DNA from: Actinomycetota bacterium
Lineage (GTDB): Bacteria; Actinomycetota; Acidimicrobiia; Acidimicrobiales; JAMCPL01
Direction: 5' to 3'
DNA: 64,000 nt
NCBI GenBank assembly: GCA_023379675.1
Contig: JAMCPL010000007.1
Span: 43,637 to 107,636, forward strand
The position numbers and the translations under genes are program-made. Shown piece after piece: positions 1 through 64,000 of the stretch; the first letter of the stretch is position 1; every line of letters starts with the position of its first letter. The notes beneath the pieces are model-generated. The model was not told the DNA's origin, did not search any database, and saw only the letters and a list, made by a program, of their open reading frames with translations.

Positions 1-638
1 TTGCAGACAAACTCCACCCCTTCGACCCGAAGCTGCTCCAACCGCCTGTCCAATACATGCTTTTCCATCTTGAATTCCGGTATGCCGTAGCGCAATAAGC
101 CTCCTGGCTTGGCGGCCCTTTCGTAGACCACCACTCTGTGACCGGCCCTCCTCAATTGCTGTGCACACGCAAGGCCGGCAGGCCCGGAACCTACAATGGC
201 GACAGACTTCGATGTCTCGCTCTCGGGTGGTTGCGGCACCACCCATCCTTCGGCCCATGCATGCTCAATGATCTCGTACTCCATCCTCTCGATGGTTACA
301 GGCTCGGCGGCAATACCCAGTACGCAGGCAGCCTCACAGGGAGCAGGGCAGAGCCTACCGGTGAACTCGGGAAAGTTGTGGGTAGCCTGTAGCCTTTCCG
401 CGGCTTCACGCCAGTTGCCCCGGTACACAAGATCGTTCCATTCAGGGATTAAATTGCCGAGAGGGCATCCGTCATGGCAGAACGGTATTCCACAATCCAT
501 GCATCTCGCGGCCTGTTCACGTGCGCGCTCCTCGGGAAATGAACTGTACACTTCCTTCCAATCCCGTATTCTTACCGCAACTGGCCTACGATCGGGCAGC
601 TGGCGTGAGTATTCCAGAAAACCGGTGATCTTACCCAC
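1..638 (-). CDS. gltD: Glutamate synthase small subunit (partial, runs off the window start)
   Basis: Beta subunit of NADPH glutamate synthase; it passes electrons from NAD(P)H through FAD and Fe-S clusters to GltB. It is missing from the ORF track, but the reverse strand translates cleanly from a GTG at 638. Visible parts are the N-terminal cluster cysteines ([14 protein letters not shown] and CPAPCEAAC) and the FAD Rossmann motif [14 protein letters not shown]. The GTG overlaps the gltB stop by 8 bases and has GGAGG about 9 bases upstream, so the two genes are translationally coupled. About 212 codons are present; the NADPH-binding C-terminal half lies outside the window. Confidence 0.95.
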
Positions 639-3600
639 GAATAGCCTCCATGATGGCATCTTCCACTGGCCTACCCTCCTTCTCAGCCAGTTCGGAAATA
701 CGAATTATCTTGGCGTAGTCACGAGGCATGACCTTCATGAACGATCTCCAGGATCCCGGTCGTGCTGACAGTATGCCAGAGGCGGTTGCGGATCCGGTAG
801 CCTCGTAATACCTGGTCAGTAAGGAATCCAGCATGGCAATATCTTCGCCATCGAGAGAAACCAGGTCAACCATGTCCATATTGATATTGGCGGTCATTTC
901 ATCATGATTGTGCCGGTCATGCCGGTACAGGTACGCGGCACCACCTGACATACCGGCAGCAAAGTTGCGCCCTACCGGTCCGAGTATGACGACTGTACCG
1001 CCGGTCATGTACTCACATCCGTGATCTCCCACTCCTTCCGCTACCGCTGTTGCACCCGAGTTCCTTACGCAGAACCTCTCCCCTGCCTGGCCCCGTACAA
1101 ACACCTCTCCCGATGTAGCCCCGTACAACAATACGTTGCCCACAATCACCTGCTCCTCCGCCACGAAAGAAGATCCCTCGGGAGGAACGACCACGATCCT
1201 CCCGCCAGAAAGCCCCTTACCTAGATAGTCATTCGCATCTCCAACCAGCCTCATAGTAATGCCACCACAGACAAATGCGCCGAAACTCTGGCCGGCAGAA
1301 CCATTGAACGTCAGCTCCACAAAATCGTCCTGCAACGAATCCGGCCCGTAACGTTTTACTATCTCATGCGCGGTAAGCGTACCCACCGTCCTGTCGGTAT
1401 TCCTGATCGGAATGCTCAAACGCACCGGTATTCCACTCTCGATGCCGTCCAGACATGCTCCTACGAACCCATGGTCCAATTGCATATCAATGCCATGGTT
1501 CTGCGCACAACAAGCAAACCTTGCCACAGGATTGAAAGACTCGGGAACCATAAGTATAGATGACAGGTCCAACCCTTTCGCCTTCCAATGCGATACGCTC
1601 AGATCTACGTCAAGCAGGTCCATCCTACCCACCGCTTCCTCCAGGGACCTTAATCCCAAGGCAGCCAGATACTCCCTCACCTCGGTGGCTATCATCTCAA
1701 AAAATGCAACAACGAAATCAGGCTTCCCGGTAAAGCGCTCCCGCAAGGTGGGATTCTGGGTTGCAATGCCTACCGGACATGTGTCGAGGTGGCACACCCG
1801 CATCATCACGCAACCCATTGCCACCAGCGCCATCGTCGCAAACCCAAACTCCTCCGCTCCCAGAAGAGCACCGACAATGACGTCGCGACCAGTCTTTAGC
1901 TGGCCGTCCACCTGTACCACTATACGGTCCCGGAGTCCGTTGGCCACCAGCACCTGGTTGGTCTCTGCAAGCCCCATCTCCCATGGTATGCCAGCATGCT
2001 TGATCGACGTGAGTGGCGCAGCTCCCGTTCCCCCGTCGTGTCCCGAAATAAGGACTACATCCGATTTTGCCTTGGCCACTCCTGCTGCAACCGTGCCAAC
2101 TCCCACTTCGGCGACGAGCTTCACATGGATACGCGCCTGGGGATTAGCGCATTTTAGATCGTGAATGAGCTGAGCTATGTCCTCGATGGAATATATGTCG
2201 TGATGAGGCGGCGGCGATATCAGCCCTACACCGGGCGTAGAGTAGCGTGTTCGGGCAATCCAAGGATACACCTTATGCCCGGGCAACTGGCCTCCCTCTC
2301 CCGGTTTCGCACCCTGGGAAATCTTGATCTGTATATCATCGGCATTGGTCAGGTATTCAATCGTAACGCCAAAGCGCCCAGAAGCGACCTGTTTGATCGC
2401 ACTGCGCTTCCAGTCTCCATTCTCGAGCGGCGTGAATCGCTCGGAGTCCTCACCACCCTCACCAGTGTTCGACTTGGCGCCAAGTCTGTTCATGGCAATT
2501 GCAAGTACCTCGTGAGCCTCTTGTGATATCGAGCCATATGACATTGCTCCCGTTGAGAAACGCTTGACAATGTCTGACAACGGCTCGACCTCTTCAATGG
2601 GAACAGGCGGTAGCACGCCGGTTTTCAGAGTCATCAGTCCTCTCAGCGTACATAGGTCCTCAGCCTGGTGATCCACAAGGCTGCTGTACTCTTTGAAGGT
2701 ACGGTAGTCACGGTTCCTGACCGCCTGCTGCAGCTTGAATACCACCCTCGGACCGAGAAGATGTCTCTCTCCCTCCCTCCTCCACCGGTATTCTCCGCCT
2801 GTTTCCAGTTCTCTATGTGCTCGAGCGCTACGGGCTGCGTGGTATGCAAGGTGGTGGCGTGCCACGGTTTCCTGCGCGATCACCTCTAGGCCTACACCGC
2901 CGATACGGCTTGTCGTACCAGTAAAGTATTCGTCGATGAAGTCACGGTCAAGACCTACCGCCTCGAATACTTGCGCGCCGATATAGGACGCCACCGTGGA
3001 TATGCCCATCTTGGACATCACTTTGACAATCCCTTTGACGCAAGCCTTCACGTAATTGCGCCGTGCCCTACGGGCTGGGATATCTTGGAGCAAGCCTGTA
3101 GCCACCATGTCGTCGATAGTCTCGAATGCAAGATAGGGATTCACCGCAGAGGCGCCATAGCTGACCAGCAACGCCATGTGATGCACCTCTCTCGCTTCGC
3201 CCGTCTCGGCGATAAGGCCCACCCTGGTGCGTGTACGTTCCCTCACCAGATGCTCGTGGACCGAGGAAACCAACAGAAGCATCGGTATAGGTGCAAGTGA
3301 CGGACTCGAGTTGCGGTCAGAGAGGATGATCACGTTTGCACCGCGAGCAATGGCACTACTCACCTGACTTCTCACATCTTCGATCGCTTCCGCCATGGAT
3401 GCAGCCCCTCCTGACGAATCGAAAAGACCGTCTATGGCAAAAGCCTTGAAAGACGGGGTATCACCATGCTCGTTGACATACATCAGCTTAGCCAGTTCTT
3501 CGTTGTCTATCACGGGATAGTCCATAATAATCTGCCTGCACGAGGATGGCTGAGGATCAAGCAGGTTGCCTTCAGTGCCTATCTTCGTACGTGTGGCAGT

Positions 3601-5412
3601 GACCATCTCCTCTCTTATGGCATCCAGTGGCGGGTTGGTCACTTGGGCAAATAGCTGCGTAAAGTAGTCGTACAGCAACCGGGGCCGACTGGAAAGAACT
3701 GCAATGGACGCATCATTTCCCATCGAACCTATGGGCTCTTGAGCATTGGTGGCCATGGGAGAGATCAGCACCAACAGATCCTCGTTGGTATATCCAAACA
3801 GCTGCTGACGATGCACGACTGATGAGTGTTGCGGGGTCAGCATTTTCCTTGACGGAAGGTCACGAAGATACACCTGCTCGGAGTCGAGCCACTGACGGTA
3901 TGGCTTGGTGCTCGCCAGATCAGCTTTGATCTCTTCATCCTCTATGATCCGCCCTTGAGATGTATCGACGAGGAACATCCTGCCTGGTTGCAACCTACCC
4001 TTGCGCACCACTCTGGATGGTTCTATGTCCAGGACTCCTGTTTCGGAAGCAAGGACAACCATGCCATCGATGGTGAGAAGCCATCTGGACGGCCTGAACC
4101 CGTTCCGATCCAGAACACCACCGGCCACGGTACCATCAGTGAAGATAATGGCGGCCGGACCGTCCCAGGGTTCCATGAGTGACGCGTGATACCTGTAAAA
4201 CGCCCGACGCTCCGGATCCATTGAATCATTGGCTTCCCACGCCTCAGGTATCATCATGAGCACAGCATGCGGGAGTGTCCTGCCTCCAAGATGGAGCAGC
4301 TCCACCACCTCGTCGAAGGATGCCGAATCGGATGCGCCTGGGGTACATATTGGGAGCACTCTCTCGAGATCTCCTGGGAAGCGTGGGGATGACAGCAACG
4401 ACTCCCGAGCGCGCATCCAGTTCCGGTTGCCAGTAAGGGTATTGATCTCACCGTTATGGGCGATGTAGCGGTAAGGGTGAGCAAGCGGCCACGACGGGAA
4501 CGTATTGGTAGAGAATCGCGAGTGTACTAGAGCCACAGCGGACTCGAACCTTTCATTCAATAAATCTGGATAGAAACCGGCAAGCTGATGGGCCGTCAGC
4601 ATGCCTTTGTACACAATAGTCCTGCACGATAGTGATGGTATATACAGCCCGTCTATAGCGTGCTCGGCCCTTTTCCTGAGGCAGAACGACATCCTGTCGA
4701 GAGCCAGCCTACTCTCGGCATCGTTAGCCATCCTCGGACCATTATCATCCAAGTACGACACAGCCACCTGATAGAACGTTCCCATTGCATCTCTAGCGCT
4801 CGTGCCAAGCTGGGATGGATCTGTGGGAACGTTGCGCCAGCCCAGCACCTGAAGGGATTCCTCGGTCGCCAGGTCGGTAAATGCAGCAATGGCTTTCTGC
4901 GCTGCACTCTTATCGCGAGGTAAGTTGACAAGCCCGCATGCGTAAGTTCCCTCCTCTCGGCCACCTATACACAGTTCCTCCTGCGCCTGGAGGAACTGGT
5001 GGGGCATCTGCACCAGTATGCCCGCCCCGTCCCCGGTTGCTTCCTCGGCCCCGGTAGCTCCCCTGTGAGACAGATGTTTCAGCGCCGTCAGGCCACTATC
5101 GACTATTCGGCGGCTCTTGCGACCATGCAAATCCACCACCAGCGCTATCCCGCATGAATCATGCTCGAATGCAGGATTGTAAAGTCCTGCGTTGCCGCCA
5201 GCTGCACGGCCATTGGAGACACCACCGCCGTCTCCAATGGAGGTGAAAGCTCCGCACCTACCGCCACTGCTTCTATGAGGGTCACCACCGTCGCATCCAG
5301 TGCCATTATCGCCGCCACCAATGGCAACGGCTGGAGCGCCAGCGCCTCCAAGGCAGTGGTCATTACTGTTCAACCTGATTTTACTTGCCGTCACGTATGC
5401 GTCCTTCTCCAT
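631..5412 (-). CDS. gltB: Glutamate synthase large subunit
   Basis: Makes two glutamates from glutamine and 2-oxoglutarate in nitrogen assimilation. The Ntn-type glutaminase domain starts at the catalytic Cys, here Cys87 in EHDSCGIA. The FMN barrel and the 3Fe-4S motif ([15 protein letters not shown]) follow, then the C-terminal GXGXG beta-helix ([18 protein letters not shown]). At 1593 residues it is longer than the usual ~1500. The excess is an 86-residue segment before Cys87, rich in Gly and Asp, where the family normally has a propeptide of roughly 10-45 residues. A later start is possible, but none just before the Cys is obvious. gltD follows with an overlap; thiO lies divergently upstream. 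Confidence 0.96.
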
Positions 5413-5483
5413 CTCTTGTATCGGGAAAGCTGATCATCGGGACGGCACTGGCCCGGAGCAACGGTACTGGTGCACCGGCGGTA

Positions 5484-5512
5484 TTGACCCACCATCCATG
5501 TCACCGTACTAT
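5484..5512 (+). promoter_or_regulatory. Sigma-70-type promoter for the thiO operon
   Basis: TTGACC (5484-5489), a 17-base spacer and TACTAT (5507-5512). The predicted transcript start, near 5519, is only about 7 bases before the GTG used for thiO, so the mRNA would be nearly leaderless. No TPP-riboswitch-like structure fits in that space. Confidence 0.5.
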
Positions 5513-5525
5513 TATTAGTATAGCA

Positions 5526-6788
5526 GTGAAGAATGAATATAGCATAGCCATAGTCGGGGGAGGGATAATAGGCCTCAGTATTGCCTTTACGGCAGTCGAG
5601 CCAGGCAGCAAGGTTGCCATTATAGATCCTGCCCCGGGGAGGGGGACCACCTGGGTGGCAGCGGGCATGCTGGCCCCCGTAACCGAGGCGTACTATGGTG
5701 AGGAGCCTGAGCTGGATCTCAGCTTGGCGGCAGCCGCACGATGGCCATCCTTCGCCGAGGCGCTTGAACACGAGAGCGGTTGCCGCATTGGCTACAGGCA
5801 GGTCGGAACCATGGTAGTCGCCGCCGACAATGACGACCGGACCTTCATCAAGGAACTCTACGACTTCCAGGCAAACATGGGCCTTGACGTACAGTGGTTG
5901 AATCCATCAGAAGCACGAGAGCTTGTGCCGCAACTGGCTCCGTCTACTCGCGGCGGTCTGCTCGCACGGGGCGACTACCAAGTGGATCCCAGGTTGGTGG
6001 CGGATGCGCTGGTAAAAGTCGCCGGGGATCGAACGTATGATATCATCCGGGCAAGTGCAACATCCGTAGAACCGGTCACTACAGGGGATCACTCCATCAA
6101 GCTCGATTCTGGAGAATACATCAAGGCCGAAAAGGTTGTCTTGTGCACCGGAGCGTGGACGTCGCAGGTGCCCGGAATTCCCGAATACATTTCGACGGCG
6201 ATCAGACCCGTGAAGGGTGAGATTGTACGGGTATCTGCACCGGAGCCATCACGCCTGCCTTCACATACCGTGAGAGCGATAGCAAAGGGACACTCAGTGT
6301 ATATGGTTCCGCGGCTGGATGGCACGCTCGTGATCGGCGCCACGATGGAAGAGAAGGGTTTCGATACGTCGGTACGGTCAGGCGCGGTATACGAGCTACT
6401 GCGGGACGCAAGGGAGATATTGCCGGTTGCGGGAGAACTATCCTTCGACGAGGCCATTGCTGGTCTACGGCCGGCCACACCTGACAATGGCCCACTAATC
6501 GGCTATATCGACGGCATTGGAGCTGTTGGTACCAGTAGTGCTGATAGTGGAAGTGGTGCTGGAGCAGGCCACGGCCGGCCGGGCACCGGTAAGTCGCTTA
6601 TAGTGGCGGCAGGCCACTACCGCAATGGCGTACTGCTGGCGCCCATCACCGCCGAAGCGGTAAAGGCACTCCTGCTGGGTGATGTGGGCAATATACCACC
6701 CGAGGTACTCCCCTTCTCCCCTGCCAGGTTTGCCGACACCGGCTTGACCATCCAGACTGGATACTCTCGCAATAGGGAACCTGTATAG
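5526..6788 (+). CDS. thiO: Glycine oxidase ThiO (FAD-dependent)
   Basis: Oxidises glycine with O2 to iminoacetate, the nitrogen/carbon unit used by ThiG to build the thiazole of thiamine. The dinucleotide-binding motif IAIVGGGIIGLSIAF is at the N-terminus and the DAO fold runs on to a C-terminal VAAGHYRNGVLLAP motif. The track ORF opens at 5385, but its first 47 codons look non-coding; the GTG at 5526 (VKNEYS) places the FAD motif where the family has it and gives 420 residues. A Ser/Gly-rich insert (TSSADSGSGAGAGHG) interrupts the conserved region near the C-terminus. It heads thiO-thiS-thiG-thiD and overlaps thiS by one base. Confidence 0.9.
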   Translation: MKNEYSIAIVGGGIIGLSIAFTAVEPGSKVAIIDPAPGRGTTWVAAGMLAPVTEAYYGEEPELDLSLAAAARWPSFAEALEHESGCRIGYRQVGTMVVAADNDDRTFIKELYDFQANMGLDVQWLNPSEARELVPQLAPSTRGGLLARGDYQVDPRLVADALVKVAGDRTYDIIRASATSVEPVTTGDHSIKLDSGEYIKAEKVVLCTGAWTSQVPGIPEYISTAIRPVKGEIVRVSAPEPSRLPSHTVRAIAKGHSVYMVPRLDGTLVIGATMEEKGFDTSVRSGAVYELLRDAREILPVAGELSFDEAIAGLRPATPDNGPLIGYIDGIGAVGTSSADSGSGAGAGHGRPGTGKSLIVAAGHYRNGVLLAPITAEAVKALLLGDVGNIPPEVLPFSPARFADTGLTIQTGYSRNREPV

Positions 6789-6991
6789 TGAGGGAAATCA
6801 CGCTAAACGGCGAGGCGGTCGTGGTCGAGGAGACCACCTCAATCGAAGATCTGATCAGCGTGCGCTACCCTTCCACCACGGGTATTGCAGTAGCCATAGA
6901 CGGCACCATCGTGCCGCGTAGCAAGTGGAATGCCACCGAGTTGCCCGCCGGCGGTAAGGTGGAAGTGATAACCGCGGTTGCCGGTGGATAA
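6788..6991 (+). CDS. thiS: Sulfur carrier protein ThiS
   Basis: Small ubiquitin-like sulfur carrier of 67 residues ending in the required Gly-Gly (AVAGG). The C-terminal glycine is adenylated and converted to a thiocarboxylate that delivers sulfur to ThiG. Its GTG start overlaps the thiO stop (TAGTG), so translation is coupled. Length and C-terminus are standard for the family. The adenylating partner ThiF/MoeB and the cysteine desulfurase are not in this window. Confidence 0.93.
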   Translation: MREITLNGEAVVVEETTSIEDLISVRYPSTTGIAVAIDGTIVPRSKWNATELPAGGKVEVITAVAGG

Positions 6992-8108
<1,117 letters not shown>

Positions 8109-8119
8109 CACCGTTAACT

Positions 8120-9073
8120 GTGCTTGTCGTGGCCGGGTCTGATTCGAGCGGCGGGGCGGGCATGCAGGCCGACATACGCACGCTGGGCGCCCTCGGCATA
8201 CACTGCGCTTGCGCGCTTACTGCAGTGACAGCGCAGGATACCCGGCATGTGGCCGGCATCCTACCTGTACCGGCCACATTGTTGGATTCTCAGATAGAAC
8301 TCGCCATCGGTGATTTCACAATACTGGCAACCAAAATCGGCATGCTGGCAACGGAGGATAATGTCATACGAGTCGCCCAACGCGTACAAGCAGGTGACCT
8401 ACCAAATGTCGTAGTGGACCCGGTGCTTGCCTCGTCCTCTGGGAAATCACTTATCGATCAAGATGGCATACGGGCATATCGCGAGCAGCTGTTACCTGCA
8501 GCCTTGCTGGTTACCCCCAATATACCGGAAGCCGAGCTTCTCACTGGCATGGCTATCGGAAACGAGGCGGACATGGCCCGCGCGGGAACATTGCTGGTGG
8601 AAATGGGTGCCACGGTCGCCATGGTAAAAGGTGGCCACGTAGGCGGATCCACCTCTATGGACGTGGTAGCGTGCGGTGCGAGTGACGATCTTCGGATTGC
8701 AATAGATGCTCTCGCACAAGATAGCCGCCCAGCTGCACCCGATGGGACTTCTCCCTCGCTTGATGTAACGGGTCAATCGCCAGAGGGTGTTATATCACAG
8801 AGCAGTACATCTTTTCACATCACCACCACTGCACAGGGCAACCGATCTGAGATCGTGCTCACTGCTCCCCGCGTGCGCACAAAAAACACCAGAGGCACTG
8901 GCTGCACGCTATCTTCCGCTATAGCTGCATATATGGCACGGGGCGATACGGTCGTAGACGCGATTGTAAAAGCCAAATACTTCGTTACTGCTGCGATAGC
9001 CGGGGCATCGCAGTGGACGCTTGGAAAGGGCAACGGCCCAATCGATCAATTAGGCTGGAACGAGCAGAGCTGA
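8120..9073 (+). CDS. thiD: Hydroxymethylpyrimidine / phosphomethylpyrimidine kinase
   Basis: Ribokinase-fold enzyme that phosphorylates HMP and HMP-P for coupling to the thiazole. Visible motifs: VVAGSDSSGGAGMQADI at the N-terminus, VVVDPVLASSSG in the middle and the anion-hole/base motif NTRGTGCTLSSAIAA near the C-terminus. At 317 residues it exceeds the usual ~265 because of a Ser/Asp/Pro-rich insert of about 45 residues (ALAQDSRPAAPDGTS onward) before the RTKNTRGTG motif. The GTG start 11 bases after thiG leaves an unusually short N-terminus before the AGSD motif, so an upstream non-canonical start is possible. Last gene of the thi operon. Confidence 0.92.
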   Translation: MLVVAGSDSSGGAGMQADIRTLGALGIHCACALTAVTAQDTRHVAGILPVPATLLDSQIELAIGDFTILATKIGMLATEDNVIRVAQRVQAGDLPNVVVDPVLASSSGKSLIDQDGIRAYREQLLPAALLVTPNIPEAELLTGMAIGNEADMARAGTLLVEMGATVAMVKGGHVGGSTSMDVVACGASDDLRIAIDALAQDSRPAAPDGTSPSLDVTGQSPEGVISQSSTSFHITTTAQGNRSEIVLTAPRVRTKNTRGTGCTLSSAIAAYMARGDTVVDAIVKAKYFVTAAIAGASQWTLGKGNGPIDQLGWNEQS

Positions 9074-9135
9074 GTTCAAAGCCGCAGATGGCAAGATACG
9101 TGTCTTGCCTCCCTTGCGATGATGGCATATTACAT

Positions 9136-9507
9136 TTACAAACCGCTTGGTAATACTTTCACCAAACCGGTTGGCGTCATGCCAGTAGTGCCTTTTACTG
9201 AGATCCTATGCGTGGTGAGTGCGTGTTTCATCCATGCTGCCAGCTCAGGCGTTCGTAATATTAGCATTCCAGAAGAGCCATTGTGTCGTTGAGGTCCCGC
9301 AAGCACAGCCTCCTCAGCCTCTATCGACATCATAATCTGGCGAGTCTCGATAGCTCTGAATGATAAAAATTCCTGCTTGGTAGCGGTACCAGCTGGCCAC
9401 CCTTGCAAACTCGCTGTACCCATCTTCTTTGTTAGGGATGGAGGTAATGCCTTATACGTATCGTACTGGCGACTGGCAGATGCCTGGGCAACACTCAGGG
9501 ATGCCAC
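9136..9507 (-). CDS. Doubtful hypothetical ORF downstream of the PilZ gene
   Basis: A 123-codon ORF on the same strand as the PilZ gene and 47 bases after it. I recognise no family, signal peptide or membrane segment. There is no clear ribosome binding site in front of its GTG start, and plus-strand ORFs overlap its 5' end. It may be a short c-di-GMP or motility accessory gene, a decayed gene, or chance. No other gene candidate fits between thiD (9073) and the PilZ gene (9555). Confidence 0.3.
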   Translation of the reverse strand: MASLSVAQASASRQYDTYKALPPSLTKKMGTASLQGWPAGTATKQEFLSFRAIETRQIMMSIEAEEAVLAGPQRHNGSSGMLILRTPELAAWMKHALTTHRISVKGTTGMTPTGLVKVLPSGL

Positions 9508-9554
9508 ATGTCCGTCATGCTGGGCAGCCTGCCATAACAGGGAATATTGTCGCC

Positions 9555-10250
9555 TTACTGCTCCACTCGCGCCGCCTTTATCTGAACCGAGAATACATGC
9601 CGTCTTATCACGGCGGCATCCCGCTCACGGACATTGGAGAATTTGACGCCCAGTTTACAGATATCCTCATGGTCTCTACGCCATAACACCATGCCAGCCT
9701 GATCGATCCACTTATCTTCCAGTTGAAATCTGGAATGGATGCGCTCATCGACGGAGGGCCAGTCACCACGTTTCATCGAGCAACGTATACCGCCTTCGCA
9801 GAGATCAACTACGGTGGCAATCGCCGTGTCTGAACCAGAAACGGTCAGCCCTGCCTTCAACAGTGCTACGGACCTGAGGTACTGCCTGCGATCGATTACC
9901 TCGATAGAACTTACGGGTCCCACCACGAGGCAATCCGCCACGGAGTTGTCCGGTCTGGCCTCCACATTCACCCTGTGATAGCCCGAATCAGAGGTCCAGC
10001 CAAGAGTCATCTGTAGCCCATCGGGCACCTGTAGCCGCTCACCGAAGTCGGGCATCACTATAACGACAGTATTGCCATTTGCCGCTTGATCCACCACGAC
10101 TGAACTGAAGGAATGATCGGAACGGCCACTTGTCCGAACCTCCACCTTCTGGCCCACGTGTGGCATATCCTTTGAGCTTCCCGTCACATAAGCCCTGGGA
10201 AATGACCCCCGACGGCCATCTCTGGGAAGTCTTTTCGACGACACAACCAC
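9555..10250 (-). CDS. PilZ-domain protein, YcgR-like c-di-GMP receptor
   Basis: Predicted cytoplasmic c-di-GMP-binding protein of 231 residues. The N-terminal ~110 residues look like the beta-rich YcgR/PilZN domain. The PilZ domain follows, with the arginine motif RRQYLR at 121-126 and a DxSxxG-type motif reading DLCEGG at 149-154, where Cys replaces the usual Ser. The true start may lie later than the track start; Met29 (MPHVGQKVEVR) is a candidate. The GGDEF-EAL protein at 13.4 kb is the likely source or sink of its ligand. Flagellar or pilus genes are not in view, so the output is unknown. Confidence 0.8.
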   Translation of the reverse strand: MVVSSKRLPRDGRRGSFPRAYVTGSSKDMPHVGQKVEVRTSGRSDHSFSSVVVDQAANGNTVVIVMPDFGERLQVPDGLQMTLGWTSDSGYHRVNVEARPDNSVADCLVVGPVSSIEVIDRRQYLRSVALLKAGLTVSGSDTAIATVVDLCEGGIRCSMKRGDWPSVDERIHSRFQLEDKWIDQAGMVLWRRDHEDICKLGVKFSNVRERDAAVIRRHVFSVQIKAARVEQ

Positions 10251-10563
10251 CTCCCTTTAACGCAACAATCAATCATATTCGAACTATACACCACCCTCAC
10301 AATATGCTCCGTAAGTGTCCCACCCATCAAAGACCAAACTATCCGTGATGTCGATTACGAATATGCATGCCTGTGCACCTGCGGAATACCGTACAAGTTA
10401 CCGGCGTTTAGAGATCTCCCAGCATCATCCCACCGTCAATTGCCAGCAGTCAAGCTCTGCGCGCCGCACTGCCACCCCATCGCCCGAACTACTCGATACC
10501 GGAGGCTGAGCGCCGTCGCATCATCGCCGTAGCATCTCCCAGGGGCCTGCAGAACAGGGTTGG
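10251..10563. other. Intergenic stretch between yebC and the PilZ gene
   Basis: About 310 bases downstream of yebC and upstream of the PilZ gene, both on the minus strand. A 64-codon plus-strand ORF (10315-10509) has no protein-like character. The PilZ promoter is expected here, but no strong -35/-10 pair stands out. Confidence 0.4.
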
Positions 10564-11313
10564 TCACGCATCCAACGTAGCCAGAATGCTATCTGGGATA
10601 TCAAAATTTGACCAGACGCTCTGCACGTCATCGTGATCATCCAACGCCTCCACAAGCCTGATTACCTTCCTCGCGTCGCTTTCGTCCTCGATGGCTATCG
10701 TATTAGAAGGCGCAAGAACCAGCTCGCCGGACTTCACTTCCATGCCGGCCTCTTGGATGGCCTCGACAACTATACGCAACTGGCCGGACGAGCATGTAAC
10801 CAGCCAGCCCTCATCATCCTTCACAACATCTTCTGCACCTGCGTCCAAGGCAGTAAGCATCAAGGTGTCTTCGTCGGCGGATCCATCCACATAGACCTGG
10901 CCCAATCTCTGGAATTGCCAGGACACGGCACCCGGTTCAGCCATGGATCCGCCGTTCCTGTTGAAAATGCTGCGAATATCTGCCCCGGTACGGTTCTTGT
11001 TGTCGGTCAGGCACTCCGCTATCACGGCAACACCTCCTTGAGCGTAGCCCTCGTAAGACACCGATTCGTACTGGACACCCTCCAGCTCTCCGGTACCTCT
11101 CTTGATGGCCCTATCGATCGTGTCCATCGGAACGGAAGCCGCCCGTGCCTTCTCGAACATAGTGCGGAGCGTCGCATTGACATCCACGTCTCCACCTCCG
11201 TCGCGTGCCGCAACTTCGATCTGGCGGATGAGCTTGGCAAAGAGCTTGCCGCGTGCCTTGTCCTGGGCAGCTTTACGATGTTTGGTGGTTGCCCACTTCG
11301 AATGTCCCGACAT
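10564..11313 (-). CDS. yebC: YebC/PmpR-family protein (TACO1-like)
   Basis: 249 residues with the diagnostic start MSGHSKWATTKHRKAAQDKARGK and the family motif YEGYAQGGVAVIAECLTDNKNRT. Family members act as DNA-binding regulators (PmpR) or, in recent work, in resolving ribosome stalling at proline runs; which applies here cannot be read from sequence. It starts 4 bases after the pdxT stop with an AGGAAGG-type ribosome site inside the end of pdxT, so it is the third gene of pdxS-pdxT-yebC. That linkage is common in actinobacteria. Confidence 0.94.
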   Translation of the reverse strand: MSGHSKWATTKHRKAAQDKARGKLFAKLIRQIEVAARDGGGDVDVNATLRTMFEKARAASVPMDTIDRAIKRGTGELEGVQYESVSYEGYAQGGVAVIAECLTDNKNRTGADIRSIFNRNGGSMAEPGAVSWQFQRLGQVYVDGSADEDTLMLTALDAGAEDVVKDDEGWLVTCSSGQLRIVVEAIQEAGMEVKSGELVLAPSNTIAIEDESDARKVIRLVEALDDHDDVQSVWSNFDIPDSILATLDA

Positions 11314-11317
11314 TTGA

Positions 11318-11926
11318 CTATCTTACCTTCCTCTCCACGGTCTGGCGTGAACCATCTCTCATCATCTCTACAAATAACGAGTGCACGCGCCGGTCGGCAG
11401 TCAATTCCGGATGGAATGTGCAGGCAAGCACGGTTCCCTCCCTGCACATCGCAATATCCCCTTCGACTCGAGCAAGTACCTCCACTCGTGGTCCGGCGGC
11501 GATTACTCGTGGAGCCCTGATAAACACGCCGTGGAATGGTGCAGGCCCGATACCGCTTATCCAGATGTCCTTCTCGAAAGATTGGAGTTGCCGGCCATAG
11601 CCGTTCCTTTTTATCGAAACATCGAGCATCTTGAACGAAATCTGATCGTCCCTGCCATCTGCTATCTCTGCGGAAAGCATGATCATGCCAGCGCATGTCG
11701 CAAGTACAGGCATGCCATCAATTATCAGACGACGAAGCGGCTCGAAAAGACCCACCGACTCCATCAGTATGGACATAGTAGTCGATTCCCCCCCAGGCAT
11801 TACCAGACCATCAATCCCATCGAGATCATCCGGCCGCCTTATGTACCTACTGCCTACCGAGATGGAACCCAAGATGTCTGCGTGCGCAGCAAAATCACCC
11901 TGAAGAGCGAGGATACCTGCAATCAC
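11318..11926 (-). CDS. pdxT: Pyridoxal 5'-phosphate synthase glutaminase subunit
   Basis: Class I glutamine amidotransferase that feeds ammonia to PdxS. The start MIAGILALQGDFAAHADIL, the GLVMPGGESTT motif, the nucleophile elbow LATCAGMIML and the catalytic His-x-Glu in FHPELT are all present. 202 residues is normal. The GTG start, 15 bases after the pdxS stop, is supported by CAGGAG about 9 bases upstream. Confidence 0.95.
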   Translation of the reverse strand: MIAGILALQGDFAAHADILGSISVGSRYIRRPDDLDGIDGLVMPGGESTTMSILMESVGLFEPLRRLIIDGMPVLATCAGMIMLSAEIADGRDDQISFKMLDVSIKRNGYGRQLQSFEKDIWISGIGPAPFHGVFIRAPRVIAAGPRVEVLARVEGDIAMCREGTVLACTFHPELTADRRVHSLFVEMMRDGSRQTVERKVR

Positions 11927-11941
11927 GTGGAGGCACTCCTG

Positions 11942-12931
11942 TCACCATCCTCTCTCGGAGAGCCTGGCGCCGTAAGAGGCGTCGTCCAGGCCACGCATGG
12001 CCTCACCAAGCCCTCTGGACACCCTCGCAACCAGATCAGCATCATCAAAACCAACGCATGCCTCCACTATGGCCCTTGCTCTGGCGGGCGGATCATTACT
12101 CTTGAAAATGCCCGAACCGACAAAGATCGACTCGGCACCCAGCTGTCGCACCAGGGCCGCATCGGCCGGAGTGGCTATGCCACCAGCACAAAACAGGGGG
12201 ACAGGCAGCCATCCTACCTCGGCGACCATCTCCACCAACTCGTACGGTGCGGCAAGATTCTTCGCCCATGCATACCGTTCAGCCCGATCGGAGCTGCCCA
12301 GCTTCTTGATATCACCAACTATCGATCTAAGATGGTAGACGGCTTCCACGATGTTACCGGTACCAGCCTCGCCCTTGGAACGGATCAGTGCCGCGCCCTC
12401 TGATATCCGCCTCAACGCTTCGCCCAAACTGGTGGCGCCGCAGACAAACGGTACATCGAACGCCCACTTGTCGATATGATTCTCACGGTCGGCAGGAGTC
12501 AGTACCTCACTCTCGTCGACGTAATCAACACCTATTGCCTGGAGAACCTGAGCCTCCGCAAAGTGACCTATACGAGCTTTGGCCATGACGGGAATGGTCA
12601 CCGCCTCCTCTATCTCCAGGATAAGCGACGGATCACTCATCCTGGCCACCCCGCCCTCCGCCCTGATGTCAGCCGGTACCCTTTCAAGCGCCATTACGGC
12701 TACGGCGCCAGCATCTTCCGCTATTTTCGCGTGCTCCGGAGTGACGACATCCATGATCACGCCACCCTTCAGCATCTCGGCCAGCCCGCGCTTGACCGGA
12801 AACGTCCCTACCTTGCGACCGACCTGCGCCAGCCCCTGGTCCCCATCGTCTGCATCCGTATGCACCGTACCTCCCTGGCCGGAGCCACTGTATGTCTTAG
12901 CATCGTCAATACCATTCATGATAAGTACCAT
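11942..12931 (-). CDS. pdxS: Pyridoxal 5'-phosphate synthase lyase subunit
   Basis: Builds PLP directly from ribose 5-phosphate, glyceraldehyde 3-phosphate and ammonia. Conserved segments: [37 protein letters not shown] near the N-terminus, the Schiff-base region ([16 protein letters not shown]) and the C-terminal [10 protein letters not shown] phosphate loop. The track ORF begins at 13033; I prefer ATG 12931, with AAGG about 8 bases upstream, giving 329 residues against the usual ~295. The excess is a Gly/Asp-rich N-terminal stretch ([19 protein letters not shown]). First gene of pdxS-pdxT-yebC. Confidence 0.94.
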
Positions 12932-13363
12932 GTTACTACCTTGCCGACCTACTGGTGTCCGCTGATTTTCCACAGGCAAAACTTTCCAATACCATTGTTG
13001 CCAGGGCAGTATCATGCCGGATGACGACCGCATCGCGTGGTTATACTATCGACACAGTATGTTATTCGGAGTTGATCTCGTGTGTATGGACATACTTATC
13101 GTAATCATGTATACTTAACTTTCTACTGGCTCGATGCAAATAGATATTACGCACGGATAGCGACAGGAAAAGAAGTTGGCCAAGGAAGTTCCAAGGAGAT
13201 CAGGTTGAACCTTAGGATAGGCACTGTCCGGGTGCTTCGTTGTAAGCCAGCAACAAGCGCTCTATATATAATGGCATGCATAGTGCAGCACACGCGGGAA
13301 ATTGCCTGGCATACCGCGGAAGAAAGCAATACGATGCATGATGCTGAACAGGCATAAAGTATC
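12932..13363. other. Divergent control region between pdxS and the GGDEF-EAL gene
   Basis: About 430 bases, partly AT-rich (13030-13130). Promoters for both flanking genes should be here, but no pair of elements is convincing. I looked for a c-di-GMP-I riboswitch ahead of the GGDEF-EAL gene and did not find its conserved blocks. A 91-codon plus-strand ORF (13082-13357) does not look protein-like. Confidence 0.4.
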
Positions 13364-16015
13364 ATGGTAAGTACGCGGCACGATACGATTGGCGGTGGCA
13401 GCAGCCACGACCCCAGCGCTACAACCATAACCATGACTTCCATGGCCCGGCGCACCACCTCAACCGGCAATGCGGCAAGCGGGCCAAAGGAACATCTACC
13501 GGCATCACTTCAGCAGGATCCGCTGGCATGGTACCGTACGCAACACATAAGGGTAGCCATTGCAGCATCCGTGCTGGTCATCCTGACAACCTCCATCTAT
13601 ATTTCCGTAAAAACTCATCCCCTGTACGGCAAGCCGTTTTTTATGTCTCTGGCCGTCTTTGTCGTTGTCACTATGATTTCGGCCTGGTTGTACAGCTGGA
13701 GAAGGTTGCCGGCCATATTGCATGCTAATCGGCCACTCTATATTTTGTACATCTGGTCAATCATTGACATATCGGCGATTGCCCTAGCCGTAGCTCTTAC
13801 TGGTGGCGCACGCTCAGAAGTGTACCTCGCGTATTTCGTGCTATTGCTCTTTCTCGCTGGCAGTGCATACCCGCTGGCATCCCGCATAGCACTCAGCATC
13901 CTAGCGGTGGTCTCGTACATTGTGGCGCTTGGCGTCACCGGATGGCATGTCAGCGCTTCAGGGCTGACCGAGCGCATAGGCATACTGATTACCGCTGCTA
14001 CAGCAGCCGTCTTGCTGTCAGACGCCATCACAAAGGAACTCCAGATGCACAAGGCGGATCTGACCAGCAGGGCGGCGGCTGAGCACTCTCACCACATGCG
14101 TTTCCGGTCTATGCTTCAGGGTGCACCCGAAGCAATATTGACCATGGACTCAAGCGGAACAATTGACGGTCTCAATACCAAGGCGGAGGAACTTTTCGGC
14201 TATAGCGAATCTCAATTGACCGGCAGGGACATTTCAACGCTGCTGCCCAACCTCAAGGAATACGTCGAATGGGATGCTTATGTCAAGCATCCTGTTCAGC
14301 GCACAATTACAGGCAAGAATTCGCTTACAGGCAAGCTGGTCGGCAGAGACGGGCAGGCAATCACCTTGGAGGCAACCATCGGCCCCATCTCGAGTCTGAA
14401 AACCGGTACAGTCACTCGCGCGGGCATATCCAGCGACTCCACCGCAGGCAATAGCACCGGGTCTCCTGCATTTATCCTGGTCCTGCGAGATGTCACCAGG
14501 CAGCGTGAGCTCGAAGACAAGCTTGCTCACGACGCATATTACGATCCGCTGACAGAGCTTCCGAACAGGAACTTTCTCACACGCTATATTGCGGGACTAG
14601 TGGAGGGAATGCGGGATTCGAGTCATGCTGTTGGTACTGCGAGCGTGGTCACCATGGGCAAACTACCGATGTCACCGGCCGGAATACGCTTCGACGAAGC
14701 ACCACCAGCCGGAGCCGGCGGCATCACCGATCCAGCGCTTACAGTGAATGGCGCAAGTTTCGTGAGCGCCGGTACCGTGCCCAGAGCGACACCGGACAGC
14801 AATCCATCCGCCCACCTGCCCACTTCCGGCGGGACAATCCTCTACCTTGATATAGATGGATTCAAAAAAGTCAACGACACCAAAGGTCATGACATCGGAG
14901 ACAAGATTCTTCATTCAGTTGCAGACCGCCTGAAGTCCAACATACGTCGCGGCGACATCATGTCGCGCTACGATAGCGATGAATTCGTTATCGTAGCTCA
15001 CGATATACACGATGAAAAGTCAGCCGTCGCTTACGCCAACCACATACTACGCTCCTTCGATAATCCCTTCACGCACGATAACATTGGCATACTCCTTAAT
15101 GCTCATGTCGGGTTCGCCATCATGAATCCCGATGAGGGATGCGAAGATGCCATAGGCAACGCAGCCATGGCAATGGACAAGGCGAAGAAGCGCAACAACG
15201 GTAGAGCCGTGGCCTTCACTGCTGAGCTTGCATCCAGGATCAATGACAGGATTGCCATCGAATATGATTTGCATAACGCTCTTCACGAGCATCAATTCTT
15301 CTTGGCGTACCAGCCAATCGTGTCACTGTCCACCAGCAAAGTGGCTGGTTTCGAAGCCCTGGTGCGATGGAGCCACCCTAAGCGAGGTATCGTGCCGCCT
15401 TTGAGTTTTATCCCTGTGGCGGAAGATGCCGGCTATATCGCGGATATAGGAAGATGGGTGCTGGAGGAATCCTGCCTGCAACTGGCCACCCTGCACAGGG
15501 CAAATGCAGAAGCATCGAATCTATCCATGTCGGTTAACGTATCCAGCCGGCAGCTCGACTCCGATGCGATAATATCAGATATTGCAAATACGCTGGAAGT
15601 ATCCGGACTCCGACCGGACAGGCTTGTGCTGGAGATTACCGAATCTTGCCTTATTGAGGACTTGAAACAAGCTGTCAGGCGATTGGAGACAATCAAGAAC
15701 CTAGGTGTAAGGATATCCCTGGATGACTTCGGCACCGGCTACTCTTCTCTTACCTGGCTGTCACGACTGCCGATAGACGTGGTAAAGATTGACAAGTCGT
15801 TCATAGATCGGCTCGGCTCTCACGATGACGTCATCATAGCGGCCATTTTGAGCGTTGCCAGTACCTTCGACCTGCAGGTGATAGCCGAAGGCATTGAGAA
15901 GGAGGAGCAGTCAAGGCTACTCACGGCCTTGGGCTGCCAGTTGGCTCAAGGCTACCTGTTCGGCAAGCCGCTTCCGATGATTGAGGCCGCAACCTTGGCT
16001 ATAGGTACGCCCTGA
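13364..16015 (+). CDS. Membrane PAS-GGDEF-EAL protein, probable c-di-GMP phosphodiesterase
   Basis: 883 residues. About six hydrophobic segments between roughly residues 65 and 225 form a membrane sensor region. A PAS domain follows (~245-380), then a GGDEF domain (~390-620) and an EAL domain (~645-880). The cyclase signature reads DSDEF at 540-544 instead of GGDEF, so cyclase activity is doubtful, though DxD-type metal residues (LYLDIDGFKKVND) remain. The EAL domain looks active: FEALVRW (Glu664), the LEITES motif, DDFGTGYSS (Asp787-Asp788) and IAEGIEKEEQ. A Gly/Pro/Ser-rich insert of about 80 residues splits the GGDEF domain between helix 1 and the first core strand. It probably lowers c-di-GMP in response to a membrane or PAS signal. 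Confidence 0.9.
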   Translation: MVSTRHDTIGGGSSHDPSATTITMTSMARRTTSTGNAASGPKEHLPASLQQDPLAWYRTQHIRVAIAASVLVILTTSIYISVKTHPLYGKPFFMSLAVFVVVTMISAWLYSWRRLPAILHANRPLYILYIWSIIDISAIALAVALTGGARSEVYLAYFVLLLFLAGSAYPLASRIALSILAVVSYIVALGVTGWHVSASGLTERIGILITAATAAVLLSDAITKELQMHKADLTSRAAAEHSHHMRFRSMLQGAPEAILTMDSSGTIDGLNTKAEELFGYSESQLTGRDISTLLPNLKEYVEWDAYVKHPVQRTITGKNSLTGKLVGRDGQAITLEATIGPISSLKTGTVTRAGISSDSTAGNSTGSPAFILVLRDVTRQRELEDKLAHDAYYDPLTELPNRNFLTRYIAGLVEGMRDSSHAVGTASVVTMGKLPMSPAGIRFDEAPPAGAGGITDPALTVNGASFVSAGTVPRATPDSNPSAHLPTSGGTILYLDIDGFKKVNDTKGHDIGDKILHSVADRLKSNIRRGDIMSRYDSDEFVIVAHDIHDEKSAVAYANHILRSFDNPFTHDNIGILLNAHVGFAIMNPDEGCEDAIGNAAMAMDKAKKRNNGRAVAFTAELASRINDRIAIEYDLHNALHEHQFFLAYQPIVSLSTSKVAGFEALVRWSHPKRGIVPPLSFIPVAEDAGYIADIGRWVLEESCLQLATLHRANAEASNLSMSVNVSSRQLDSDAIISDIANTLEVSGLRPDRLVLEITESCLIEDLKQAVRRLETIKNLGVRISLDDFGTGYSSLTWLSRLPIDVVKIDKSFIDRLGSHDDVIIAAILSVASTFDLQVIAEGIEKEEQSRLLTALGCQLAQGYLFGKPLPMIEAATLAIGTP

Positions 16016-16151
16016 CCACCCATCTACTGGCCGGTTGATGATTCTCATCACGTAGTTGCGGCGTTCCTCTCCATGCGCCGGAGCGGTTGTGCCGTACCTC
16101 TTCTGAACCGTCCACCGGATGGTTACACAGTACCAGGCGCCCGCGCGAACA

Positions 16152-17120
16152 CTACGTTTCTGGCGTTGTGCCCTGCGGGCTGATGCCCCAACGGGCAAGC
16201 CAGCTGGTACCTGGCGTTATCTCAACAATGTCTTCATGTGACTGGAATGCATTCGGCGCGCAGGTCATGGGTTCTACGGCAAGCGCCTTGCGCCGATCGT
16301 TCCCCAGAGACACGTCGTCAGCCGTGTATAGTTGCACGTATTTGAATGATCCGTCCATCCAAACGGTAACGTCACGGTGAAGGAACGGCCGGCTCACGCA
16401 TACACTGGCTATTCCCTCTGCGTCCCGTAGCAGGCCGGTATATGACGTGTCCAGTGACAACCCGCCAAGAGTAGTAGGTTGGTTGAGGTCAAACTGGCTA
16501 CCCGCCACTTTATGGGTTTGCGACGGTATCATACGTGCGTCCACCAGCAGTATGTCGGTAGCCGGAACTTGCACTACGCACTCTGCAACCGAGTGCCCAT
16601 CCATCGCCAGGTAAGGGTGGAATCCGAGTCCAAAGGGCACGGCCTTGTTCCCCGGCGTGGAGACGACCGTCTTCACGACGAGCCCGTCCCTACCAAGCCT
16701 GTACTCCACCTCCATGTGCAACCACCATGGGTAAGCAGGCTGTGGCGCCAGAGTACAGCTAAGGCAGCAATAGTTCTGAGTGATACTGGACAGCTGCCAA
16801 TCAATGTGACGTACCAGGCCATGGATGGCATTGTGCCTCTCCGGTTCGTTTATAGGTACCGTCGCGTGCTCGGCGTTGAACGAATAATTGCCATCACGGA
16901 TCCGGTTGGGCCACGGAGCCAGTACCTGACCTCTTGCCGACTGGCATATCTCATCCTCATCGAATCCCGCCACAACGGGTATGCCGCCCGCAGTGTACGT
17001 GCGCAGCGTCGCGCCAACGCTTGCGACCACGGCCCGTTGGTCACCGTATGCAATCTCATGCTGCGTCCCTGACAGGGGTAAAGTCTTGGCCGTATTCTTA
17101 GTCACGCAATTACTGGCCAT
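16152..17120 (-). CDS. Aldose 1-epimerase family protein
   Basis: Galactose-mutarotase-type beta-sandwich enzyme that interconverts anomers of aldohexoses. Visible: RAVVASVGATLRTYTAGG near the start, the NRIRDGNYSF substrate loop, the catalytic His in HNAIHGLVRH, FGLGFHPYLA with the second His, and the C-terminal Glu in LAVEPMTCAPNAF. The track ORF (380 residues) starts at 17294; its first 58 residues look non-coding and contain a large hairpin, so I chose ATG 17120 (MASNCVTK), giving 322 residues. It is convergent with the GGDEF-EAL gene and alone on its strand. No sugar operon is nearby. Confidence 0.88.
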   Translation of the reverse strand: MASNCVTKNTAKTLPLSGTQHEIAYGDQRAVVASVGATLRTYTAGGIPVVAGFDEDEICQSARGQVLAPWPNRIRDGNYSFNAEHATVPINEPERHNAIHGLVRHIDWQLSSITQNYCCLSCTLAPQPAYPWWLHMEVEYRLGRDGLVVKTVVSTPGNKAVPFGLGFHPYLAMDGHSVAECVVQVPATDILLVDARMIPSQTHKVAGSQFDLNQPTTLGGLSLDTSYTGLLRDAEGIASVCVSRPFLHRDVTVWMDGSFKYVQLYTADDVSLGNDRRKALAVEPMTCAPNAFQSHEDIVEITPGTSWLARWGISPQGTTPET

Positions 17121-17562
17121 GCACTGACCCAGGTAGCCGCCCGGCGCGCATGCCGCACCAAGCCGGCAAAGCCCCAGCTCTATCGTTGACCACGCACTTC
17201 CTTTCCACTCGACACGAGGACCGGGGCAGCCCTCCCGAGCCGGTGACGAGCCGGCACGGGAGGGCTGCATATCTACGAGGTGGATATGTCCCAATATATT
17301 ATGCTATACCTTGAAGTATCGATATGGAAGCCGGTAAGTCAACATGCATGGGCTAGGTACAAGCCAGCATCATTACACATGCCGGATAATGGCCATGGGC
17401 CTGATCGGTGGCTCATGGCTGCCTGATGCGTGCGTCCACGCCGATCGTGCGTACCAACCAGTCAGTATGGCCCTAGATGCGTTGGTCCTGACACTGGCTA
17501 CGAGGCCAGCCTCAACGTTGGCCCCGGCATCTGGCATAAATCTTCCGGCAGGAGATGGATAG
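17121..17562. other. Divergent region between the epimerase gene and surE
   Basis: About 440 bases. An AT-rich block at 17290-17325 (repeated TATA-type words readable on both strands) is the likely promoter zone for the epimerase transcript. It is followed in the minus direction by a large GC-rich hairpin (separate entry). A 72-codon plus-strand ORF (17344-17562) ends right before surE but shows no recognisable protein features. Confidence 0.4.
17226..17268. promoter_or_regulatory. Large GC-rich hairpin in the epimerase leader
   Basis: Perfect 12-base arms (GCAGCCCTCCCG at 17226-17237 and its complement at 17257-17268), one A-A mismatch, then five more pairs around a small loop. There is no T-run on either strand, so it is not a classical intrinsic terminator. 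In the minus direction it would lie in the 5' untranslated region of the epimerase mRNA. Confidence 0.6.
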
Positions 17563-18516
17563 GTGCGAGTACTCATCACTAATGACGACGGGATCATGGC
17601 CCCGGGGATAGCCGCTCTGGCCGCTTCTGCATCACGGGCCGGACACGAAGTATTGGTGGCTGCGCCGCTGACCGATTACAGCGGATCGTCCGCTGCAGTC
17701 GGTCCCGTCTACGAACGCGCATCTGTAAGTTACAAGGCATTTGACCTCGTTGGACTTGACGGCATCCCCAGCTATGGCTTAGACGCATCACCTGCTTTGA
17801 GCGTTCTCCTGTGCTGCCTTGGCGCTTTCGGGCCTCCGCCAGAACTGGTGCTGTCCGGCATTAATCACGGCGCCAACATCGGGCGCTCCGTCCTGCACTC
17901 CGGAACGGTGGGTGCCGCCTTGACTGCAGCTCACTTCCATATCAGCGCAATTGCAGTCTCGATAAAGTATGGCCCGGATCCCGTACCTTGGGAAACACCG
18001 GCAGCCTTGGCCCAGCAACTGGCTGGCAAGATAGCCGGTGCACCCGCTGGTACCGTGCTGAACCTGAATGTGCCAAACGTGCCACTGGAACAGCTGAAGG
18101 GTATCTCGTGGGGGTCCCTCGGTCGAAGTGGCCTTATCAAAGCTGCTGCAGCGGGCATGGGGACAGATAGGTCAGGAACACTTCCGAGATTATCCGTACA
18201 GGCATCGGCTCGCACAGAGTCCAGCACTCGGGCTCGCCTGCTGGATGCACCCGACCAAACTACAGGGTCTATCACACTGGAATTGGCCTCATATGCAACA
18301 GGTTCGACACCGACTGGACTCACTACAGAAATGCCATCGATCGAAATGGACACCGATGCAGATCTGATTGCGCGGGGGTATGCCTCCGTAACGCCACTTG
18401 CCGCCACGCGTGAGTCTACAGACCCAGCCACCAGCACTTTCGTCCGGCAGGCTATAGAAGAAATGCTGGACTTGCGCGCGGACTTGCGCGCTACCGCTGC
18501 AACTGATAGTGTCTAG
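17563..18516 (+). CDS. surE: 5'/3'-nucleotidase SurE
   Basis: Metal-dependent nucleoside monophosphatase of the stationary-phase survival family. The N-terminal MRVLITNDDGIMAPGI carries the paired Asp metal ligands; DYSGSSAAV and LVLSGINHGANIG supply the Ser and Asn ligands. 317 residues is longer than the usual ~250, with a Ser/Thr-rich insert around residues 205-255 (ARTESSTRARLLDAPD). The GTG start is backed by GGCAGGAG about 10 bases upstream. It stands alone, with the Rpf-like gene 250 bases downstream. Confidence 0.93.
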   Translation: MRVLITNDDGIMAPGIAALAASASRAGHEVLVAAPLTDYSGSSAAVGPVYERASVSYKAFDLVGLDGIPSYGLDASPALSVLLCCLGAFGPPPELVLSGINHGANIGRSVLHSGTVGAALTAAHFHISAIAVSIKYGPDPVPWETPAALAQQLAGKIAGAPAGTVLNLNVPNVPLEQLKGISWGSLGRSGLIKAAAAGMGTDRSGTLPRLSVQASARTESSTRARLLDAPDQTTGSITLELASYATGSTPTGLTTEMPSIEMDTDADLIARGYASVTPLAATRESTDPATSTFVRQAIEEMLDLRADLRATAATDSV

Positions 18517-18766
18517 CCCTATCAAGAAGAAGCAACCAGTTACGGCAGCCGGGCAGTTATGCTCTGCCACAGTTGCCGAGGAGGTAGATAGACTCAAGCA
18601 CTTAGGGTAGCTCAGGTAGCACCTCGTATGGACATCTAAGCAAGTCCAGGTTCGATTGCCCTTTCCGGCATCGTGCCGCGAGTTGAATGCACAGTACGCC
18701 GAGCGCCCGCATCGACACCAACCCAATAGAGCTGACTAGAAATTCACAGCCCAAAGGAGAAATGTT

Positions 18767-19456
18767 ATGCGGAAGCAAAGCGTCTATGCTGTCGCGGTTG
18801 CGTCGATGATTGCTGCAGGTGCAGCAATGGGTCGGCACGAGACCGGAAAGAGCAACAGCAACTATCAAACTTTCAATAGAAAACAACTAAGTTACGTAAG
18901 ACAGGAGCAACCCGGTATCGCTACATATAGCGCGCCAAGCTGGTCGCGGAAACAGGGACATGCCATACACGCGATGTATGAAACAGATCTCGGCGGGTGG
19001 TCGCAACGATCGGCCTTCTTGCAGCAACCTTCCACATCACTGCTGAGGAGCACACCAAGTGTACGGCTGCAAGGCACGCTCACCGTACAGCTTGCATCGT
19101 TGAGGATCCCACCACCACCACCACCACCTCGGCGCCCAACCCAACCCGCTCCGGATCCGGCACAACCAGTGGCAAATCCACGCCCGGTTCAGCCGCCGGC
19201 GACTGAACCGGCGCCATCCGCGGGCGGCATATGGGCGGCGTTACGGCAATGCGAGTCAGGTGGCAACTATTCGGCTGACACGGGCAACGGGTACTACGGA
19301 GCCTACCAGTTCACGCTCTCCACATGGTACTCTCTCGGCGAGGCAGGACTACCCTCTCAAGCGCCACCGGCACTTCAGGACGCTGCTGCAAAGGCTCTCG
19401 AGAGTAGGGCAGGATGGGGACAGTGGCCGGTGTGCTCGCAGCAGCTTGGCCTGTAA
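18767..19456 (+). CDS. Secreted Rpf-like transglycosylase
   Basis: 229 residues: a basic start and hydrophobic segment (YAVAVASMIAAGAAMG) as signal peptide, a variable region, a proline run (PPPPPPPRRPTQP, ~115-150) that probably spans the envelope, and a C-terminal transglycosylase-like domain of about 75 residues (IWAALRQCESGGNYSADTGNGYYGAYQFTLSTW). Glu in CESGG is the expected catalytic residue. This is the resuscitation-promoting-factor fold that cleaves peptidoglycan. A strong AAAGGAG sits 7 bases before ATG 18767. The 250-base leader could hold regulation, but I could not match it to the ydaO/c-di-AMP riboswitch often found before rpf genes. Confidence 0.88.
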   Translation: MRKQSVYAVAVASMIAAGAAMGRHETGKSNSNYQTFNRKQLSYVRQEQPGIATYSAPSWSRKQGHAIHAMYETDLGGWSQRSAFLQQPSTSLLRSTPSVRLQGTLTVQLASLRIPPPPPPPRRPTQPAPDPAQPVANPRPVQPPATEPAPSAGGIWAALRQCESGGNYSADTGNGYYGAYQFTLSTWYSLGEAGLPSQAPPALQDAAAKALESRAGWGQWPVCSQQLGL

Positions 19457-19639
19457 ACACGCACAACCACTATCAAGTACTAGCATGGGATACGCCAGAG
19501 CGCATATAGCGGAGCATTGTCAAATCTGACATCCTCCCTATGACTTCCTCGAAACGGTCTGCGGCGGCACAGTGATCATGACCCAACCTTTGAATGGTGC
19601 GATCCTGCCTGGACGGACGACCGGTATCGGATCGTGCCT

Positions 19640-20647
19640 CTACGCACCTGCTCTTGCACGTATCTGAGCAACAAGCTTTGTCCTGCTGAGATCATGAGCA
19701 ACCCGTAACGCCGATGTAATGGCCTTGGCCGAAGATGATCCGTGGCTGATTATGCATATGCCGTCGATGCCGAGCAGCATCGCTCCTCCAACGCTGTCAG
19801 GATCCAATCTCTCGACAACTGGTGCAAGGTGCTCGAAAAGAACCTTACCTGCTGCTTTAGTGGATTCATCTTGTCCAATCGCACCCATGAGCGCGTCCAC
19901 GAAGAATCCCAGTGCGCCTTCCAGTGCCTTGAGAGCCACGTTACCTGTGAATCCGTCGGTGACCACAACGTCCACCGCCCCTTTCATCAGATCCCTGCCT
20001 TCGACATTGCCGGTAAAATCAAATCCAGGATCATCCATGCCACCAATAATCTCGTGGGCCTCTTTTACCTGGCTATTACCCTTCCCCGCCTCTTCCCCGA
20101 TAGACAATAATCCCACCCTCGGCCTATCTATTCCGTACCTGGCAGAACTGAAGACGGCACCCATCATGGCAAACTGCGCAAGCATACCAGCCGAACACTC
20201 TACGTTGGCACCAGAATCCAGCAAAACCGTAGGCGTGGGAGCAAGATTAGGGATGGGAGTCGCAATGGCAGGTCGCTGTATTCCCTTGACCCTGCCTATC
20301 CTGAACAGCGCGCTTGCCATAGTTGCTCCCGTATTGCCGGCGCTCACCATGGCACACGCTTTGCCGTCCCTAACTAGATCAGCAGAACGAACCAACGACG
20401 AATCCTTCTTTCGGCGCACTCCCAAAGCAGGGTCTTCGTCCATAGCAATCACTTCGCTGCAATCGACAACCGGTATGCCGCCAGTGTCTTCCAGTTTACC
20501 GGATTGGCCGACTAGAACTACAGGAATACCATATTGCTCGTACGCAATCCTGGCCCCTTTGACTATCTCCTCAGGTGCCTTGTCGCCCCCCATGGCATCC
20601 AGCGCTACAGGCTGCGGCCCGGGTTGCGGAACATGGTCACTGGCCAC
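19640..20647 (-). CDS. plsX: Phosphate acyltransferase PlsX
   Basis: Converts acyl-ACP and phosphate to acyl-phosphate, the acyl donor for PlsY in phospholipid synthesis. Conserved segments include VALDAMGGDKAPEEIVKGA at the N-terminus, SAGNTGATMASALFRIGR, LLSIGEEAGKGN and VTDGFTGNVALKALEG. 335 residues is normal. GTG 20647 starts 3 bases after the rpmF stop. The familiar order is yceD-rpmF-plsX. fakA, also an acyl-phosphate maker, lies 6 kb upstream on the same strand. Confidence 0.96.
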   Translation of the reverse strand: MASDHVPQPGPQPVALDAMGGDKAPEEIVKGARIAYEQYGIPVVLVGQSGKLEDTGGIPVVDCSEVIAMDEDPALGVRRKKDSSLVRSADLVRDGKACAMVSAGNTGATMASALFRIGRVKGIQRPAIATPIPNLAPTPTVLLDSGANVECSAGMLAQFAMMGAVFSSARYGIDRPRVGLLSIGEEAGKGNSQVKEAHEIIGGMDDPGFDFTGNVEGRDLMKGAVDVVVTDGFTGNVALKALEGALGFFVDALMGAIGQDESTKAAGKVLFEHLAPVVERLDPDSVGGAMLLGIDGICIISHGSSSAKAITSALRVAHDLSRTKLVAQIRARAGA

Positions 20648-20650
20648 CGT

Positions 20651-20830
20651 CTAGTCGACCTCGACCACCTGGCGACCTTTATACCATCCACAGTTGGGAC
20701 ACACCACATGAGGCAGCTTGGCATTGTGGCACTGCGGGCAGAGGCTCCTGGCAGGAGGACTCAACTTCCAATTGGCGGCACGCCTCTGCCTATGCTTAGC
20801 CCTAGAAGTCTTCTTCTTCGGTACCGGCAC
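20651..20830 (-). CDS. rpmF: 50S ribosomal protein L32 (below the ORF-track cutoff)
   Basis: 59 residues translated from the reverse strand, start GTG 20830 (MPVPKKKTSRAKHRQRR). It has the L32 core AANWKLSPPARSLCPQCHNAKLPH and a zinc-binding pattern with two Cys pairs (CPQC and CPNC), so it is the zinc-containing form. GAGG lies about 10 bases upstream of the start. It sits between yceD and plsX. Confidence 0.95.
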   Translation of the reverse strand: MPVPKKKTSRAKHRQRRAANWKLSPPARSLCPQCHNAKLPHVVCPNCGWYKGRQVVEVD

Positions 20831-20946
20831 TTTATTTTCACCTCAATTCCTAGTTGTAACCAATATTCGATCCCCAAGCCCGCCCCGACCTACAGATCTT
20901 AGCACCACAGGCGGTCGTTGAAATAATCACTCGTGCGACTAACCGC

Positions 20947-21513
20947 CTAGCGGCGGGCAGATGCTAAACCGCAAGCACAATCCTCATGGTTCAGATCAGC
21001 GCCACACCCAGGGCATAGACCTTTACAGCCTTCAGCACACAGGGGAGCAAGCGGCAGGCTGGTCAGTAGCATGTCTCTTACCAGGGGCTCTAGATCTATG
21101 ATGCCACCGGTGATCGGATAGACCAGACCGTCATCAGCATCTTGACGGTACATCTCGTGTACCGGAACTGTAAGCAACCCTCCAATCTCGATCAGACACC
21201 TCCGGCATGTGCCTTCCCACTCTGCAGACAGCACTCCATCAACAAGGATGGTGACTCCCTCCGCCACCAGCCCGAGAGATATATCGACCAGGTTCGACGG
21301 CGGTACAGCGCTCCCCAGGCAACTCAAACCATCGATTCCCACACGTATCACCACTTGTCGATGCACGCCTCGCTCGCGCCAGAATGCCTCCGCAGGAAGG
21401 CACAGCGAGGAACTCGCATGAGGTGACCGCCTTGCGCCCCAACTCGTGGCACTCCGATCCGAGCTACCGTCCCGCAGGGTCTCCGACCTGGATGGATGGC
21501 TTCGATTGCTCAT
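20947..21513 (-). CDS. yceD: YceD/DUF177 family protein
   Basis: 188 residues with the typical DUF177 C-terminus: the CRRCL motif, then LEPLVRDMLLTSLPLAPLC and a four-Cys segment CAEGCKGLCPGCGADLN. The family is linked to 23S rRNA accumulation and is nearly always co-transcribed with rpmF. The first ~40 residues are Ser/Arg-rich and probably disordered. The start overlaps the end of the SepIVA-like gene by 4 bases (ATGA), so the genes are coupled. Confidence 0.9.
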   Translation of the reverse strand: MSNRSHPSRSETLRDGSSDRSATSWGARRSPHASSSLCLPAEAFWRERGVHRQVVIRVGIDGLSCLGSAVPPSNLVDISLGLVAEGVTILVDGVLSAEWEGTCRRCLIEIGGLLTVPVHEMYRQDADDGLVYPITGGIIDLEPLVRDMLLTSLPLAPLCAEGCKGLCPGCGADLNHEDCACGLASARR

Positions 21514-22628
21514 TGCTTGTCTTGATCAAAAAAGTTACCGCCCCCTTCATCTTCGTTCCCCTCGCTCGACGCGCGCAACGGAGGCTCAGTCACCATGGGG
21601 CGCCTCCTGCCTGCGGCATCTCCCCTCTTCTCGGGCACGTTACCGGCATCGCCTTTATCAGTAGCTGCATGCTGCATGGCAGGACCGGTTGCAGGCTGCT
21701 GCGCTGGAGGTATCCTGTCGCGGTGTCCGCTGCCAGCACGAGGCTGGTCCCTGACCATCTCGACCTGAGATCCGCTGCGACCACTATGCTGCAGCCCGTC
21801 GCCGGCAGTATCAGGCTGGTCCCTGACCATCTCTACCCTGGCACCGGCATCCGTGGCACCTGGTTCACTCCTCGCTCCGGCACTCCCCACACCTGGCGCT
21901 ATGGACATATTAGAACTCACCGGCCTGACTCCACCAGGCTTTTGTGATGGCCGACCTCCAGCACCTCCAGCATCATCGCTGCTACGGTCACTACCGCCTG
22001 CCACGGAACCCATCAGGGCTCCGCCTGCCTCCGGATCTCTCGCCATCACTCCCTTGGGAGCGCCTCGCTCCGAAGCGTGGACCGGTGCAGCGGCATCAGG
22101 GTGTGAGGCACCTGAAGCAGGAGTCTTCATGCGCTCGCGCCCATCCTTCACAGACCTGAGCACGCGTTCAAGAGAGACCTCGAACGCAGCCAGCCTCTTG
22201 TCGCAGTACTCGTCAACCTCACGTTTCACCTGCTTGGCAGTATCTTTCGCTTCGTCGACAATGTGCTGAGCGGCACGCTTCGCTTCACGCACCATCTCGC
22301 TCCTCTGCACCATACGCTCAGCCTGTGCTCGTACTTCATCAAGGATCTCCCGTGCTTCACGATCTCGCTCAGCCATAAATTCCGCTCTGTCCTCCAGCAT
22401 CTGGCGAGCCTCCGCCAACTCTCCTGGCAGTGCATCGAGCGCTTCACCTAGGAGCGCTGCCATCTGCTCCCGATTCACTCTGACCGATGGCGACAGAGGA
22501 ATCTGCCGTGCCTCATCAAGCAATGACAGTGCCTCATGCAACAGTGCCTCGCTACGGATATCGAAGCTCCTGGCGTGCTTGGCCACTCTCTGTAACGCTT
22601 CCCTGGTCTTTGCGGAGTCTTCCTTCAT
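21510..22628 (-). CDS. SepIVA-like coiled-coil septation protein
   Basis: 372 residues. The N-terminal ~190 residues are strongly helical and charged and match, from memory, the mycobacterial SepIVA family (MSMEG_2416/Rv2927c), a DivIVA-like protein needed for septation: LLDEARQIPLSPSVRVNREQ, DALPGELAEARQMLEDRAEF and the end segment YCDKRLAAFEVSLERVLRSV. The remaining ~180 residues are a Gly/Ser/Pro-rich tail with a repeated VEMVRDQP block, not expected in the mycobacterial protein. Its location between coaD and yceD also fits. It acts at the cytoplasmic face of the septum by analogy. Confidence 0.75.
   Translation of the reverse strand: MKEDSAKTREALQRVAKHARSFDIRSEALLHEALSLLDEARQIPLSPSVRVNREQMAALLGEALDALPGELAEARQMLEDRAEFMAERDREAREILDEVRAQAERMVQRSEMVREAKRAAQHIVDEAKDTAKQVKREVDEYCDKRLAAFEVSLERVLRSVKDGRERMKTPASGASHPDAAAPVHASERGAPKGVMARDPEAGGALMGSVAGGSDRSSDDAGGAGGRPSQKPGGVRPVSSNMSIAPGVGSAGARSEPGATDAGARVEMVRDQPDTAGDGLQHSGRSGSQVEMVRDQPRAGSGHRDRIPPAQQPATGPAMQHAATDKGDAGNVPEKRGDAAGRRRPMVTEPPLRASSEGNEDEGGGNFFDQDKQ
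21741..21833. repeat. 21-base direct repeat inside the SepIVA-like tail
   Basis: AGGCTGGTCCCTGACCATCT plus a further C occurs at 21741-21761 and again at 21813-21833, exactly 72 bases apart, in frame. It encodes VEMVRDQP twice. Flanking bases are partly similar, suggesting a decaying 72-base duplication. Confidence 0.85.
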
Positions 22629-22630
22629 TT

Positions 22631-23119
22631 TTACCTCCCCAGCTTCAGCCTCAGCTGTTCAGCGACCGGCTTGGGTACAAATCCCGTCACGTCACCATGA
22701 AATCCTGCAACCTCTCGCAGTAAACGTGAGGCAACAAACGATGAGGTGGAGTCAGTCGGAATGAAGATCGTATCTATGCCAGAAAGCTGGCGATTCATCT
22801 GGGCCATCTGTAGCTCGTTCTCGAAATCCGTGACCGCCCGCAACCCCTTCACAATAGCATTCGCACCTACCTCCCTGGCCACATTGACCACCAGCGTACT
22901 GATAGCAACAATACGTACTCCGTTCAGATGGGTAACTGACTTCTCTATCATCGCCTGCCGCTCCGCCAGGGAAAACATCGGATCAGTCTTTTGTGGATTT
23001 CTCAGCACCGCAACCACGACTTCATCGAAGAGATCGACCGCCCGCTCGACAACCTCGAGATGCCCGTTATGAAAAGGATCGAACGATCCCGGAAAAAGAA
23101 CTGTTCTCAATTTATGCAA
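22631..23119 (-). CDS. coaD: Phosphopantetheine adenylyltransferase
   Basis: Fourth step of coenzyme A synthesis: 4'-phosphopantetheine + ATP to dephospho-CoA. 162 residues with the nucleotidyltransferase motif FPGSFDPFHNGHLEVVERA at the N-terminus, NAIVKGLRAVTDFENELQMAQMNR and the STSSFVASRLLREVA end. It directly precedes the SepIVA-like gene with 2 bases between. A 190-base gap without a visible gene separates it from rsmD. Confidence 0.96.
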   Translation of the reverse strand: MHKLRTVLFPGSFDPFHNGHLEVVERAVDLFDEVVVAVLRNPQKTDPMFSLAERQAMIEKSVTHLNGVRIVAISTLVVNVAREVGANAIVKGLRAVTDFENELQMAQMNRQLSGIDTIFIPTDSTSSFVASRLLREVAGFHGDVTGFVPKPVAEQLRLKLGR

Positions 23120-23311
23120 ACCTCCATGTGCTCCCTCACGATCCTAGTGCAGCCACCGGGCAACCCGCCTCTCGATCTCTTGTATATGGCGGAAACACAT
23201 AGTGCCTACGCTGTGACACACCACGTAGCCGGACACTCCTACCGCCCTTCTCGTTAGCATAGCCAAACCATGGTCATGCCTTAATCCATGAAATACCATG
23301 CTACAGCTTCA

Positions 23312-23881
23312 CTACACCGTCATCACACCACGTAGCACGTTTACCAGCGTACCTCCGTACGTCCGGCTTTTTACCTGCACCCATCCAGGCGGGAAATCAT
23401 ACCTGCCAGGACGCGTCTCCACAACGGCAAGTCCGGCTTTCAGGATGCCGAGTACGCTGCCGCAAAGTACAGGGACCCCCCCTCCGTCCCCATCCTCGTT
23501 GCTATCGTACGGGGGATCGATAAACGCAATATCGAAATATGAGGACGACCGGAGGAATCTCATCACGTCTGCATTCACGATGTTGTAGCGCTTCCCCGAT
23601 AGATCAAGTTCCGTCAGGTTCCGCTGGATGCCGGAAACCGCCCTGCGATTCCTCTCTACAAATGTCACCCTTCCCGCTCCCCTGGACAGCGCCTCGATCC
23701 CAAGTGCTCCGGTACCAGAGTACAGATCCACAACGTCGGCGCCACTTACCGAAGCAAGCGAGTAAAGCATGTCGAATATCGCCTTACGCACAAGAGACGA
23801 GGTGGGCCTGAGGCCACTGGATCCGCCCGGGAACCGGATGGCCCGGCCCTTCAGGCTCCCTCCGATCACCCTCACCTGCAC
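23312..23881 (-). CDS. rsmD: 16S rRNA (guanine-N2)-methyltransferase RsmD
   Basis: 189 residues. The N-terminus MQVRVIGGSLKGR, RPTSSLVRKAIFDML, the SAM-binding VVDLYSGTGALGIEALSRGA and the catalytic FIDPPYD identify RsmD, which methylates G966 of 16S rRNA (E. coli numbering). A short Gly/Asp insert (NEDGDGGG) follows the DPPY motif. It lies 13 bases after recG and upstream of coaD, a common gene pair. Confidence 0.94.
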   Translation of the reverse strand: MQVRVIGGSLKGRAIRFPGGSSGLRPTSSLVRKAIFDMLYSLASVSGADVVDLYSGTGALGIEALSRGAGRVTFVERNRRAVSGIQRNLTELDLSGKRYNIVNADVMRFLRSSSYFDIAFIDPPYDSNEDGDGGGVPVLCGSVLGILKAGLAVVETRPGRYDFPPGWVQVKSRTYGGTLVNVLRGVMTV

Positions 23882-23894
23882 TGCTCCTGGTAGA

Positions 23895-26168
23895 TCACCC
23901 GCTCACCAGGTAATGACCGGCTTCAGCAATAAACATGGCCACCTCGTCATGCAACAGCGGATTCGATGAAAGCTCCGGATCATTTCCAACCAGGTCCATA
24001 GCGAGTTCCCGTGCCCGCTCCACCTCTCCAGAGTCCACCCGCCTCAATGTGGCAAGCTTGAAACCACTTCGCCCTGCCTGCCGCGTCCCCAGGACCGCCC
24101 CTTCACCACGGATATCCATATCTATTTCGGAAAGTTCGAATCCATCGTTGGTAGTGGCAATCGCCTCCAACCTCCGGGCGCCGTCCTTGGTGACGGGCTC
24201 GCCCAGCAGGTAGCACCATGATGGAAGGTTGGAACGCCCGACCCGCCCACGCAACTGATGGAGTTGAGCAAGCCCAAACCTGTCCGCGCCTTCGATGACC
24301 ATGACGGTGGCATCAGGTACGTCTACGCCAACCTCCACCACAGTGGTGGATACCAGTACCTGGATCTTCCCGGTACGGAATTTTTCCATCGTCTCGGCTT
24401 TCTGCGATGCGGGCAGTGCTCCGTGCATTAGCCCTACTGCAAGTCCAGCCAGCGGACCATTTGCCAATCTCTCCATCTCATGGGTCGCCGACACGCCGGC
24501 CTGCCGTTCGTTGTCCTCTATGAGAGGACATACGATGTATGCCTTATGGCCGGCACTGACCTCGGATCGCACGGCTTCCCACACCTTGGCCTCCTGTCCC
24601 CGGCTCTTCACCCAGATGGTTTTCACCGGAAATCGACCTTCAGGCATCTCGGAAAGTGAGGTCAGGTCCAGATCGCCAAACACGGCAAGCGCCGCTGTAC
24701 GAGGTATAGGAGTGGCCGTCATCACCAGCACGTCAGGATCGTGCCCGGTGGAATCGTGCCCAGCGGGATTACCGCTTTTCCCTCTTATGGACAACCTCTG
24801 CTCCACTCCAAATCTGTGCTGCTCATCCACTACGACCACGCCCAGATTGTGAAAGCTCACCGTCTCACTGAGTAAGGCGTGCGTACCGACCACTATGTCG
24901 GCGTGCCCGCCACTTATGCGCCGGATGATATCGCTCCGTGCAGACCCCGGTACGCGACCGGTGAGAAGTTGTACCTCGATCGGCCGTATCCCACCTATCG
25001 CAGAATCATCGGCTACGTGGAGGCCGGTCACAAGTTTCTGCAACGAAAACAGGTGCTGCTCCGCCAGCACCTCAGTAGGCACCATAAGCGCCGACTGGTA
25101 TCCACCCTGCACACCGGTAAGAAGTGCAGCGACTGCGACAATGGTCTTACCCGAACCGACATCGCCCTGCAGGAGCCTGTGCATCGGCAATGGACTTGCC
25201 ATGTCCGCAGCTATCTCCTCGATAGCTTTCACCTGCGATCCAGTCAGTGCGAAAGGCAGGGACCGGAAGAACTCGTCCAGCAAGCAACTGACGCCACCAC
25301 CGGTACCAGCATGCCTAGGCCTAGGCCTAGGCCTATTCCCGTTCCGGCTTCTCTGGCCATCACCTCTATTGTCGCCATGGTCGCCATCACCTCTCAGCCA
25401 GCTCAGGCCGCCTATCCCAGAAATATCGTGCCGTATTCCAGCCGATGATTTCCTGCGTCGTATTTCCGTTGCCGCAAGATGCACCTGCAACCACAGGAGT
25501 TCGTCGAAAGCCAACCGCTTCCGGGCGGCTGCGATATCACTGGGGCTGCGCGGTCTATGTATCAGCCAAAAAGCGCTTGTCCTGCCCATCATGTTCAGCT
25601 TTTCCAGTTGTGATGCACTCAGCGGATCTGCCAACTCGCCCGCACGCGCTAGGGCTTCATCGAGGAACTTCATTATGTCCGAACTGGTAATTGATGCTTT
25701 TTCGGAAGCTGGATAGACGGGAACCAGCCCCGCCTGAGCCGGCCAGTTACCAATATCGACCGTAGGATTCACCATCTCCGCCAACTTCGAGTACCTGTTG
25801 CTGGTAACCTCTCCAAACATCCACACCTTTTCGCCTGCATGCAGCTGCCTTGCCCGCCATGGCTGGTTGAAGAAGACGACCTGCATGGTCCCGGTTGCAT
25901 CGTCTACTCCGGCCTCCACCACTGCCCTGCCCCTGCGAGACCGGTATCCCTTGATCTCTGTGATACGCCCGTGGATCCAGGATGAATCTCCTGGAGAGAG
26001 TGCAGCCACCTCAGAAACTCTTCGCCGGTCCTCGTACCGGTACGGGTAGCATGTCAACAAATCGAAAATACTTTCTATGCCAACCGATGCCAGCGAAGCT
26101 GAATACTTGTCGCCTACACCATTCAGCACTGCAATGGGCGTCCTGGCGAGCAGCATGAGTGACTTCAT
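23895..26168 (-). CDS. recG: ATP-dependent DNA helicase RecG
   Basis: Branch-migrates stalled forks and Holliday junctions. N-terminal wedge (OB) domain, then superfamily 2 helicase motifs: Walker A LLQGDVGSGKT, DEQH in VVVDEQHRFG, the TATPIPRT motif III, and QLRGRVGR. The track ORF starts at 26285 inside fakA; ATG 26168 (MKSLMLLARTPIAVLNGVG) gives 757 residues and fits the family. An Arg/Gly/Asp-rich insert (RGDGDHGDNRGDGQRS onward, with RPRPRPR from a CCTAGG tandem) breaks the region just before the helicase core. It follows fakA with a 25-base gap. Confidence 0.95.
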   Translation of the reverse strand: MKSLMLLARTPIAVLNGVGDKYSASLASVGIESIFDLLTCYPYRYEDRRRVSEVAALSPGDSSWIHGRITEIKGYRSRRGRAVVEAGVDDATGTMQVVFFNQPWRARQLHAGEKVWMFGEVTSNRYSKLAEMVNPTVDIGNWPAQAGLVPVYPASEKASITSSDIMKFLDEALARAGELADPLSASQLEKLNMMGRTSAFWLIHRPRSPSDIAAARKRLAFDELLWLQVHLAATEIRRRKSSAGIRHDISGIGGLSWLRGDGDHGDNRGDGQRSRNGNRPRPRPRHAGTGGGVSCLLDEFFRSLPFALTGSQVKAIEEIAADMASPLPMHRLLQGDVGSGKTIVAVAALLTGVQGGYQSALMVPTEVLAEQHLFSLQKLVTGLHVADDSAIGGIRPIEVQLLTGRVPGSARSDIIRRISGGHADIVVGTHALLSETVSFHNLGVVVVDEQHRFGVEQRLSIRGKSGNPAGHDSTGHDPDVLVMTATPIPRTAALAVFGDLDLTSLSEMPEGRFPVKTIWVKSRGQEAKVWEAVRSEVSAGHKAYIVCPLIEDNERQAGVSATHEMERLANGPLAGLAVGLMHGALPASQKAETMEKFRTGKIQVLVSTTVVEVGVDVPDATVMVIEGADRFGLAQLHQLRGRVGRSNLPSWCYLLGEPVTKDGARRLEAIATTNDGFELSEIDMDIRGEGAVLGTRQAGRSGFKLATLRRVDSGEVERARELAMDLVGNDPELSSNPLLHDEVAMFIAEAGHYLVSG
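25314..25335. repeat. Tandem CCTAGG hexamer within recG
   Basis: Three complete copies of the self-complementary CCTAGG followed by CCTA, encoding Arg-Pro dipeptides in the RecG insert. CTAG is usually among the rarest tetramers in bacterial genomes, so a triplet is notable. Confidence 0.9.
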
Positions 26169-26193
26169 TTCCGCCGCCCACTCACCGAAGTAT

Positions 26194-27933
26194 CTACTCC
26201 ACCCCGATGAGGTACGGATACAAGGGTTGCCCGCCGTCATGGATCTCAAGTCCCACTCCCGGATGATTCTCCACCAGCCATTCACTCAACTGCCTGGTAA
26301 TAGCCGGACGGGCCCCCTCCCCTTCTATCAGGGTAATCAGCTCCCCTCCATGCTCTTCCAAGAGTTCCGCCACAAGCCTCATGGCAACTCCATAAATCGA
26401 ATCACCTGAAAAGGCTATGCCCTCTCTCGTGAGCGCCAGCCAATCACCTCGCTTTATAGGTCCGTCCGGACCTTCCGCCTCCCTCACAGCCATCGTCACC
26501 TCGCCAGTGAATACCCTGCGTGCAGAGGATGCCATGGCCCTCACGTTCTCCCTGGCGCCTGCCTGCGGATCGTATTCCAGGAGAGCCGCAAACCCCTCTA
26601 TGCTTCCACTGGTCGGAACGACCTCCACGGCCTTGGTGGAAAGTTCAGCCACTTGGAATGCAACCGGAAGTATGTTGTCATTGTTGGGTAGGATGATCAC
26701 TTCCGGAGAAGGAACTTCATTGACTACCGCAAGCATCTCTGCAACAGAAGGATTCATGGACTGCCCACCGGCAACGTGATGATGCACGCCAAGGGATCTG
26801 AATATCCTACCTATGCCTTCACCATTGACAACAGCCACCACTGATGTGACCGCAGACGCGACAAGATTCGCCACCGGGGCTGCGGTAGCCGATGCAGCTT
26901 CGACGTCACGAACCCATCTTTCTTCCACCACCTGCTCGGCCAGATCGGTCACTCGTATATTCTTTGGCCTGCCAACATCCAGCGCAGCTTCTATAGCGCC
27001 TCCTACATCATTGGTGTGAATGTGGCAGTTCCACAGTCCATCCCCACCTACTACGACGATAGAGTCACCTATCCCCTCCCATGCCTCTTTCAGTGCTGGT
27101 ATCGACAAGTCCGGTGCCTCCAGGAGGTGCATGACCTCATAGCGGACGCTAAGTTGCGGATGTCCAGATGCCAGCGCAAATCCATTGCCCTCGCCGGACT
27201 CTCCAATTGCTGCATAAGATGCGAGATGCCGTACGGGTACGGTAAATGCCGGTGGGCTGGGTAGAAACTTGCCGCCGACCACATGGCCCAGGGCATCGAA
27301 GAACAGAAGGTAACCGCGCCCTCCCGCATCCACCACCCCTGCTTCAGCCAGCACCGGCAGCATCTCGGGAGTGCGCTCCAGCGTTTCTCGGGCAGCAGCG
27401 TGAGCGGAATCGACGACAGCACCAAGCAGGCTGCTCGCACCGTGCTCTTGCGTGGTATCCCAGCTATCCACGACTCGCCTGGCACCTTCCGCCGCCGCAC
27501 GGGCAACGGTCAGTACGGTGCCTTCCACGGGTTTCAGCACTGCTTCCCTCGCGGTAATATCTGCAACTTCGAGTGCCTCGGTGATTTGCACACCATCCAA
27601 CTCCGAAAGACCTTTGACAACGCTGGTAAAACCTCTCAATAGTTGAGAAAGGATTACTCCGGAATTGCCCCGAGCGCCCATTAATGACCCGCGCGCCACG
27701 GCCTGGCACACCGACTCCATGCTTGGCTCGGATCCGCCAGGCTGCAAGCCGGCAGATGCCAATTCATCAAGTACCGATTCAAGGGTGAGTGACATATTAG
27801 TACCGGTATCACCATCGGGAACAGGGTAAACGTTCAATCTATTGATAGTCTCCTCATGAGTACGGAGCAACTCGTGGAACGAGCTGATCACTTCAATGAG
27901 GTCGCTGGGCGTCAAGTAGCGTTTTGTAGTCAT
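26194..27933 (-). CDS. fakA: Fatty acid kinase ATP-binding subunit (DhaL-DegV type, YloV)
   Basis: 579 residues. The N-terminal DhaL domain carries the Mg-ATP motif NVYPVPDGDTGTNMSLTLE and GARGNSGVILSQLLRG. A middle domain and a C-terminal DegV-like domain follow (GGQSMNPSVAEMLAVV, IILPNNDNI). With a FakB partner, FakA phosphorylates fatty acids to acyl-phosphates, the same intermediate PlsX makes. A FakB gene is not in the window. The order rpmB (divergent), fakA, recG is widely conserved in Gram-positive bacteria. Confidence 0.9.
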   Translation of the reverse strand: MTTKRYLTPSDLIEVISSFHELLRTHEETINRLNVYPVPDGDTGTNMSLTLESVLDELASAGLQPGGSEPSMESVCQAVARGSLMGARGNSGVILSQLLRGFTSVVKGLSELDGVQITEALEVADITAREAVLKPVEGTVLTVARAAAEGARRVVDSWDTTQEHGASSLLGAVVDSAHAAARETLERTPEMLPVLAEAGVVDAGGRGYLLFFDALGHVVGGKFLPSPPAFTVPVRHLASYAAIGESGEGNGFALASGHPQLSVRYEVMHLLEAPDLSIPALKEAWEGIGDSIVVVGGDGLWNCHIHTNDVGGAIEAALDVGRPKNIRVTDLAEQVVEERWVRDVEAASATAAPVANLVASAVTSVVAVVNGEGIGRIFRSLGVHHHVAGGQSMNPSVAEMLAVVNEVPSPEVIILPNNDNILPVAFQVAELSTKAVEVVPTSGSIEGFAALLEYDPQAGARENVRAMASSARRVFTGEVTMAVREAEGPDGPIKRGDWLALTREGIAFSGDSIYGVAMRLVAELLEEHGGELITLIEGEGARPAITRQLSEWLVENHPGVGLEIHDGGQPLYPYLIGVE

Positions 27934-28038
27934 CCAAAAGCATGATAACCTGTAATCGAGCGCTGGTGGTGCGCATTGTGTCCACCCATGCCATAATAGC
28001 CATAATTGATAGTCATACTCAAAGGAGCCATCAGAAAT

Positions 28039-28248
28039 ATGAGGTCAGTATGCGACATATGCGGCAAGCATCCGTCTATGGGGATGTCGCTGAGCCATTC
28101 CCACCGGCGTACAAAGCGTCGGTGGAATCCCAACATCCAGCGCGTAAGGGCACTGGTGGATGGGACACCTAAGCGCATCCATGTATGCACATCGTGCCTG
28201 AAGGCCGGCAAGATTCAAAAGCCTGCTTTCCGGTCTATTACAACATAG
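28039..28248 (+). CDS. rpmB: 50S ribosomal protein L28
   Basis: 69 residues from ATG 28039 (MRSVCDICGKHPSMG). The two CxxC pairs (CDIC and CTSC) mark the zinc-binding form. The core SHSHRRTKRRWNPNIQRVRA is typical. AAAGGAG lies 11 bases upstream. The track ORF begins 11 codons earlier, but that extension would include the ribosome site. It is divergent from fakA. Confidence 0.96.
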   Translation: MRSVCDICGKHPSMGMSLSHSHRRTKRRWNPNIQRVRALVDGTPKRIHVCTSCLKAGKIQKPAFRSITT

Positions 28249-28305
28249 CCTCGAGCCACTAACCAGCCGGTGGCGTCATGCGATCTATGAAATGCCACAC
28301 TGGCA

Positions 28306-28956
28306 TCAAGGCTTGTCAATCGACTTGTTCATATTCTGGACCGCGTACACGGCGGCCTCGGTACGACGGGAAAATCCCATCTTGGCCAGCATGTTGGACA
28401 CGTAATTCTTCACAGTCTTCTCTGCGAGAAACATCTCGGCCGCTATCTGGCGGTTGGTCTTCCCCTCGGCAATAAGCCCCAATATGGCCCGCTCCTGCAC
28501 GGTTAGCCGTGCCACTCTCTCATCGATATCGGACTCGTTGCGGATTTTTTGCATAAGCTGCTTGATCAGCGATGGGTCCAGCAACGATTCACCGTTGGCC
28601 ACTCGCTTGAGAGCTTGGACCAGTTCCGTTCCCTTGATCTGTTTCAGCAAGTACCCGCTTGCTCCCGCCATAATAGAGGCAAACAGGGCGTCATCATCGC
28701 TGAATGATGTCAGCATCAGGCAATAGACATCCGGCATCTGACTCCTGACTTCACGGCACACCTCCACCCCACTCCCGTCTGGTAGCCTCACGTCGAGAAC
28801 TGCGACATCCGGTGCAACGGACGGAATACGAGCAAGAGCATCCCGAGCAGTTGCCGCCTCGCCCACCACCTCCATATCTTCGTCAGCCTCGATAAGGTCA
28901 CGTAACCCACGCCTGACGACCTCGTGATCATCAAGTAAAAATACCCTGGTTCCCAA
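28306..28956 (-). CDS. DevR/DosR-like NarL-family response regulator, orphan
   Basis: 216 residues: receiver domain (~1-120) with acidic DD at 9-10, phospho-acceptor Asp55 in VAVLDVRLPDG and Lys in GYLLKQIKG; C-terminal LuxR-type HTH (~145-210) with LTVQERAILGLIAEGKTNRQIAAEMFLAEKTVKNYVSNMLAKMG. It matches, from memory, mycobacterial DevR/DosR closely over both domains, the regulator of the hypoxia/NO dormancy response. No sensor kinase is encoded nearby. It follows trpA on the same strand after 24 bases, so it may be read through from the trp operon. Confidence 0.88.
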   Translation of the reverse strand: MGTRVFLLDDHEVVRRGLRDLIEADEDMEVVGEAATARDALARIPSVAPDVAVLDVRLPDGSGVEVCREVRSQMPDVYCLMLTSFSDDDALFASIMAGASGYLLKQIKGTELVQALKRVANGESLLDPSLIKQLMQKIRNESDIDERVARLTVQERAILGLIAEGKTNRQIAAEMFLAEKTVKNYVSNMLAKMGFSRRTEAAVYAVQNMNKSIDKP

Positions 28957-28980
28957 TATCGCTCCTATCCGTCCTGTATT

Positions 28981-29832
28981 TCAAGAGTCTATCGCATCTC
29001 TCAGCGACCTGACGAACTTCTCCACTCCACTGGCGCCTGCTCCCTCCATCACCCTGCGTACTATGGCCGATCCAACTATCACGCCGTCTGCAATAGAACA
29101 CGCACCAGCCGCCTGAGCAGGTGTAGACACTCCTATCCCTACGAGAGCCGGCTTGTCAGTTACGGACATGACTTTGGCCGCCACCTCTCTGGCTGTGCGC
29201 GACAACGAATCGCGCTCCCCCGTGACGCCCATGGTGCCGACGCAGTAGACGAATCCACGCGTGCTTTCGCAGATACGCCTCGCCCGGTCGACAGGCGTAG
29301 TAGGAGCCACCAGCATTACATTCTCGATTCCAGATCCGTCGGCCTCGCGTATCCAGGGTGCAGACTCTTCAGGGGGGAGGTCTGGGATGATAGAACCAGA
29401 TATGCTTGCTCGCGACATATGTTTGGCCATGCGCGACAGACCACCCTTCAGCAACAGGTTGTAATACGTCATTACGACCAGTGGAACACCTGCTTCGACA
29501 CGGCTGATCTCGTCCAAGACGGTGGCCGGAGTAGCCCCTGCATCCAGAGCCATCCTCGATGCGGCTTGGATAACCGGCCCATCTATCATAGGGTCTGAAA
29601 AAGGTATGCCCACCTCGATGATGTTGGCGCCACCATGTGAAATTGCCTGCAATATGTCCAACCAGTCACGCGACATACCGCCCATCAGGTAACAGCACAG
29701 GCTTTTCCTCCCCTCATCGCGCCAGAAGCGCAAGCGTGTCTCGATTGTTCCTGGATCATGAGCTGACCTGGCCACAATCTGATCCGCGGGTGATGGGCGG
29801 GCGGGAAAACTTGCAGAGATATCAGCCACCAC
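28981..29832 (-). CDS. trpA: Tryptophan synthase alpha subunit
   Basis: Cleaves indole-3-glycerol phosphate to indole, passed to TrpB. The catalytic Glu and Asp are visible in IIEVGIPFSDPMIDGPVIQ; VMTYYNLLLKGG and the C-terminal phosphate loop ALVGIGVSTPAQA and GVIVGSAIVR are conserved. 283 residues, slightly long at the N-terminus. Its start overlaps the trpB end by 11 bases. Last trp gene of the run. Confidence 0.96.
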   Translation of the reverse strand: MVADISASFPARPSPADQIVARSAHDPGTIETRLRFWRDEGRKSLCCYLMGGMSRDWLDILQAISHGGANIIEVGIPFSDPMIDGPVIQAASRMALDAGATPATVLDEISRVEAGVPLVVMTYYNLLLKGGLSRMAKHMSRASISGSIIPDLPPEESAPWIREADGSGIENVMLVAPTTPVDRARRICESTRGFVYCVGTMGVTGERDSLSRTAREVAAKVMSVTDKPALVGIGVSTPAQAAGACSIADGVIVGSAIVRRVMEGAGASGVEKFVRSLRDAIDS

Positions 29833-30991
29833 GCAAAAGATCCTTCACTTGAGCCACATCCTTGTCCCCCCTGCCTGACAGTGTGACCATGACGGTAGAA
29901 CCGAAGGGGATGGTCTTACCGGCCTCTCGCGACACCCAGGCAATAGCGTGGGCTGATTCCAGTGCCGGTATGATCCCTTCCATCTGTGCCAGTAGCTTGA
30001 ACGCAACAAGTACCTCGCCGTCGCCAGCGGTCTCGTACCGTGCCCTTCCAAGCGAAGCCAAGAATGCATGCTCGGGACCGATGCCAGGATAGTCCAGCCC
30101 GGCAGAAATGGATTGTGCCTCCAGCACCTGCCCGGTATCGTCCTGGAGCAGGTTGGACATCATGCCGTGGAGCACTCCAGGTACCCCGTTACTGATGGCT
30201 GCACCACCAGCCGCTTCGACACCAACGAGATTGGCGGTGGTGGAAATGAACCCGGCAAAGGTGCCCGCCGCATTGGATCCACCGCCAACACAGGCCACCA
30301 CCCAATCGGGATCCAGGCCATGGAGCAACTGCCGGCATTGCTCGCGAGACTCCTCGCCTATGATGCTTTGCAACTCCCTTACCATCCAGGGATAGGGATG
30401 TGGACCCATGACCGAGCCGAGACAGTAATGAGTCGTCTCGCAGGTGGACACCCAGTCCCTCAATGCTTCGTTGACAGCATCCTTGAGCGTCCGGCTGCCG
30501 CTCTTTACCGGCCTCACTTCCGCACCAAGAAGTTCCATGCGAAATACATTCAGTTCTTGGCGCATTATGTCCAGCTCACCCATGTATACCACGCACTCCA
30601 TCCCGAACAGCGCTGCGGCAGTCGCCGCGGCAACTCCATGCTGACCGGCACCAGTCTCTGCCACCAGCCTCTTCTTACCCATACGCTCCGCCAAGAGTGC
30701 CTGGCCGATAACGTTGTTGATCTTGTGGGAACCGGTATGAGCAAGATCTTCGCGCTTCAACAGTATCCTCACTCCGACTCTCTGGGACAGTCTCCTGCAC
30801 TCCGTAAGAGGAGTCGGACGCCCAGCGTAATCAGACAGTATCGTGTTGAGCTGGAAGCGAAAGGTCTCATCCGCCCAAGCCGAACGGAATGATTCCTCCA
30901 GCTCCATGCAGGCCGCCATCAACGGCTCAGGTACAAACCTGCCACCATACTCACCATACTTCCCGCCCGGGCCAGGATCTCCCATCACCAT
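29822..30991 (-). CDS. trpB: Tryptophan synthase beta subunit
   Basis: PLP enzyme joining indole and serine. GKYGEYGGRFVPEPLM at the start, PLP lysine in REDLAHTGSHKINNVIGQ, the catalytic GAGQHG (ETGAGQHGVA) and the phosphate-binding GGGSNAAG loop are all intact. 389 residues is normal. It follows trpF after 52 bases and overlaps trpA. Confidence 0.97.
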   Translation of the reverse strand: MVMGDPGPGGKYGEYGGRFVPEPLMAACMELEESFRSAWADETFRFQLNTILSDYAGRPTPLTECRRLSQRVGVRILLKREDLAHTGSHKINNVIGQALLAERMGKKRLVAETGAGQHGVAAATAAALFGMECVVYMGELDIMRQELNVFRMELLGAEVRPVKSGSRTLKDAVNEALRDWVSTCETTHYCLGSVMGPHPYPWMVRELQSIIGEESREQCRQLLHGLDPDWVVACVGGGSNAAGTFAGFISTTANLVGVEAAGGAAISNGVPGVLHGMMSNLLQDDTGQVLEAQSISAGLDYPGIGPEHAFLASLGRARYETAGDGEVLVAFKLLAQMEGIIPALESAHAIAWVSREAGKTIPFGSTVMVTLSGRGDKDVAQVKDLLRGG

Positions 30992-31043
30992 GTCAGTTCA
31001 CATCCATTCCGTATAACCGGATATTAAATTGAAATCAACCAAA

Positions 31044-31739
31044 TTAATTATCATTCTCTTCTTCGTCTGCCCAGTCATACAGGTACCGGCCGCCGTCGGA
31101 GACATCCCTACCAGGTAGGCCGGATGCTGCTTCGGCATTTCGCACGGCAACCAGGAAGTCGCGCAATTTGCGGGGATCCTTGCGACCGGGAGACATCTCG
31201 ACCCCACTGGATACATCCACCCCGAATGGTCTCAACCTTTCGATTGCCATAGTTACATTCGAAGGATTGAGACCGCCGGCAATGACCATCCTATCGGGTT
31301 CCACAACACCCTCTGCAAGATTCCAGTCAAAGACAGATCCCGAGCCAGGTGATCCCGAATCTATCAGCACAAGGTCAGCTCCGTAGCTTCTCCATCGTGC
31401 AATGCCAGGGTGACCTGCAGGGAACGCCTTCAATACCACCGGCACCCGCTCTGACACATACCTGCAATCATCTATGCTCTCTTCCCCGTGCAGCTGGGCT
31501 GCTTTGAGCCCCGCTTCATTCACCACCTGCACCACCCTTGCCGGCGCCTCATTCCTGAAAACGCCTACCGTCAGTATGCCATGAGGCAGCCTATCGACTA
31601 TCCGGGCCACTGCTTTGACAGCCATCTGGCGGGAAGATCGAGGGGATGGGGCAAATACGAACCCGAGAGCGCTCGCACCAAGCCCGACAGCGAGCATTGC
31701 ATCAGACTCATTGGTGATGCCGCAGATTTTTACAAGCAT
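31044..31739 (-). CDS. trpF: Phosphoribosylanthranilate isomerase
   Basis: TIM-barrel isomerase. MLVKICGITNESDA carries the catalytic Cys; GVFRNE, QLHGEES, IDSGSPGSGSVFDWN and AGGLNPSNV follow the family order, and the end of the barrel reads GVDVSSGVEMSPGRKD. At 231 residues it has a short acidic extension after the barrel (DWADEEENDN). It starts 2 bases after the trpC stop. Being a separate gene, it argues against the bifunctional PriA found in many actinobacteria. Confidence 0.95.
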   Translation of the reverse strand: MLVKICGITNESDAMLAVGLGASALGFVFAPSPRSSRQMAVKAVARIVDRLPHGILTVGVFRNEAPARVVQVVNEAGLKAAQLHGEESIDDCRYVSERVPVVLKAFPAGHPGIARWRSYGADLVLIDSGSPGSGSVFDWNLAEGVVEPDRMVIAGGLNPSNVTMAIERLRPFGVDVSSGVEMSPGRKDPRKLRDFLVAVRNAEAASGLPGRDVSDGGRYLYDWADEEENDN

Positions 31740-31741
31740 AG

Positions 31742-32581
31742 CTATGCCCCAGACAATCTACAGCCAAATCTGAATCCACTCAACCTTTTCACTGCTGCTG
31801 ACCTATCTTCCGATCTTACCAGATACTCACCGACCAAGATCGACTTGTAGCCCACTCCAGCCAAACGTTTCGCGTCCTCAGGTCCCGCAATGCCAGACTC
31901 AGCCACAGACATGATAGATGGTGGTAGTAGCCTCGCTATGCGTGTCGCCAGATCCATATCCACCTCAAACGTGTGCAGATCTCTCTGATTCACCCCGATC
32001 ATGCTCGCTCCAACCGCAAGCGCCCTGTCAAGCTCGGATTCATCGTGGACTTCGACCAGCGCAGACATCCCCAACGTATCGGCAAGAGCCATGAACTCCT
32101 CAAGCTCCTGGATGGACAGGGCGGCGACGATCAGCAAGATGGCATCCGCCCCCATGATACGAGATTCCAGGATATCCGCTGTGCTCACGGTAAAATCCTT
32201 GCGCAACACCGGTAATGTACAGCCCGTCCGCGCGTCGACAAGATCCTGTACCGATCCTCCAAAGTACTCGCTGTCTGTCAAAACAGAAATGGCGGCTGCA
32301 CCTCCATTCTCGTATGAATTTGCAATCTTGCCAGGATCAAAGACTTCCAAGCGATCATCAGGAACGATCTGGCCCTTCGACGGTGACCGACGTTTTATCT
32401 CTGCAATCACACCGAGCCCATGAGACTGCCACAAGCGCTCCAACCATCCTTCGAATGGTCTCACTGCCGGCCCTTGTAAGGCTGCCGTGAAGAGTTCCTC
32501 CAGGTCGACCCGCCTGCCGGCTGCCACAGCCCTGTGTCTTGCAATTATATGTGATAAATAAGTGCTATCTTCCAAGATCAC
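31742..32581 (-). CDS. trpC: Indole-3-glycerol phosphate synthase
   Basis: Ring-closing decarboxylase of tryptophan synthesis. Motifs: VIAEIKRRSPSKG with the catalytic Lys, VLTDSEYFGGS, LRKDFTVS, IGVNQRDLHTFEVD and MSVAESGIAGPEDA. The track ORF extends upstream into ygfZ; GTG 32581 (VILEDSTYLSHII) overlaps the ygfZ stop by 2 bases and gives 279 residues, the family length. Coupled to ygfZ upstream and trpF downstream. Confidence 0.95.
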   Translation of the reverse strand: MILEDSTYLSHIIARHRAVAAGRRVDLEELFTAALQGPAVRPFEGWLERLWQSHGLGVIAEIKRRSPSKGQIVPDDRLEVFDPGKIANSYENGGAAAISVLTDSEYFGGSVQDLVDARTGCTLPVLRKDFTVSTADILESRIMGADAILLIVAALSIQELEEFMALADTLGMSALVEVHDESELDRALAVGASMIGVNQRDLHTFEVDMDLATRIARLLPPSIMSVAESGIAGPEDAKRLAGVGYKSILVGEYLVRSEDRSAAVKRLSGFRFGCRLSGA

Positions 32582-33573
32582 AGCATACCGGCCCTGGCTG
32601 CATAAGGCCACAACGGCAGGGGCAGAGCCCGGAAAGCCACTCCCCCAGCGTAGACATTGGCTGGTACTTCCACCCTGCGAGCAAGGTAAGCCAAGCAAAC
32701 CACTGCATTGTACCCGGGTGACCATGCAGCCGAAGTAACCGTGCCTACGGGTCGCCCATCCTGTGTCACCGATACACCCTGAATGTCAGGTTGCCGCATC
32801 GCAGGCTCCTCTGAAGCGGAAACCATGCCGCACAGCCGCTGAGGCGACCTGCTCCCCCTAGCGTCGATTCGCTCCACCAGCTCCTGGCCTACGTAGCATC
32901 CCTTACTGAAACTTACCGCCCTACCGACAATCCCTGTCGCAGCCGGCATGGTGCGCTCAGCGATCTCCCGTCCCATTACGGGCAACCCAGCCTCGATCCT
33001 CACCGCCTCATATACTTGCCAAGGGCAACTCTGCAGATTGCCAATTACTGGAGCGGCGGGGGCAGAACAAAACAGATCGTATCCAGATATGCCGGGCCAC
33101 TCAACCCGGACAACGTATACGCCATTCTCGAGATAATGGCAATCGGTAGGCTTACCTGGCGTCGTGCCCAACACACCATCTGACCCGATTCCCCGTATTG
33201 ACGTTACAGACCACGAGAGCACCTGGATTATGGCGTCGGTACGTATCTTGAATTTCTCGAGCCTCTCAGCCACGGCCCTGCCCCATCCTGCATCCACGTC
33301 CACCAGCAGCTCATCCTCGCCTATTCTGGTCACGCGCACCAAGGCCACTATCGTACCCTGCGGCTGCAAGAGAAACGAATCTACGCACCTACCCTCTTCT
33401 AGACGGGAGATGTCTTGGGTCAGCTGGCCTTGCAGGAACTTCAGGGCATCGGAACCATGCACGCTGACAATGTCTCGCGCCACTGGTACCACCATGCATC
33501 CTGAGCGCACCTCACGATATACGGCACCATGATCTTCGTATAGATATCCTGCAGCCATCCCGTTGTCAGCCAC
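32578..33573 (-). CDS. ygfZ: YgfZ/GcvT-like folate-binding protein
   Basis: 331 residues of the aminomethyltransferase fold with the diagnostic KGCYVGQELVERIDARG motif, whose Cys is essential in E. coli YgfZ. The family helps build or repair Fe-S clusters in certain enzymes in a tetrahydrofolate-dependent way. Its gene overlaps the end of trpE by 8 bases and the start of trpC by 2-4, so it is a true member of the trp operon. None of the Trp enzymes is an Fe-S protein, so the placement is unexplained. Confidence 0.9.
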   Translation of the reverse strand: MADNGMAAGYLYEDHGAVYREVRSGCMVVPVARDIVSVHGSDALKFLQGQLTQDISRLEEGRCVDSFLLQPQGTIVALVRVTRIGEDELLVDVDAGWGRAVAERLEKFKIRTDAIIQVLSWSVTSIRGIGSDGVLGTTPGKPTDCHYLENGVYVVRVEWPGISGYDLFCSAPAAPVIGNLQSCPWQVYEAVRIEAGLPVMGREIAERTMPAATGIVGRAVSFSKGCYVGQELVERIDARGSRSPQRLCGMVSASEEPAMRQPDIQGVSVTQDGRPVGTVTSAAWSPGYNAVVCLAYLARRVEVPANVYAGGVAFRALPLPLWPYAARAGML

Positions 33574-35134
33574 TCAAGGGGAACCGCATGCGCCTGGCCA
33601 GTTCAATGGCACTCAGCAGTGCCGACGCCTTCTGGAAACACTCCTTGTCCTCCATATCCGGGTCGCTGCCAGCCACCACGCCAGCACCGGCCTGTACATG
33701 AGCAACACCATCGCCGGTAACAACCATTGTCCTGATGGCTATAGCCGTGTCAAGGTTACCGCAAAAGTCTATATACCCTACAAGCCCCCCGTAAGCTCCC
33801 CTCTTGGTGACTTCAAGTGAATCAATTATCTGCATGGCTCTTACCTTAGGAGCGCCGGTCAGGGTCCCGGCTGGGAAAGTGGCCCGGATGGCATCGACTG
33901 GACTTTTTCCGGCCGACAGCCTACCCGACACCTGTGATGTCAGGTGCATGACATGGCTGTAACGTTCAACGGTCATCAACTCATCAACCTTCTCGGTGCC
34001 ATAATCCACCACCTTACCGACATCATTACGGGCCAGATCCACCAGCATGATATGCTCAGCCACTTCCTTGGGGTGCTCGACCAGATCAGCCTCCAGAAGC
34101 CGATCCTCCTGCTCTGTGGCACCCCTCTTCCTGGTGCCCGCTATCGGCCTCGACACGACGACACCGTCTCGCAACCTTACGAGCGGTTCCGGGGACGCCC
34201 CGGCGATCACGCACTCGGGTGCCCGGAGGAAATACAGGTATGGGCTGGGATTGACTAGGCGCAACACCCTGTATACATCAAATGGATCCACCGGTAGATC
34301 GATATCGAAACGCTGGGAAGGAACCACTTGAAAGATATCTCCTGCAAAGATATGTTCGCGTGCAACCTCCACCCCCATAGCATAGGCACTACTGCTCATT
34401 GTACGGGTAACATCCGGGATCGCGGTGGTATCATCTTCGATGGTCAGCGGATCGCTGGCCAAAGGACCGGAAAGCTGTCCCGCCATGAGATCCAAACGTG
34501 ATAGCGCCGACTCGTACAGGCTCCTGTACCGGTCTTCCAAACCGTCCACATCCGCACCATCCCGGCTCTGCAATCCGGCTTCCGCCAGCAGCCCATCGAC
34601 CTGTACGGTGACTGCAAGCAGCGCTCTCTGACGCCAGTGATCGAACGCGCAGATCTCTCCTATCACCCAGAAAAGAGAGTCCGGCAGTCTCAAATCATCT
34701 GGGGGGGTATCCGGTAGGTGCTCGATCTCCCGTACAATGTCGTACCCCAGGTATCCCACCAGACCACTGTACAGGGGAGGCAGATCCTTCATGGACGTAG
34801 TATGGAAATACGCGAGCAGCGCATCCAGCGTAGCCAAGATGCCATGCTGGAATTCATCCGTTACCGAAACAGGCAACACGAGATCTCCGCTGGCCACCAC
34901 ATGGCCATCGGCTGATCTCAGCGTACAGAGCGCATTACGGCCGATGAACGAGTACCGGCCCCACCGCTCGCTTTCCTCCACCGACTCCAGGAGAAAACCC
35001 GGAGAATCACCGACCAGCCTGAGAAAGGCTCCGACCGGAGTAACGGTGTCAGCCACAACCTCTCTCCATACCGGAACCACCGGCTGGGACCTGCACAACG
35101 ACATGAAGTCATCAAAAGACAAGCGATCAGGCAC
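33566..35134 (-). CDS. trpE: Anthranilate synthase component I
   Basis: Chorismate to anthranilate, first step of tryptophan synthesis. The N-terminal domain keeps the Trp-feedback motif LLES (GFLLESVEESERWGRYSFIG). The chorismate-binding domain has IAGTRKRGATEQED, LVDLARNDVGKV, FPAGTLTGAPKVRAM and the AYGGLVGYIDF segment. 522 residues is normal. GTG 35134 is the track start; an ATG ten codons later is an alternative. The amidotransferase TrpG and the TrpD transferase are not in this window. No Trp-rich leader peptide is visible in the 73 bases ahead. Confidence 0.95.
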   Translation of the reverse strand: MPDRLSFDDFMSLCRSQPVVPVWREVVADTVTPVGAFLRLVGDSPGFLLESVEESERWGRYSFIGRNALCTLRSADGHVVASGDLVLPVSVTDEFQHGILATLDALLAYFHTTSMKDLPPLYSGLVGYLGYDIVREIEHLPDTPPDDLRLPDSLFWVIGEICAFDHWRQRALLAVTVQVDGLLAEAGLQSRDGADVDGLEDRYRSLYESALSRLDLMAGQLSGPLASDPLTIEDDTTAIPDVTRTMSSSAYAMGVEVAREHIFAGDIFQVVPSQRFDIDLPVDPFDVYRVLRLVNPSPYLYFLRAPECVIAGASPEPLVRLRDGVVVSRPIAGTRKRGATEQEDRLLEADLVEHPKEVAEHIMLVDLARNDVGKVVDYGTEKVDELMTVERYSHVMHLTSQVSGRLSAGKSPVDAIRATFPAGTLTGAPKVRAMQIIDSLEVTKRGAYGGLVGYIDFCGNLDTAIAIRTMVVTGDGVAHVQAGAGVVAGSDPDMEDKECFQKASALLSAIELARRMRFPLSG

Positions 35135-35207
35135 CAGACACCATCACATTGTCCACGAGACGGATCGCTGGATCATCTGGTTCAAGAATCACAGGTCGGA
35201 CAGGCAA

Positions 35208-36098
35208 TCAGGCATCCCTGACGATCATCGACAATGTCCCCGCAACGAGCGCAACCACAGCATACGCGCACAATATACCGAATCCGACCCACGGTGAAAA
35301 CATGTGCTTCATCAAGATACTGTTGGCAGGGGTAGACCCCGACAGAAGCACCAGGCCGATATTGGCCGGTAGGAACTTCCCTACAGCATTGATATATGAC
35401 GTGGGTAATGCCTGGAGGATAAGGGGGAAGACGAGGAGGATGGTGACAAAGATGCTGATGGCAGCTGCAGTATGGCGTACTATGTATCCGATGCCAAGCG
35501 CAAACAGCCCGAGCGCCGTCAGATACAACCCCCCTGAGATGACAGCCCGTAGTGCACCGGGGCTGGACAGGGTGGCATACGGCGCCGACCCTGACAGGAT
35601 GGCTTGACCCGCATAGAACGATGCGAAACAGGTCACTTCGCTTGCGGCGAAGGCCACCAGACCGAAAACAACCGTCTTTGCGATGACAACCAGATGCCTG
35701 CGTGGAACAGCCGCCAACGTGGCATATATCGTACCAGTGCTGTACTCCGCAGTTACAAAAAGTGCTCCGAGGACACCGATCGCGAATTGACCGAGGAGCA
35801 ACCCTGAGAGGCTCAACCTTGTCGGATCGAATCCAATTCCAGTCGCGTAAGGATGCTGCGAGAACTGCGATGCCTTCGCCATAGTAACGAGCGACCCGAT
35901 GCCGGTGCTGACAACCACGAGCGCTACGATGCTCCATGTCGTGGAACGCACTGTAACCAGCTTGATCCATTCGGCACGGGCTACATCCACTACGCTATAG
36001 TGCCCTGATGGTCTACTGCCGTGAGTTTCCACAGGATCATCCCCATGCGTTGCCGCACTGGACGGGCCACTGGCCAATACCTGATTGGACACGGTCAT
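35208..36098 (-). CDS. ABC-2 type transporter permease
   Basis: 296 residues with about six membrane spans after a ~40-residue cytoplasmic N-terminus. The amphipathic DVARAEWIKLVTVRSTTW before the first span and the ATLAAVPRRHLVVIAKTVV loop are typical of ABC-2 exporter permeases. It follows the ATPase gene after 61 bases and precedes trpE by 73 bases on the same strand. Substrate unknown; lipid-like, antibiotic or peptide export are the usual possibilities for this type. Confidence 0.85.
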   Translation of the reverse strand: MTVSNQVLASGPSSAATHGDDPVETHGSRPSGHYSVVDVARAEWIKLVTVRSTTWSIVALVVVSTGIGSLVTMAKASQFSQHPYATGIGFDPTRLSLSGLLLGQFAIGVLGALFVTAEYSTGTIYATLAAVPRRHLVVIAKTVVFGLVAFAASEVTCFASFYAGQAILSGSAPYATLSSPGALRAVISGGLYLTALGLFALGIGYIVRHTAAAISIFVTILLVFPLILQALPTSYINAVGKFLPANIGLVLLSGSTPANSILMKHMFSPWVGFGILCAYAVVALVAGTLSMIVRDA

Positions 36099-36159
36099 GG
36101 GAATACCATCCCATCTGGTACGTTTTGGGAATGGCGCCTGATGTTTTCACGGAGCAAAA

Positions 36160-37119
36160 TCATGGAGACACCACCTTATCCGGCACTCCGTCACGTAATC
36201 CGTTACTCGTCAGACCAGACCCATCCATATATTCGAGAGAATCCCGGGTAAGATTCATGAAAGTCTCCTCCAGGGAAGCCCCAGACCTGGATAGCTCGTG
36301 CAACGGAACGCCTATCCTGAATGCCAGATCACCAACAGCTTCGACCGTCATGCCCTCCACTGACAGCGCACCATCATGGCCTGCACGCACCGTTGCACCC
36401 ATCTCATCGATAGCCTGCCGCAACCTTGTGGACTCGGGCGTCCTCACCCTGACGACCTGGCGACTATTGCGTGCAAGAAAATCCGCCATCGAGGAATTCG
36501 CAATCATCCTGCCCTTCCCTATGACAATCACATGATCCGCGGTAAGTGCCATCTCGCTCATGAGATGGCTGGAAACGAAAATGGTTCTACCCTCGCCCGC
36601 AAGGTGATGCAATAAGTTCCTAACCCAGAGAATCCCTTCCGGATCAAGGCCGTTGATCGGCTCGTCGAAGAGAAGCACTTCAGGATCACCCAACAGCGCA
36701 GCAGCTATGCCAAGACGCTGGCCCATGCCGAGCGAGAACTTACCGGCACGCTTTCTCGCCACCTTTTCCAAGCCAACCAATTGCAATACCTCCTCAACCC
36801 TCGAGCGCTTGATCCCGTTGGCTGCGGCCAGAGCCAGCAAATGGTTGGAAGCGCTCCGTCCGGGATGGATCGCACGGGCCTCGAGTAGCGCACCCACCTT
36901 GTTCAAAGGACGCGATAGATCACGAAACCGTCTACCATCGATCCGGATACTGCCCGAATCTGGATAGTCAAGCCCCATTATCAGGCGCATAGTCGTCGAT
37001 TTCCCCGAACCGTTAGGACCGAGAAAGCCGGTAACGCTCCCTGGACGCACATCGAAAGTGAGATCATCTACGGCAACTGTATCGCCATAGCACTTTGTCA
37101 CACCTTGAACTTCAATCAT
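36160..37119 (-). CDS. ABC transporter ATP-binding protein
   Basis: 319 residues, CcmA/NatA-type ATPase: Walker A GFLGPNGSGKST, signature FSLGMGQRLGIA (LSGGQ replaced by FSLGM, common in ABC-2 exporters), Walker B EVLLFDEPINGLDP and switch His in VSSHLMSE. A C-terminal domain of ~100 residues follows. With the permease it should form a full exporter. AGGAGA lies 7 bases before the ATG. Confidence 0.92.
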   Translation of the reverse strand: MIEVQGVTKCYGDTVAVDDLTFDVRPGSVTGFLGPNGSGKSTTMRLIMGLDYPDSGSIRIDGRRFRDLSRPLNKVGALLEARAIHPGRSASNHLLALAAANGIKRSRVEEVLQLVGLEKVARKRAGKFSLGMGQRLGIAAALLGDPEVLLFDEPINGLDPEGILWVRNLLHHLAGEGRTIFVSSHLMSEMALTADHVIVIGKGRMIANSSMADFLARNSRQVVRVRTPESTRLRQAIDEMGATVRAGHDGALSVEGMTVEAVGDLAFRIGVPLHELSRSGASLEETFMNLTRDSLEYMDGSGLTSNGLRDGVPDKVVSP

Positions 37120-37137
37120 TACATCTCCTGGAATATG

Positions 37138-37143
37138 ATTATA
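37138..37143 (-). promoter_or_regulatory. Consensus -10 element upstream of the ABC-trp run
   Basis: TATAAT on the minus strand, about 19 bases before the ATPase ATG, followed by AGGAGA. The -35 region is poor. If real, it may drive the ABC genes and possibly read on into trpE, since no terminator is evident between them. Confidence 0.4.
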
Positions 37144-37408
37144 ACCGTGCTGCCTCGGAAACCGGCAGCCAGTAATCGGTTCCTAACACTCCCCTCACAT
37201 CTGACCTATCTGCCTTTGCGGTCGCGACAACCAGCCATCCCATCAGGCAAGTCGCTTTGCTGATTGCCACCACCGCCCAATGCTACTACCGGACATCGAA
37301 TTGCGAGCTTATGGGTACAGCTGCTCGAGTTGGCATGCACGCCAGGGACACTTTCGACCAGCAACCAGATAGGTACGATCTCGCTTCATAGCGGCTAATC
37401 TACTATGG

Positions 37409-39043
37409 ATGCGAGTACAACTGGTCTCCACCTACGAACTCGGGCACCAGCCGCTGCAATTGGCATCAGCGGCTGCATGGCTCAGAAATGCAGGATACGA
37501 AGTAACGTGCATTGATCTAGCCGTGCAGGCACTCGACATATATTTGATGGCACAGGCGGACGCCATCGCCATCTCAGTACCCATGCATACGGCATCCCGT
37601 CTCGCCCTTCGCCTGGTAGGGCAGCTGAGGGCTGCCGGTATCAATGCACCAATCGCCCTGTACGGGCTTTACGCAAATGTCGCATCGTACTCGGCCGATA
37701 ACCCAGCCACGGCCAGCGCGCCCACCGGCGTCGATGCCTTCTTTTCCGGAGAGTACCATCCGGCACTTACCGGCTGGGTCGACGAGATTGCCAAAGGGAT
37801 ACACGGTTCACGGTGCCGTCAAGGTGTTGCATCTATCTGTGAGCCAGTCAATCATACGGTCAGCAACCATTATCTGGACACTCCTGAAAGCAATCCCATG
37901 AAAGGCGGCATCACCAGCCAGGCCCGTAGACGGCAGGTGTCGCTTAACATAAAGCGCCACGATTCCCTGGTGCCCGATAGGAACGGACTGGCACCGTTGA
38001 AGCGATATGCACGACTTCGCGTCGGAGACGAGGAGCGATTGGCCGGATACGTGGAAGCGACTCGGGGATGTTCCCATCGCTGCCTCCACTGTCCCGTTCC
38101 CACCGTATACGACGGCAGGATCCGTAAGGTTGGAGTCGACACTGTCCTCGCAGACGTAGAACACCTCGTAGACGCGGGCGCCAAACACATCACCTTCGGT
38201 GATCCAGATTTCCTGAATGCACCCGGTTACGCCATGGAAGTTGTACGTGAATTGCACGCTGCGTTCACTCATCTCACGTTCGATGCAACCATAAAGGTGG
38301 AACATATCGTTAAGTATCCGATGCTCTTCCCCAATCTCGCACAAGCGGGATGCCTATTCGTGGTATCAGCATTCGAGTCCGCCTCAGACGTTATACTTGG
38401 CAAACTCATGAAAGGCCACACCTACAGGGACATGGAAACAGCAACTGGCATTCTACGATCTTGCAGCATCGAACCACGGGTATCATTGGTTCCGTTCACG
38501 CCTTGGACCACGCCTGATGACATTATCGACCTACTCGACATGGCGGCGGTTTTCGACTTGATACCCAACATAGATACAGTGCAGTGGTCCATCCGCCTGC
38601 TCGTGCCGCCTGGATCACTGCTGCTCGATACGCCTGCCAACTCCGATGTATTCGGCACGCTGGACGCCGAGCATCTCGGTCACACCTGGCAATCGGCTTA
38701 CCCGGTGCTCGATGACCTCCAGGTGGAACTGGACAACCTGGCCTCCAAAGCCGCACTGCAAGGTATCGACGCTGCCTATGCATACACGCTAATAAGAGAG
38801 CGGGCCTTGGAAATGCTGTATACGTCCCACATGACGCATTTACCGCATCCATCCCCAGGCACAGAGAAAGTGGCAAGTGCTGGAAGGTGGCACGATCCAG
38901 CTAAGGATATACCATCGCCTGCAGCACACCTACGCTCCCCCATCCCCGCGGAGATGCGCCCCTCGCTGACCGAGGCATGGTTCTGCTGCGCTGAACCAAC
39001 AAGCTTCCAGGTAGACCAAGTGAACTGTGACACGCGATGCTGA
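37409..39043 (+). CDS. B12-binding radical SAM protein with CCAEP tail
   Basis: 544 residues. Residues ~1-130 look like a cobalamin-binding Rossmann domain. The radical SAM domain carries the 4Fe-4S ligands Cys221, Cys225 and Cys228 in TRGCSHRCLHCPVP, then GDPDFLNAP and SAFESAS. The C-terminus reads WFCCAEPTSFQ and ends in a second Cys-rich stretch (VNCDTRC). From memory this is the family named CUAEP/CCAEP-tail radical SAM (seleno)protein; here both tail positions are TGC cysteines (~526-527), so this is the Cys form. The substrate is not known. The next gene overlaps by 7 bases. TAATCT at 37396-37401 could give a leaderless transcript. Confidence 0.88.
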   Translation: MRVQLVSTYELGHQPLQLASAAAWLRNAGYEVTCIDLAVQALDIYLMAQADAIAISVPMHTASRLALRLVGQLRAAGINAPIALYGLYANVASYSADNPATASAPTGVDAFFSGEYHPALTGWVDEIAKGIHGSRCRQGVASICEPVNHTVSNHYLDTPESNPMKGGITSQARRRQVSLNIKRHDSLVPDRNGLAPLKRYARLRVGDEERLAGYVEATRGCSHRCLHCPVPTVYDGRIRKVGVDTVLADVEHLVDAGAKHITFGDPDFLNAPGYAMEVVRELHAAFTHLTFDATIKVEHIVKYPMLFPNLAQAGCLFVVSAFESASDVILGKLMKGHTYRDMETATGILRSCSIEPRVSLVPFTPWTTPDDIIDLLDMAAVFDLIPNIDTVQWSIRLLVPPGSLLLDTPANSDVFGTLDAEHLGHTWQSAYPVLDDLQVELDNLASKAALQGIDAAYAYTLIRERALEMLYTSHMTHLPHPSPGTEKVASAGRWHDPAKDIPSPAAHLRSPIPAEMRPSLTEAWFCCAEPTSFQVDQVNCDTRC

Positions 39044-39741
39044 AAGGCAGTGCGCGGAGCATACGCTGGATAAGCATACCCGACGCAGACGATGACCGGA
39101 CATGGATGGTGGACCGGGACTTCCTGCAAAGTAGTTGGAAGTGCATCTATGGCGAGGGCTGCAAAGGAGTACTCACGGTGCCGGCAGAGCATCCACACCT
39201 TGGGTGCTGCTCACATGGTGCGCACTTACGTGATCATAATGATGCCGAGCGAGTAGCCAATGCAGCGAGATCACTCACTGCGCAAGAATGGGAGCGCTAC
39301 CGTAACGGTCACGATTCCCGCGGATCCATCCGGGTGTTCAAGGCGACCAAGGGAGGCGGGCAATGCACCCGCAGCGTGTCGGGCTCTTGCATATTCTTGA
39401 ATGGCCCATCATTTCCCGGTGGACCCGGATGTGCCCTCCATCGTGCCGCACTTGCGAGAAAAGTGCATCCTCTCACCATGAAGCCCGACGTTTGCTGGCA
39501 ACTGCCGATCAGATGGGAAGATGTATCGATGGAAAGCGGGCATATCATCAGCTTTCTCGGATGCTGGGACCGCAGTGACTGGGGTGAGGGTGGCAACTAT
39601 TTTTACTGGTGGTGCACTGAAGCAGCGGAGGCTTATAGCGCCGATCAAGCGCTGTACAGGAGGTACACCCACGAGCTCACAGCAATTATGGGCAAACGGG
39701 CGTATCGGAGGCTGGCGAGAACGCTGGAGCGTCTTACCTGA
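39037..39741 (+). CDS. Cysteine-rich protein coupled to the CCAEP radical SAM gene
   Basis: 234 residues with about 11 Cys in metal-site-like groups: CIYGEGCKG, HLGCCSHGAHL, the CTRSVSGSC pair, then GCALHRAALARKVHP and DVCWQLPIR. The spacing resembles Cys-rich DUF3109/YkgJ-type putative metal-binding proteins, but I cannot assign it firmly. Its start overlaps the radical SAM gene by 7 bases (ATGCTGA), so the two are co-translated. It may be a redox or Fe-S partner, or a substrate of the radical SAM enzyme. A later start is possible. Confidence 0.7.
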   Translation: MLKGSARSIRWISIPDADDDRTWMVDRDFLQSSWKCIYGEGCKGVLTVPAEHPHLGCCSHGAHLRDHNDAERVANAARSLTAQEWERYRNGHDSRGSIRVFKATKGGGQCTRSVSGSCIFLNGPSFPGGPGCALHRAALARKVHPLTMKPDVCWQLPIRWEDVSMESGHIISFLGCWDRSDWGEGGNYFYWWCTEAAEAYSADQALYRRYTHELTAIMGKRAYRRLARTLERLT

Positions 39742-39772
39742 ACAGCCAGCGCCCGCAAGAGTTGACCTACCT

Positions 39773-40039
39773 TCAGGGTTCCTCTGAAAGTGGGTCCTTT
39801 TCGACGCGGGCCTGCGAGCCATCCTGGCCGTGCTGGGTTGCAAGGCTATCGCCCGCGGCCAGACCATTTTCAGAAACGTCGCCAAGAATCTCTTCCCATA
39901 CGCCTTCTTCCGCCATACACCACGCGGCATGATCGTCATCTCCCTCAGCCCCGCACTCCGGGCACCTGTGATGCTCCAGCGACGCCGACCTCTTCAGGAT
40001 GCGCGCCTCCTCGAAACGACGATGTCTTCCCTTTTTCAC
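39773..40039 (-). CDS. Small zinc-ribbon-like protein
   Basis: 88 residues, basic N-terminus (MKKGRHRRFEEARILKRSASL) followed by a possible half zinc ribbon (HHRCPECGAEGDDDHAAWC) and an acidic C-terminus. GGGAGG sits 8 bases before GTG 40039, a strong ribosome site that supports it as a real gene. It is convergent with the Cys-rich gene. I do not recognise a named family; nucleic-acid binding is a guess from the Cys/His pattern and charge. Confidence 0.6.
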   Translation of the reverse strand: MKKGRHRRFEEARILKRSASLEHHRCPECGAEGDDDHAAWCMAEEGVWEEILGDVSENGLAAGDSLATQHGQDGSQARVEKDPLSEEP

Positions 40040-40220
40040 CGGTAGATCCTCCCATCCACACTAGACCAAATCCCCCACAGCAAGCGAGCCAAGCCTCCGA
40101 CCCCGAGCCATGCATGAAAGTATAGCATCCGGTAGCCCGTTCCGTAAACTACGTATTCGCCCTCGGAGAAGCCGGCAGGCTCTGGTAGCCCGTCGCGGTA
40201 GTGGCTATGTCAAAATTTGC

Positions 40221-40226
40221 TAGAAT
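40221..40226 (+). promoter_or_regulatory. -10 element giving a leaderless start
   Basis: TAGAAT ends 6 bases before ATG 40233, which places the transcript start at or next to the start codon. There is no ribosome site and no clear -35. Confidence 0.4.
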
Positions 40227-40232
40227 ACCATC

Positions 40233-40454
40233 ATGGCAGACTTCAATCCAGACGATATGACAGCACGATTCAAAGAACGCGCAGGTGCCGTCAAACGTAG
40301 AGGGATACCGCCAGTGGAAGGCCCGGAACGCCAGCAATTCATAGAGCAAGCTCGCCTTGATTACATGGACTTCGCCATGCTCGGAGATGCCACGGCGACG
40401 TTGGAAGACGGCATCTTGACGCTCAGAGTGGACCTGCGACCGTCACGGGCATAA
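40233..40454 (+). CDS. Small conserved-looking acidic protein
   Basis: 73 residues starting MADFNPDDMTARFKERAGAV, with a helical first half (RQQFIEQARLDYMDFAMLGD) and a beta-like end (ATLEDGILTLRVDLRP). The composition and a clean start look like a real gene, and I recall similar short proteins in actinobacterial genomes, but no function. It has no membrane segment or metal motif. It is probably expressed from a leaderless transcript. Confidence 0.7.
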   Translation: MADFNPDDMTARFKERAGAVKRRGIPPVEGPERQQFIEQARLDYMDFAMLGDATATLEDGILTLRVDLRPSRA

Positions 40455-40482
40455 CAACCGGTGTAGATTGGCATCTACCCAG

Positions 40483-40575
40483 ATGGGCGTCGGTGAACCT
40501 GCGATTATCACGGGCGCGGTAGCCGGCTACGCGTCAATCATCACAGCCATAGCAAACGGTGCCGCTAGAGCTTGA
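40483..40575 (+). CDS. Possible 30-residue hydrophobic peptide
   Basis: MGVGEPAIITGAVAGYASII plus a short Ala-rich end, one membrane-length segment without charged residues inside it. A 6-base hairpin (GTAGAT/ATCTAC) lies just upstream at 40463-40478. There is no ribosome site, and it overlaps the end of the convergent cold-shock-like gene by 11 bases. It resembles short holin-like or membrane peptides, but chance is possible. Confidence 0.25.
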   Translation: MGVGEPAIITGAVAGYASIITAIANGAARA

Positions 40576-40819
40576 TTATACCGGCGGCCTCCGGCATCCC
40601 GTAGTGCCCGGGCACCAACGAGAAGATAACGGGGGCACCAGGCTCGACATGCCGGGTCCCGTCTGCAACAGCGACACAATGAAAAGCAACCACATGTGAG
40701 CTAGCGGCTCCATTGCCCTTTAGCCCGGCGCCCGGTCCAACCTCTGAACTAGGTGACCAGGCAATCTCGCCGGTCCCCCGAGCTTCGTCAAAAGAAACTA
40801 CAGTGCCCTTGAAAACCAT
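40565..40819 (-). CDS. Cold-shock-domain-like protein
   Basis: 84 residues from ATG 40819, chosen over the track start because GGAGG lies 11 bases upstream. MVFKGTVVSFDEARGTGEIAW and the FHCVAVADGTRHVEPGAPVIFSL segment follow the cold-shock/OB-fold pattern, ending AAGIIKL. The RNP1 motif is weak (GTGEIAW instead of GFGFI), and an ~18-residue Gly/Ser insert separates the strands. It is the last gene of the PiT-rib-hisG run, 78 bases after hisG. Likely nucleic-acid binding. Confidence 0.7.
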   Translation of the reverse strand: MVFKGTVVSFDEARGTGEIAWSPSSEVGPGAGLKGNGAASSHVVAFHCVAVADGTRHVEPGAPVIFSLVPGHYGMPEAAGIIKL

Positions 40820-40897
40820 ACCCAAGACAACCTCCGATTCCAAGCACTCTGGTGAGCTAACATGCATGCTCTTCAAACAAAAGGGATCCCCTCCTGC

Positions 40898-41902
40898 TCA
40901 ATGCACAACCTTGGCTATCGGTATCTCGACAATGTCGCTTGCCCCCGCATCCTTCAGCTCAGGGATCAGCACGTTCACATTGCTCTTAGGTACCACCGTT
41001 TCAACTGCATACCCGCCTCTGCCGGCCAGCTCTGAGATGGTAGGCGATTTCATTGATGGAAGCAGGTCCAGCACGGCAGGCAGGCTATCCTTTATGACGT
41101 TGAGCTTTATGAGCACCTTGCCGCGGGCTTCGAGCGCACCGCTAAGCAACGTCATGATCTGCTCCATGGCATGCAGCATGCCGGCATCCTTGACGCTCTC
41201 GCGATTGGCAATCAGCTCCGTGCGGGACACCAGTAAAGTGGATATTATCTTCAGGCCGGCAGCCCGGAGCGCCCTACCCGTCTCAGTGATCTCCACCACA
41301 GCATCTACAATGTCAGGTACCTTCGCCTCGGTAGCGCCATAAGAAAGCTGTATGTCCGCATCGATGCCCAACTTGTCAACGAATCGACGGGTCAACTGCG
41401 GGTATTCTGTGGAAATCGACATCTTCTGCGGTAAATCCCGCGCATCAGCGACCGGCGAATCCGCTGGTACGGCAAGGACCACCCTGATAGGATTGCTGGT
41501 CGCCTTGGAGTAAGCCAGCTCTCCGAGAGACACTACGTCCGCGCCAGTCTCCTCTATCCAATCCCTGCCTGTTATTCCTAAATCAAAAAGTCCCTTCTCT
41601 ACATAAATGGGTATCTCCTGTGGCCGCAGTATCCTCACTTCTCCTATACGCGGGTCATCCACGATCGCTCTGTAATCGACGCCAGAGCTCCTCACTACGC
41701 CGAGATCAGCAGCCTCGAACAGATCGAACGTCGCCTTCTCCAACGATCCTTTGGGCAGCACCAACCTCAATCCTCCGGGACCGGCGACATCCGCACCTTG
41801 TATCCCTCCGTACTGCTTCCTTGCACCCTGGGGAACAATGGAACCAGGTCCAACCTCCTCCTTCATGGCTACCTCAGGGGCTTGCCAGGCGCCATCGGTC
41901 AT
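40898..41902 (-). CDS. hisG: ATP phosphoribosyltransferase, long form
   Basis: First step of histidine synthesis. LRLVLPKGSLEKATFDLFEAA, FDLGITGRDWIEE, the PRPP region (VDAVVEITETGRALRAAG) and a C-terminal ACT/PII-like domain (~255-334, LIKLNVIKDSLPAVLDLLPSMKSPT) mark the histidine-regulated long form, so no HisZ is needed. 334 residues includes a ~45-residue N-terminal extension. Start ATG 41902 overlaps the ribH stop by 4 bases, supporting coupling. No other his gene is present here. Confidence 0.93.
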   Translation of the reverse strand: MTDGAWQAPEVAMKEEVGPGSIVPQGARKQYGGIQGADVAGPGGLRLVLPKGSLEKATFDLFEAADLGVVRSSGVDYRAIVDDPRIGEVRILRPQEIPIYVEKGLFDLGITGRDWIEETGADVVSLGELAYSKATSNPIRVVLAVPADSPVADARDLPQKMSISTEYPQLTRRFVDKLGIDADIQLSYGATEAKVPDIVDAVVEITETGRALRAAGLKIISTLLVSRTELIANRESVKDAGMLHAMEQIMTLLSGALEARGKVLIKLNVIKDSLPAVLDLLPSMKSPTISELAGRGGYAVETVVPKSNVNVLIPELKDAGASDIVEIPIAKVVH

Positions 41903-42465
41903 GATGATCGACGCCCTGTCGCCGCCAGCTGCCTCACCATCAGATCGACCATCTCAAGTGCTGCCATCACTGATTCGTATCCCTTGTTGCCAGGGCCACT
42001 ACCCGATCTCTCCATTGCCTGTTCCAGATTATCCGTGGTAAGAACGCCAAAGACGATCGGCGTGTCCGTCTCCAGCCCAACCTGGCGGATACCAGCCGCA
42101 CACTCGCCTGCCACATAATCGAAATGAGGAGTACCTCCTCTGATGACAGCCCCAAGACACACGATAGCGTCAAAGGTACCTCCTCTGGCCATCCTGCGAG
42201 CGGTAATCGGTATCTCGAATGCACCTGGCACCCAAGAAACCGTAACCAGCTTGCCACTTATGCCGCTGGCCTCCAATGCATCGAGAGCTCCACGCAACAA
42301 TCGCAAGGTAATCGACCCGTTGAAAGTCGAGCAGACCACACCTACTCTGGCCCCCCTGGCGGCGCCTATGGCGGGCACCCCACGCAAGCATGACCCGACC
42401 GTACCTTCCAGCCATGCCCAATCATCTTGAGATATGCCTTCAACCGGATCAGAGGACATCGTCAA
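41899..42465 (-). CDS. ribH: 6,7-dimethyl-8-ribityllumazine synthase
   Basis: Condenses the ribitylamino pyrimidine with dihydroxybutanone phosphate. Conserved VGVVCSTFNGSIT, VPGAFEIPITARRM, CLGAVIRGGTPHFDYVAGE with the catalytic His, and FGVLTTDNLEQAMERSG. 188 residues, ~30 longer than usual at the N-terminus. It overlaps ribBA by 17 bases and hisG by 4. Confidence 0.96.
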   Translation of the reverse strand: MTMSSDPVEGISQDDWAWLEGTVGSCLRGVPAIGAARGARVGVVCSTFNGSITLRLLRGALDALEASGISGKLVTVSWVPGAFEIPITARRMARGGTFDAIVCLGAVIRGGTPHFDYVAGECAAGIRQVGLETDTPIVFGVLTTDNLEQAMERSGSGPGNKGYESVMAALEMVDLMVRQLAATGRRSS

Positions 42466-43675
42466 GCCCTTCTATCAAGTGCCCCATGCGTTCACGTTTG
42501 GTACGCAGGTACTCGATATTCTCTGGATTGGCCAGCGGTGGAAGAGCGACCCGCTCGACGATTTCCAACCCGAAACCCTCCAGCCCGCCGTACTTGAGAG
42601 GATTGTTGGTCATGAGCCTCATCCTGGTAACCCCCAAGTCAGCAAGTATCTGCGAGCCGATCCCATACTCACGGGTATCTACGGGGAGGCCCAACTCAAG
42701 ATTGGCGTCGACGGTGTCTCGACCCTGCTCCTGCAGGCTGTACGCTCTCATCTTGTGCCCCAGGCCTATCCCCCTGCCTTCGTGTCCCCTCAAATAGACT
42801 ACGACTCCCCTGCCTGCATCACCGATGAGCCTGAGTGCCTGGTCCAGCTGCACGCCACAGTCGCAACGCAGCGATCCGAACACATCTCCAGTCAGGCACT
42901 CGGAATGCACCCGCACCAGCACCGGTTCATCGACGGCCACCTCACCCTTTACAAGCGCAAAATGCTGCTCGCCATCAAGCACGGACTCGTAGACGTATCC
43001 ATCACATTCACCTATATCTGTAGGTATCCTGGCCTTGGCAATCAGTTTCACCAGCTTCTCCGTGCGCCGCCTGTATTTGATCAGATCAGCAATCGAAATC
43101 AGCGGTATGTCATGTTTCTCAGCAAATAACTCCAGCTCAGGTAGTCTCGCCATAGTTTTCTTGTTCTCGCTCACTATCTCGCAAAGCACTCCCGCCGGAT
43201 ACATGCCGGCGGCTTTGGCAAGATCTACGGAGGCTTCCGTATGGCCACCTCTCTTGAGCACGCCTCCAACGGAATACCGTAGCGGGAACACATGCCCCGG
43301 CCTGTTGAGGTCATCAGGCTTGGTGGAAGCATCGGTAAGGGCCTTGATGGTCGCCGCCCTGTCACTGGCTGAGATGCCGGAACTGGTCCCATGCGCCAGA
43401 TCCACGCTTACAGTGAAGGCGGTCTTCTGCGATTCGGTATTGGCCCATGGCTGGACCATGAGCGGCAGGTTCAACTCTTCGAGGCGGTCGGGGGTGAGCG
43501 GAACGCATATCACGCCTGAAGTATGTTCAAGAAAGAATGCCACCTTCTCAGAGGTGATGGCCTCTGCTGCCATGATCAGGTCACCCTCGTTCTCACGGTC
43601 CTCGTCGTCTACGACGACGAGGACGCCACCATTGCCTATAACCTCAATAGCCTCTTCTATGCTCGAGAACGCCAC
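42449..43675 (-). CDS. ribBA: Bifunctional DHBP synthase / GTP cyclohydrolase II
   Basis: 408 residues. The N-terminal RibB domain has VVDDEDRENEGDLIMAAE, the EHTSGVICVPL motif and GHVFPLR. The C-terminal RibA domain has the zinc Cys cluster in CLTGDVFGSLRCDCG, the RGHEGRGIGL loop and LTNNPLKYGGLEGFGLE. It supplies both precursors of the riboflavin pathway. It overlaps ribD by 19 bases and ribH by 17. Confidence 0.97.
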   Translation of the reverse strand: MAFSSIEEAIEVIGNGGVLVVVDDEDRENEGDLIMAAEAITSEKVAFFLEHTSGVICVPLTPDRLEELNLPLMVQPWANTESQKTAFTVSVDLAHGTSSGISASDRAATIKALTDASTKPDDLNRPGHVFPLRYSVGGVLKRGGHTEASVDLAKAAGMYPAGVLCEIVSENKKTMARLPELELFAEKHDIPLISIADLIKYRRRTEKLVKLIAKARIPTDIGECDGYVYESVLDGEQHFALVKGEVAVDEPVLVRVHSECLTGDVFGSLRCDCGVQLDQALRLIGDAGRGVVVYLRGHEGRGIGLGHKMRAYSLQEQGRDTVDANLELGLPVDTREYGIGSQILADLGVTRMRLMTNNPLKYGGLEGFGLEIVERVALPPLANPENIEYLRTKRERMGHLIEGLDDVL

Positions 43676-44691
43676 CTGGCTGCCTCCTGTGGTTCAACGT
43701 CTACCCTGATATCATCTCCCAGCCTAGTCACAGACACAAGTCTCCCCCGCCACACTGACTCGACGGACGGGGCGCCAGCGCCCCGGAAAAGCGGCACACC
43801 ATCGTCGCCTCCAAAGAAGGCGGGAGCCATGTAAAGAATATATCTGTCAACCAATCCCGCCATGTGAAACTCACGCGCCGTGTAAGCGCCCCCCTCCACC
43901 AGCACCTGGAGGCATCCCTCTCGCCCCAGGTCAGCCAGTAGATCTTCGACATCGCCTTGAAACTCCTTCGCTGGAAACACTCTGGCGCCACTTGGCGCCC
44001 TGCCGAGCACCACCCTGAGCGGCATGCGAGCCGGTACAGGCACCGTCCTGGCTGTGAGTTCAGGATCATCCACACGTATAGTACCCGCTCCAGTAATTAT
44101 AGCATCACAACGCGCCCTCAGTCTGTGGACATCATCACGTGCATCAGGACCAGTGATCCACTTGGATGTCCCGTCAGGAGCAGCTATACGGCCATCGAGC
44201 GTGCTGCCGAGTTTCAGGATCACCCATGGTAATCCTGTCAGGCGATGTTTCAGATACGGCTCGAGCAATGCCTGCGCCGGAAGCTCCTGCACACCGGTCT
44301 CCACCTCCACTCCGGCACTCTTCAACTTGTCGATCCCCGCACCATTGACCTTGGGATCGGGATCCACCAAGGCTATCACCACGCGTTTCACCCCCGATCT
44401 GATTATCCGTTCTGTGCAGGGTGGGGTACGACCGTGATGGCAGCAGGGCTCCAGTGTCACGTAAAGCGTCGATCCTATTGCTTTAGCGCCTGATAGCTCG
44501 AGGGTGTCCAGCGCAACTACTTCCGCATGCCTCCCGCCTGGAGGTTCGGTTGCACCTTCGAAAACCCTTCCATCGGCGGTCACCACCACAGCACCGACCC
44601 AGGGATTCGGCGACGTCGTACCGGCACGCAACCTGGCCAAGTCAAGCGCCCGGGCCATCCGATCGGAGTCACGGGTGTCCTCGCTCTCCAT
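43657..44691 (-). CDS. ribD: Riboflavin deaminase/reductase RibD
   Basis: 344 residues. The N-terminal deaminase domain has the zinc motif HAE (GGRHAEVVALD) and PCCHHGRTPPCTE; the C-terminal reductase domain has LGSTLDGRIAAPDGTSKWITG and the DAIITGAGTIRVDDPELTAR segment. Start ATG 44691 comes directly after the DUF47 stop. No riboflavin synthase alpha (ribE) gene lies between ribD and ribBA, where many genomes have it, and no FMN riboswitch precedes ribD because the DUF47 gene abuts it. Confidence 0.95.
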   Translation of the reverse strand: MESEDTRDSDRMARALDLARLRAGTTSPNPWVGAVVVTADGRVFEGATEPPGGRHAEVVALDTLELSGAKAIGSTLYVTLEPCCHHGRTPPCTERIIRSGVKRVVIALVDPDPKVNGAGIDKLKSAGVEVETGVQELPAQALLEPYLKHRLTGLPWVILKLGSTLDGRIAAPDGTSKWITGPDARDDVHRLRARCDAIITGAGTIRVDDPELTARTVPVPARMPLRVVLGRAPSGARVFPAKEFQGDVEDLLADLGREGCLQVLVEGGAYTAREFHMAGLVDRYILYMAPAFFGGDDGVPLFRGAGAPSVESVWRGRLVSVTRLGDDIRVDVEPQEAARWRSRA

Positions 44692-45450
44692 CTACGCTGA
44701 CCCCAGTACCACATACCACAACCTATCCGAGACTCCCGAAACCAGGTCAGCCGCACGGGCATAGGAACGGTACATCTCACGGCATACAAAGACTTCCTTC
44801 AGATCGGCATTGTCACGCAACCCTGCCATGGCCTGCCTGTAACCGTACTCCACGGCTCTGGCCGAACGCACAGCCTTGTCGGCCGCCTTGCCTGCCTCGT
44901 CATGGTCCCTTTGCAGGAAGCCGAATCCTTGACCAAGATGGGACATTCCGGTACTGAGGTGCCCTCCCATGAATGCCGCGTACTTGTCCGGCGTCCATCC
45001 AAGCGCCTCCGCCTCGCGCACGATGTTCTTTGCGGCATTCACCACCCTGTCGCATCGCTCCGACAGTACGTACAGGTCTTCCTGGTCGATAGGAGTGACG
45101 AGCACGCCGCGAAGGGTGACGAGCAACGACTTCCTGGCATCATCGGCCTTGTGCTCAAGGTCTCTGACCGCTTTTGCAAATTCCTGACCACCACCGGCGG
45201 ACCACCGCGAGAAGGCAGCCAATGCATCGATGCTTACCTTGCCCTGCTCGACAAGCTGCACTACGACATCAGAGTCTGTAGGTTCGAGCAATCTCCTCCA
45301 CCATCTGGATTTGCTGTCCTGACCCAGAAGCGCTGCCCGCCGACCTCCCCGGCTGACCCTGCCGTTCTGGCTATCCTGGCCGTTCTGGCTATCCTGGCCG
45401 TTCTGGCTATCCTGGCCCTTCTGGCTATCCTGGCCGTCGCTCATCACCAT
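44692..45450 (-). CDS. DUF47/PhoU-like partner of the phosphate permease
   Basis: 252 residues, all-helical PhoU-like fold: VVQLVEQGKVSIDALAAFSRW, KAVRDLEHKADDARKSLLVTLRG, VLVTPIDQEDLYVLSERCDRVVNAAKN. Family members sit next to Pit transporters and modulate them. The N-terminus carries a four-unit GQDSQ(N/K) tandem repeat that the fold does not need. It starts at the pit stop and ends at the ribD start, with no spacing. Confidence 0.88.
   Translation of the reverse strand: MVMSDGQDSQKGQDSQNGQDSQNGQDSQNGRVSRGGRRAALLGQDSKSRWWRRLLEPTDSDVVVQLVEQGKVSIDALAAFSRWSAGGGQEFAKAVRDLEHKADDARKSLLVTLRGVLVTPIDQEDLYVLSERCDRVVNAAKNIVREAEALGWTPDKYAAFMGGHLSTGMSHLGQGFGFLQRDHDEAGKAADKAVRSARAVEYGYRQAMAGLRDNADLKEVFVCREMYRSYARAADLVSGVSDRLWYVVLGSA
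45362..45433. repeat. Four tandem 18-base units in the DUF47 gene
   Basis: CCGTTCTGGCTATCCTGG repeated four times (the fourth with one change), encoding GQDSQN-type hexapeptides near the protein N-terminus. Near-perfect identity suggests recent expansion or slippage. Confidence 0.95.
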
Positions 45451-46470
45451 CTATCGTACTCCACCTGCCAGCCTCCACCCCCAGAACAGCAGGAATCCCC
45501 CCAACGCGCAGGCTGGAACCGTGATAACCCAAGCCCACAGTACGATCTCCACCTCCCGCCAGCGTACATGATGACGGCGCCTGACCATGCCTGCTCCTAC
45601 CATCCCAGACGTCACGACTGCAGAGGTGGAGACCGGTATGCCCATCAGTGCCGTGCCGAGTATGACCGCTGCAGCCGTTGCCTGGGTAGTAACCCCTTCT
45701 ATGGGCCCGCCACGGTACAAGCCGCGAGATACCGTTCTTATGATCCTCCTGCCTCCTATAGCCGTTGCCACTGCAAGTGCAAGACCGCATACCACCTTGA
45801 TCCACCAGGCAATGGCTACGTCATGAAGCCCGCTTGTACCCGCAACAGCAACCACCATGATGCCCATGGCCTTCTGGCCATCGTTGGTGCCGTCAGCGAT
45901 GCCCACCCAGGCCGCCATCGCCCAGGTACCGAGGCGTACCGGCCTGATCGCACCTCGCCGGAAGCGCCAATCCGGATGGTAGACACCCAGGGAAATCAGA
46001 GCGGCAAGCAGGCCGCCCGCGAACGGGGCAAGGAAGATCCCGCCCAACACTCCCAGGATACCAGTGACATGAAATCCACTCGCGTGGAACCAATTGATGG
46101 AGCCAAATCCCCTGGCTGCCACACCTGCACCGGCAAGACCCCCAACCAGGCCAACGCTGGCACTGACGGGTAACCCACGGCGCGCTGCTACCAGAGTAAA
46201 TACAGCTGACACAATACAGCCCATGCCAAGAGCAGCTACAAGCAGTGATGGAGGCAAACTGACAAGGCCCACTATCGTCCTTGCCACCGCAAGCCCCGCT
46301 ACAAGTGCACCGGCAAAATGCCACAGCACCGACCAGGCCAGGATACCTCTGTAAGGACCCGCTCGACCAGCAACGAGCGAGGCAGTTGCATTGGGTGCGT
46401 CGCTTACCCCTAGCAGTGTGGCCAGAAGCAGCGCCCCTATCACAGCAAGTATCTCAGAAGCCATGCTCAA
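45451..46470 (-). CDS. pit: PiT-family inorganic phosphate transporter
   Basis: 339 residues with about nine to ten membrane spans. Both PiT signature repeats are visible: GVSDAPNATASLV near the N-terminus and GIADGTNDGQKAMGIM in the second half, plus PVSTSAVVTSGMVG. Proton- or cation-driven phosphate symport is expected. The TTG start (46470) has GGAGGA about 10 bases upstream; ATG 46464 is the alternative. It is the first gene of the run that continues through DUF47, ribD, ribBA, ribH and hisG, divergent from the ilv promoter. Confidence 0.9.
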   Translation of the reverse strand: MSMASEILAVIGALLLATLLGVSDAPNATASLVAGRAGPYRGILAWSVLWHFAGALVAGLAVARTIVGLVSLPPSLLVAALGMGCIVSAVFTLVAARRGLPVSASVGLVGGLAGAGVAARGFGSINWFHASGFHVTGILGVLGGIFLAPFAGGLLAALISLGVYHPDWRFRRGAIRPVRLGTWAMAAWVGIADGTNDGQKAMGIMVVAVAGTSGLHDVAIAWWIKVVCGLALAVATAIGGRRIIRTVSRGLYRGGPIEGVTTQATAAAVILGTALMGIPVSTSAVVTSGMVGAGMVRRRHHVRWREVEIVLWAWVITVPACALGGFLLFWGWRLAGGVR

Positions 46471-46507
46471 TCATAGCCATTCCTCCATGATTTTTTCCGG
46501 AACGCGC

Positions 46508-46535
46508 TTGATTTCTCCTACCGGCAGTGTATAAT
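46508..46535 (+). promoter_or_regulatory. Strong sigma-70-type promoter of the ilvBN leader
   Basis: TTGATT (46508-46513), 16-base spacer, perfect TATAAT (46530-46535). The transcript start should be near 46542, three or so bases before the leader-peptide ATG (46545). Confidence 0.75.
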
Positions 46536-46544
46536 GGAATCGAA

Positions 46545-46592
46545 ATGGAAAACAGCTCGGCATGTAAACTTGTAGTAGTACTGACCACATAG
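46545..46592 (+). CDS. Leader peptide of the ilvBN operon
   Basis: Fifteen codons: MENSSACKLVVVLTT, stop TAG at 46590-46592. The Leu-Val-Val-Val-Leu run followed by two Thr is what a branched-chain amino acid attenuation peptide looks like. Its stop abuts the first leader hairpin, and an intrinsic terminator follows before ilvB. Starved ribosomes would pause on the CTT GTA GTA GTA CTG codons. It is far below the ORF-track cutoff. Confidence 0.8.
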   Translation: MENSSACKLVVVLTT

Positions 46593-46622
46593 CGTACGTC
46601 GCCGTATCAAGACACGTACGCT
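46591..46622 (+). promoter_or_regulatory. Leader hairpin between the peptide and the terminator
   Basis: Perfect 9-base arms AGCGTACGT (46591-46599) and ACGTACGCT (46614-46622) around a 14-base loop. It starts at the leader-peptide stop codon and ends one base before the terminator stem. The GTAC words also occur in the leader codons, which may allow alternative pairing. Confidence 0.65.
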
Positions 46623-46623
46623 C

Positions 46624-46647
46624 AACCTCCCGAAAGGGAGGTTTTTT
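46624..46647 (+). terminator. Intrinsic terminator (attenuator) ahead of ilvB
   Basis: AACCTCCC-GAAA-GGGAGGTT followed by a run of T (46642-46647). It stands between the ilv promoter and ilvB on the same strand, about 90 bases before the ilvB start, so it must be conditionally read through. Confidence 0.88.
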
Positions 46648-46737
46648 AGTGGGAAAATTACTTGGGGCACCACCCGAACCTGGTTCACTCGGAAGGGTAC
46701 CACCTGGATGAGCAGCCAAAATGAAAGGAGAGCAGGA

Positions 46738-48519
46738 ATGGAGATCACAGGAGCACAGGCACTTGTCAAGAGCCTGGAGATGGAAGGCGTCGAGGTTGTG
46801 TTCGGCATGCCCGGTGGAGCGATACTGCCCGTATACGATCCATTGCTGGACACGCCGATACGCCACATCCTCGTGCGCCACGAGCAGGGGGCGGGTCATG
46901 CGGCGGAAGGATACGCTCATGCCACAGGACGCCCTGGTGTGGCCATTGTCACCAGCGGTCCCGCAGCAACAAATATCGTTACGGCCCTGTCTGACGCCTA
47001 CATGGACTCCATCCCGATAGTGGTCATAACCGGACAGGTCGCACGCCCGCTTATCGGAACAGACGCTTTCCAGGAATCCGATACGACGGGAATCACCATG
47101 GCGGTGACCAAGCACAACTGGCTTGTAACGGATCCGAACGAGATACCTGAAACCATTGCGGCTGCGTTCCATATTGCCACCACCGGCAGGCCAGGACCAG
47201 TACTGGTGGATCTTCCCAAGGATGTCACGAACGCACTGATGGAATGGCACTGGCCCGCATCCCCGGAGGAACTGGATCTTCCCGGATACCATCCGGTAAC
47301 ACGTGGAGATCCTTCCCTGGTTGCCAAAGCGGCAGAAATGATCGGTTCTGCGAAACGTCCCGTCCTGTACGTGGGGGGCGGGGTAATCAAGTCACATGGT
47401 TCCGAGGCATTACTCGATCTGGCGAACAGGACAGGCATACCGGTGGTCACAACGTTGATGGCGAGAAGCGCTTTCCCGAGTGCCCATCCACTCAGTCTCG
47501 GGATGCCCGGTATGCACGGCAACTACACGGCAGTAACCGCCATGCAGAAGTCCGACTTGCTCATAGCACTCGGCGCTCGATTCGATGACCGGGTCACCGG
47601 CAGGTTGGACGGTTTTGCCACAGAAGCTAAAGTCATCCATATCGACATAGACCCTGCCGAGTTTGGCAAGATACGCAAGCCGGATGTGGCCATATGCGGC
47701 GACTGCCGGCTGGTTACCGGACAGCTGATAGATGCGCTGGAGGATCTGGGGATGGGTCCGGTCGACGCACGACCCGATGACGGCGGTACCTCGAAGTACG
47801 CGCCGAGATTCCCCGACCAGCTATCAGAGTGGATGGATACCATCCGTGAATGGCAATCCAAGTACCCCTTGACCTACAACGAGGCCCGGGAAGGCGAGAT
47901 GCTCAAGCCGCAGATGGTCATAGAGACCTTGAGGGAGTTGACGCCAGATGACACCGTCCTCGTTACCGGAGTTGGCCAGCATCAGATGTGGGCGTCACTG
48001 TTCTGGCAGTTCAGGCTTCCAAATACGTTTGTCACCTCCGGCGGGCTTGGTACCATGGGCTTTGCGGTTCCAGCAGCCATAGGAGCGAAGGTGGGACGGC
48101 CTGACCGGATGGTCTGGGCCATTGATGGTGATGGATGTTTCCAGATGACCGCGCAGGAACTGGTCACTGCATCTGCAGAGGGCATTCCCGTCAAGATCGC
48201 CATACTAAACAACGCATATCTGGGCATGGTCCGCCAATGGCAAGAGATGTTCTACGAGGAACGCTATTCGGAGGTATACCTCTCTCCCGACTTGCCTGAC
48301 TACGTCAAGTGGGCCGAAGCAATGGGATGCGTCGGCCTGCGAGTCGACTCCCCCGAAGAAGTGGCGCCTGCAATCGAGAAGGCCAACGCCATCAATGACA
48401 GGCCGGTGGTCATTGACTTCAGGACAGATGCATTTGAAAAGGTGTACCCTATGGTGCCTGCTGGTGCATCGAATGACGATATCCTACTCTTTCCTGGACA
48501 GGCTGGGGAGGACCGATGA
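46738..48519 (+). CDS. ilvB: Acetolactate synthase large subunit
   Basis: TPP/FAD enzyme for the first common step of valine, leucine and isoleucine synthesis. The catalytic Glu is in RHEQGAGHAAEGYA, the ThDP motif is GDGCFQMTAQELVTA ending in ILNN, and the FAD region GARFDDRVTGRLDGF is present. ATG 46738 (MEITGAQALVK) is preferred over the track start because AAAGGAG lies 7 bases upstream; it gives 593 residues. It overlaps ilvN by 4 bases. ilvC is not in the window. Confidence 0.97.
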   Translation: MEITGAQALVKSLEMEGVEVVFGMPGGAILPVYDPLLDTPIRHILVRHEQGAGHAAEGYAHATGRPGVAIVTSGPAATNIVTALSDAYMDSIPIVVITGQVARPLIGTDAFQESDTTGITMAVTKHNWLVTDPNEIPETIAAAFHIATTGRPGPVLVDLPKDVTNALMEWHWPASPEELDLPGYHPVTRGDPSLVAKAAEMIGSAKRPVLYVGGGVIKSHGSEALLDLANRTGIPVVTTLMARSAFPSAHPLSLGMPGMHGNYTAVTAMQKSDLLIALGARFDDRVTGRLDGFATEAKVIHIDIDPAEFGKIRKPDVAICGDCRLVTGQLIDALEDLGMGPVDARPDDGGTSKYAPRFPDQLSEWMDTIREWQSKYPLTYNEAREGEMLKPQMVIETLRELTPDDTVLVTGVGQHQMWASLFWQFRLPNTFVTSGGLGTMGFAVPAAIGAKVGRPDRMVWAIDGDGCFQMTAQELVTASAEGIPVKIAILNNAYLGMVRQWQEMFYEERYSEVYLSPDLPDYVKWAEAMGCVGLRVDSPEEVAPAIEKANAINDRPVVIDFRTDAFEKVYPMVPAGASNDDILLFPGQAGEDR

Positions 48520-49013
48520 AGGCCGAAACCACTACAGAACACCTGCATATCCTGTCAGTACTGGTAGAAAACAAATCAGGCGTGCTGGCCAGGGTAGCGG
48601 GGCTCTTCTCCAGACGAGGCTTCAACATCTACTCGCTGGCGGTTGCCCCCACCGACAACAAGCGTTTCAGCAGGCTGACGATAGTCGTCGACCTGGAGTC
48701 GGCCCCATTGGAACAGATAGTGATGCAACTTGACAAGCTGGTAAACGTGGTCGCTATCAATGAGCTTGCACCGGCAGATGCGATAGAGGCGGAACTGCTG
48801 CTGGCAACCGTCAAGTCCGATCCGGATAAAAGAGGTCAGATCATCCAGCTGGTCGGAGTGTTCGAGGGCAGGATCGTTGACGTAGGGGCAGCGAGCCTGA
48901 CTGTGATGCTTGCCGGCGAACCAAACAAACTGGACGACTTCGAGGAGCTGATCAGGCCTTACGAGATAGTCGACATACAGAGAACGGGCCGGGTGGCCCT
49001 GCCCAAGCTGTGA
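48516..49013 (+). CDS. ilvN: Acetolactate synthase small regulatory subunit
   Basis: 165 residues: an N-terminal ACT domain (LSVLVENKSGVLARVAGLFSRRGFNIYSLAV) that binds valine for feedback, and a C-terminal activation domain (ELLLATVKSDPDKRGQIIQLVGVFEGRIVDVG). Start ATG overlaps the ilvB TGA (ATGA), so the subunits are made in step. Confidence 0.97.
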   Translation: MKAETTTEHLHILSVLVENKSGVLARVAGLFSRRGFNIYSLAVAPTDNKRFSRLTIVVDLESAPLEQIVMQLDKLVNVVAINELAPADAIEAELLLATVKSDPDKRGQIIQLVGVFEGRIVDVGAASLTVMLAGEPNKLDDFEELIRPYEIVDIQRTGRVALPKL

Positions 49014-49170
49014 CACCAGGTATCCATACCAAATCGGAGACGCCCGTGCGTTGGTTCACCTGGGTAGAGTGGTGCCAAGCCTTCATGCCGAGTATCCATG
49101 CCAAGCTGCGATGCCCCGTATCCTGCCTCATGATTGAGCACGCGCCGCTCCAATGCACTAAGGTAAGTAT

Positions 49171-49590
49171 GTGCAGAAAATAATTGTAGTAAGCGATATT
49201 CCCACCTTTGGAAAAGTCATAAGGGCGTCCGTCGAAGATCGTGACATAGCTGTACAAGAGGTAACCTCCGGCCCCGAACTTCTGGCGGTAGTGGCCGGAA
49301 CGCCTCCCGATCTGGTGGTGTCAGACATGCAGGTTGGGAATATGGGCGGTATGGCAATTTGCCTGGAAATCAGACTGGAGGAATCCTACGGCAATCTCCC
49401 CCATATTCCGGTATTACTGGTAGTGGACCGCAGGGCGGACGTCTTTCTTGCAAGACGCAGTCACGCCGAAGGTTGGCTGGTGAAGCCTCTGGACCCATTG
49501 CGCACCCGCCGGGCGGTGCATGAGCTGCTCGATGGTAAAGATTTCCATGACAGACACTTGGAACCGGTTCCTCTGGTCACACCAGTCTAG
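49171..49590 (+). CDS. Stand-alone receiver-domain protein
   Basis: 139 residues, one CheY-like domain: phospho-acceptor Asp in LVVSDMQVGNMGGM and the conserved Lys-Pro in GWLVKPLDPLRTRRAV. The acidic pair near the N-terminus is reduced to a single Asp (VVSDIPTFG), so phosphorylation may be weak. There is no output domain and no kinase nearby. It starts with GTG 158 bases after ilvN; the function is unknown. Confidence 0.8.
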   Translation: MQKIIVVSDIPTFGKVIRASVEDRDIAVQEVTSGPELLAVVAGTPPDLVVSDMQVGNMGGMAICLEIRLEESYGNLPHIPVLLVVDRRADVFLARRSHAEGWLVKPLDPLRTRRAVHELLDGKDFHDRHLEPVPLVTPV

Positions 49591-49684
49591 AGGCTCACCA
49601 CCTGCTGCGACACCTCGTGTAGAGATTCCTACTCCATGCCGCCGCCAATCCGTGAATCCCAGTTCGGGTAACTTTCACAAGTAA

Positions 49685-50545
49685 ATGATGTTCCCAGCCC
49701 GCAAGAGACAGGCTATATCCCCAACCAGTGCCGCTGAATCAAGCCAGGCCGCCCAGCAAGAACAGTATATACTGTCTACACTGAACGATCTTCGTGACAT
49801 GGAAATTCGCGAAGTGATGACACCCCGGATGAACGTCATAGCACTGGCCATACCCGTCAGCTCCTCTGATGTCGCCCGAGCGGTAAAAGAGACCGGACAT
49901 AGTCGCTTCCCTGTGTACGACGGCGACCTCGACAACATGATCGGGGTGCTCTTCGTAAATGATCTCTTCAGGGCTGGGTGGGAGATTGATGATAGCAGCG
50001 AGGACGCCAGCAGCACGCACAGGCTTTCTTCCATCGACATTTCGAGGCGCATCCGCCAGCCTCACGTGGTACCTGAATCGCGCCATGTTCTTGATGTCCT
50101 TGCAGACATGCGACGCTACAGGCGAGCATTCGGAGTGGCGGTCGACGAATATGGGGGTGTTGCCGGCGTTGTAACCCTGAAAGACCTACTTGCTGCACTG
50201 GTAGGAGATCTGAAAGACGAACTCGACCCTGCAGGGGAACCGGAAGTCGTCCGTGTAGATCAAAGTCGTTGGCTGGTAAACGGTGGTCTCAATATCGACG
50301 ATGCCCGTGACCGCCTAGGAATAGAGTTGCCAGAAGGAGAATACGTCACACTCGCCGGCTTTCTTCTGGATCTGCTGGGACACATACCCGAAGAAGGAGA
50401 GCAGGTAACATACGGCGCCTGGGCATTCAAGGTGCAGGAGATGGATAAGCGACGGATTGCCAGAGTTGTCATAACGCGCCCTTCCACCGAGCCCGCGGGT
50501 CCTGATCCAAGCCAGTCGCGCCCACATGACGGCCTACTTGAGTAA
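49685..50545 (+). CDS. CBS-pair protein with CorC/HlyC C-terminal domain
   Basis: 286 residues. REVMTPRMNVIALAIP starts a CBS pair (~40-170), with GVAVDEYGGVAGVVTLKDLLAALVGDL as the second CBS motif. A CorC_HlyC (TransportAssoc-like) domain follows (~195-265; LNIDDARDRLGIELPEGEYVTLAGFLLDLLG). The membrane DUF21 domain of full-length family members is absent, so it resembles CorC-type soluble proteins linked to divalent-cation homeostasis. The C-terminal tail is Pro/Ser-rich. Confidence 0.88.
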   Translation: MMFPARKRQAISPTSAAESSQAAQQEQYILSTLNDLRDMEIREVMTPRMNVIALAIPVSSSDVARAVKETGHSRFPVYDGDLDNMIGVLFVNDLFRAGWEIDDSSEDASSTHRLSSIDISRRIRQPHVVPESRHVLDVLADMRRYRRAFGVAVDEYGGVAGVVTLKDLLAALVGDLKDELDPAGEPEVVRVDQSRWLVNGGLNIDDARDRLGIELPEGEYVTLAGFLLDLLGHIPEEGEQVTYGAWAFKVQEMDKRRIARVVITRPSTEPAGPDPSQSRPHDGLLE

Positions 50546-50558
50546 GAATGTCAATATG

Positions 50559-50750
50559 GCAGTAAACAATGATTGCAGGCACTACCTCATGCAAACCACT
50601 TCCGGCGGGGATCGCCTGGAGCGTTGCCGGTTGGAAGCAAACCAGCATCTTCCCTTTGCCTGCCCGGATGGCTGCGTATTCTACGAACGAAGCAAGGTGT
50701 CGCAAGCAGGTTGGCATGTTCCCATCAAGAAGCCCAAACCACGCAACTGA
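50559..50750 (+). CDS. Small Cys-containing actinobacterial-type protein
   Basis: 63 residues from ATG 50559 (MAVNNDCRHYLMQTT). The pattern CRHY ... CRLEANQHLPFACPDGCVFYE puts four Cys in a possible metal site; I recall similar short proteins in actinobacteria but no function. The track start at 50526 overlaps the CBS gene; the later ATG is more natural. It probably belongs to one transcript with the CBS gene upstream. Confidence 0.6.
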   Translation, partial: AVNNDCRHYLMQTTSGGDRLERCRLEANQHLPFACPDGCVFYERSKVSQAGWHVPIKKPKPRN

Positions 50751-50888
50751 ACCAGCAAGCTGGAGTTGACCGGCTTATCCCGCAAACTCTCGGGAACGCC
50801 ATGAAGAGCGGTACAGTCCCCGGAAGGATGCCGGTAGGCAATTCCAGGCATTACCCGGCATTACCATCTTGCATCTAAACTAGTCAAG

Positions 50889-51350
50889 ATGGCCCCAGAT
50901 ACACTCATCATAGAAGCAAGCCACGCCGATGAACGTATGCTGCGGGCAATGCAGTCTCTCTTGGCCCAGCTGTCCCCGCAAGCACCGGAGCTGACCCTGG
51001 AAGCGCTGGAAGAGATAACGACCACACCCACCACCAGGCTGCTCCTGGCGGTGAGTAATACTACCGAGGAGGAAATAGTGGGAGCTCTCACTCTCGCAAT
51101 CTTCAGGATACCGTCGGGTATCAGGGCATGGATAGAAGATGTCGTAGTCGCCCCTGAATCGAGGGGCCAGGGAACCGGCTCGGCACTTGTCACCGCCGCA
51201 ATAGATACCGCCCAGGCTGAAGGGGCCAGGACAGTGGACCTCACTTCACGACCGGCACGCGAAGAGGCAAACAGATTGTATCGTAAACTTGGTTTCGAGC
51301 AACGTACCACCAACGTCTACAGGTACACGATTCGCGACTCAATCCTCTGA
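50889..51350 (+). CDS. GNAT-family acetyltransferase
   Basis: 153 residues with a standard GNAT core: LLLAVSNTTEEEIVGALTLAIF strands, the acetyl-CoA loop VVVAPESRGQGTGSALVTAAI (RGQGTG) and the C-terminal ANRLYRKLGFEQRTTNVYRY. The acceptor cannot be told; small molecules or protein N-termini are both possible. Its end overlaps convergent larC by 12 bases. Confidence 0.88.
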   Translation: MAPDTLIIEASHADERMLRAMQSLLAQLSPQAPELTLEALEEITTTPTTRLLLAVSNTTEEEIVGALTLAIFRIPSGIRAWIEDVVVAPESRGQGTGSALVTAAIDTAQAEGARTVDLTSRPAREEANRLYRKLGFEQRTTNVYRYTIRDSIL

Positions 51351-52523
51351 AGCTAGCCGCTCAGCCCTGGAAATGACCTCTCGCAAGGCCATTCCCGATT
51401 GCGACGCGACTCTGGCCGCATCGGACTGCTCGGCCTTCACCCGGAAGTCCGCCATCTTTACCCTGACTGGAAGTCCTTCCACCATGACAACCTCTTCCGT
51501 CCTGGCCGATGGCCACCTTTCGACAATCACCCCTCTGATGCCGAGGGTGCCGGTCTCCCTCCTTACCATCTCGCGCATGCCTTCCGCCCTGGCGGGATCG
51601 CACAGCACGCTGAGTACAAAACCGGGCCTGCCCTTCTTGGCGATCACCGGACCGATCCAGGCATCATAGGCCCCTGCGTCCAGCAACGATGCAACTGTCC
51701 ATGCCAGCGCTTCTCCAGTGACATCGTCCACGTTGGTCTCGATAAGCATGGCTTCCTGGCCGCTACCGGCCCCGCCTGTAGCGGCAAGTTCGCCCAGTAC
51801 CGCCTGAACCAAATTGGGTATCTCGGCAATGTCGTTACTCCCAGCCCCGTAACCGGATGCAGCCACCTTCATTGCGGGCATAGGGCCGTAAGCCGTCGCA
51901 AGCGTACGCAGCAGCGCAACTCCGGTCGGTGTAGCCAATTCATAGGGAAGCGACCTCCCATATGACGGTATCCCTTCCAGTAGCCTCACCGCGGCCGGCG
52001 CCGGATTGGGCAGTATCCCGTGGGCGGTCTGCAATTCACCCGTACCGACCGCCACGGGTGAAGCGTAAACCACATCCACCCCCAGCAGTTCCACTGCCGC
52101 CATAGTACCCACGATATCGATAATTGCATCGTGCCCACCCACTTCATGAAGATGCACCTGCCCTGGCTCCACGCCATGCAACGCGGCCTCCACCCCGGCC
52201 AGTAATTCAAAACAGGCCAGTGATCTGCCAATCACGCCGGTCGGAAGGTCCGAATTGGTCACCAGCTCGACGATGTCAGCATAACTACGAGCCGTTGCAT
52301 CGTCATGCACTTCCACGGTCAGCCCTATAGAGGAAATCCCTCCACGCATTACCCTGCCGGATTGGATCTCCCACCCAGAAAATGGCAACGTGTCCAACAT
52401 GGATACGATCCTGTCGAGATCAGCTCCGAGATCCACAAGACTTCCCAGCATCATGTCACCGGATATCCCTGCAAAACAGTGAAACCATACGGCGCTCGTG
52501 CCATTGTCACCAGACATCACCAA
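51339..52523 (-). CDS. larC: Nickel-pincer cofactor biosynthesis protein LarC
   Basis: 394 residues. The N-terminal FHCFAGISGDMMLGSLVDLGAD and VHLHEVGGHDAIIDIVGTMAAVELL segments, and the C-terminal IETNVDDVTGEALAWT and MREMVRRETGTLGIRG, are LarC hallmarks. LarC inserts nickel by CTP-dependent cyclometallation in making the cofactor of lactate racemase LarA. Here it is a single uninterrupted ORF, unlike the programmed frameshift form known from Lactobacillus plantarum. larA, larB and larE are not in this window. Confidence 0.92.
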   Translation of the reverse strand: MVMSGDNGTSAVWFHCFAGISGDMMLGSLVDLGADLDRIVSMLDTLPFSGWEIQSGRVMRGGISSIGLTVEVHDDATARSYADIVELVTNSDLPTGVIGRSLACFELLAGVEAALHGVEPGQVHLHEVGGHDAIIDIVGTMAAVELLGVDVVYASPVAVGTGELQTAHGILPNPAPAAVRLLEGIPSYGRSLPYELATPTGVALLRTLATAYGPMPAMKVAASGYGAGSNDIAEIPNLVQAVLGELAATGGAGSGQEAMLIETNVDDVTGEALAWTVASLLDAGAYDAWIGPVIAKKGRPGFVLSVLCDPARAEGMREMVRRETGTLGIRGVIVERWPSARTEEVVMVEGLPVRVKMADFRVKAEQSDAARVASQSGMALREVISRAERLASED

Positions 52524-52563
52524 TTCACTGTAGCATGGTACACGGACATGCGATTAGATACCC

Positions 52564-52650
52564 GGAGGGGTGGCAGAGCGGACGAATGCGAGGCTCTTGA
52601 AAAGCCTTGGCCCAAAAGGCTCGTGGGTTCGAATCCCACCCCCTCCGCCA
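52564..52650 (+). tRNA. tRNA-Ser (anticodon UGA), CCA encoded
   Basis: 87 bases. The acceptor stem GGAGGGG pairs with CCCCTCC, followed by discriminator G and an encoded CCA (52648-52650). The anticodon arm GGCTCTTGAAAAGCC has TGA in the loop. A long variable arm and the GTTCGAATCC T-loop fit a class II serine tRNA. Confidence 0.97.
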
Positions 52651-53053
52651 AGCGCTCAGGGTGACCGAGCACTTTGATATACTAGTAACAGGAGGGATAC
52701 ATCTTGCCTATAAGGATAATGCCACTCCGTGACCACTTGACAGAGGGTTTACACTGGTGTATGAAAATGCTTTCCGAGAAAATGCGTAAAGTAATGACTG
52801 CGCTCTCAACAATAATAGGCATCCTGCCGGCATGCCATCGTTACGATATGGAGCCATGACGGAGGTAGTTGCAACTATTGTTGGTGTGGCGTCAAGATAG
52901 CATGGAGTATATGTTGTAAGTGCTTGTGAAGCGTGCTGTGGCGTTGAAGCACAGCTTGCAGGTGGACACGCTATGGTGCCACATGAGATACGGCGCTGTA
53001 CGCTACGGCGTCGTGTGAATGTACAGACAAGATGACCGTCCGCGAATAGTCGT
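52651..53053 (+). other. 400-base region between tRNA-Ser and the sigma factor gene
   Basis: It holds one consensus promoter (separate entry) and a possible 32-codon ORF from ATG 52761 to the TGA at 52859 (MKMLSEKMRKVMTALSTI at its start) without a good ribosome site. The ~280 bases from the predicted transcript start to the sigma gene would be an unusually long leader or contain a small RNA. I could not match it to 4.5S or 6S RNA by eye. Confidence 0.4.
52737..52765 (+). promoter_or_regulatory. Sigma-70-type promoter upstream of the sigma factor gene
   Basis: TTGACA (52737-52742), 17-base spacer, TATGAA (52760-52765). It is the best -35 box in the window. The transcript would begin near 52772, about 280 bases before the sigma factor start. 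Confidence 0.55.
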
Positions 53054-54037
53054 GTGGAAATAACAGTTCAAAGCCAAGATAGAAAAGGATCAGGTGAGTT
53101 GGTCAAAGAGCGCGTCGATAGAGATGATGAAGACCTCGTCAGGCTGTACCTGACCGACATCGGTCAATACATGCTCCTCAGCAAGGATGACGAAGTACAC
53201 CTTGCGCAGATAATAGAATCGGGAAGAGATGCACTCGAAGAGCTGGAGGTTGGGCCAAGGTCTCTCACGCCTGCTCGCAGGAGAGAACTCAGGCGAAAGA
53301 TACGCCAAGGCGAAGAAGCCCAGCAGACATTCGTCAAGTCAAATCTCCGTTTGGTGGTGTCGATAGCGAAAAAGTATCAGGCTTCGGGTTTGCCATTGCT
53401 CGATCTGATCCAGGAAGGCAACTTGGGCCTGATGCATGCGGTTGAAAAGTTCGATTGGAGAAAGGGATTCAAGTTCTCCACCTATGCCACCTGGTGGATA
53501 CGCCAGGCAATCACCAGAGGCATTGCAAACACCGGTAGAACCATCAGGTTGCCCGTACATGCAGGCGATACGCTGACTCGCGTGCAAAAGGCACAGGCCA
53601 GGCTGGAATTGAAGCTGGGCAGGCCGGCCACCCTGGACGAACTTGGCAACGAGGTGGAACTGGCCGAGGACAAGCTGGTCGAAGCACTCAGATTTCGCTC
53701 CGAACCTCTCTCCCTGTCGGAGCCCTTGAGGGAGGATGGAGATGCGGAACTCGGCGATGTAGTCGAAGATCGATCAGCGGAGTCACCGTTCGAGGTTGCC
53801 GCAGTGGCACTACTCCCCGAAGAGATCGACAAGCTGCTCTCCCCGCTGGATGAACGGGAACGAGAAATATTGAAACTCCGGTTCGGGCTGGATCGCGGTG
53901 AGTCACGTACCTTGGAAGAAGTGGGCGAATACTTCAATCTGACGAGGGAAAGGATACGGCAGATAGAAGCCAGAGCTATGTCGAAGCTGCGTCACCCATC
54001 ATCGGATACTGGTGCCAGAGACCTACTCACAGTGTAG
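53054..54037 (+). CDS. RNA polymerase sigma factor, RpoD/HrdB type
   Basis: 327 residues: region 1.2 (DDEDLVRLYLTDIGQYMLLSKDDEV), region 2 (NLRLVVSIAKKY, LDLIQEGNLGLMHAVEKFDWRKGFKFSTYATWWIRQAI), region 3 (RTIRLPVHAGDTL) and region 4 with the HTH (RTLEEVGEYFNLTRERIRQIEARAMSKLRHP). It lacks a long acidic N-terminal region, so it could be the principal sigma factor or a group 2 (SigB/HrdA-like) one. GTG start; it stands alone on its transcript, upstream of a tiny membrane peptide gene. Confidence 0.93.
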   Translation: MEITVQSQDRKGSGELVKERVDRDDEDLVRLYLTDIGQYMLLSKDDEVHLAQIIESGRDALEELEVGPRSLTPARRRELRRKIRQGEEAQQTFVKSNLRLVVSIAKKYQASGLPLLDLIQEGNLGLMHAVEKFDWRKGFKFSTYATWWIRQAITRGIANTGRTIRLPVHAGDTLTRVQKAQARLELKLGRPATLDELGNEVELAEDKLVEALRFRSEPLSLSEPLREDGDAELGDVVEDRSAESPFEVAAVALLPEEIDKLLSPLDEREREILKLRFGLDRGESRTLEEVGEYFNLTRERIRQIEARAMSKLRHPSSDTGARDLLTV

Positions 54038-54040
54038 GAC

Positions 54041-54068
54041 TTGCTCACTGCCCAATAGATGATATTAT
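54041..54068 (+). promoter_or_regulatory. Promoter of the 24-residue membrane peptide
   Basis: TTGCTC (54041-54046), 16-base spacer, TATTAT (54063-54068). The predicted transcript start falls on the ATG at 54076, a leaderless arrangement. Confidence 0.45.
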
Positions 54069-54075
54069 CTGCTAT

Positions 54076-54150
54076 ATGAAGAAAATCCTATTTTTGTTGA
54101 TCGTAGTTGGCTTGGGTGCAGTGATCGCGAAGCGGTTCCTGGACGCCTGA
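54076..54150 (+). CDS. 24-residue single-span membrane peptide
   Basis: The peptide starts MKKILFLLIVVGLGAVIAK and ends FLDA: two Lys, one hydrophobic span and a short basic tail. It is far below the ORF-track cutoff. Similar short Lys-start, one-span peptides are frequent in actinobacterial genomes (recalled, not searched). It has no ribosome site but a well-placed promoter, consistent with leaderless translation. It lies right after the sigma factor gene and before the convergent HAD gene. Confidence 0.5.
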   Translation: MKKILFLLIVVGLGAVIAKRFLDA

Positions 54151-54194
54151 TCCTCCTGAAGTGCCATAGCCGGCGTGCCGTACCCCATGACAGA

Positions 54195-54303
54195 GGCACC
54201 ATAGCCTGGGGACGGGAATGAGCTCGCAACCAGACAGATCGACAGTCCCATACGGCTCGGTCGCATGGCACCATAGCCTGGGGACGGGAATGAGCTCGCA
54301 ACC
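54195..54303. CRISPR. CRISPR-like pair: two identical 36-37 base repeats around a 35-36 base spacer
   Basis: Identical copies at 54195-54231 and 54267-54303, period 72. On the minus strand each reads GTTGCGAGCTCATTCCCGTC and ends GGCTATGGTGCC, 36 bases starting with GTTG, a size and start seen in type II repeats. Only two copies exist and no cas gene is in the window, so a simple 72-base duplication is an equal explanation. The pair lies between convergent genes and ends one base before the HAD stop codon. Confidence 0.4.
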
Positions 54304-54304
54304 C

Positions 54305-55102
54305 TCAGCTGGCAGGACGCAGCCTCAGGCCATGACGCCAGGCATAGAGGGCTGCACCAGTTGCAGCAGCCAACGCAACACCAGTAACCGCAGCAGCCTG
54401 TAAGCCGGGTGGAGCAGGCATACGGTCGCGCAGCCTGATTGGACTGCTGAAATGCAGCACCTCCCAATCCCTGTCTGCGGCCACTTTCGCCAAGGCACGA
54501 TCCGGATTGACAGCATAAGGATGGCCTACCTCCTCCAGCATTGGAAGGTCGGTAATGGAGTCACTATAGGCATACGATTCACTTAAGGCCACGCCACTCC
54601 GCTCGGCTACGTCCCTTATAGCCTTGGCCTTGGCAGGACCGAACACGTACAGTTCGAGTTCACCGGTATAACGGCCTTCCTCGTCCACGACGGCACGGCT
54701 GGCGATGGCGCCGGTCGCCCCGAGGTACTCGGCCAACGGCAGCACAATCTCTTCCGGTGATGCTGAGACTATGAACACCAGGTGTCCCGCTGCTCTATGG
54801 CTCTCTATCAGGTCAAGTGCCTCCGCAAATATTATCGGCTCGATGACATCGCCCAATGTCTCCCTGACCAGTCTGGCCACCTCTCTCTTATCAGCTCCCT
54901 TTGCAACCTCGAGCACCTTTTCCCTGATCTTTGCCATACGCTCTTCGCCGGCGCCAAAGTGCAGGTAGGCCACCTGCATGACCATTGCCCTAGCCAGAGC
55001 GGTTGCTGACAGCAACCCTTCTCGCAATAGCGGACGCCCGTATGCTACCATCGAAGCTCGTGCGATTATTGTCTTGTCGAGATCGAAGAATGCAGCCTTC
55101 AT
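54305..55102 (-). CDS. HAD-IB family phosphatase with C-terminal membrane segment
   Basis: 265 residues. Catalytic motif I is FFDLDKTIIA (nucleophile Asp7, acid/base Asp9), motif II is VSASPEEI, and motif IV is YSDSITDLPML. It resembles SerB/CicA-type HAD subfamily IB phosphatases with a helical cap. A hydrophobic segment near the C-terminus (AAAVTGVALAAATGAALYAW) may anchor it. Substrate unknown; lysolipid or serine phosphates are typical for relatives. Confidence 0.87.
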   Translation of the reverse strand: MKAAFFDLDKTIIARASMVAYGRPLLREGLLSATALARAMVMQVAYLHFGAGEERMAKIREKVLEVAKGADKREVARLVRETLGDVIEPIIFAEALDLIESHRAAGHLVFIVSASPEEIVLPLAEYLGATGAIASRAVVDEEGRYTGELELYVFGPAKAKAIRDVAERSGVALSESYAYSDSITDLPMLEEVGHPYAVNPDRALAKVAADRDWEVLHFSSPIRLRDRMPAPPGLQAAAVTGVALAAATGAALYAWRHGLRLRPAS

Positions 55103-55354
55103 ATTGGCTATACTAGCCGGAAACCAGCATTAGAAGGGTGATACCGTGGGATTTTGGCTCGAATGTACTATGATTCTTGCTTTACGGTACCGATTACGAG
55201 TATGTTTACATTCCGCGGTTTAGTCTACGGGTTCGTGCGTCTGCTACGGACCTGAATACAGGCATGATGCCCGTCATTGGAGGTCGGCATCATGCAGAGT
55301 CAAACTGCACCACGGTCGGAGCCACGGGAAGATTACAAAGGAGCAACGAGATAA

Positions 55355-57781
55355 ATGACTACAATCTTGGCAACTCAGGGCAATTACCAGAGTTTCACTA
55401 TGAGCGGCGCCGACACAGCGTGGCTTATCTTTGCACTGGTCGCAGCTGTAGCTGCTCTGGGCGTGGGGCTGACGCTCATGAAAGGCGTTCTCTCCAACGA
55501 CCAGGGCACCCAAAAGATGCAGGATATAGCCCAATCCATACAGGAGGGAGCTGTGGCATTCCTGAAAAAGCAGTTCAGGACCATCTTACTTATAGTCATA
55601 CCGCTGGCGGTACTCATATTCTTCACTGCAACCAGGGTGATACGACCAGACCATGTAGTAGCCCTGAGCTTTGACCAGGTAGGCGGGTACAGGGTGCTGG
55701 CGTTCCTGTTTGGCGCCGCCTGCTCCGGATTTACCGGTTTCGTGGGCATGTCACTGGCAGTCCGAGGCAACGTAAGGACCGCTGCGGCAGCAAGGTCTGG
55801 AACCCTGCCCGGTGCATTGAAGGTGGCCTTCCGTACCGGCGGTATCACAGGAATGTTCTGCGTTGGGTTGGGACTGCTCGGTGCAGCGACCATAGTACTC
55901 ATCTTCCAGAACACAGCTACTGCGGTACTGATAGGGTTCGGGTTCGGTGCATCATTGCTGGCTCTGTTCATGAGGGTAGGCGGGGGGATATTCACCAAAG
56001 CCGCAGATGTGGGTGCAGATCTTGTAGGAAAAGTGGAAGCAGGCATACCGGAGGACGATCCTCGCAATGCGGCAACCATAGCAGACAACGTCGGCGACAA
56101 CGTCGGCGACTGTGCAGGAATGGCTGCAGACCTGTTCGAGTCATTCGAAATCATGATCATAGCATCGCTGATACTGAGTATCACGGCATTTCACTCCATA
56201 GGGGTGAAGAACGCCGCTCCGGCACTGATCTTTCCACTCATAGTTCCTGCTATAGGTATCCTGGCATCCGCTATCGGCATATTCTCTGTCAGGGCGAGTT
56301 CCCATGATAGGACCGCCATGGCCCCTATCAACCGGGGCTTCCGGTTGGCCGGCTTGCTTACCGTTATCGGAGCACTGCTGGTTGCGCACTTCTACGTCCA
56401 TAACTGGCTTGTCTTCTGGGCTGTGTTCACAGGAGTAATCCTGGTGCAGGTGGCCAGCCTCATTACGGAGCACTTCACTTCCACGGAGCGTTCTCCCGTA
56501 CGGGAAATCGCCGACTCCACCCTGACCGGCCCGGCCACCACCATATTGTCGGGTATCAGCTCAGGGCTCGAATCATCTGTCTGGGCCATCATCGCCATTG
56601 CCGTAGCCATTGCCGTAGCAGTACTTCTCGGCCACGGGAACGTAAGCCTGATCCTCTACCTGGTCTCGCTGGTTGGCATCGGGATGCTCTCCACCACTGG
56701 AATGGTGGTATCCGAGGACAGTTTCGGGCCAGTGGCGGACAATGCCGCGGGCATTGCTGAAATGGCAGGAGAGTTTGGCGGCGAGGCCGAAACGATCATG
56801 GTAAACCTGGATGCCGTCGGCAATACCACAAAAGCAATCACCAAAGGTGTTGCAATAGGATCAGCTGTCATAGCCGCCGTAGCTCTATTTGCTGCGTTTG
56901 TCGAAACAATCCGCTCCGAAGGAGCCCACCTGTCCACTGTCGTCAACATAGCCAATCCAACCATATTCATCGGATTGCTGGTGGGCGGCTCCATCGCCTT
57001 CATGTTCTCATCGCTCACCATAAGAGCGGTAGGTAGATCGGCTGGTACTGTAGTACGGGAAGTGCGCCGCCAGTTCAGGGAACATCCAGGCATCATGGAT
57101 GGCAGCGAGAAGCCTGAATACGGTCGCGTCATCGGCATATGCACTACAGCGGCCCAGCGGGAACTCGCAGCGCCCGCCCTGCTGGCGGTGCTAGCCCCAG
57201 TCGTGATCGGATTCGGCATAGGATACCTGGCTCTGGGTGCATTCGTAGCTGCAGTAATCCTCACCGGCCAGCTCATGGCCAACTTCCTCTCCAATTCGGG
57301 CGGTGCATGGGACAATGCCAAGAAGTACGTGGAGGACGGACATCTCGGCGGGAAGGGCTCGGATGCCCACAAGGCCGCAGTCATAGGCGACACGGTAGGG
57401 GACCCATTCAAGGATACGGCAGGTCCCGCAATGAACCCGATGGTCAAAGTGATCAATCTGGTATCGCTCCTGATACTTCCTGCTGTCATTCATTATGCCC
57501 ACAATGATGCAGCTCGGTACTCGATTGCAGTCGTAGCCCTCGTCATCCTTCTCGTCGCTGTGACCATATCAAAGCGCAAGGTTGAAGGGATGGGTGCACA
57601 ACCCGGAGATGCCGGTGTCGCTGGCAATTCGGGAGCGCCGGCGAGAGAAGGTTACCAGGATGGCGCACTAGAAGGTAGTGCATCAGCAGGCGGTATCCTG
57701 GCAGGTGACAGATCCGCAGGTGGCGCGCCAGCCGCGTCAACCGGAACCAGGTCGCATACTGGATCCACCAGGGAACGCTAA
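55355..57781 (+). CDS. hppA: Membrane-bound proton-translocating pyrophosphatase
   Basis: 808 residues with about sixteen spans. It couples pyrophosphate hydrolysis to proton export. The substrate-site motifs GGGIFTKAADVGADLVGKVE, NVGDNVGDCAGMAADLFES and GDTVGDPFKDTAGPA are intact. The VGNTTKA segment has Lys where K+-dependent enzymes have Ala, so this should be the K+-independent H+-pumping class. AAAGGAG lies 11 bases before the start. The ~60-residue C-terminal tail is Gly/Ala/Ser-rich and not family-typical. topA follows 2 bases after the stop. Confidence 0.95.
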   Translation: MTTILATQGNYQSFTMSGADTAWLIFALVAAVAALGVGLTLMKGVLSNDQGTQKMQDIAQSIQEGAVAFLKKQFRTILLIVIPLAVLIFFTATRVIRPDHVVALSFDQVGGYRVLAFLFGAACSGFTGFVGMSLAVRGNVRTAAAARSGTLPGALKVAFRTGGITGMFCVGLGLLGAATIVLIFQNTATAVLIGFGFGASLLALFMRVGGGIFTKAADVGADLVGKVEAGIPEDDPRNAATIADNVGDNVGDCAGMAADLFESFEIMIIASLILSITAFHSIGVKNAAPALIFPLIVPAIGILASAIGIFSVRASSHDRTAMAPINRGFRLAGLLTVIGALLVAHFYVHNWLVFWAVFTGVILVQVASLITEHFTSTERSPVREIADSTLTGPATTILSGISSGLESSVWAIIAIAVAIAVAVLLGHGNVSLILYLVSLVGIGMLSTTGMVVSEDSFGPVADNAAGIAEMAGEFGGEAETIMVNLDAVGNTTKAITKGVAIGSAVIAAVALFAAFVETIRSEGAHLSTVVNIANPTIFIGLLVGGSIAFMFSSLTIRAVGRSAGTVVREVRRQFREHPGIMDGSEKPEYGRVIGICTTAAQRELAAPALLAVLAPVVIGFGIGYLALGAFVAAVILTGQLMANFLSNSGGAWDNAKKYVEDGHLGGKGSDAHKAAVIGDTVGDPFKDTAGPAMNPMVKVINLVSLLILPAVIHYAHNDAARYSIAVVALVILLVAVTISKRKVEGMGAQPGDAGVAGNSGAPAREGYQDGALEGSASAGGILAGDRSAGGAPAASTGTRSHTGSTRER

Positions 57782-57783
57782 AG

Positions 57784-60669
57784 TTGGGAAGTAAACGACC
57801 GCTCGTAATCGTCGAATCGCCAACCAAGGCACGCACCATCTCCAAGGTGCTTGGACCTGACTATGTGGTCGAGTCATCTGTCGGACATATCAGGGATCTG
57901 CCTCGTAATGCCGACGAGGTGCCTAAATCTCTAAAAGGCCTGCCATGGGCTCGCTTAGGAGTGGACGTAGACAATGGCTTCAAGCCACTGTACGTAGTTC
58001 CAAAAGAAAAGAAGCAAGTCGTATCCAAGCTGAAAGATGCCGTACGCCAAGCCGATGAGGTATATCTGGCAACTGATGAAGATCGGGAAGGGGAATCTAT
58101 AGCGTGGCATCTCCTCGAAGTTCTATCCCCTCAGGTACCGGTCAAGAGAATGGTGTTCCATGAGATTACGCCGGCTGCAATACAGCGGGCCGTGCGGGAG
58201 TGGAGGGAACTGGACAGGAAGCTGGTGGATGCGCAGGAAGCGAGGCGCATACTGGATCGGCTTTACGGTTACGAACTCTCCCCTGTCCTGTGGAAAAAAG
58301 TGATGCCGCACCTCTCGGCGGGCAGGGTGCAGAGCGTAGCCTGCCGGATGGTAGTGGAGCGTGAAAGGGAACGGATGGCATTCAGTCCTGCTGCATGGTG
58401 GGACATCGAAGGAATGTTCTCTGCGGATGCTGGTAAAGCTGCTGGCAACGATGCTGGCAACGATGCTGGCAACGCACAACCACCAGGTAAACGTGATGCG
58501 TTCAAGGCTACGCTATGGTCCATTGATTCGATACCGGTGGCTACGGGCAAAGATTTCGACGCGTCAGGATCCAACGTCGCGGGGAATCGGGTAAAGCTGG
58601 TGGATCAGAAGTCAGCAGCAGGGATCGCAAAACGCCTTTCAGGGGCACTATTCGAGGTGATCGCCGTTGCCAAGAAACCTTACAAAAGATCGCCAGCCGC
58701 ACCATTCACCACATCCACGCTACAGCAAGAAGCAGGCCGGAAGCTCCGGTTCAGTTCAAAGCGTACCATGCAGGTGGCACAGCGCCTTTACGAGCAGGGA
58801 TGGATCACCTACATGAGGACCGACTCCACCACCCTATCCGATGAAGCACTCCAGGCGGCCCGACGCCAGGCTGAAGCACTTTACGGGGCTAACCTCGTCC
58901 CACCGTCTCCCCGCCTCTACAAGAACAAGGTAAAAAATGCGCAAGAAGCGCATGAGGCCATCCGGCCTGCCGGTGAAAGCTTCAGGACTTCTCACGAAGC
59001 CAGACAATCTCTCAGTGGAGATGAGTTGCACCTTTACGAACTGGTCTGGAAGAGAACCATCGCTTCCCAGATGATCGATGCCACGGGCACGACAACACAA
59101 GCCAAGCTGAGCGCTACCGATCCCGGTACCGGAACGCCCGTAGTGATGGCGGCTGGCGGAACGGCAATTACCCAGATGGGATTTCTGAAAGCTTACCAGG
59201 AGAGCTCTGACGAGCAGGATGAGGATCGTAACCAAGCCGGGTCAGCAGGGTTGGAAGATGGGGGTGCTGATGCCGGTGCAGCCGGTGGCGGTGAGGTACG
59301 CTGGTTGCCTCCCCTGGAAAAGGGCGATCAGGTAATGGCTCTATCTCTGGAGAGTAAATCTCATACCACCCAGCCTCCCCCACGATTCACCGAGGCATCA
59401 CTCGTAAAGGCTCTCGAAGAGAAAGGAATCGGAAGGCCATCGACCTATGCCAGCATCATATCGACAATCCAGGATCGCGGCTATGCCTGGAAAAAAGGTA
59501 GTGCACTTGTCCCATCGTTCGTGGCATTTGCTGTGGTAGGCCTCCTGGAGGCGCACTTTCCTGCCCTTGTCGACTACGGCTTCACCGCCGCCATGGAAGA
59601 CGAGCTTGACAGCGTAGCGGCCGGTACCGAGGAGGCCATTCCCTGGTTGGCAAACTTTTACTTTGGGAATGGCATGCCAACTGACACAGCATCCACCACA
59701 GTATCCACCTCACTGCCGATCACTGGCGCAACAGAAGCATCAACTGGCGCACCCACACCCACACCCACACCCACACTAGGCCAGGGTCTCAAATACGAGG
59801 TTCTTTCCCGACTCGTTGCCATCGATGCCAGAAAAATCAACGAGATTCCGCTCGGCGTGGACGCTTCCGGCAACGAAGTCGTTGTACGGGTAGGTCGCTA
59901 CGGACCATATATCCAGCGCGGAGAGGACAGGGCATCCGTGCCCGACAACACCTGTCCCGATGAGCTCACCTTGGACAAAGCCATGGAAATACTGGATACA
60001 CCAGCCACAGGAAATAGAGTGCTTGGTACCGATCCTGAGACTGGACTGGAAATATCTGTTCGCACTGGGAGGTACGGTCCCTACGTGCAACTAGGTGATG
60101 ATGACGCAAACGGCTCCAAGCCGAAGCGAGCGTCACTCTTCTCCTCGATGTCGGCAGGCGACATCTCTCTCGAAACGGCCTCTAAACTACTCTCACTACC
60201 GCGGGTTGTCGGTGTCGACCCGGAATCAGGTGAACAGATAGTGGCCAAGAACGGTCGTTTCGGCCCATATCTCGAAAGGGGAAAGGATACCCGCAGTCTG
60301 GAGAACGAAGAACTTCTTCTGTCAATAGACCTGGCCGAGGCGCTGGCACGTTTGCAGATGCCGAAAGCAAGGAGAGGTGCGCAACCGGCAACCCCATTAC
60401 GTGAGATCGGGATTGACACCAACTCCAACCAGCAAATCACGCTCCGCACCGGCCGCTACGGTCCTTACGTCACGGACGGCACCGTAAACGCGTCCCTCCG
60501 CACCGGCGATGACCCTGAGACAATCACTGCTGATCGCGCCATTGAATTGCTGGCAGCGCGCAGGGCCGCCCTGGAAAATGGAACTGCGGCCAAGCCCAGG
60601 AAGCGTGCTGGCACCACCAAGACCAAGAAACCATCTGGTACCACCAAATCCAGAAAGGCCACAGGCTGA
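57784..60669 (+). CDS. topA: DNA topoisomerase I
   Basis: 961 residues, TTG start 2 bases after hppA. Toprim domain: VIVESPTKARTISKVLG and the acidic DEDREGESIAWHL. Active-site Tyr in GWITYMRTDSTTLS. The C-terminus has four GR(Y/F)GPY repeats (TopA C-terminal repeat) and a Lys/Arg-rich tail instead of zinc ribbons, as usual in actinobacteria. Two low-complexity inserts are visible: AGNDAGNDAGNA at ~220 and a Pro-Thr run (APTPTPTPTLG) at ~655. It relaxes negative supercoils. tmk and holB follow in the familiar order. Confidence 0.96.
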   Translation: MGSKRPLVIVESPTKARTISKVLGPDYVVESSVGHIRDLPRNADEVPKSLKGLPWARLGVDVDNGFKPLYVVPKEKKQVVSKLKDAVRQADEVYLATDEDREGESIAWHLLEVLSPQVPVKRMVFHEITPAAIQRAVREWRELDRKLVDAQEARRILDRLYGYELSPVLWKKVMPHLSAGRVQSVACRMVVERERERMAFSPAAWWDIEGMFSADAGKAAGNDAGNDAGNAQPPGKRDAFKATLWSIDSIPVATGKDFDASGSNVAGNRVKLVDQKSAAGIAKRLSGALFEVIAVAKKPYKRSPAAPFTTSTLQQEAGRKLRFSSKRTMQVAQRLYEQGWITYMRTDSTTLSDEALQAARRQAEALYGANLVPPSPRLYKNKVKNAQEAHEAIRPAGESFRTSHEARQSLSGDELHLYELVWKRTIASQMIDATGTTTQAKLSATDPGTGTPVVMAAGGTAITQMGFLKAYQESSDEQDEDRNQAGSAGLEDGGADAGAAGGGEVRWLPPLEKGDQVMALSLESKSHTTQPPPRFTEASLVKALEEKGIGRPSTYASIISTIQDRGYAWKKGSALVPSFVAFAVVGLLEAHFPALVDYGFTAAMEDELDSVAAGTEEAIPWLANFYFGNGMPTDTASTTVSTSLPITGATEASTGAPTPTPTPTLGQGLKYEVLSRLVAIDARKINEIPLGVDASGNEVVVRVGRYGPYIQRGEDRASVPDNTCPDELTLDKAMEILDTPATGNRVLGTDPETGLEISVRTGRYGPYVQLGDDDANGSKPKRASLFSSMSAGDISLETASKLLSLPRVVGVDPESGEQIVAKNGRFGPYLERGKDTRSLENEELLLSIDLAEALARLQMPKARRGAQPATPLREIGIDTNSNQQITLRTGRYGPYVTDGTVNASLRTGDDPETITADRAIELLAARRAALENGTAAKPRKRAGTTKTKKPSGTTKSRKATG
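58425..58474. repeat. 12-base tandem repeat (GCTGGCAACGAT) in topA
   Basis: Two full and one partial GCTGGCAACGAT units, preceded by related GCTGGTAAAGCT, encoding Ala-Gly-Asn-Asp repeats in an insert. A second short tandem (CACACC/CCCACA type, about 59750-59776) encodes the Pro-Thr run further on. Confidence 0.85.
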
Positions 60670-60808
60670 CGCGCCATATCCATCGAGACATAGACTACCT
60701 GGGACATCCAGGGCAGGGTGCCATCTCGAAGTCCCTGATTCCAGCCACGGGAAGGATACCGGTGGTAGCCTCGGTCAACCCACCCATCACGGTGCAGATG
60801 AGCACGTA

Positions 60809-61432
60809 ATGGGTGGGTTGCTGATTGCACTGGAAGGCATAGATGGGTCGGGCAAGAGTACCCAGGCCGGCCTACTCGCACGTTCCATCAATGCCAGTCT
60901 CACATTCGAGCCTGGCGCCACACACTTGGGCATTGCGCTCCGATCGCTGCTACTTCATAGTGCAGCGAATGACTTGGCAATCTCGACAAGCGCAGAAGCT
61001 CTACTGATGATTGCCGACAGGGCCCAGGATATGGCGGAAAATATCCTCCCAGCGCTCAGCGCTGGCAACAATGTGGTAACGGACAGATACTCCGCATCGA
61101 CCATTGCATATCAAGGGTACGGAAGGGGAATCGACGTCAACCACCTGCAAGCGGCTATCGATCTGGCAACTGGTGGGCTGAGTCCCGCTCTGAACGTCCT
61201 GCTCGACCTGCCGGTATCTTTGGCGCTCGAAAGGCTGGCAGGATCTGGAAAGAAGGCTGATAGGTTCGAGGAAGCCGGGGTGAAGTTTTTGGAAAAGGTA
61301 CGTACCGGCTACCTTTCCATGGCAGCTGCTGATCCCTCGCACTGGATGGTCATCGACAGCAATGCTCCAGCTGATCAGCTTGCAGCGAATATACTGGAGC
61401 AGGTGAAGTCACGGCTGGAAGCGCACCTGTAA
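60809..61432 (+). CDS. tmk: Thymidylate kinase
   Basis: dTMP to dTDP. The P-loop LLIALEGIDGSGKSTQ starts right at the N-terminus when ATG 60809 is used, giving 207 residues, the family length; the track ORF start (60509) lies inside topA. The DRYSASTIAYQGYGRG substrate motif and LLDLPVSLALERL follow. The LID region is short. 139 bases after topA, 37 bases before holB. Confidence 0.95.
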   Translation: MGGLLIALEGIDGSGKSTQAGLLARSINASLTFEPGATHLGIALRSLLLHSAANDLAISTSAEALLMIADRAQDMAENILPALSAGNNVVTDRYSASTIAYQGYGRGIDVNHLQAAIDLATGGLSPALNVLLDLPVSLALERLAGSGKKADRFEEAGVKFLEKVRTGYLSMAAADPSHWMVIDSNAPADQLAANILEQVKSRLEAHL

Positions 61433-61469
61433 CTGCGGTGTGCCCGTATCCTGTGTAGGATCTCCTATC

Positions 61470-62615
61470 ATGCCAAGTACACAACTACCAGACATTGCAG
61501 GTCATCATGGTCATACAGGACACGTGGCGGCAGCCTCCAGTCTTGAAGAATCGTTACTTCCATCGCCTGTCCTCTTCGACAAAGTCTGCGGACAACAAAA
61601 AGCAGTTGACCTTCTAAGGGCATCAGCACGCCGTCCTGTCCATGCCTACCTGTTGCTGGGTCCGTCAGGCCTCGGCCAGCGAGAATTGTGGCGAGGTTTT
61701 GCCGCGTCAATCCTCTGTCCACAAGGTGGATGCGGAAAATGTGAATGGTGCATGAAATGCCTGCAAGGGATACACCCTGATCTCAGTGAGACGGAAAACA
61801 CCGGGCTGGCGCTGTCGGTGGATGAAGCCCACGACTTGGTAAGGATGGCACAGCGCACTCCCCTACTGGCGTCATGGCAGGTTCTGGTGGTCCAGGACAT
61901 AGCCAGGGCATACCTTGCTGCTCCCGTACTCCTGAAGACGCTGGAAGAACCGCCACGCCGTACCGTATTCGTGCTCACGGCCGACTCAGTTCCGCCCAGC
62001 CTTGCCACGATCCGCTCACGATGCCTTACTGTCGAGCTTGCCCTGCCCCAACTGTACCGGCACGGCGCGGAAGGCCCTGCAACCCCTCATGCGCCACAAG
62101 CGCAATCATGCATGCCCATGGCTTCTCCGGCCGAAGACCATCTATGGGATCCATGGATATCTTTGCCATCACGGATTGAGCCCGTAGGATCATCAATAGC
62201 CACGATGGCTGATGACCTCCTGGCCACTGTAGAAAAATCGGTCACATTGCTGGCATCGCGCCAGGCGGAGGAAATGAAGGAATACGATGACCATGAGGCA
62301 GGCACTGGGACTACCAATCGTACGCTGCGTAATCGCATTCTCGAACGCCAGCACCGGGAATTACGGCGCGAGAGGACCGTAGGATTTCGAAAAGGGTTAC
62401 TCGCATTACGGCAAGCATACGAAGACGAGCTGATCGAGGTCGCCCGCCACTACGACAGAAAATCGCACACCTCTTTTCCCTCATCACGCAGCTATCGCAT
62501 ACAGACACTCTCGTCCGCCATTGACGCGATCGACCATACAGCAGCGCAGCTTATACGCAATCCTAACGAGGCGCTCCTGCTGCAGGCGCTCCTGCTCAAG
62601 CTGGCAAACGTTTGA
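61470..62615 (+). CDS. holB: DNA polymerase III subunit delta'
   Basis: 381 residues of the clamp-loader AAA+ fold. FDKVCGQQKAVDLLRASARR and HAYLLLGPSGLGQRELW mark the N-terminus; the Walker A Lys-Thr is replaced by Gln-Arg, in line with delta' being a non-hydrolysing subunit. The zinc module CPQGGCGKCEWCMKC, LLKTLEEPPRRTVFVL and the SRC sensor motif (TIRSRCLTVEL) follow. I chose ATG 61470 over GTG 61440. A His/Gly-rich N-terminus precedes the fold. Confidence 0.92.
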   Translation: MPSTQLPDIAGHHGHTGHVAAASSLEESLLPSPVLFDKVCGQQKAVDLLRASARRPVHAYLLLGPSGLGQRELWRGFAASILCPQGGCGKCEWCMKCLQGIHPDLSETENTGLALSVDEAHDLVRMAQRTPLLASWQVLVVQDIARAYLAAPVLLKTLEEPPRRTVFVLTADSVPPSLATIRSRCLTVELALPQLYRHGAEGPATPHAPQAQSCMPMASPAEDHLWDPWISLPSRIEPVGSSIATMADDLLATVEKSVTLLASRQAEEMKEYDDHEAGTGTTNRTLRNRILERQHRELRRERTVGFRKGLLALRQAYEDELIEVARHYDRKSHTSFPSSRSYRIQTLSSAIDAIDHTAAQLIRNPNEALLLQALLLKLANV

Positions 62616-62677
62616 CCCCTCATGTAAGAGGCTCACTGCACAGTCCTTAGTGGCACGTTGAAAATCTCTAAATAATT

Positions 62678-63337
62678 TCAATGCAGCAATTCCGGATTGT
62701 CCTTCACTGCCACCCCTATTATATGAGGCGACACGGGGATGCACATCAGGCATGGCTGGAACTGGAATCTCCTTACCGCGGACACTGAAAACCCAGCATC
62801 TTCTATCGCGCCAAGCGTATCTCGTGAAGTGTGGCATCCTGCACCGGCGTGAGGCCAGAAAACATCAGCAACCTTCTGAATAGTCGCAATACCCGGCTGT
62901 TGCGCTACCACGTGTTCGTAGAATCTGAGCTCACCTCCCGCACGCAATACCCGGCGCATCTCGGCCAATGATGCATGCTGGTCGGGCACGGAGCACAGCA
63001 TGAGTGAAGCGACCACTACATCAAAGGTGCCATCACTGAAAGGGATCTCGGAGTCTATACCGTCCATGACAGTCACCTTCACTGGAGCACGAACGGCGGC
63101 TTGGGCAGCCCCGGCTCGCAAGTGCGGTTCAGGCTCGATGGCAACCACCTCGGATACGGTTGGCGGGTAGTAGCCAAAATTGAGCCCGCTGCCTGCGCCG
63201 ACTTCCAATACCTTGCCGTTCACTCCACGCAACAGCTCAGCTCGGTGTTCACTGACACCAAGCTTTTCCGCTGCAGGTGCAAAACGGGAATACATGTATG
63301 CAAACACCGGGTGAGATACTCTCACTGCCTTACCCAC
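62678..63337 (-). CDS. Class I SAM-dependent methyltransferase
   Basis: 219 residues: motif I KVLEVGAGSGLNFGYYP, the Glu of motif II in VVAIEPEPH, FDVVVASLMLCSVPDQ and LRAGGELRFYEHV. The general layout (N-terminal helices then UbiE/METTL7-like core) suggests methylation of a lipid, quinone or small molecule. It stands alone, convergent with holB. The substrate is not predictable. Confidence 0.88.
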   Translation of the reverse strand: MGKAVRVSHPVFAYMYSRFAPAAEKLGVSEHRAELLRGVNGKVLEVGAGSGLNFGYYPPTVSEVVAIEPEPHLRAGAAQAAVRAPVKVTVMDGIDSEIPFSDGTFDVVVASLMLCSVPDQHASLAEMRRVLRAGGELRFYEHVVAQQPGIATIQKVADVFWPHAGAGCHTSRDTLGAIEDAGFSVSAVRRFQFQPCLMCIPVSPHIIGVAVKDNPELLH

Positions 63338-63540
63338 CCGTTCAGACTATCAGGCAGGAACTGTATATGCCATGCACCTCGATAGCCGTGCACTGCATTG
63401 ATGTGTGACAACTGGCGCCACTCCGAAAACCGTACCACTGAGGCCAGAGCCATCAAGGCCAAGTGCACCATGGCAGCGGCCAACAATGATAAGATGATAC
63501 ACATGGGTAGTGTCGGATTGTCCGCATGCCCACAACGTCT

Positions 63541-63613
63541 GGGGACGTAGCTCAGCTGGTAGAGCACCTGCTTTGCAAGCAGGGGGTCGGCGGTTCGAGT
63601 CCGCTCGTCTCCA
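63541..63613 (+). tRNA. tRNA-Ala (anticodon UGC), CCA not encoded
   Basis: 73 bases: acceptor GGGGACG/CGTCTCC with one G-T pair, D-arm AGCTCAGCTGGTAGAGC, anticodon arm CCTGCTTTGCAAGCAGG with TGC, T-arm GCGGTTCGAGTCCGC, discriminator A. The following bases are CTAG, so CCA must be added, unlike in the tRNA-Ser. Confidence 0.97.
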
Positions 63614-63641
63614 CTAGATAAGTGCCAATGGCCACGGAATT

Positions 63642-63664
63642 CCCCGGTTTGGTTGGGACCGGGG
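63642..63664. terminator. Terminator-like hairpin after tRNA-Ala
   Basis: CCCCGGT (63642-63648) pairs with ACCGGGG (63658-63664) around a 9-base loop, 28 bases after the tRNA. There is no T-run, so its role as a terminator is tentative. Confidence 0.35.
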
Positions 63665-63762
63665 CATTGCCTCCTTTCCAGAGACGGCATCGGCAAGCCT
63701 TCCTGGCTCGGACTCTCCTTCTTTGCATGGCTCTCGAAAATGTCCGAGGACGGTGGCATAGG

Positions 63763-63876
63763 CTAGTTCTGCGAGTTGTGATCGGATTTCTTTTTCAACT
63801 CCGCGATCCAATGGGCCATCACGTCGTTTGCGTCTTTGAGCGTCGATACCTGCTGGAGCGACACGGCATTATTCAC
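63763..63876 (-). CDS. Possible 37-residue ORF
   Basis: GTG start, peptide opening MNNAVSLQQVSTLKDANDVM and ending in a Lys/Asn/Ser-rich tail. Composition is protein-like and probably helical, and GAGA lies upstream, but no family is recognised. It is too short for the ORF track. Confidence 0.25.
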   Translation of the reverse strand: MNNAVSLQQVSTLKDANDVMAHWIAELKKKSDHNSQN

Positions 63877-64000
63877 TTGCTTGCATTCTCACGTGCAATG
63901 TCCGTATTGCTCTTATATAGCTAGAGCTAGTTCGCTGGGCTAACTGACTACGGCCCGCGCGGCTTTCGAGATGCCTTCTGCAGACATCGGATGCTGGTCA

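Follow-up and report, generated by a model that had tools for sequence, protein, structure and literature searches.

The radical SAM protein encoded on the plus strand at 37409..39043 of the window, the 64,000-nucleotide stretch of DNA that was analysed here, is a member of an already known family whose function is still unassigned, and it is very probably linked to an ATP-grasp ligase whose gene lies in another part of that genome. This near-obligate association with a ligase is the new element in the analysis, and the Cys-rich ORF that overlaps the radical SAM gene is dropped as a general partner. Because the ligase appears to be the real partner, our results suggest that the two enzymes form an uncharacterised two-step pathway present in many bacterial phyla. 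The original prediction had proposed a two-protein system; one does exist, with the ligase and not the overlapping ORF as its second protein.

The radical SAM protein is 544 residues long and consists of a B12-binding-like Rossmann domain, a radical SAM core, a variable linker and a C-terminal tail. It was placed from the outset in the CUAEP/CCAEP family, and this assignment was borne out by a score of 500.4 bits against NCBIfam model NF040546, which is only just over the cut-off of 500. The second-best NCBIfam family was NF040542, ArsL, at 231.5 bits, and the rest scored about 44 bits or lower. Pfam Radical_SAM was matched at 1.3e-12, and the CxxxCxxC motif for the SAM-binding [4Fe-4S] cluster (C221, C225 and C228; 38069..38092, plus strand) is invariant in an alignment of 56 sequences. 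An AlphaFold2 model built from 56 sequences has a pLDDT of 88.5 and a pTM of 0.89. The same family, with the same tail, is annotated in Thermomicrobium roseum (WP_012643191.1). The window protein departs from it in its edge-of-model score, in carrying Cys rather than Sec, in its extended C-terminus and in a loop at about residues 134-171 that is modelled with low confidence.

The fold of the model matches those of OxsB, AprD4, TsrM and MgmA, and the N-terminal domain gives a weak Pfam B12-binding match, which together would be consistent with a B12 enzyme, such as a cobalamin-dependent methylase, that works on the product of the ligase or on a precursor of it. However, the B12-binding score of 28.0 bits falls below the cut-off of 32.1, so that the domain can be called B12-binding-like only, and the DxHxxG cobalamin motif is absent from residues 1-120. 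The window protein therefore lacks both of the features, an above-threshold B12-binding domain and DxHxxG, by which a cobalamin-dependent radical SAM enzyme would be recognised. A His near the place of DxHxxG is not retained in ArsL, and fold alone is no proof of bound B12. We consider a B12 enzyme improbable.

The C-terminus of the protein reads ...TEAWFCCAEPTSFQVDQVNCDTRC. It includes, as had been read from the sequence, a WFCCAEP tail (residues 524-530; 38978..38998, plus strand) with vicinal Cys526-Cys527, followed by a further pair of Cys residues at 540 and 544. In the 56-sequence alignment, which spans several phyla, a variable linker precedes a block in which E522, W524, F525, C526, C527, E529 and P530 are invariant. 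The consensus E-x-W-[FY]-C-[C/U]-x-x-P holds within the class and in 80 loci from a scan of GTDB genomes. These loci are the best 80 matches of the scan and are skewed to Actinomycetota; the matches come from Actinomycetota, Chloroflexota, Nitrospirota, Rokubacteria, Poribacteria, KSB1, Gemmatimonadetes, Planctomycetes and Acidobacteriota/Blastocatellia. In the AlphaFold2 model the pLDDT values of successive blocks from residue 501 to 540 are 94, 97, 84 and 84, those of blocks 511-520 and 521-530 being 97 and 84, and the last four residues fall to 50. The extra terminal Cys pair (NCDTRC) is confined to the window's genus. Taken together, the alignment, the per-block pLDDT and the restriction of NCDTRC to one genus indicate that the tail is conserved and modelled as ordered, and that the last Cys is neither. 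A disordered and unconserved tail had been named in advance as grounds for abandoning the prediction; what we found is a tail that is real, conserved across phyla and ordered in the model.

Position 527 of the tail is Sec in many relatives. The original prediction put selenocysteine at the first tail position and was wrong by one residue: in-frame TGA codons in relatives fall at the second residue of the pair (C-U-AEP), and a first-position Sec is rejected. When the second-Cys codon was read by eye in the 80 loci, it was TGA in 28 and a Cys codon in 51, with one locus cut off. Two loci labelled as Sec by script (L134 and L148) actually have Cys, their TGA lying further downstream. The codon at this position in the window gene is TGC, which makes it the Cys form and not a selenoprotein gene. 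SelB scoring over the curated cut-off is present in 12 of the 14 genomes of the class that have a TGA-type gene, and none was found in the window's genome. As a side observation, the Thermomicrobium roseum protein (L192:7935-9371) was deposited with an end at ...WFC because a probable Sec TGA was taken as a stop; the codons past this TGA give AEP.

The gene that overlaps the radical SAM gene lies at 39037..39741 on the plus strand and encodes a Cys-rich protein of 234 residues. The reported overlap of 7 bases is exact (ATGCTGA), and the number of Cys residues is 10 (at 36, 42, 57, 58, 110, 118, 132, 153, 176 and 193) rather than about 11. The protein appears to be a distant relative of DUF3109 (PF11307): 22 of 41 homologues match that family, the best at 9.5e-7, while the copy in the window matches nothing in Pfam or NCBIfam, DUF3109 included. 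A PDB sequence search with a profile of the protein returned nothing significant, and a structure model of moderate confidence (pLDDT 71, from 7 sequences) gave no match in Foldseek.

In the original prediction this protein was proposed as the partner of the radical SAM enzyme, perhaps an Fe-S carrier or its substrate. The overlap itself speaks for such a role, as does the invariance of 8 of the 10 Cys residues among the 41 homologues. Gene order within the window's order points the same way: in nine of 11 comparable genomes the two genes share a strand and are no more than 1 kb apart, the other two having the genes 3.8 kb apart in one case and on separate contigs in the other. These belong to a set of 34 genomes that have both genes in comparable positions, and in none of the 23 from outside the order does the Cys-rich gene adjoin the radical SAM gene. 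Co-occurrence was the test set beforehand for this partnership, and it failed. Among 395 genomes of the class, the Cys-rich gene is present in 172 and the radical SAM gene, counted at a best E value of 1e-60 or below, in 119; both occur in 44, the Cys-rich gene only in 128 and the radical SAM gene only in 75. No association between the two was detected in this set (odds ratio 0.68, p = 0.10). The Cys-rich gene is also kept beside or near nfuA in two genomes, G393 and G047, that have neither the radical SAM protein nor the ligase, and in G283, from the same family as G393, the ligase and radical SAM genes are placed between nfuA and the Cys-rich gene. Since co-occurrence is absent and adjacency stops at the boundary of the order, the overlap reflects local gene order and not a general partnership. 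The best reading of these profiles and positions is that the Cys-rich DUF3109-like gene stands on its own and is joined in an operon with the radical SAM gene only in this order. Its role as a general partner is largely refuted, an obligate one is ruled out by phylogenetic profile and position, and a dedicated carrier or substrate is very unlikely.

To identify recurrent neighbours, genes around 104 radical SAM loci were clustered; at least four of these loci are the same contig fetched twice, and the ORFs behind the gene calls are mechanical, backed by homology. The dominant neighbour is a protein of about 430 residues found in 59 of the 104 loci, in 57 on the same strand as the radical SAM gene and in 49 within 150 bp of it. 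It contains Pfam ATP-grasp_4 and LAL_C2, the C-terminal domain of L-amino-acid ligases. Both domains, on which classification as an L-amino-acid ligase depends, were found in the orthologue that was scanned, from locus L105, with which the ligase of the window's genome shares 42% identity over 419 columns. The domain composition is that of BacD-like L-amino-acid ligases, but the resemblance to BacD itself is weak (50 bits against a cut-off of 850).

In genomes of the class hand-picked from the presence lists, with the ligase counted at E values of 1e-40 or below, the ligase is present in 78 of 79 that carry the radical SAM gene (9/9, 40/40 and 29/30) and in one of 70 that lack it (1/40 and 0/30). 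Fisher's test gives a p value of about 1e-40, which overstates the independent evidence as the genomes are related. In the lone radical SAM-positive genome without a ligase, G191, the radical SAM gene is 152 bp from a contig end and a ligase gene could have been cut off. Four families include genomes with and without the radical SAM gene. The ligase tracks it in three of them (f5, f25 and f33), and the exception in the fourth (f36) is G070, which has the ligase on a short contig and no radical SAM gene. In two genomes of about 1 Mb, G017 and G025, the ligase matches are weaker, at 31-32% identity, and orthology is less sure. These two belong to a family, f34, whose genomes of about 1 Mb retain the radical SAM gene.

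Gene order varies between phyla. The arrangement is ligase-radical SAM in Actinomycetota and Chloroflexota, radical SAM-NifU-ligase in Rokubacteria and radical SAM-DUF169-ligase in Nitrospirota, and these differences argue for a functional link rather than a merely inherited order. A gene with a NifU/NfuA domain lies near the radical SAM gene in 51 of the 104 loci. Such a protein, a genuine candidate for an Fe-S carrier, is encoded next to the radical SAM protein or the ligase in many genomes, and this weakens the proposal that the Cys-rich ORF supplies Fe-S clusters. DUF169 is found near the radical SAM gene in 26 of the 104 loci; it was considered as a core member and rejected, as it is present in only 11 of 21 radical SAM-positive genomes (against one of 21 negative ones). 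It is absent from the window's genome, and we regard it as accessory.

In the window's genome the ligase gene is on another contig (G000:C10:10895-12151), divergent from nfuA and near aroC, a placement in the nfuA/aro region that matches an arrangement found elsewhere. The separation of the two genes in this genus is why the ligase was invisible when the sequence of the window was first read. One tight gene overlap can thus mislead: the overlapping gene was the wrong partner, and the right one was elsewhere in the genome. In our literature search CUAEP, RCCLKC and DUF3109 went unmentioned, and selenoprotein, radical SAM and ATP-grasp never appeared in combination.

By sequence, the closest characterised enzyme to the window protein is ArsL, the radical SAM enzyme in the biosynthesis of arsinothricin, an arsenic antibiotic. 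In E. coli, ArsL is required for the conversion of arsenite to hydroxyarsinothricin (PMC8552651), and radical transfer of 3-amino-3-carboxypropyl to arsenic was reported by Yao et al. 2024, as cited in PMC12159101. The two proteins share their domain layout and a C-terminal vicinal Cys pair, and 46 of the 72 columns conserved at 95% or above in the CUAEP family are identical in three ArsL/RCCLKC proteins. The CC of the CUAEP tail aligns with the CC of RCCLKC. Two motifs, D-x-DF-x-N and F-x-PW, are common to the CUAEP family and ArsL and are incomplete in the aligned parts of MgmA and AprD4. The differences are also clear. At 231.5 bits the window protein misses the ArsL cut-off of 450, the ArsL tail is RCCLKC in place of WFC[C/U]AEP, and none of the three ArsL copies has Sec. 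ArsL has ArsM, ArsQ and ArsR genes as neighbours, unlike the CUAEP loci surveyed. No ars or arsinothricin context (ArsM, ArsQ, ArsR or ArsN1) was found near the window gene, and no ars family is among the 25 commonest of the 92 Pfam families in 113 non-recurrent neighbours, a survey in which single cases could be missed.

As a suggestive parallel, an ATP-grasp protein is encoded in ArsL-type clusters on plasmids of Alicyclobacillus and Priestia (L194:1430-2662 and L195:1684-2907), a hint of arsinothricin conjugates. Orthology of this protein with the CUAEP-linked ligase is unsupported, as a tree with long branches and weak deep forks places it among paralogues.

Family membership, conservation of the tail, the exchange of Sec and Cys, the co-occurrence and adjacency of the ligase and the lack of co-occurrence with the Cys-rich gene rest directly on sequence data. 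Drawing on ArsL as the closest characterised enzyme, with its shared columns and aligned CC, and on the family of the ligase, we infer what the two enzymes do and how the tail contributes as follows. The radical SAM enzyme would cleave SAM non-canonically. Its C-terminal vicinal pair, Cys-Cys or Cys-Sec, would fold back on the core and hold a soft atom, which would receive the 3-amino-3-carboxypropyl group of SAM. The likeliest acceptor would be arsenic in its trivalent state, or else a related metalloid or chalcogen. The ATP-grasp ligase would then couple the new amino acid to another one or to an amine. Fe-S clusters may come from the neighbouring NfuA-type protein, and DUF169 may assist in some members of the family. 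This is our preferred scheme, but we hold it as a whole only tentatively, and it may well prove wrong. Against it stand the failed ArsL cut-off, a tail unlike RCCLKC and the position of ArsL-linked ligases outside the CUAEP-linked ligase group in the tree.

The tail could serve another purpose. Thioredoxin reductase has a C-terminus of Gly-Cys-Sec-Gly, and exchange between Sec and Cys is known from redox selenoproteins. The vicinal Cys/Sec pair might accordingly act as a redox or hydrogen-atom relay that gives an electron or H atom to an organic-substrate radical, in which case the enzyme would use canonical 5'-deoxyadenosyl chemistry and the ligase would act before or after it on the same substrate. 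The interchange of Sec and Cys at the second tail position would fit a relay, as would a tail modelled as ordered behind a flexible linker and the finding that the commonest families of neighbours include no ars genes. Yet in the nearest characterised relative, whose C-terminus likewise has vicinal Cys, SAM donates an aminocarboxypropyl group, and no dedicated reductase is among the recurrent neighbours of the radical SAM gene. A relay is possible, but we think it doubtful.

Returning to transfer of an aminocarboxypropyl group followed by ligation, the identity of the acceptor is constrained by two observations. The absence of ars families among the commonest neighbours and the retention of the radical SAM gene in very small genomes make an arsenic substrate less favoured, and the retention of the gene in genomes of about 1 Mb argues against a toxin or antibiotic as the product. 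It is conceivable, though we would not expect it, that the two enzymes make a new small metabolite in which an amino acid of a metalloid, selenium or sulfur, substituted with aminocarboxypropyl, forms a peptide-like conjugate. Such a metabolite would occur broadly among bacterial phyla and would matter enough for even genomes of about 1 Mb to have kept it. If the ArsL-like reading is true, aminocarboxypropyl radical transfer extends beyond arsenic antibiotic clusters and diphthamide, in a pathway that spans several bacterial phyla and includes very small genomes. A family known only by an odd Cys/Sec tail can in any event now be tied to a near-obligate second enzyme and to a relative that has been characterised, and its chemistry is therefore directly testable with two purified proteins.

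Several other genes surround the radical SAM gene in the window. An 88-residue zinc-ribbon-like protein (KKGRHRRFEEAR...CPECGA...WC) is encoded at 39773..40039 on the minus strand and a conserved 73-residue protein at 40233..40454 on the plus strand. The zinc-ribbon gene and small ORFs had been noted alongside; the zinc-ribbon and 73-residue genes are indeed conserved, as a chromosomal backbone that is independent of the radical SAM gene. Within the order they adjoin the Cys-rich gene whether the radical SAM gene is present or absent, and in many of its genomes those of the KKGRHRRFEEAR type and the 73-residue type are grouped with the DUF3109-like one. On the other side, an ABC transporter ATPase gene (36160..37119, minus strand) is divergent from the radical SAM gene. 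Because an ATPase and a permease of the same clusters as the window's transporter occur at the Cys-rich-gene locus of G231, where there is no radical SAM gene, the transporter is not specific to the radical SAM protein. In two loci from soil Acidimicrobiaceae MAGs (L114 and L133), a pst-like phosphate transport operon directly follows the radical SAM gene, with PstS identified in L114. Two further loci (L102 and L137) come from records titled Bifidobacterium breve; the loci are Acidimicrobiia-like, and the titles look wrong.
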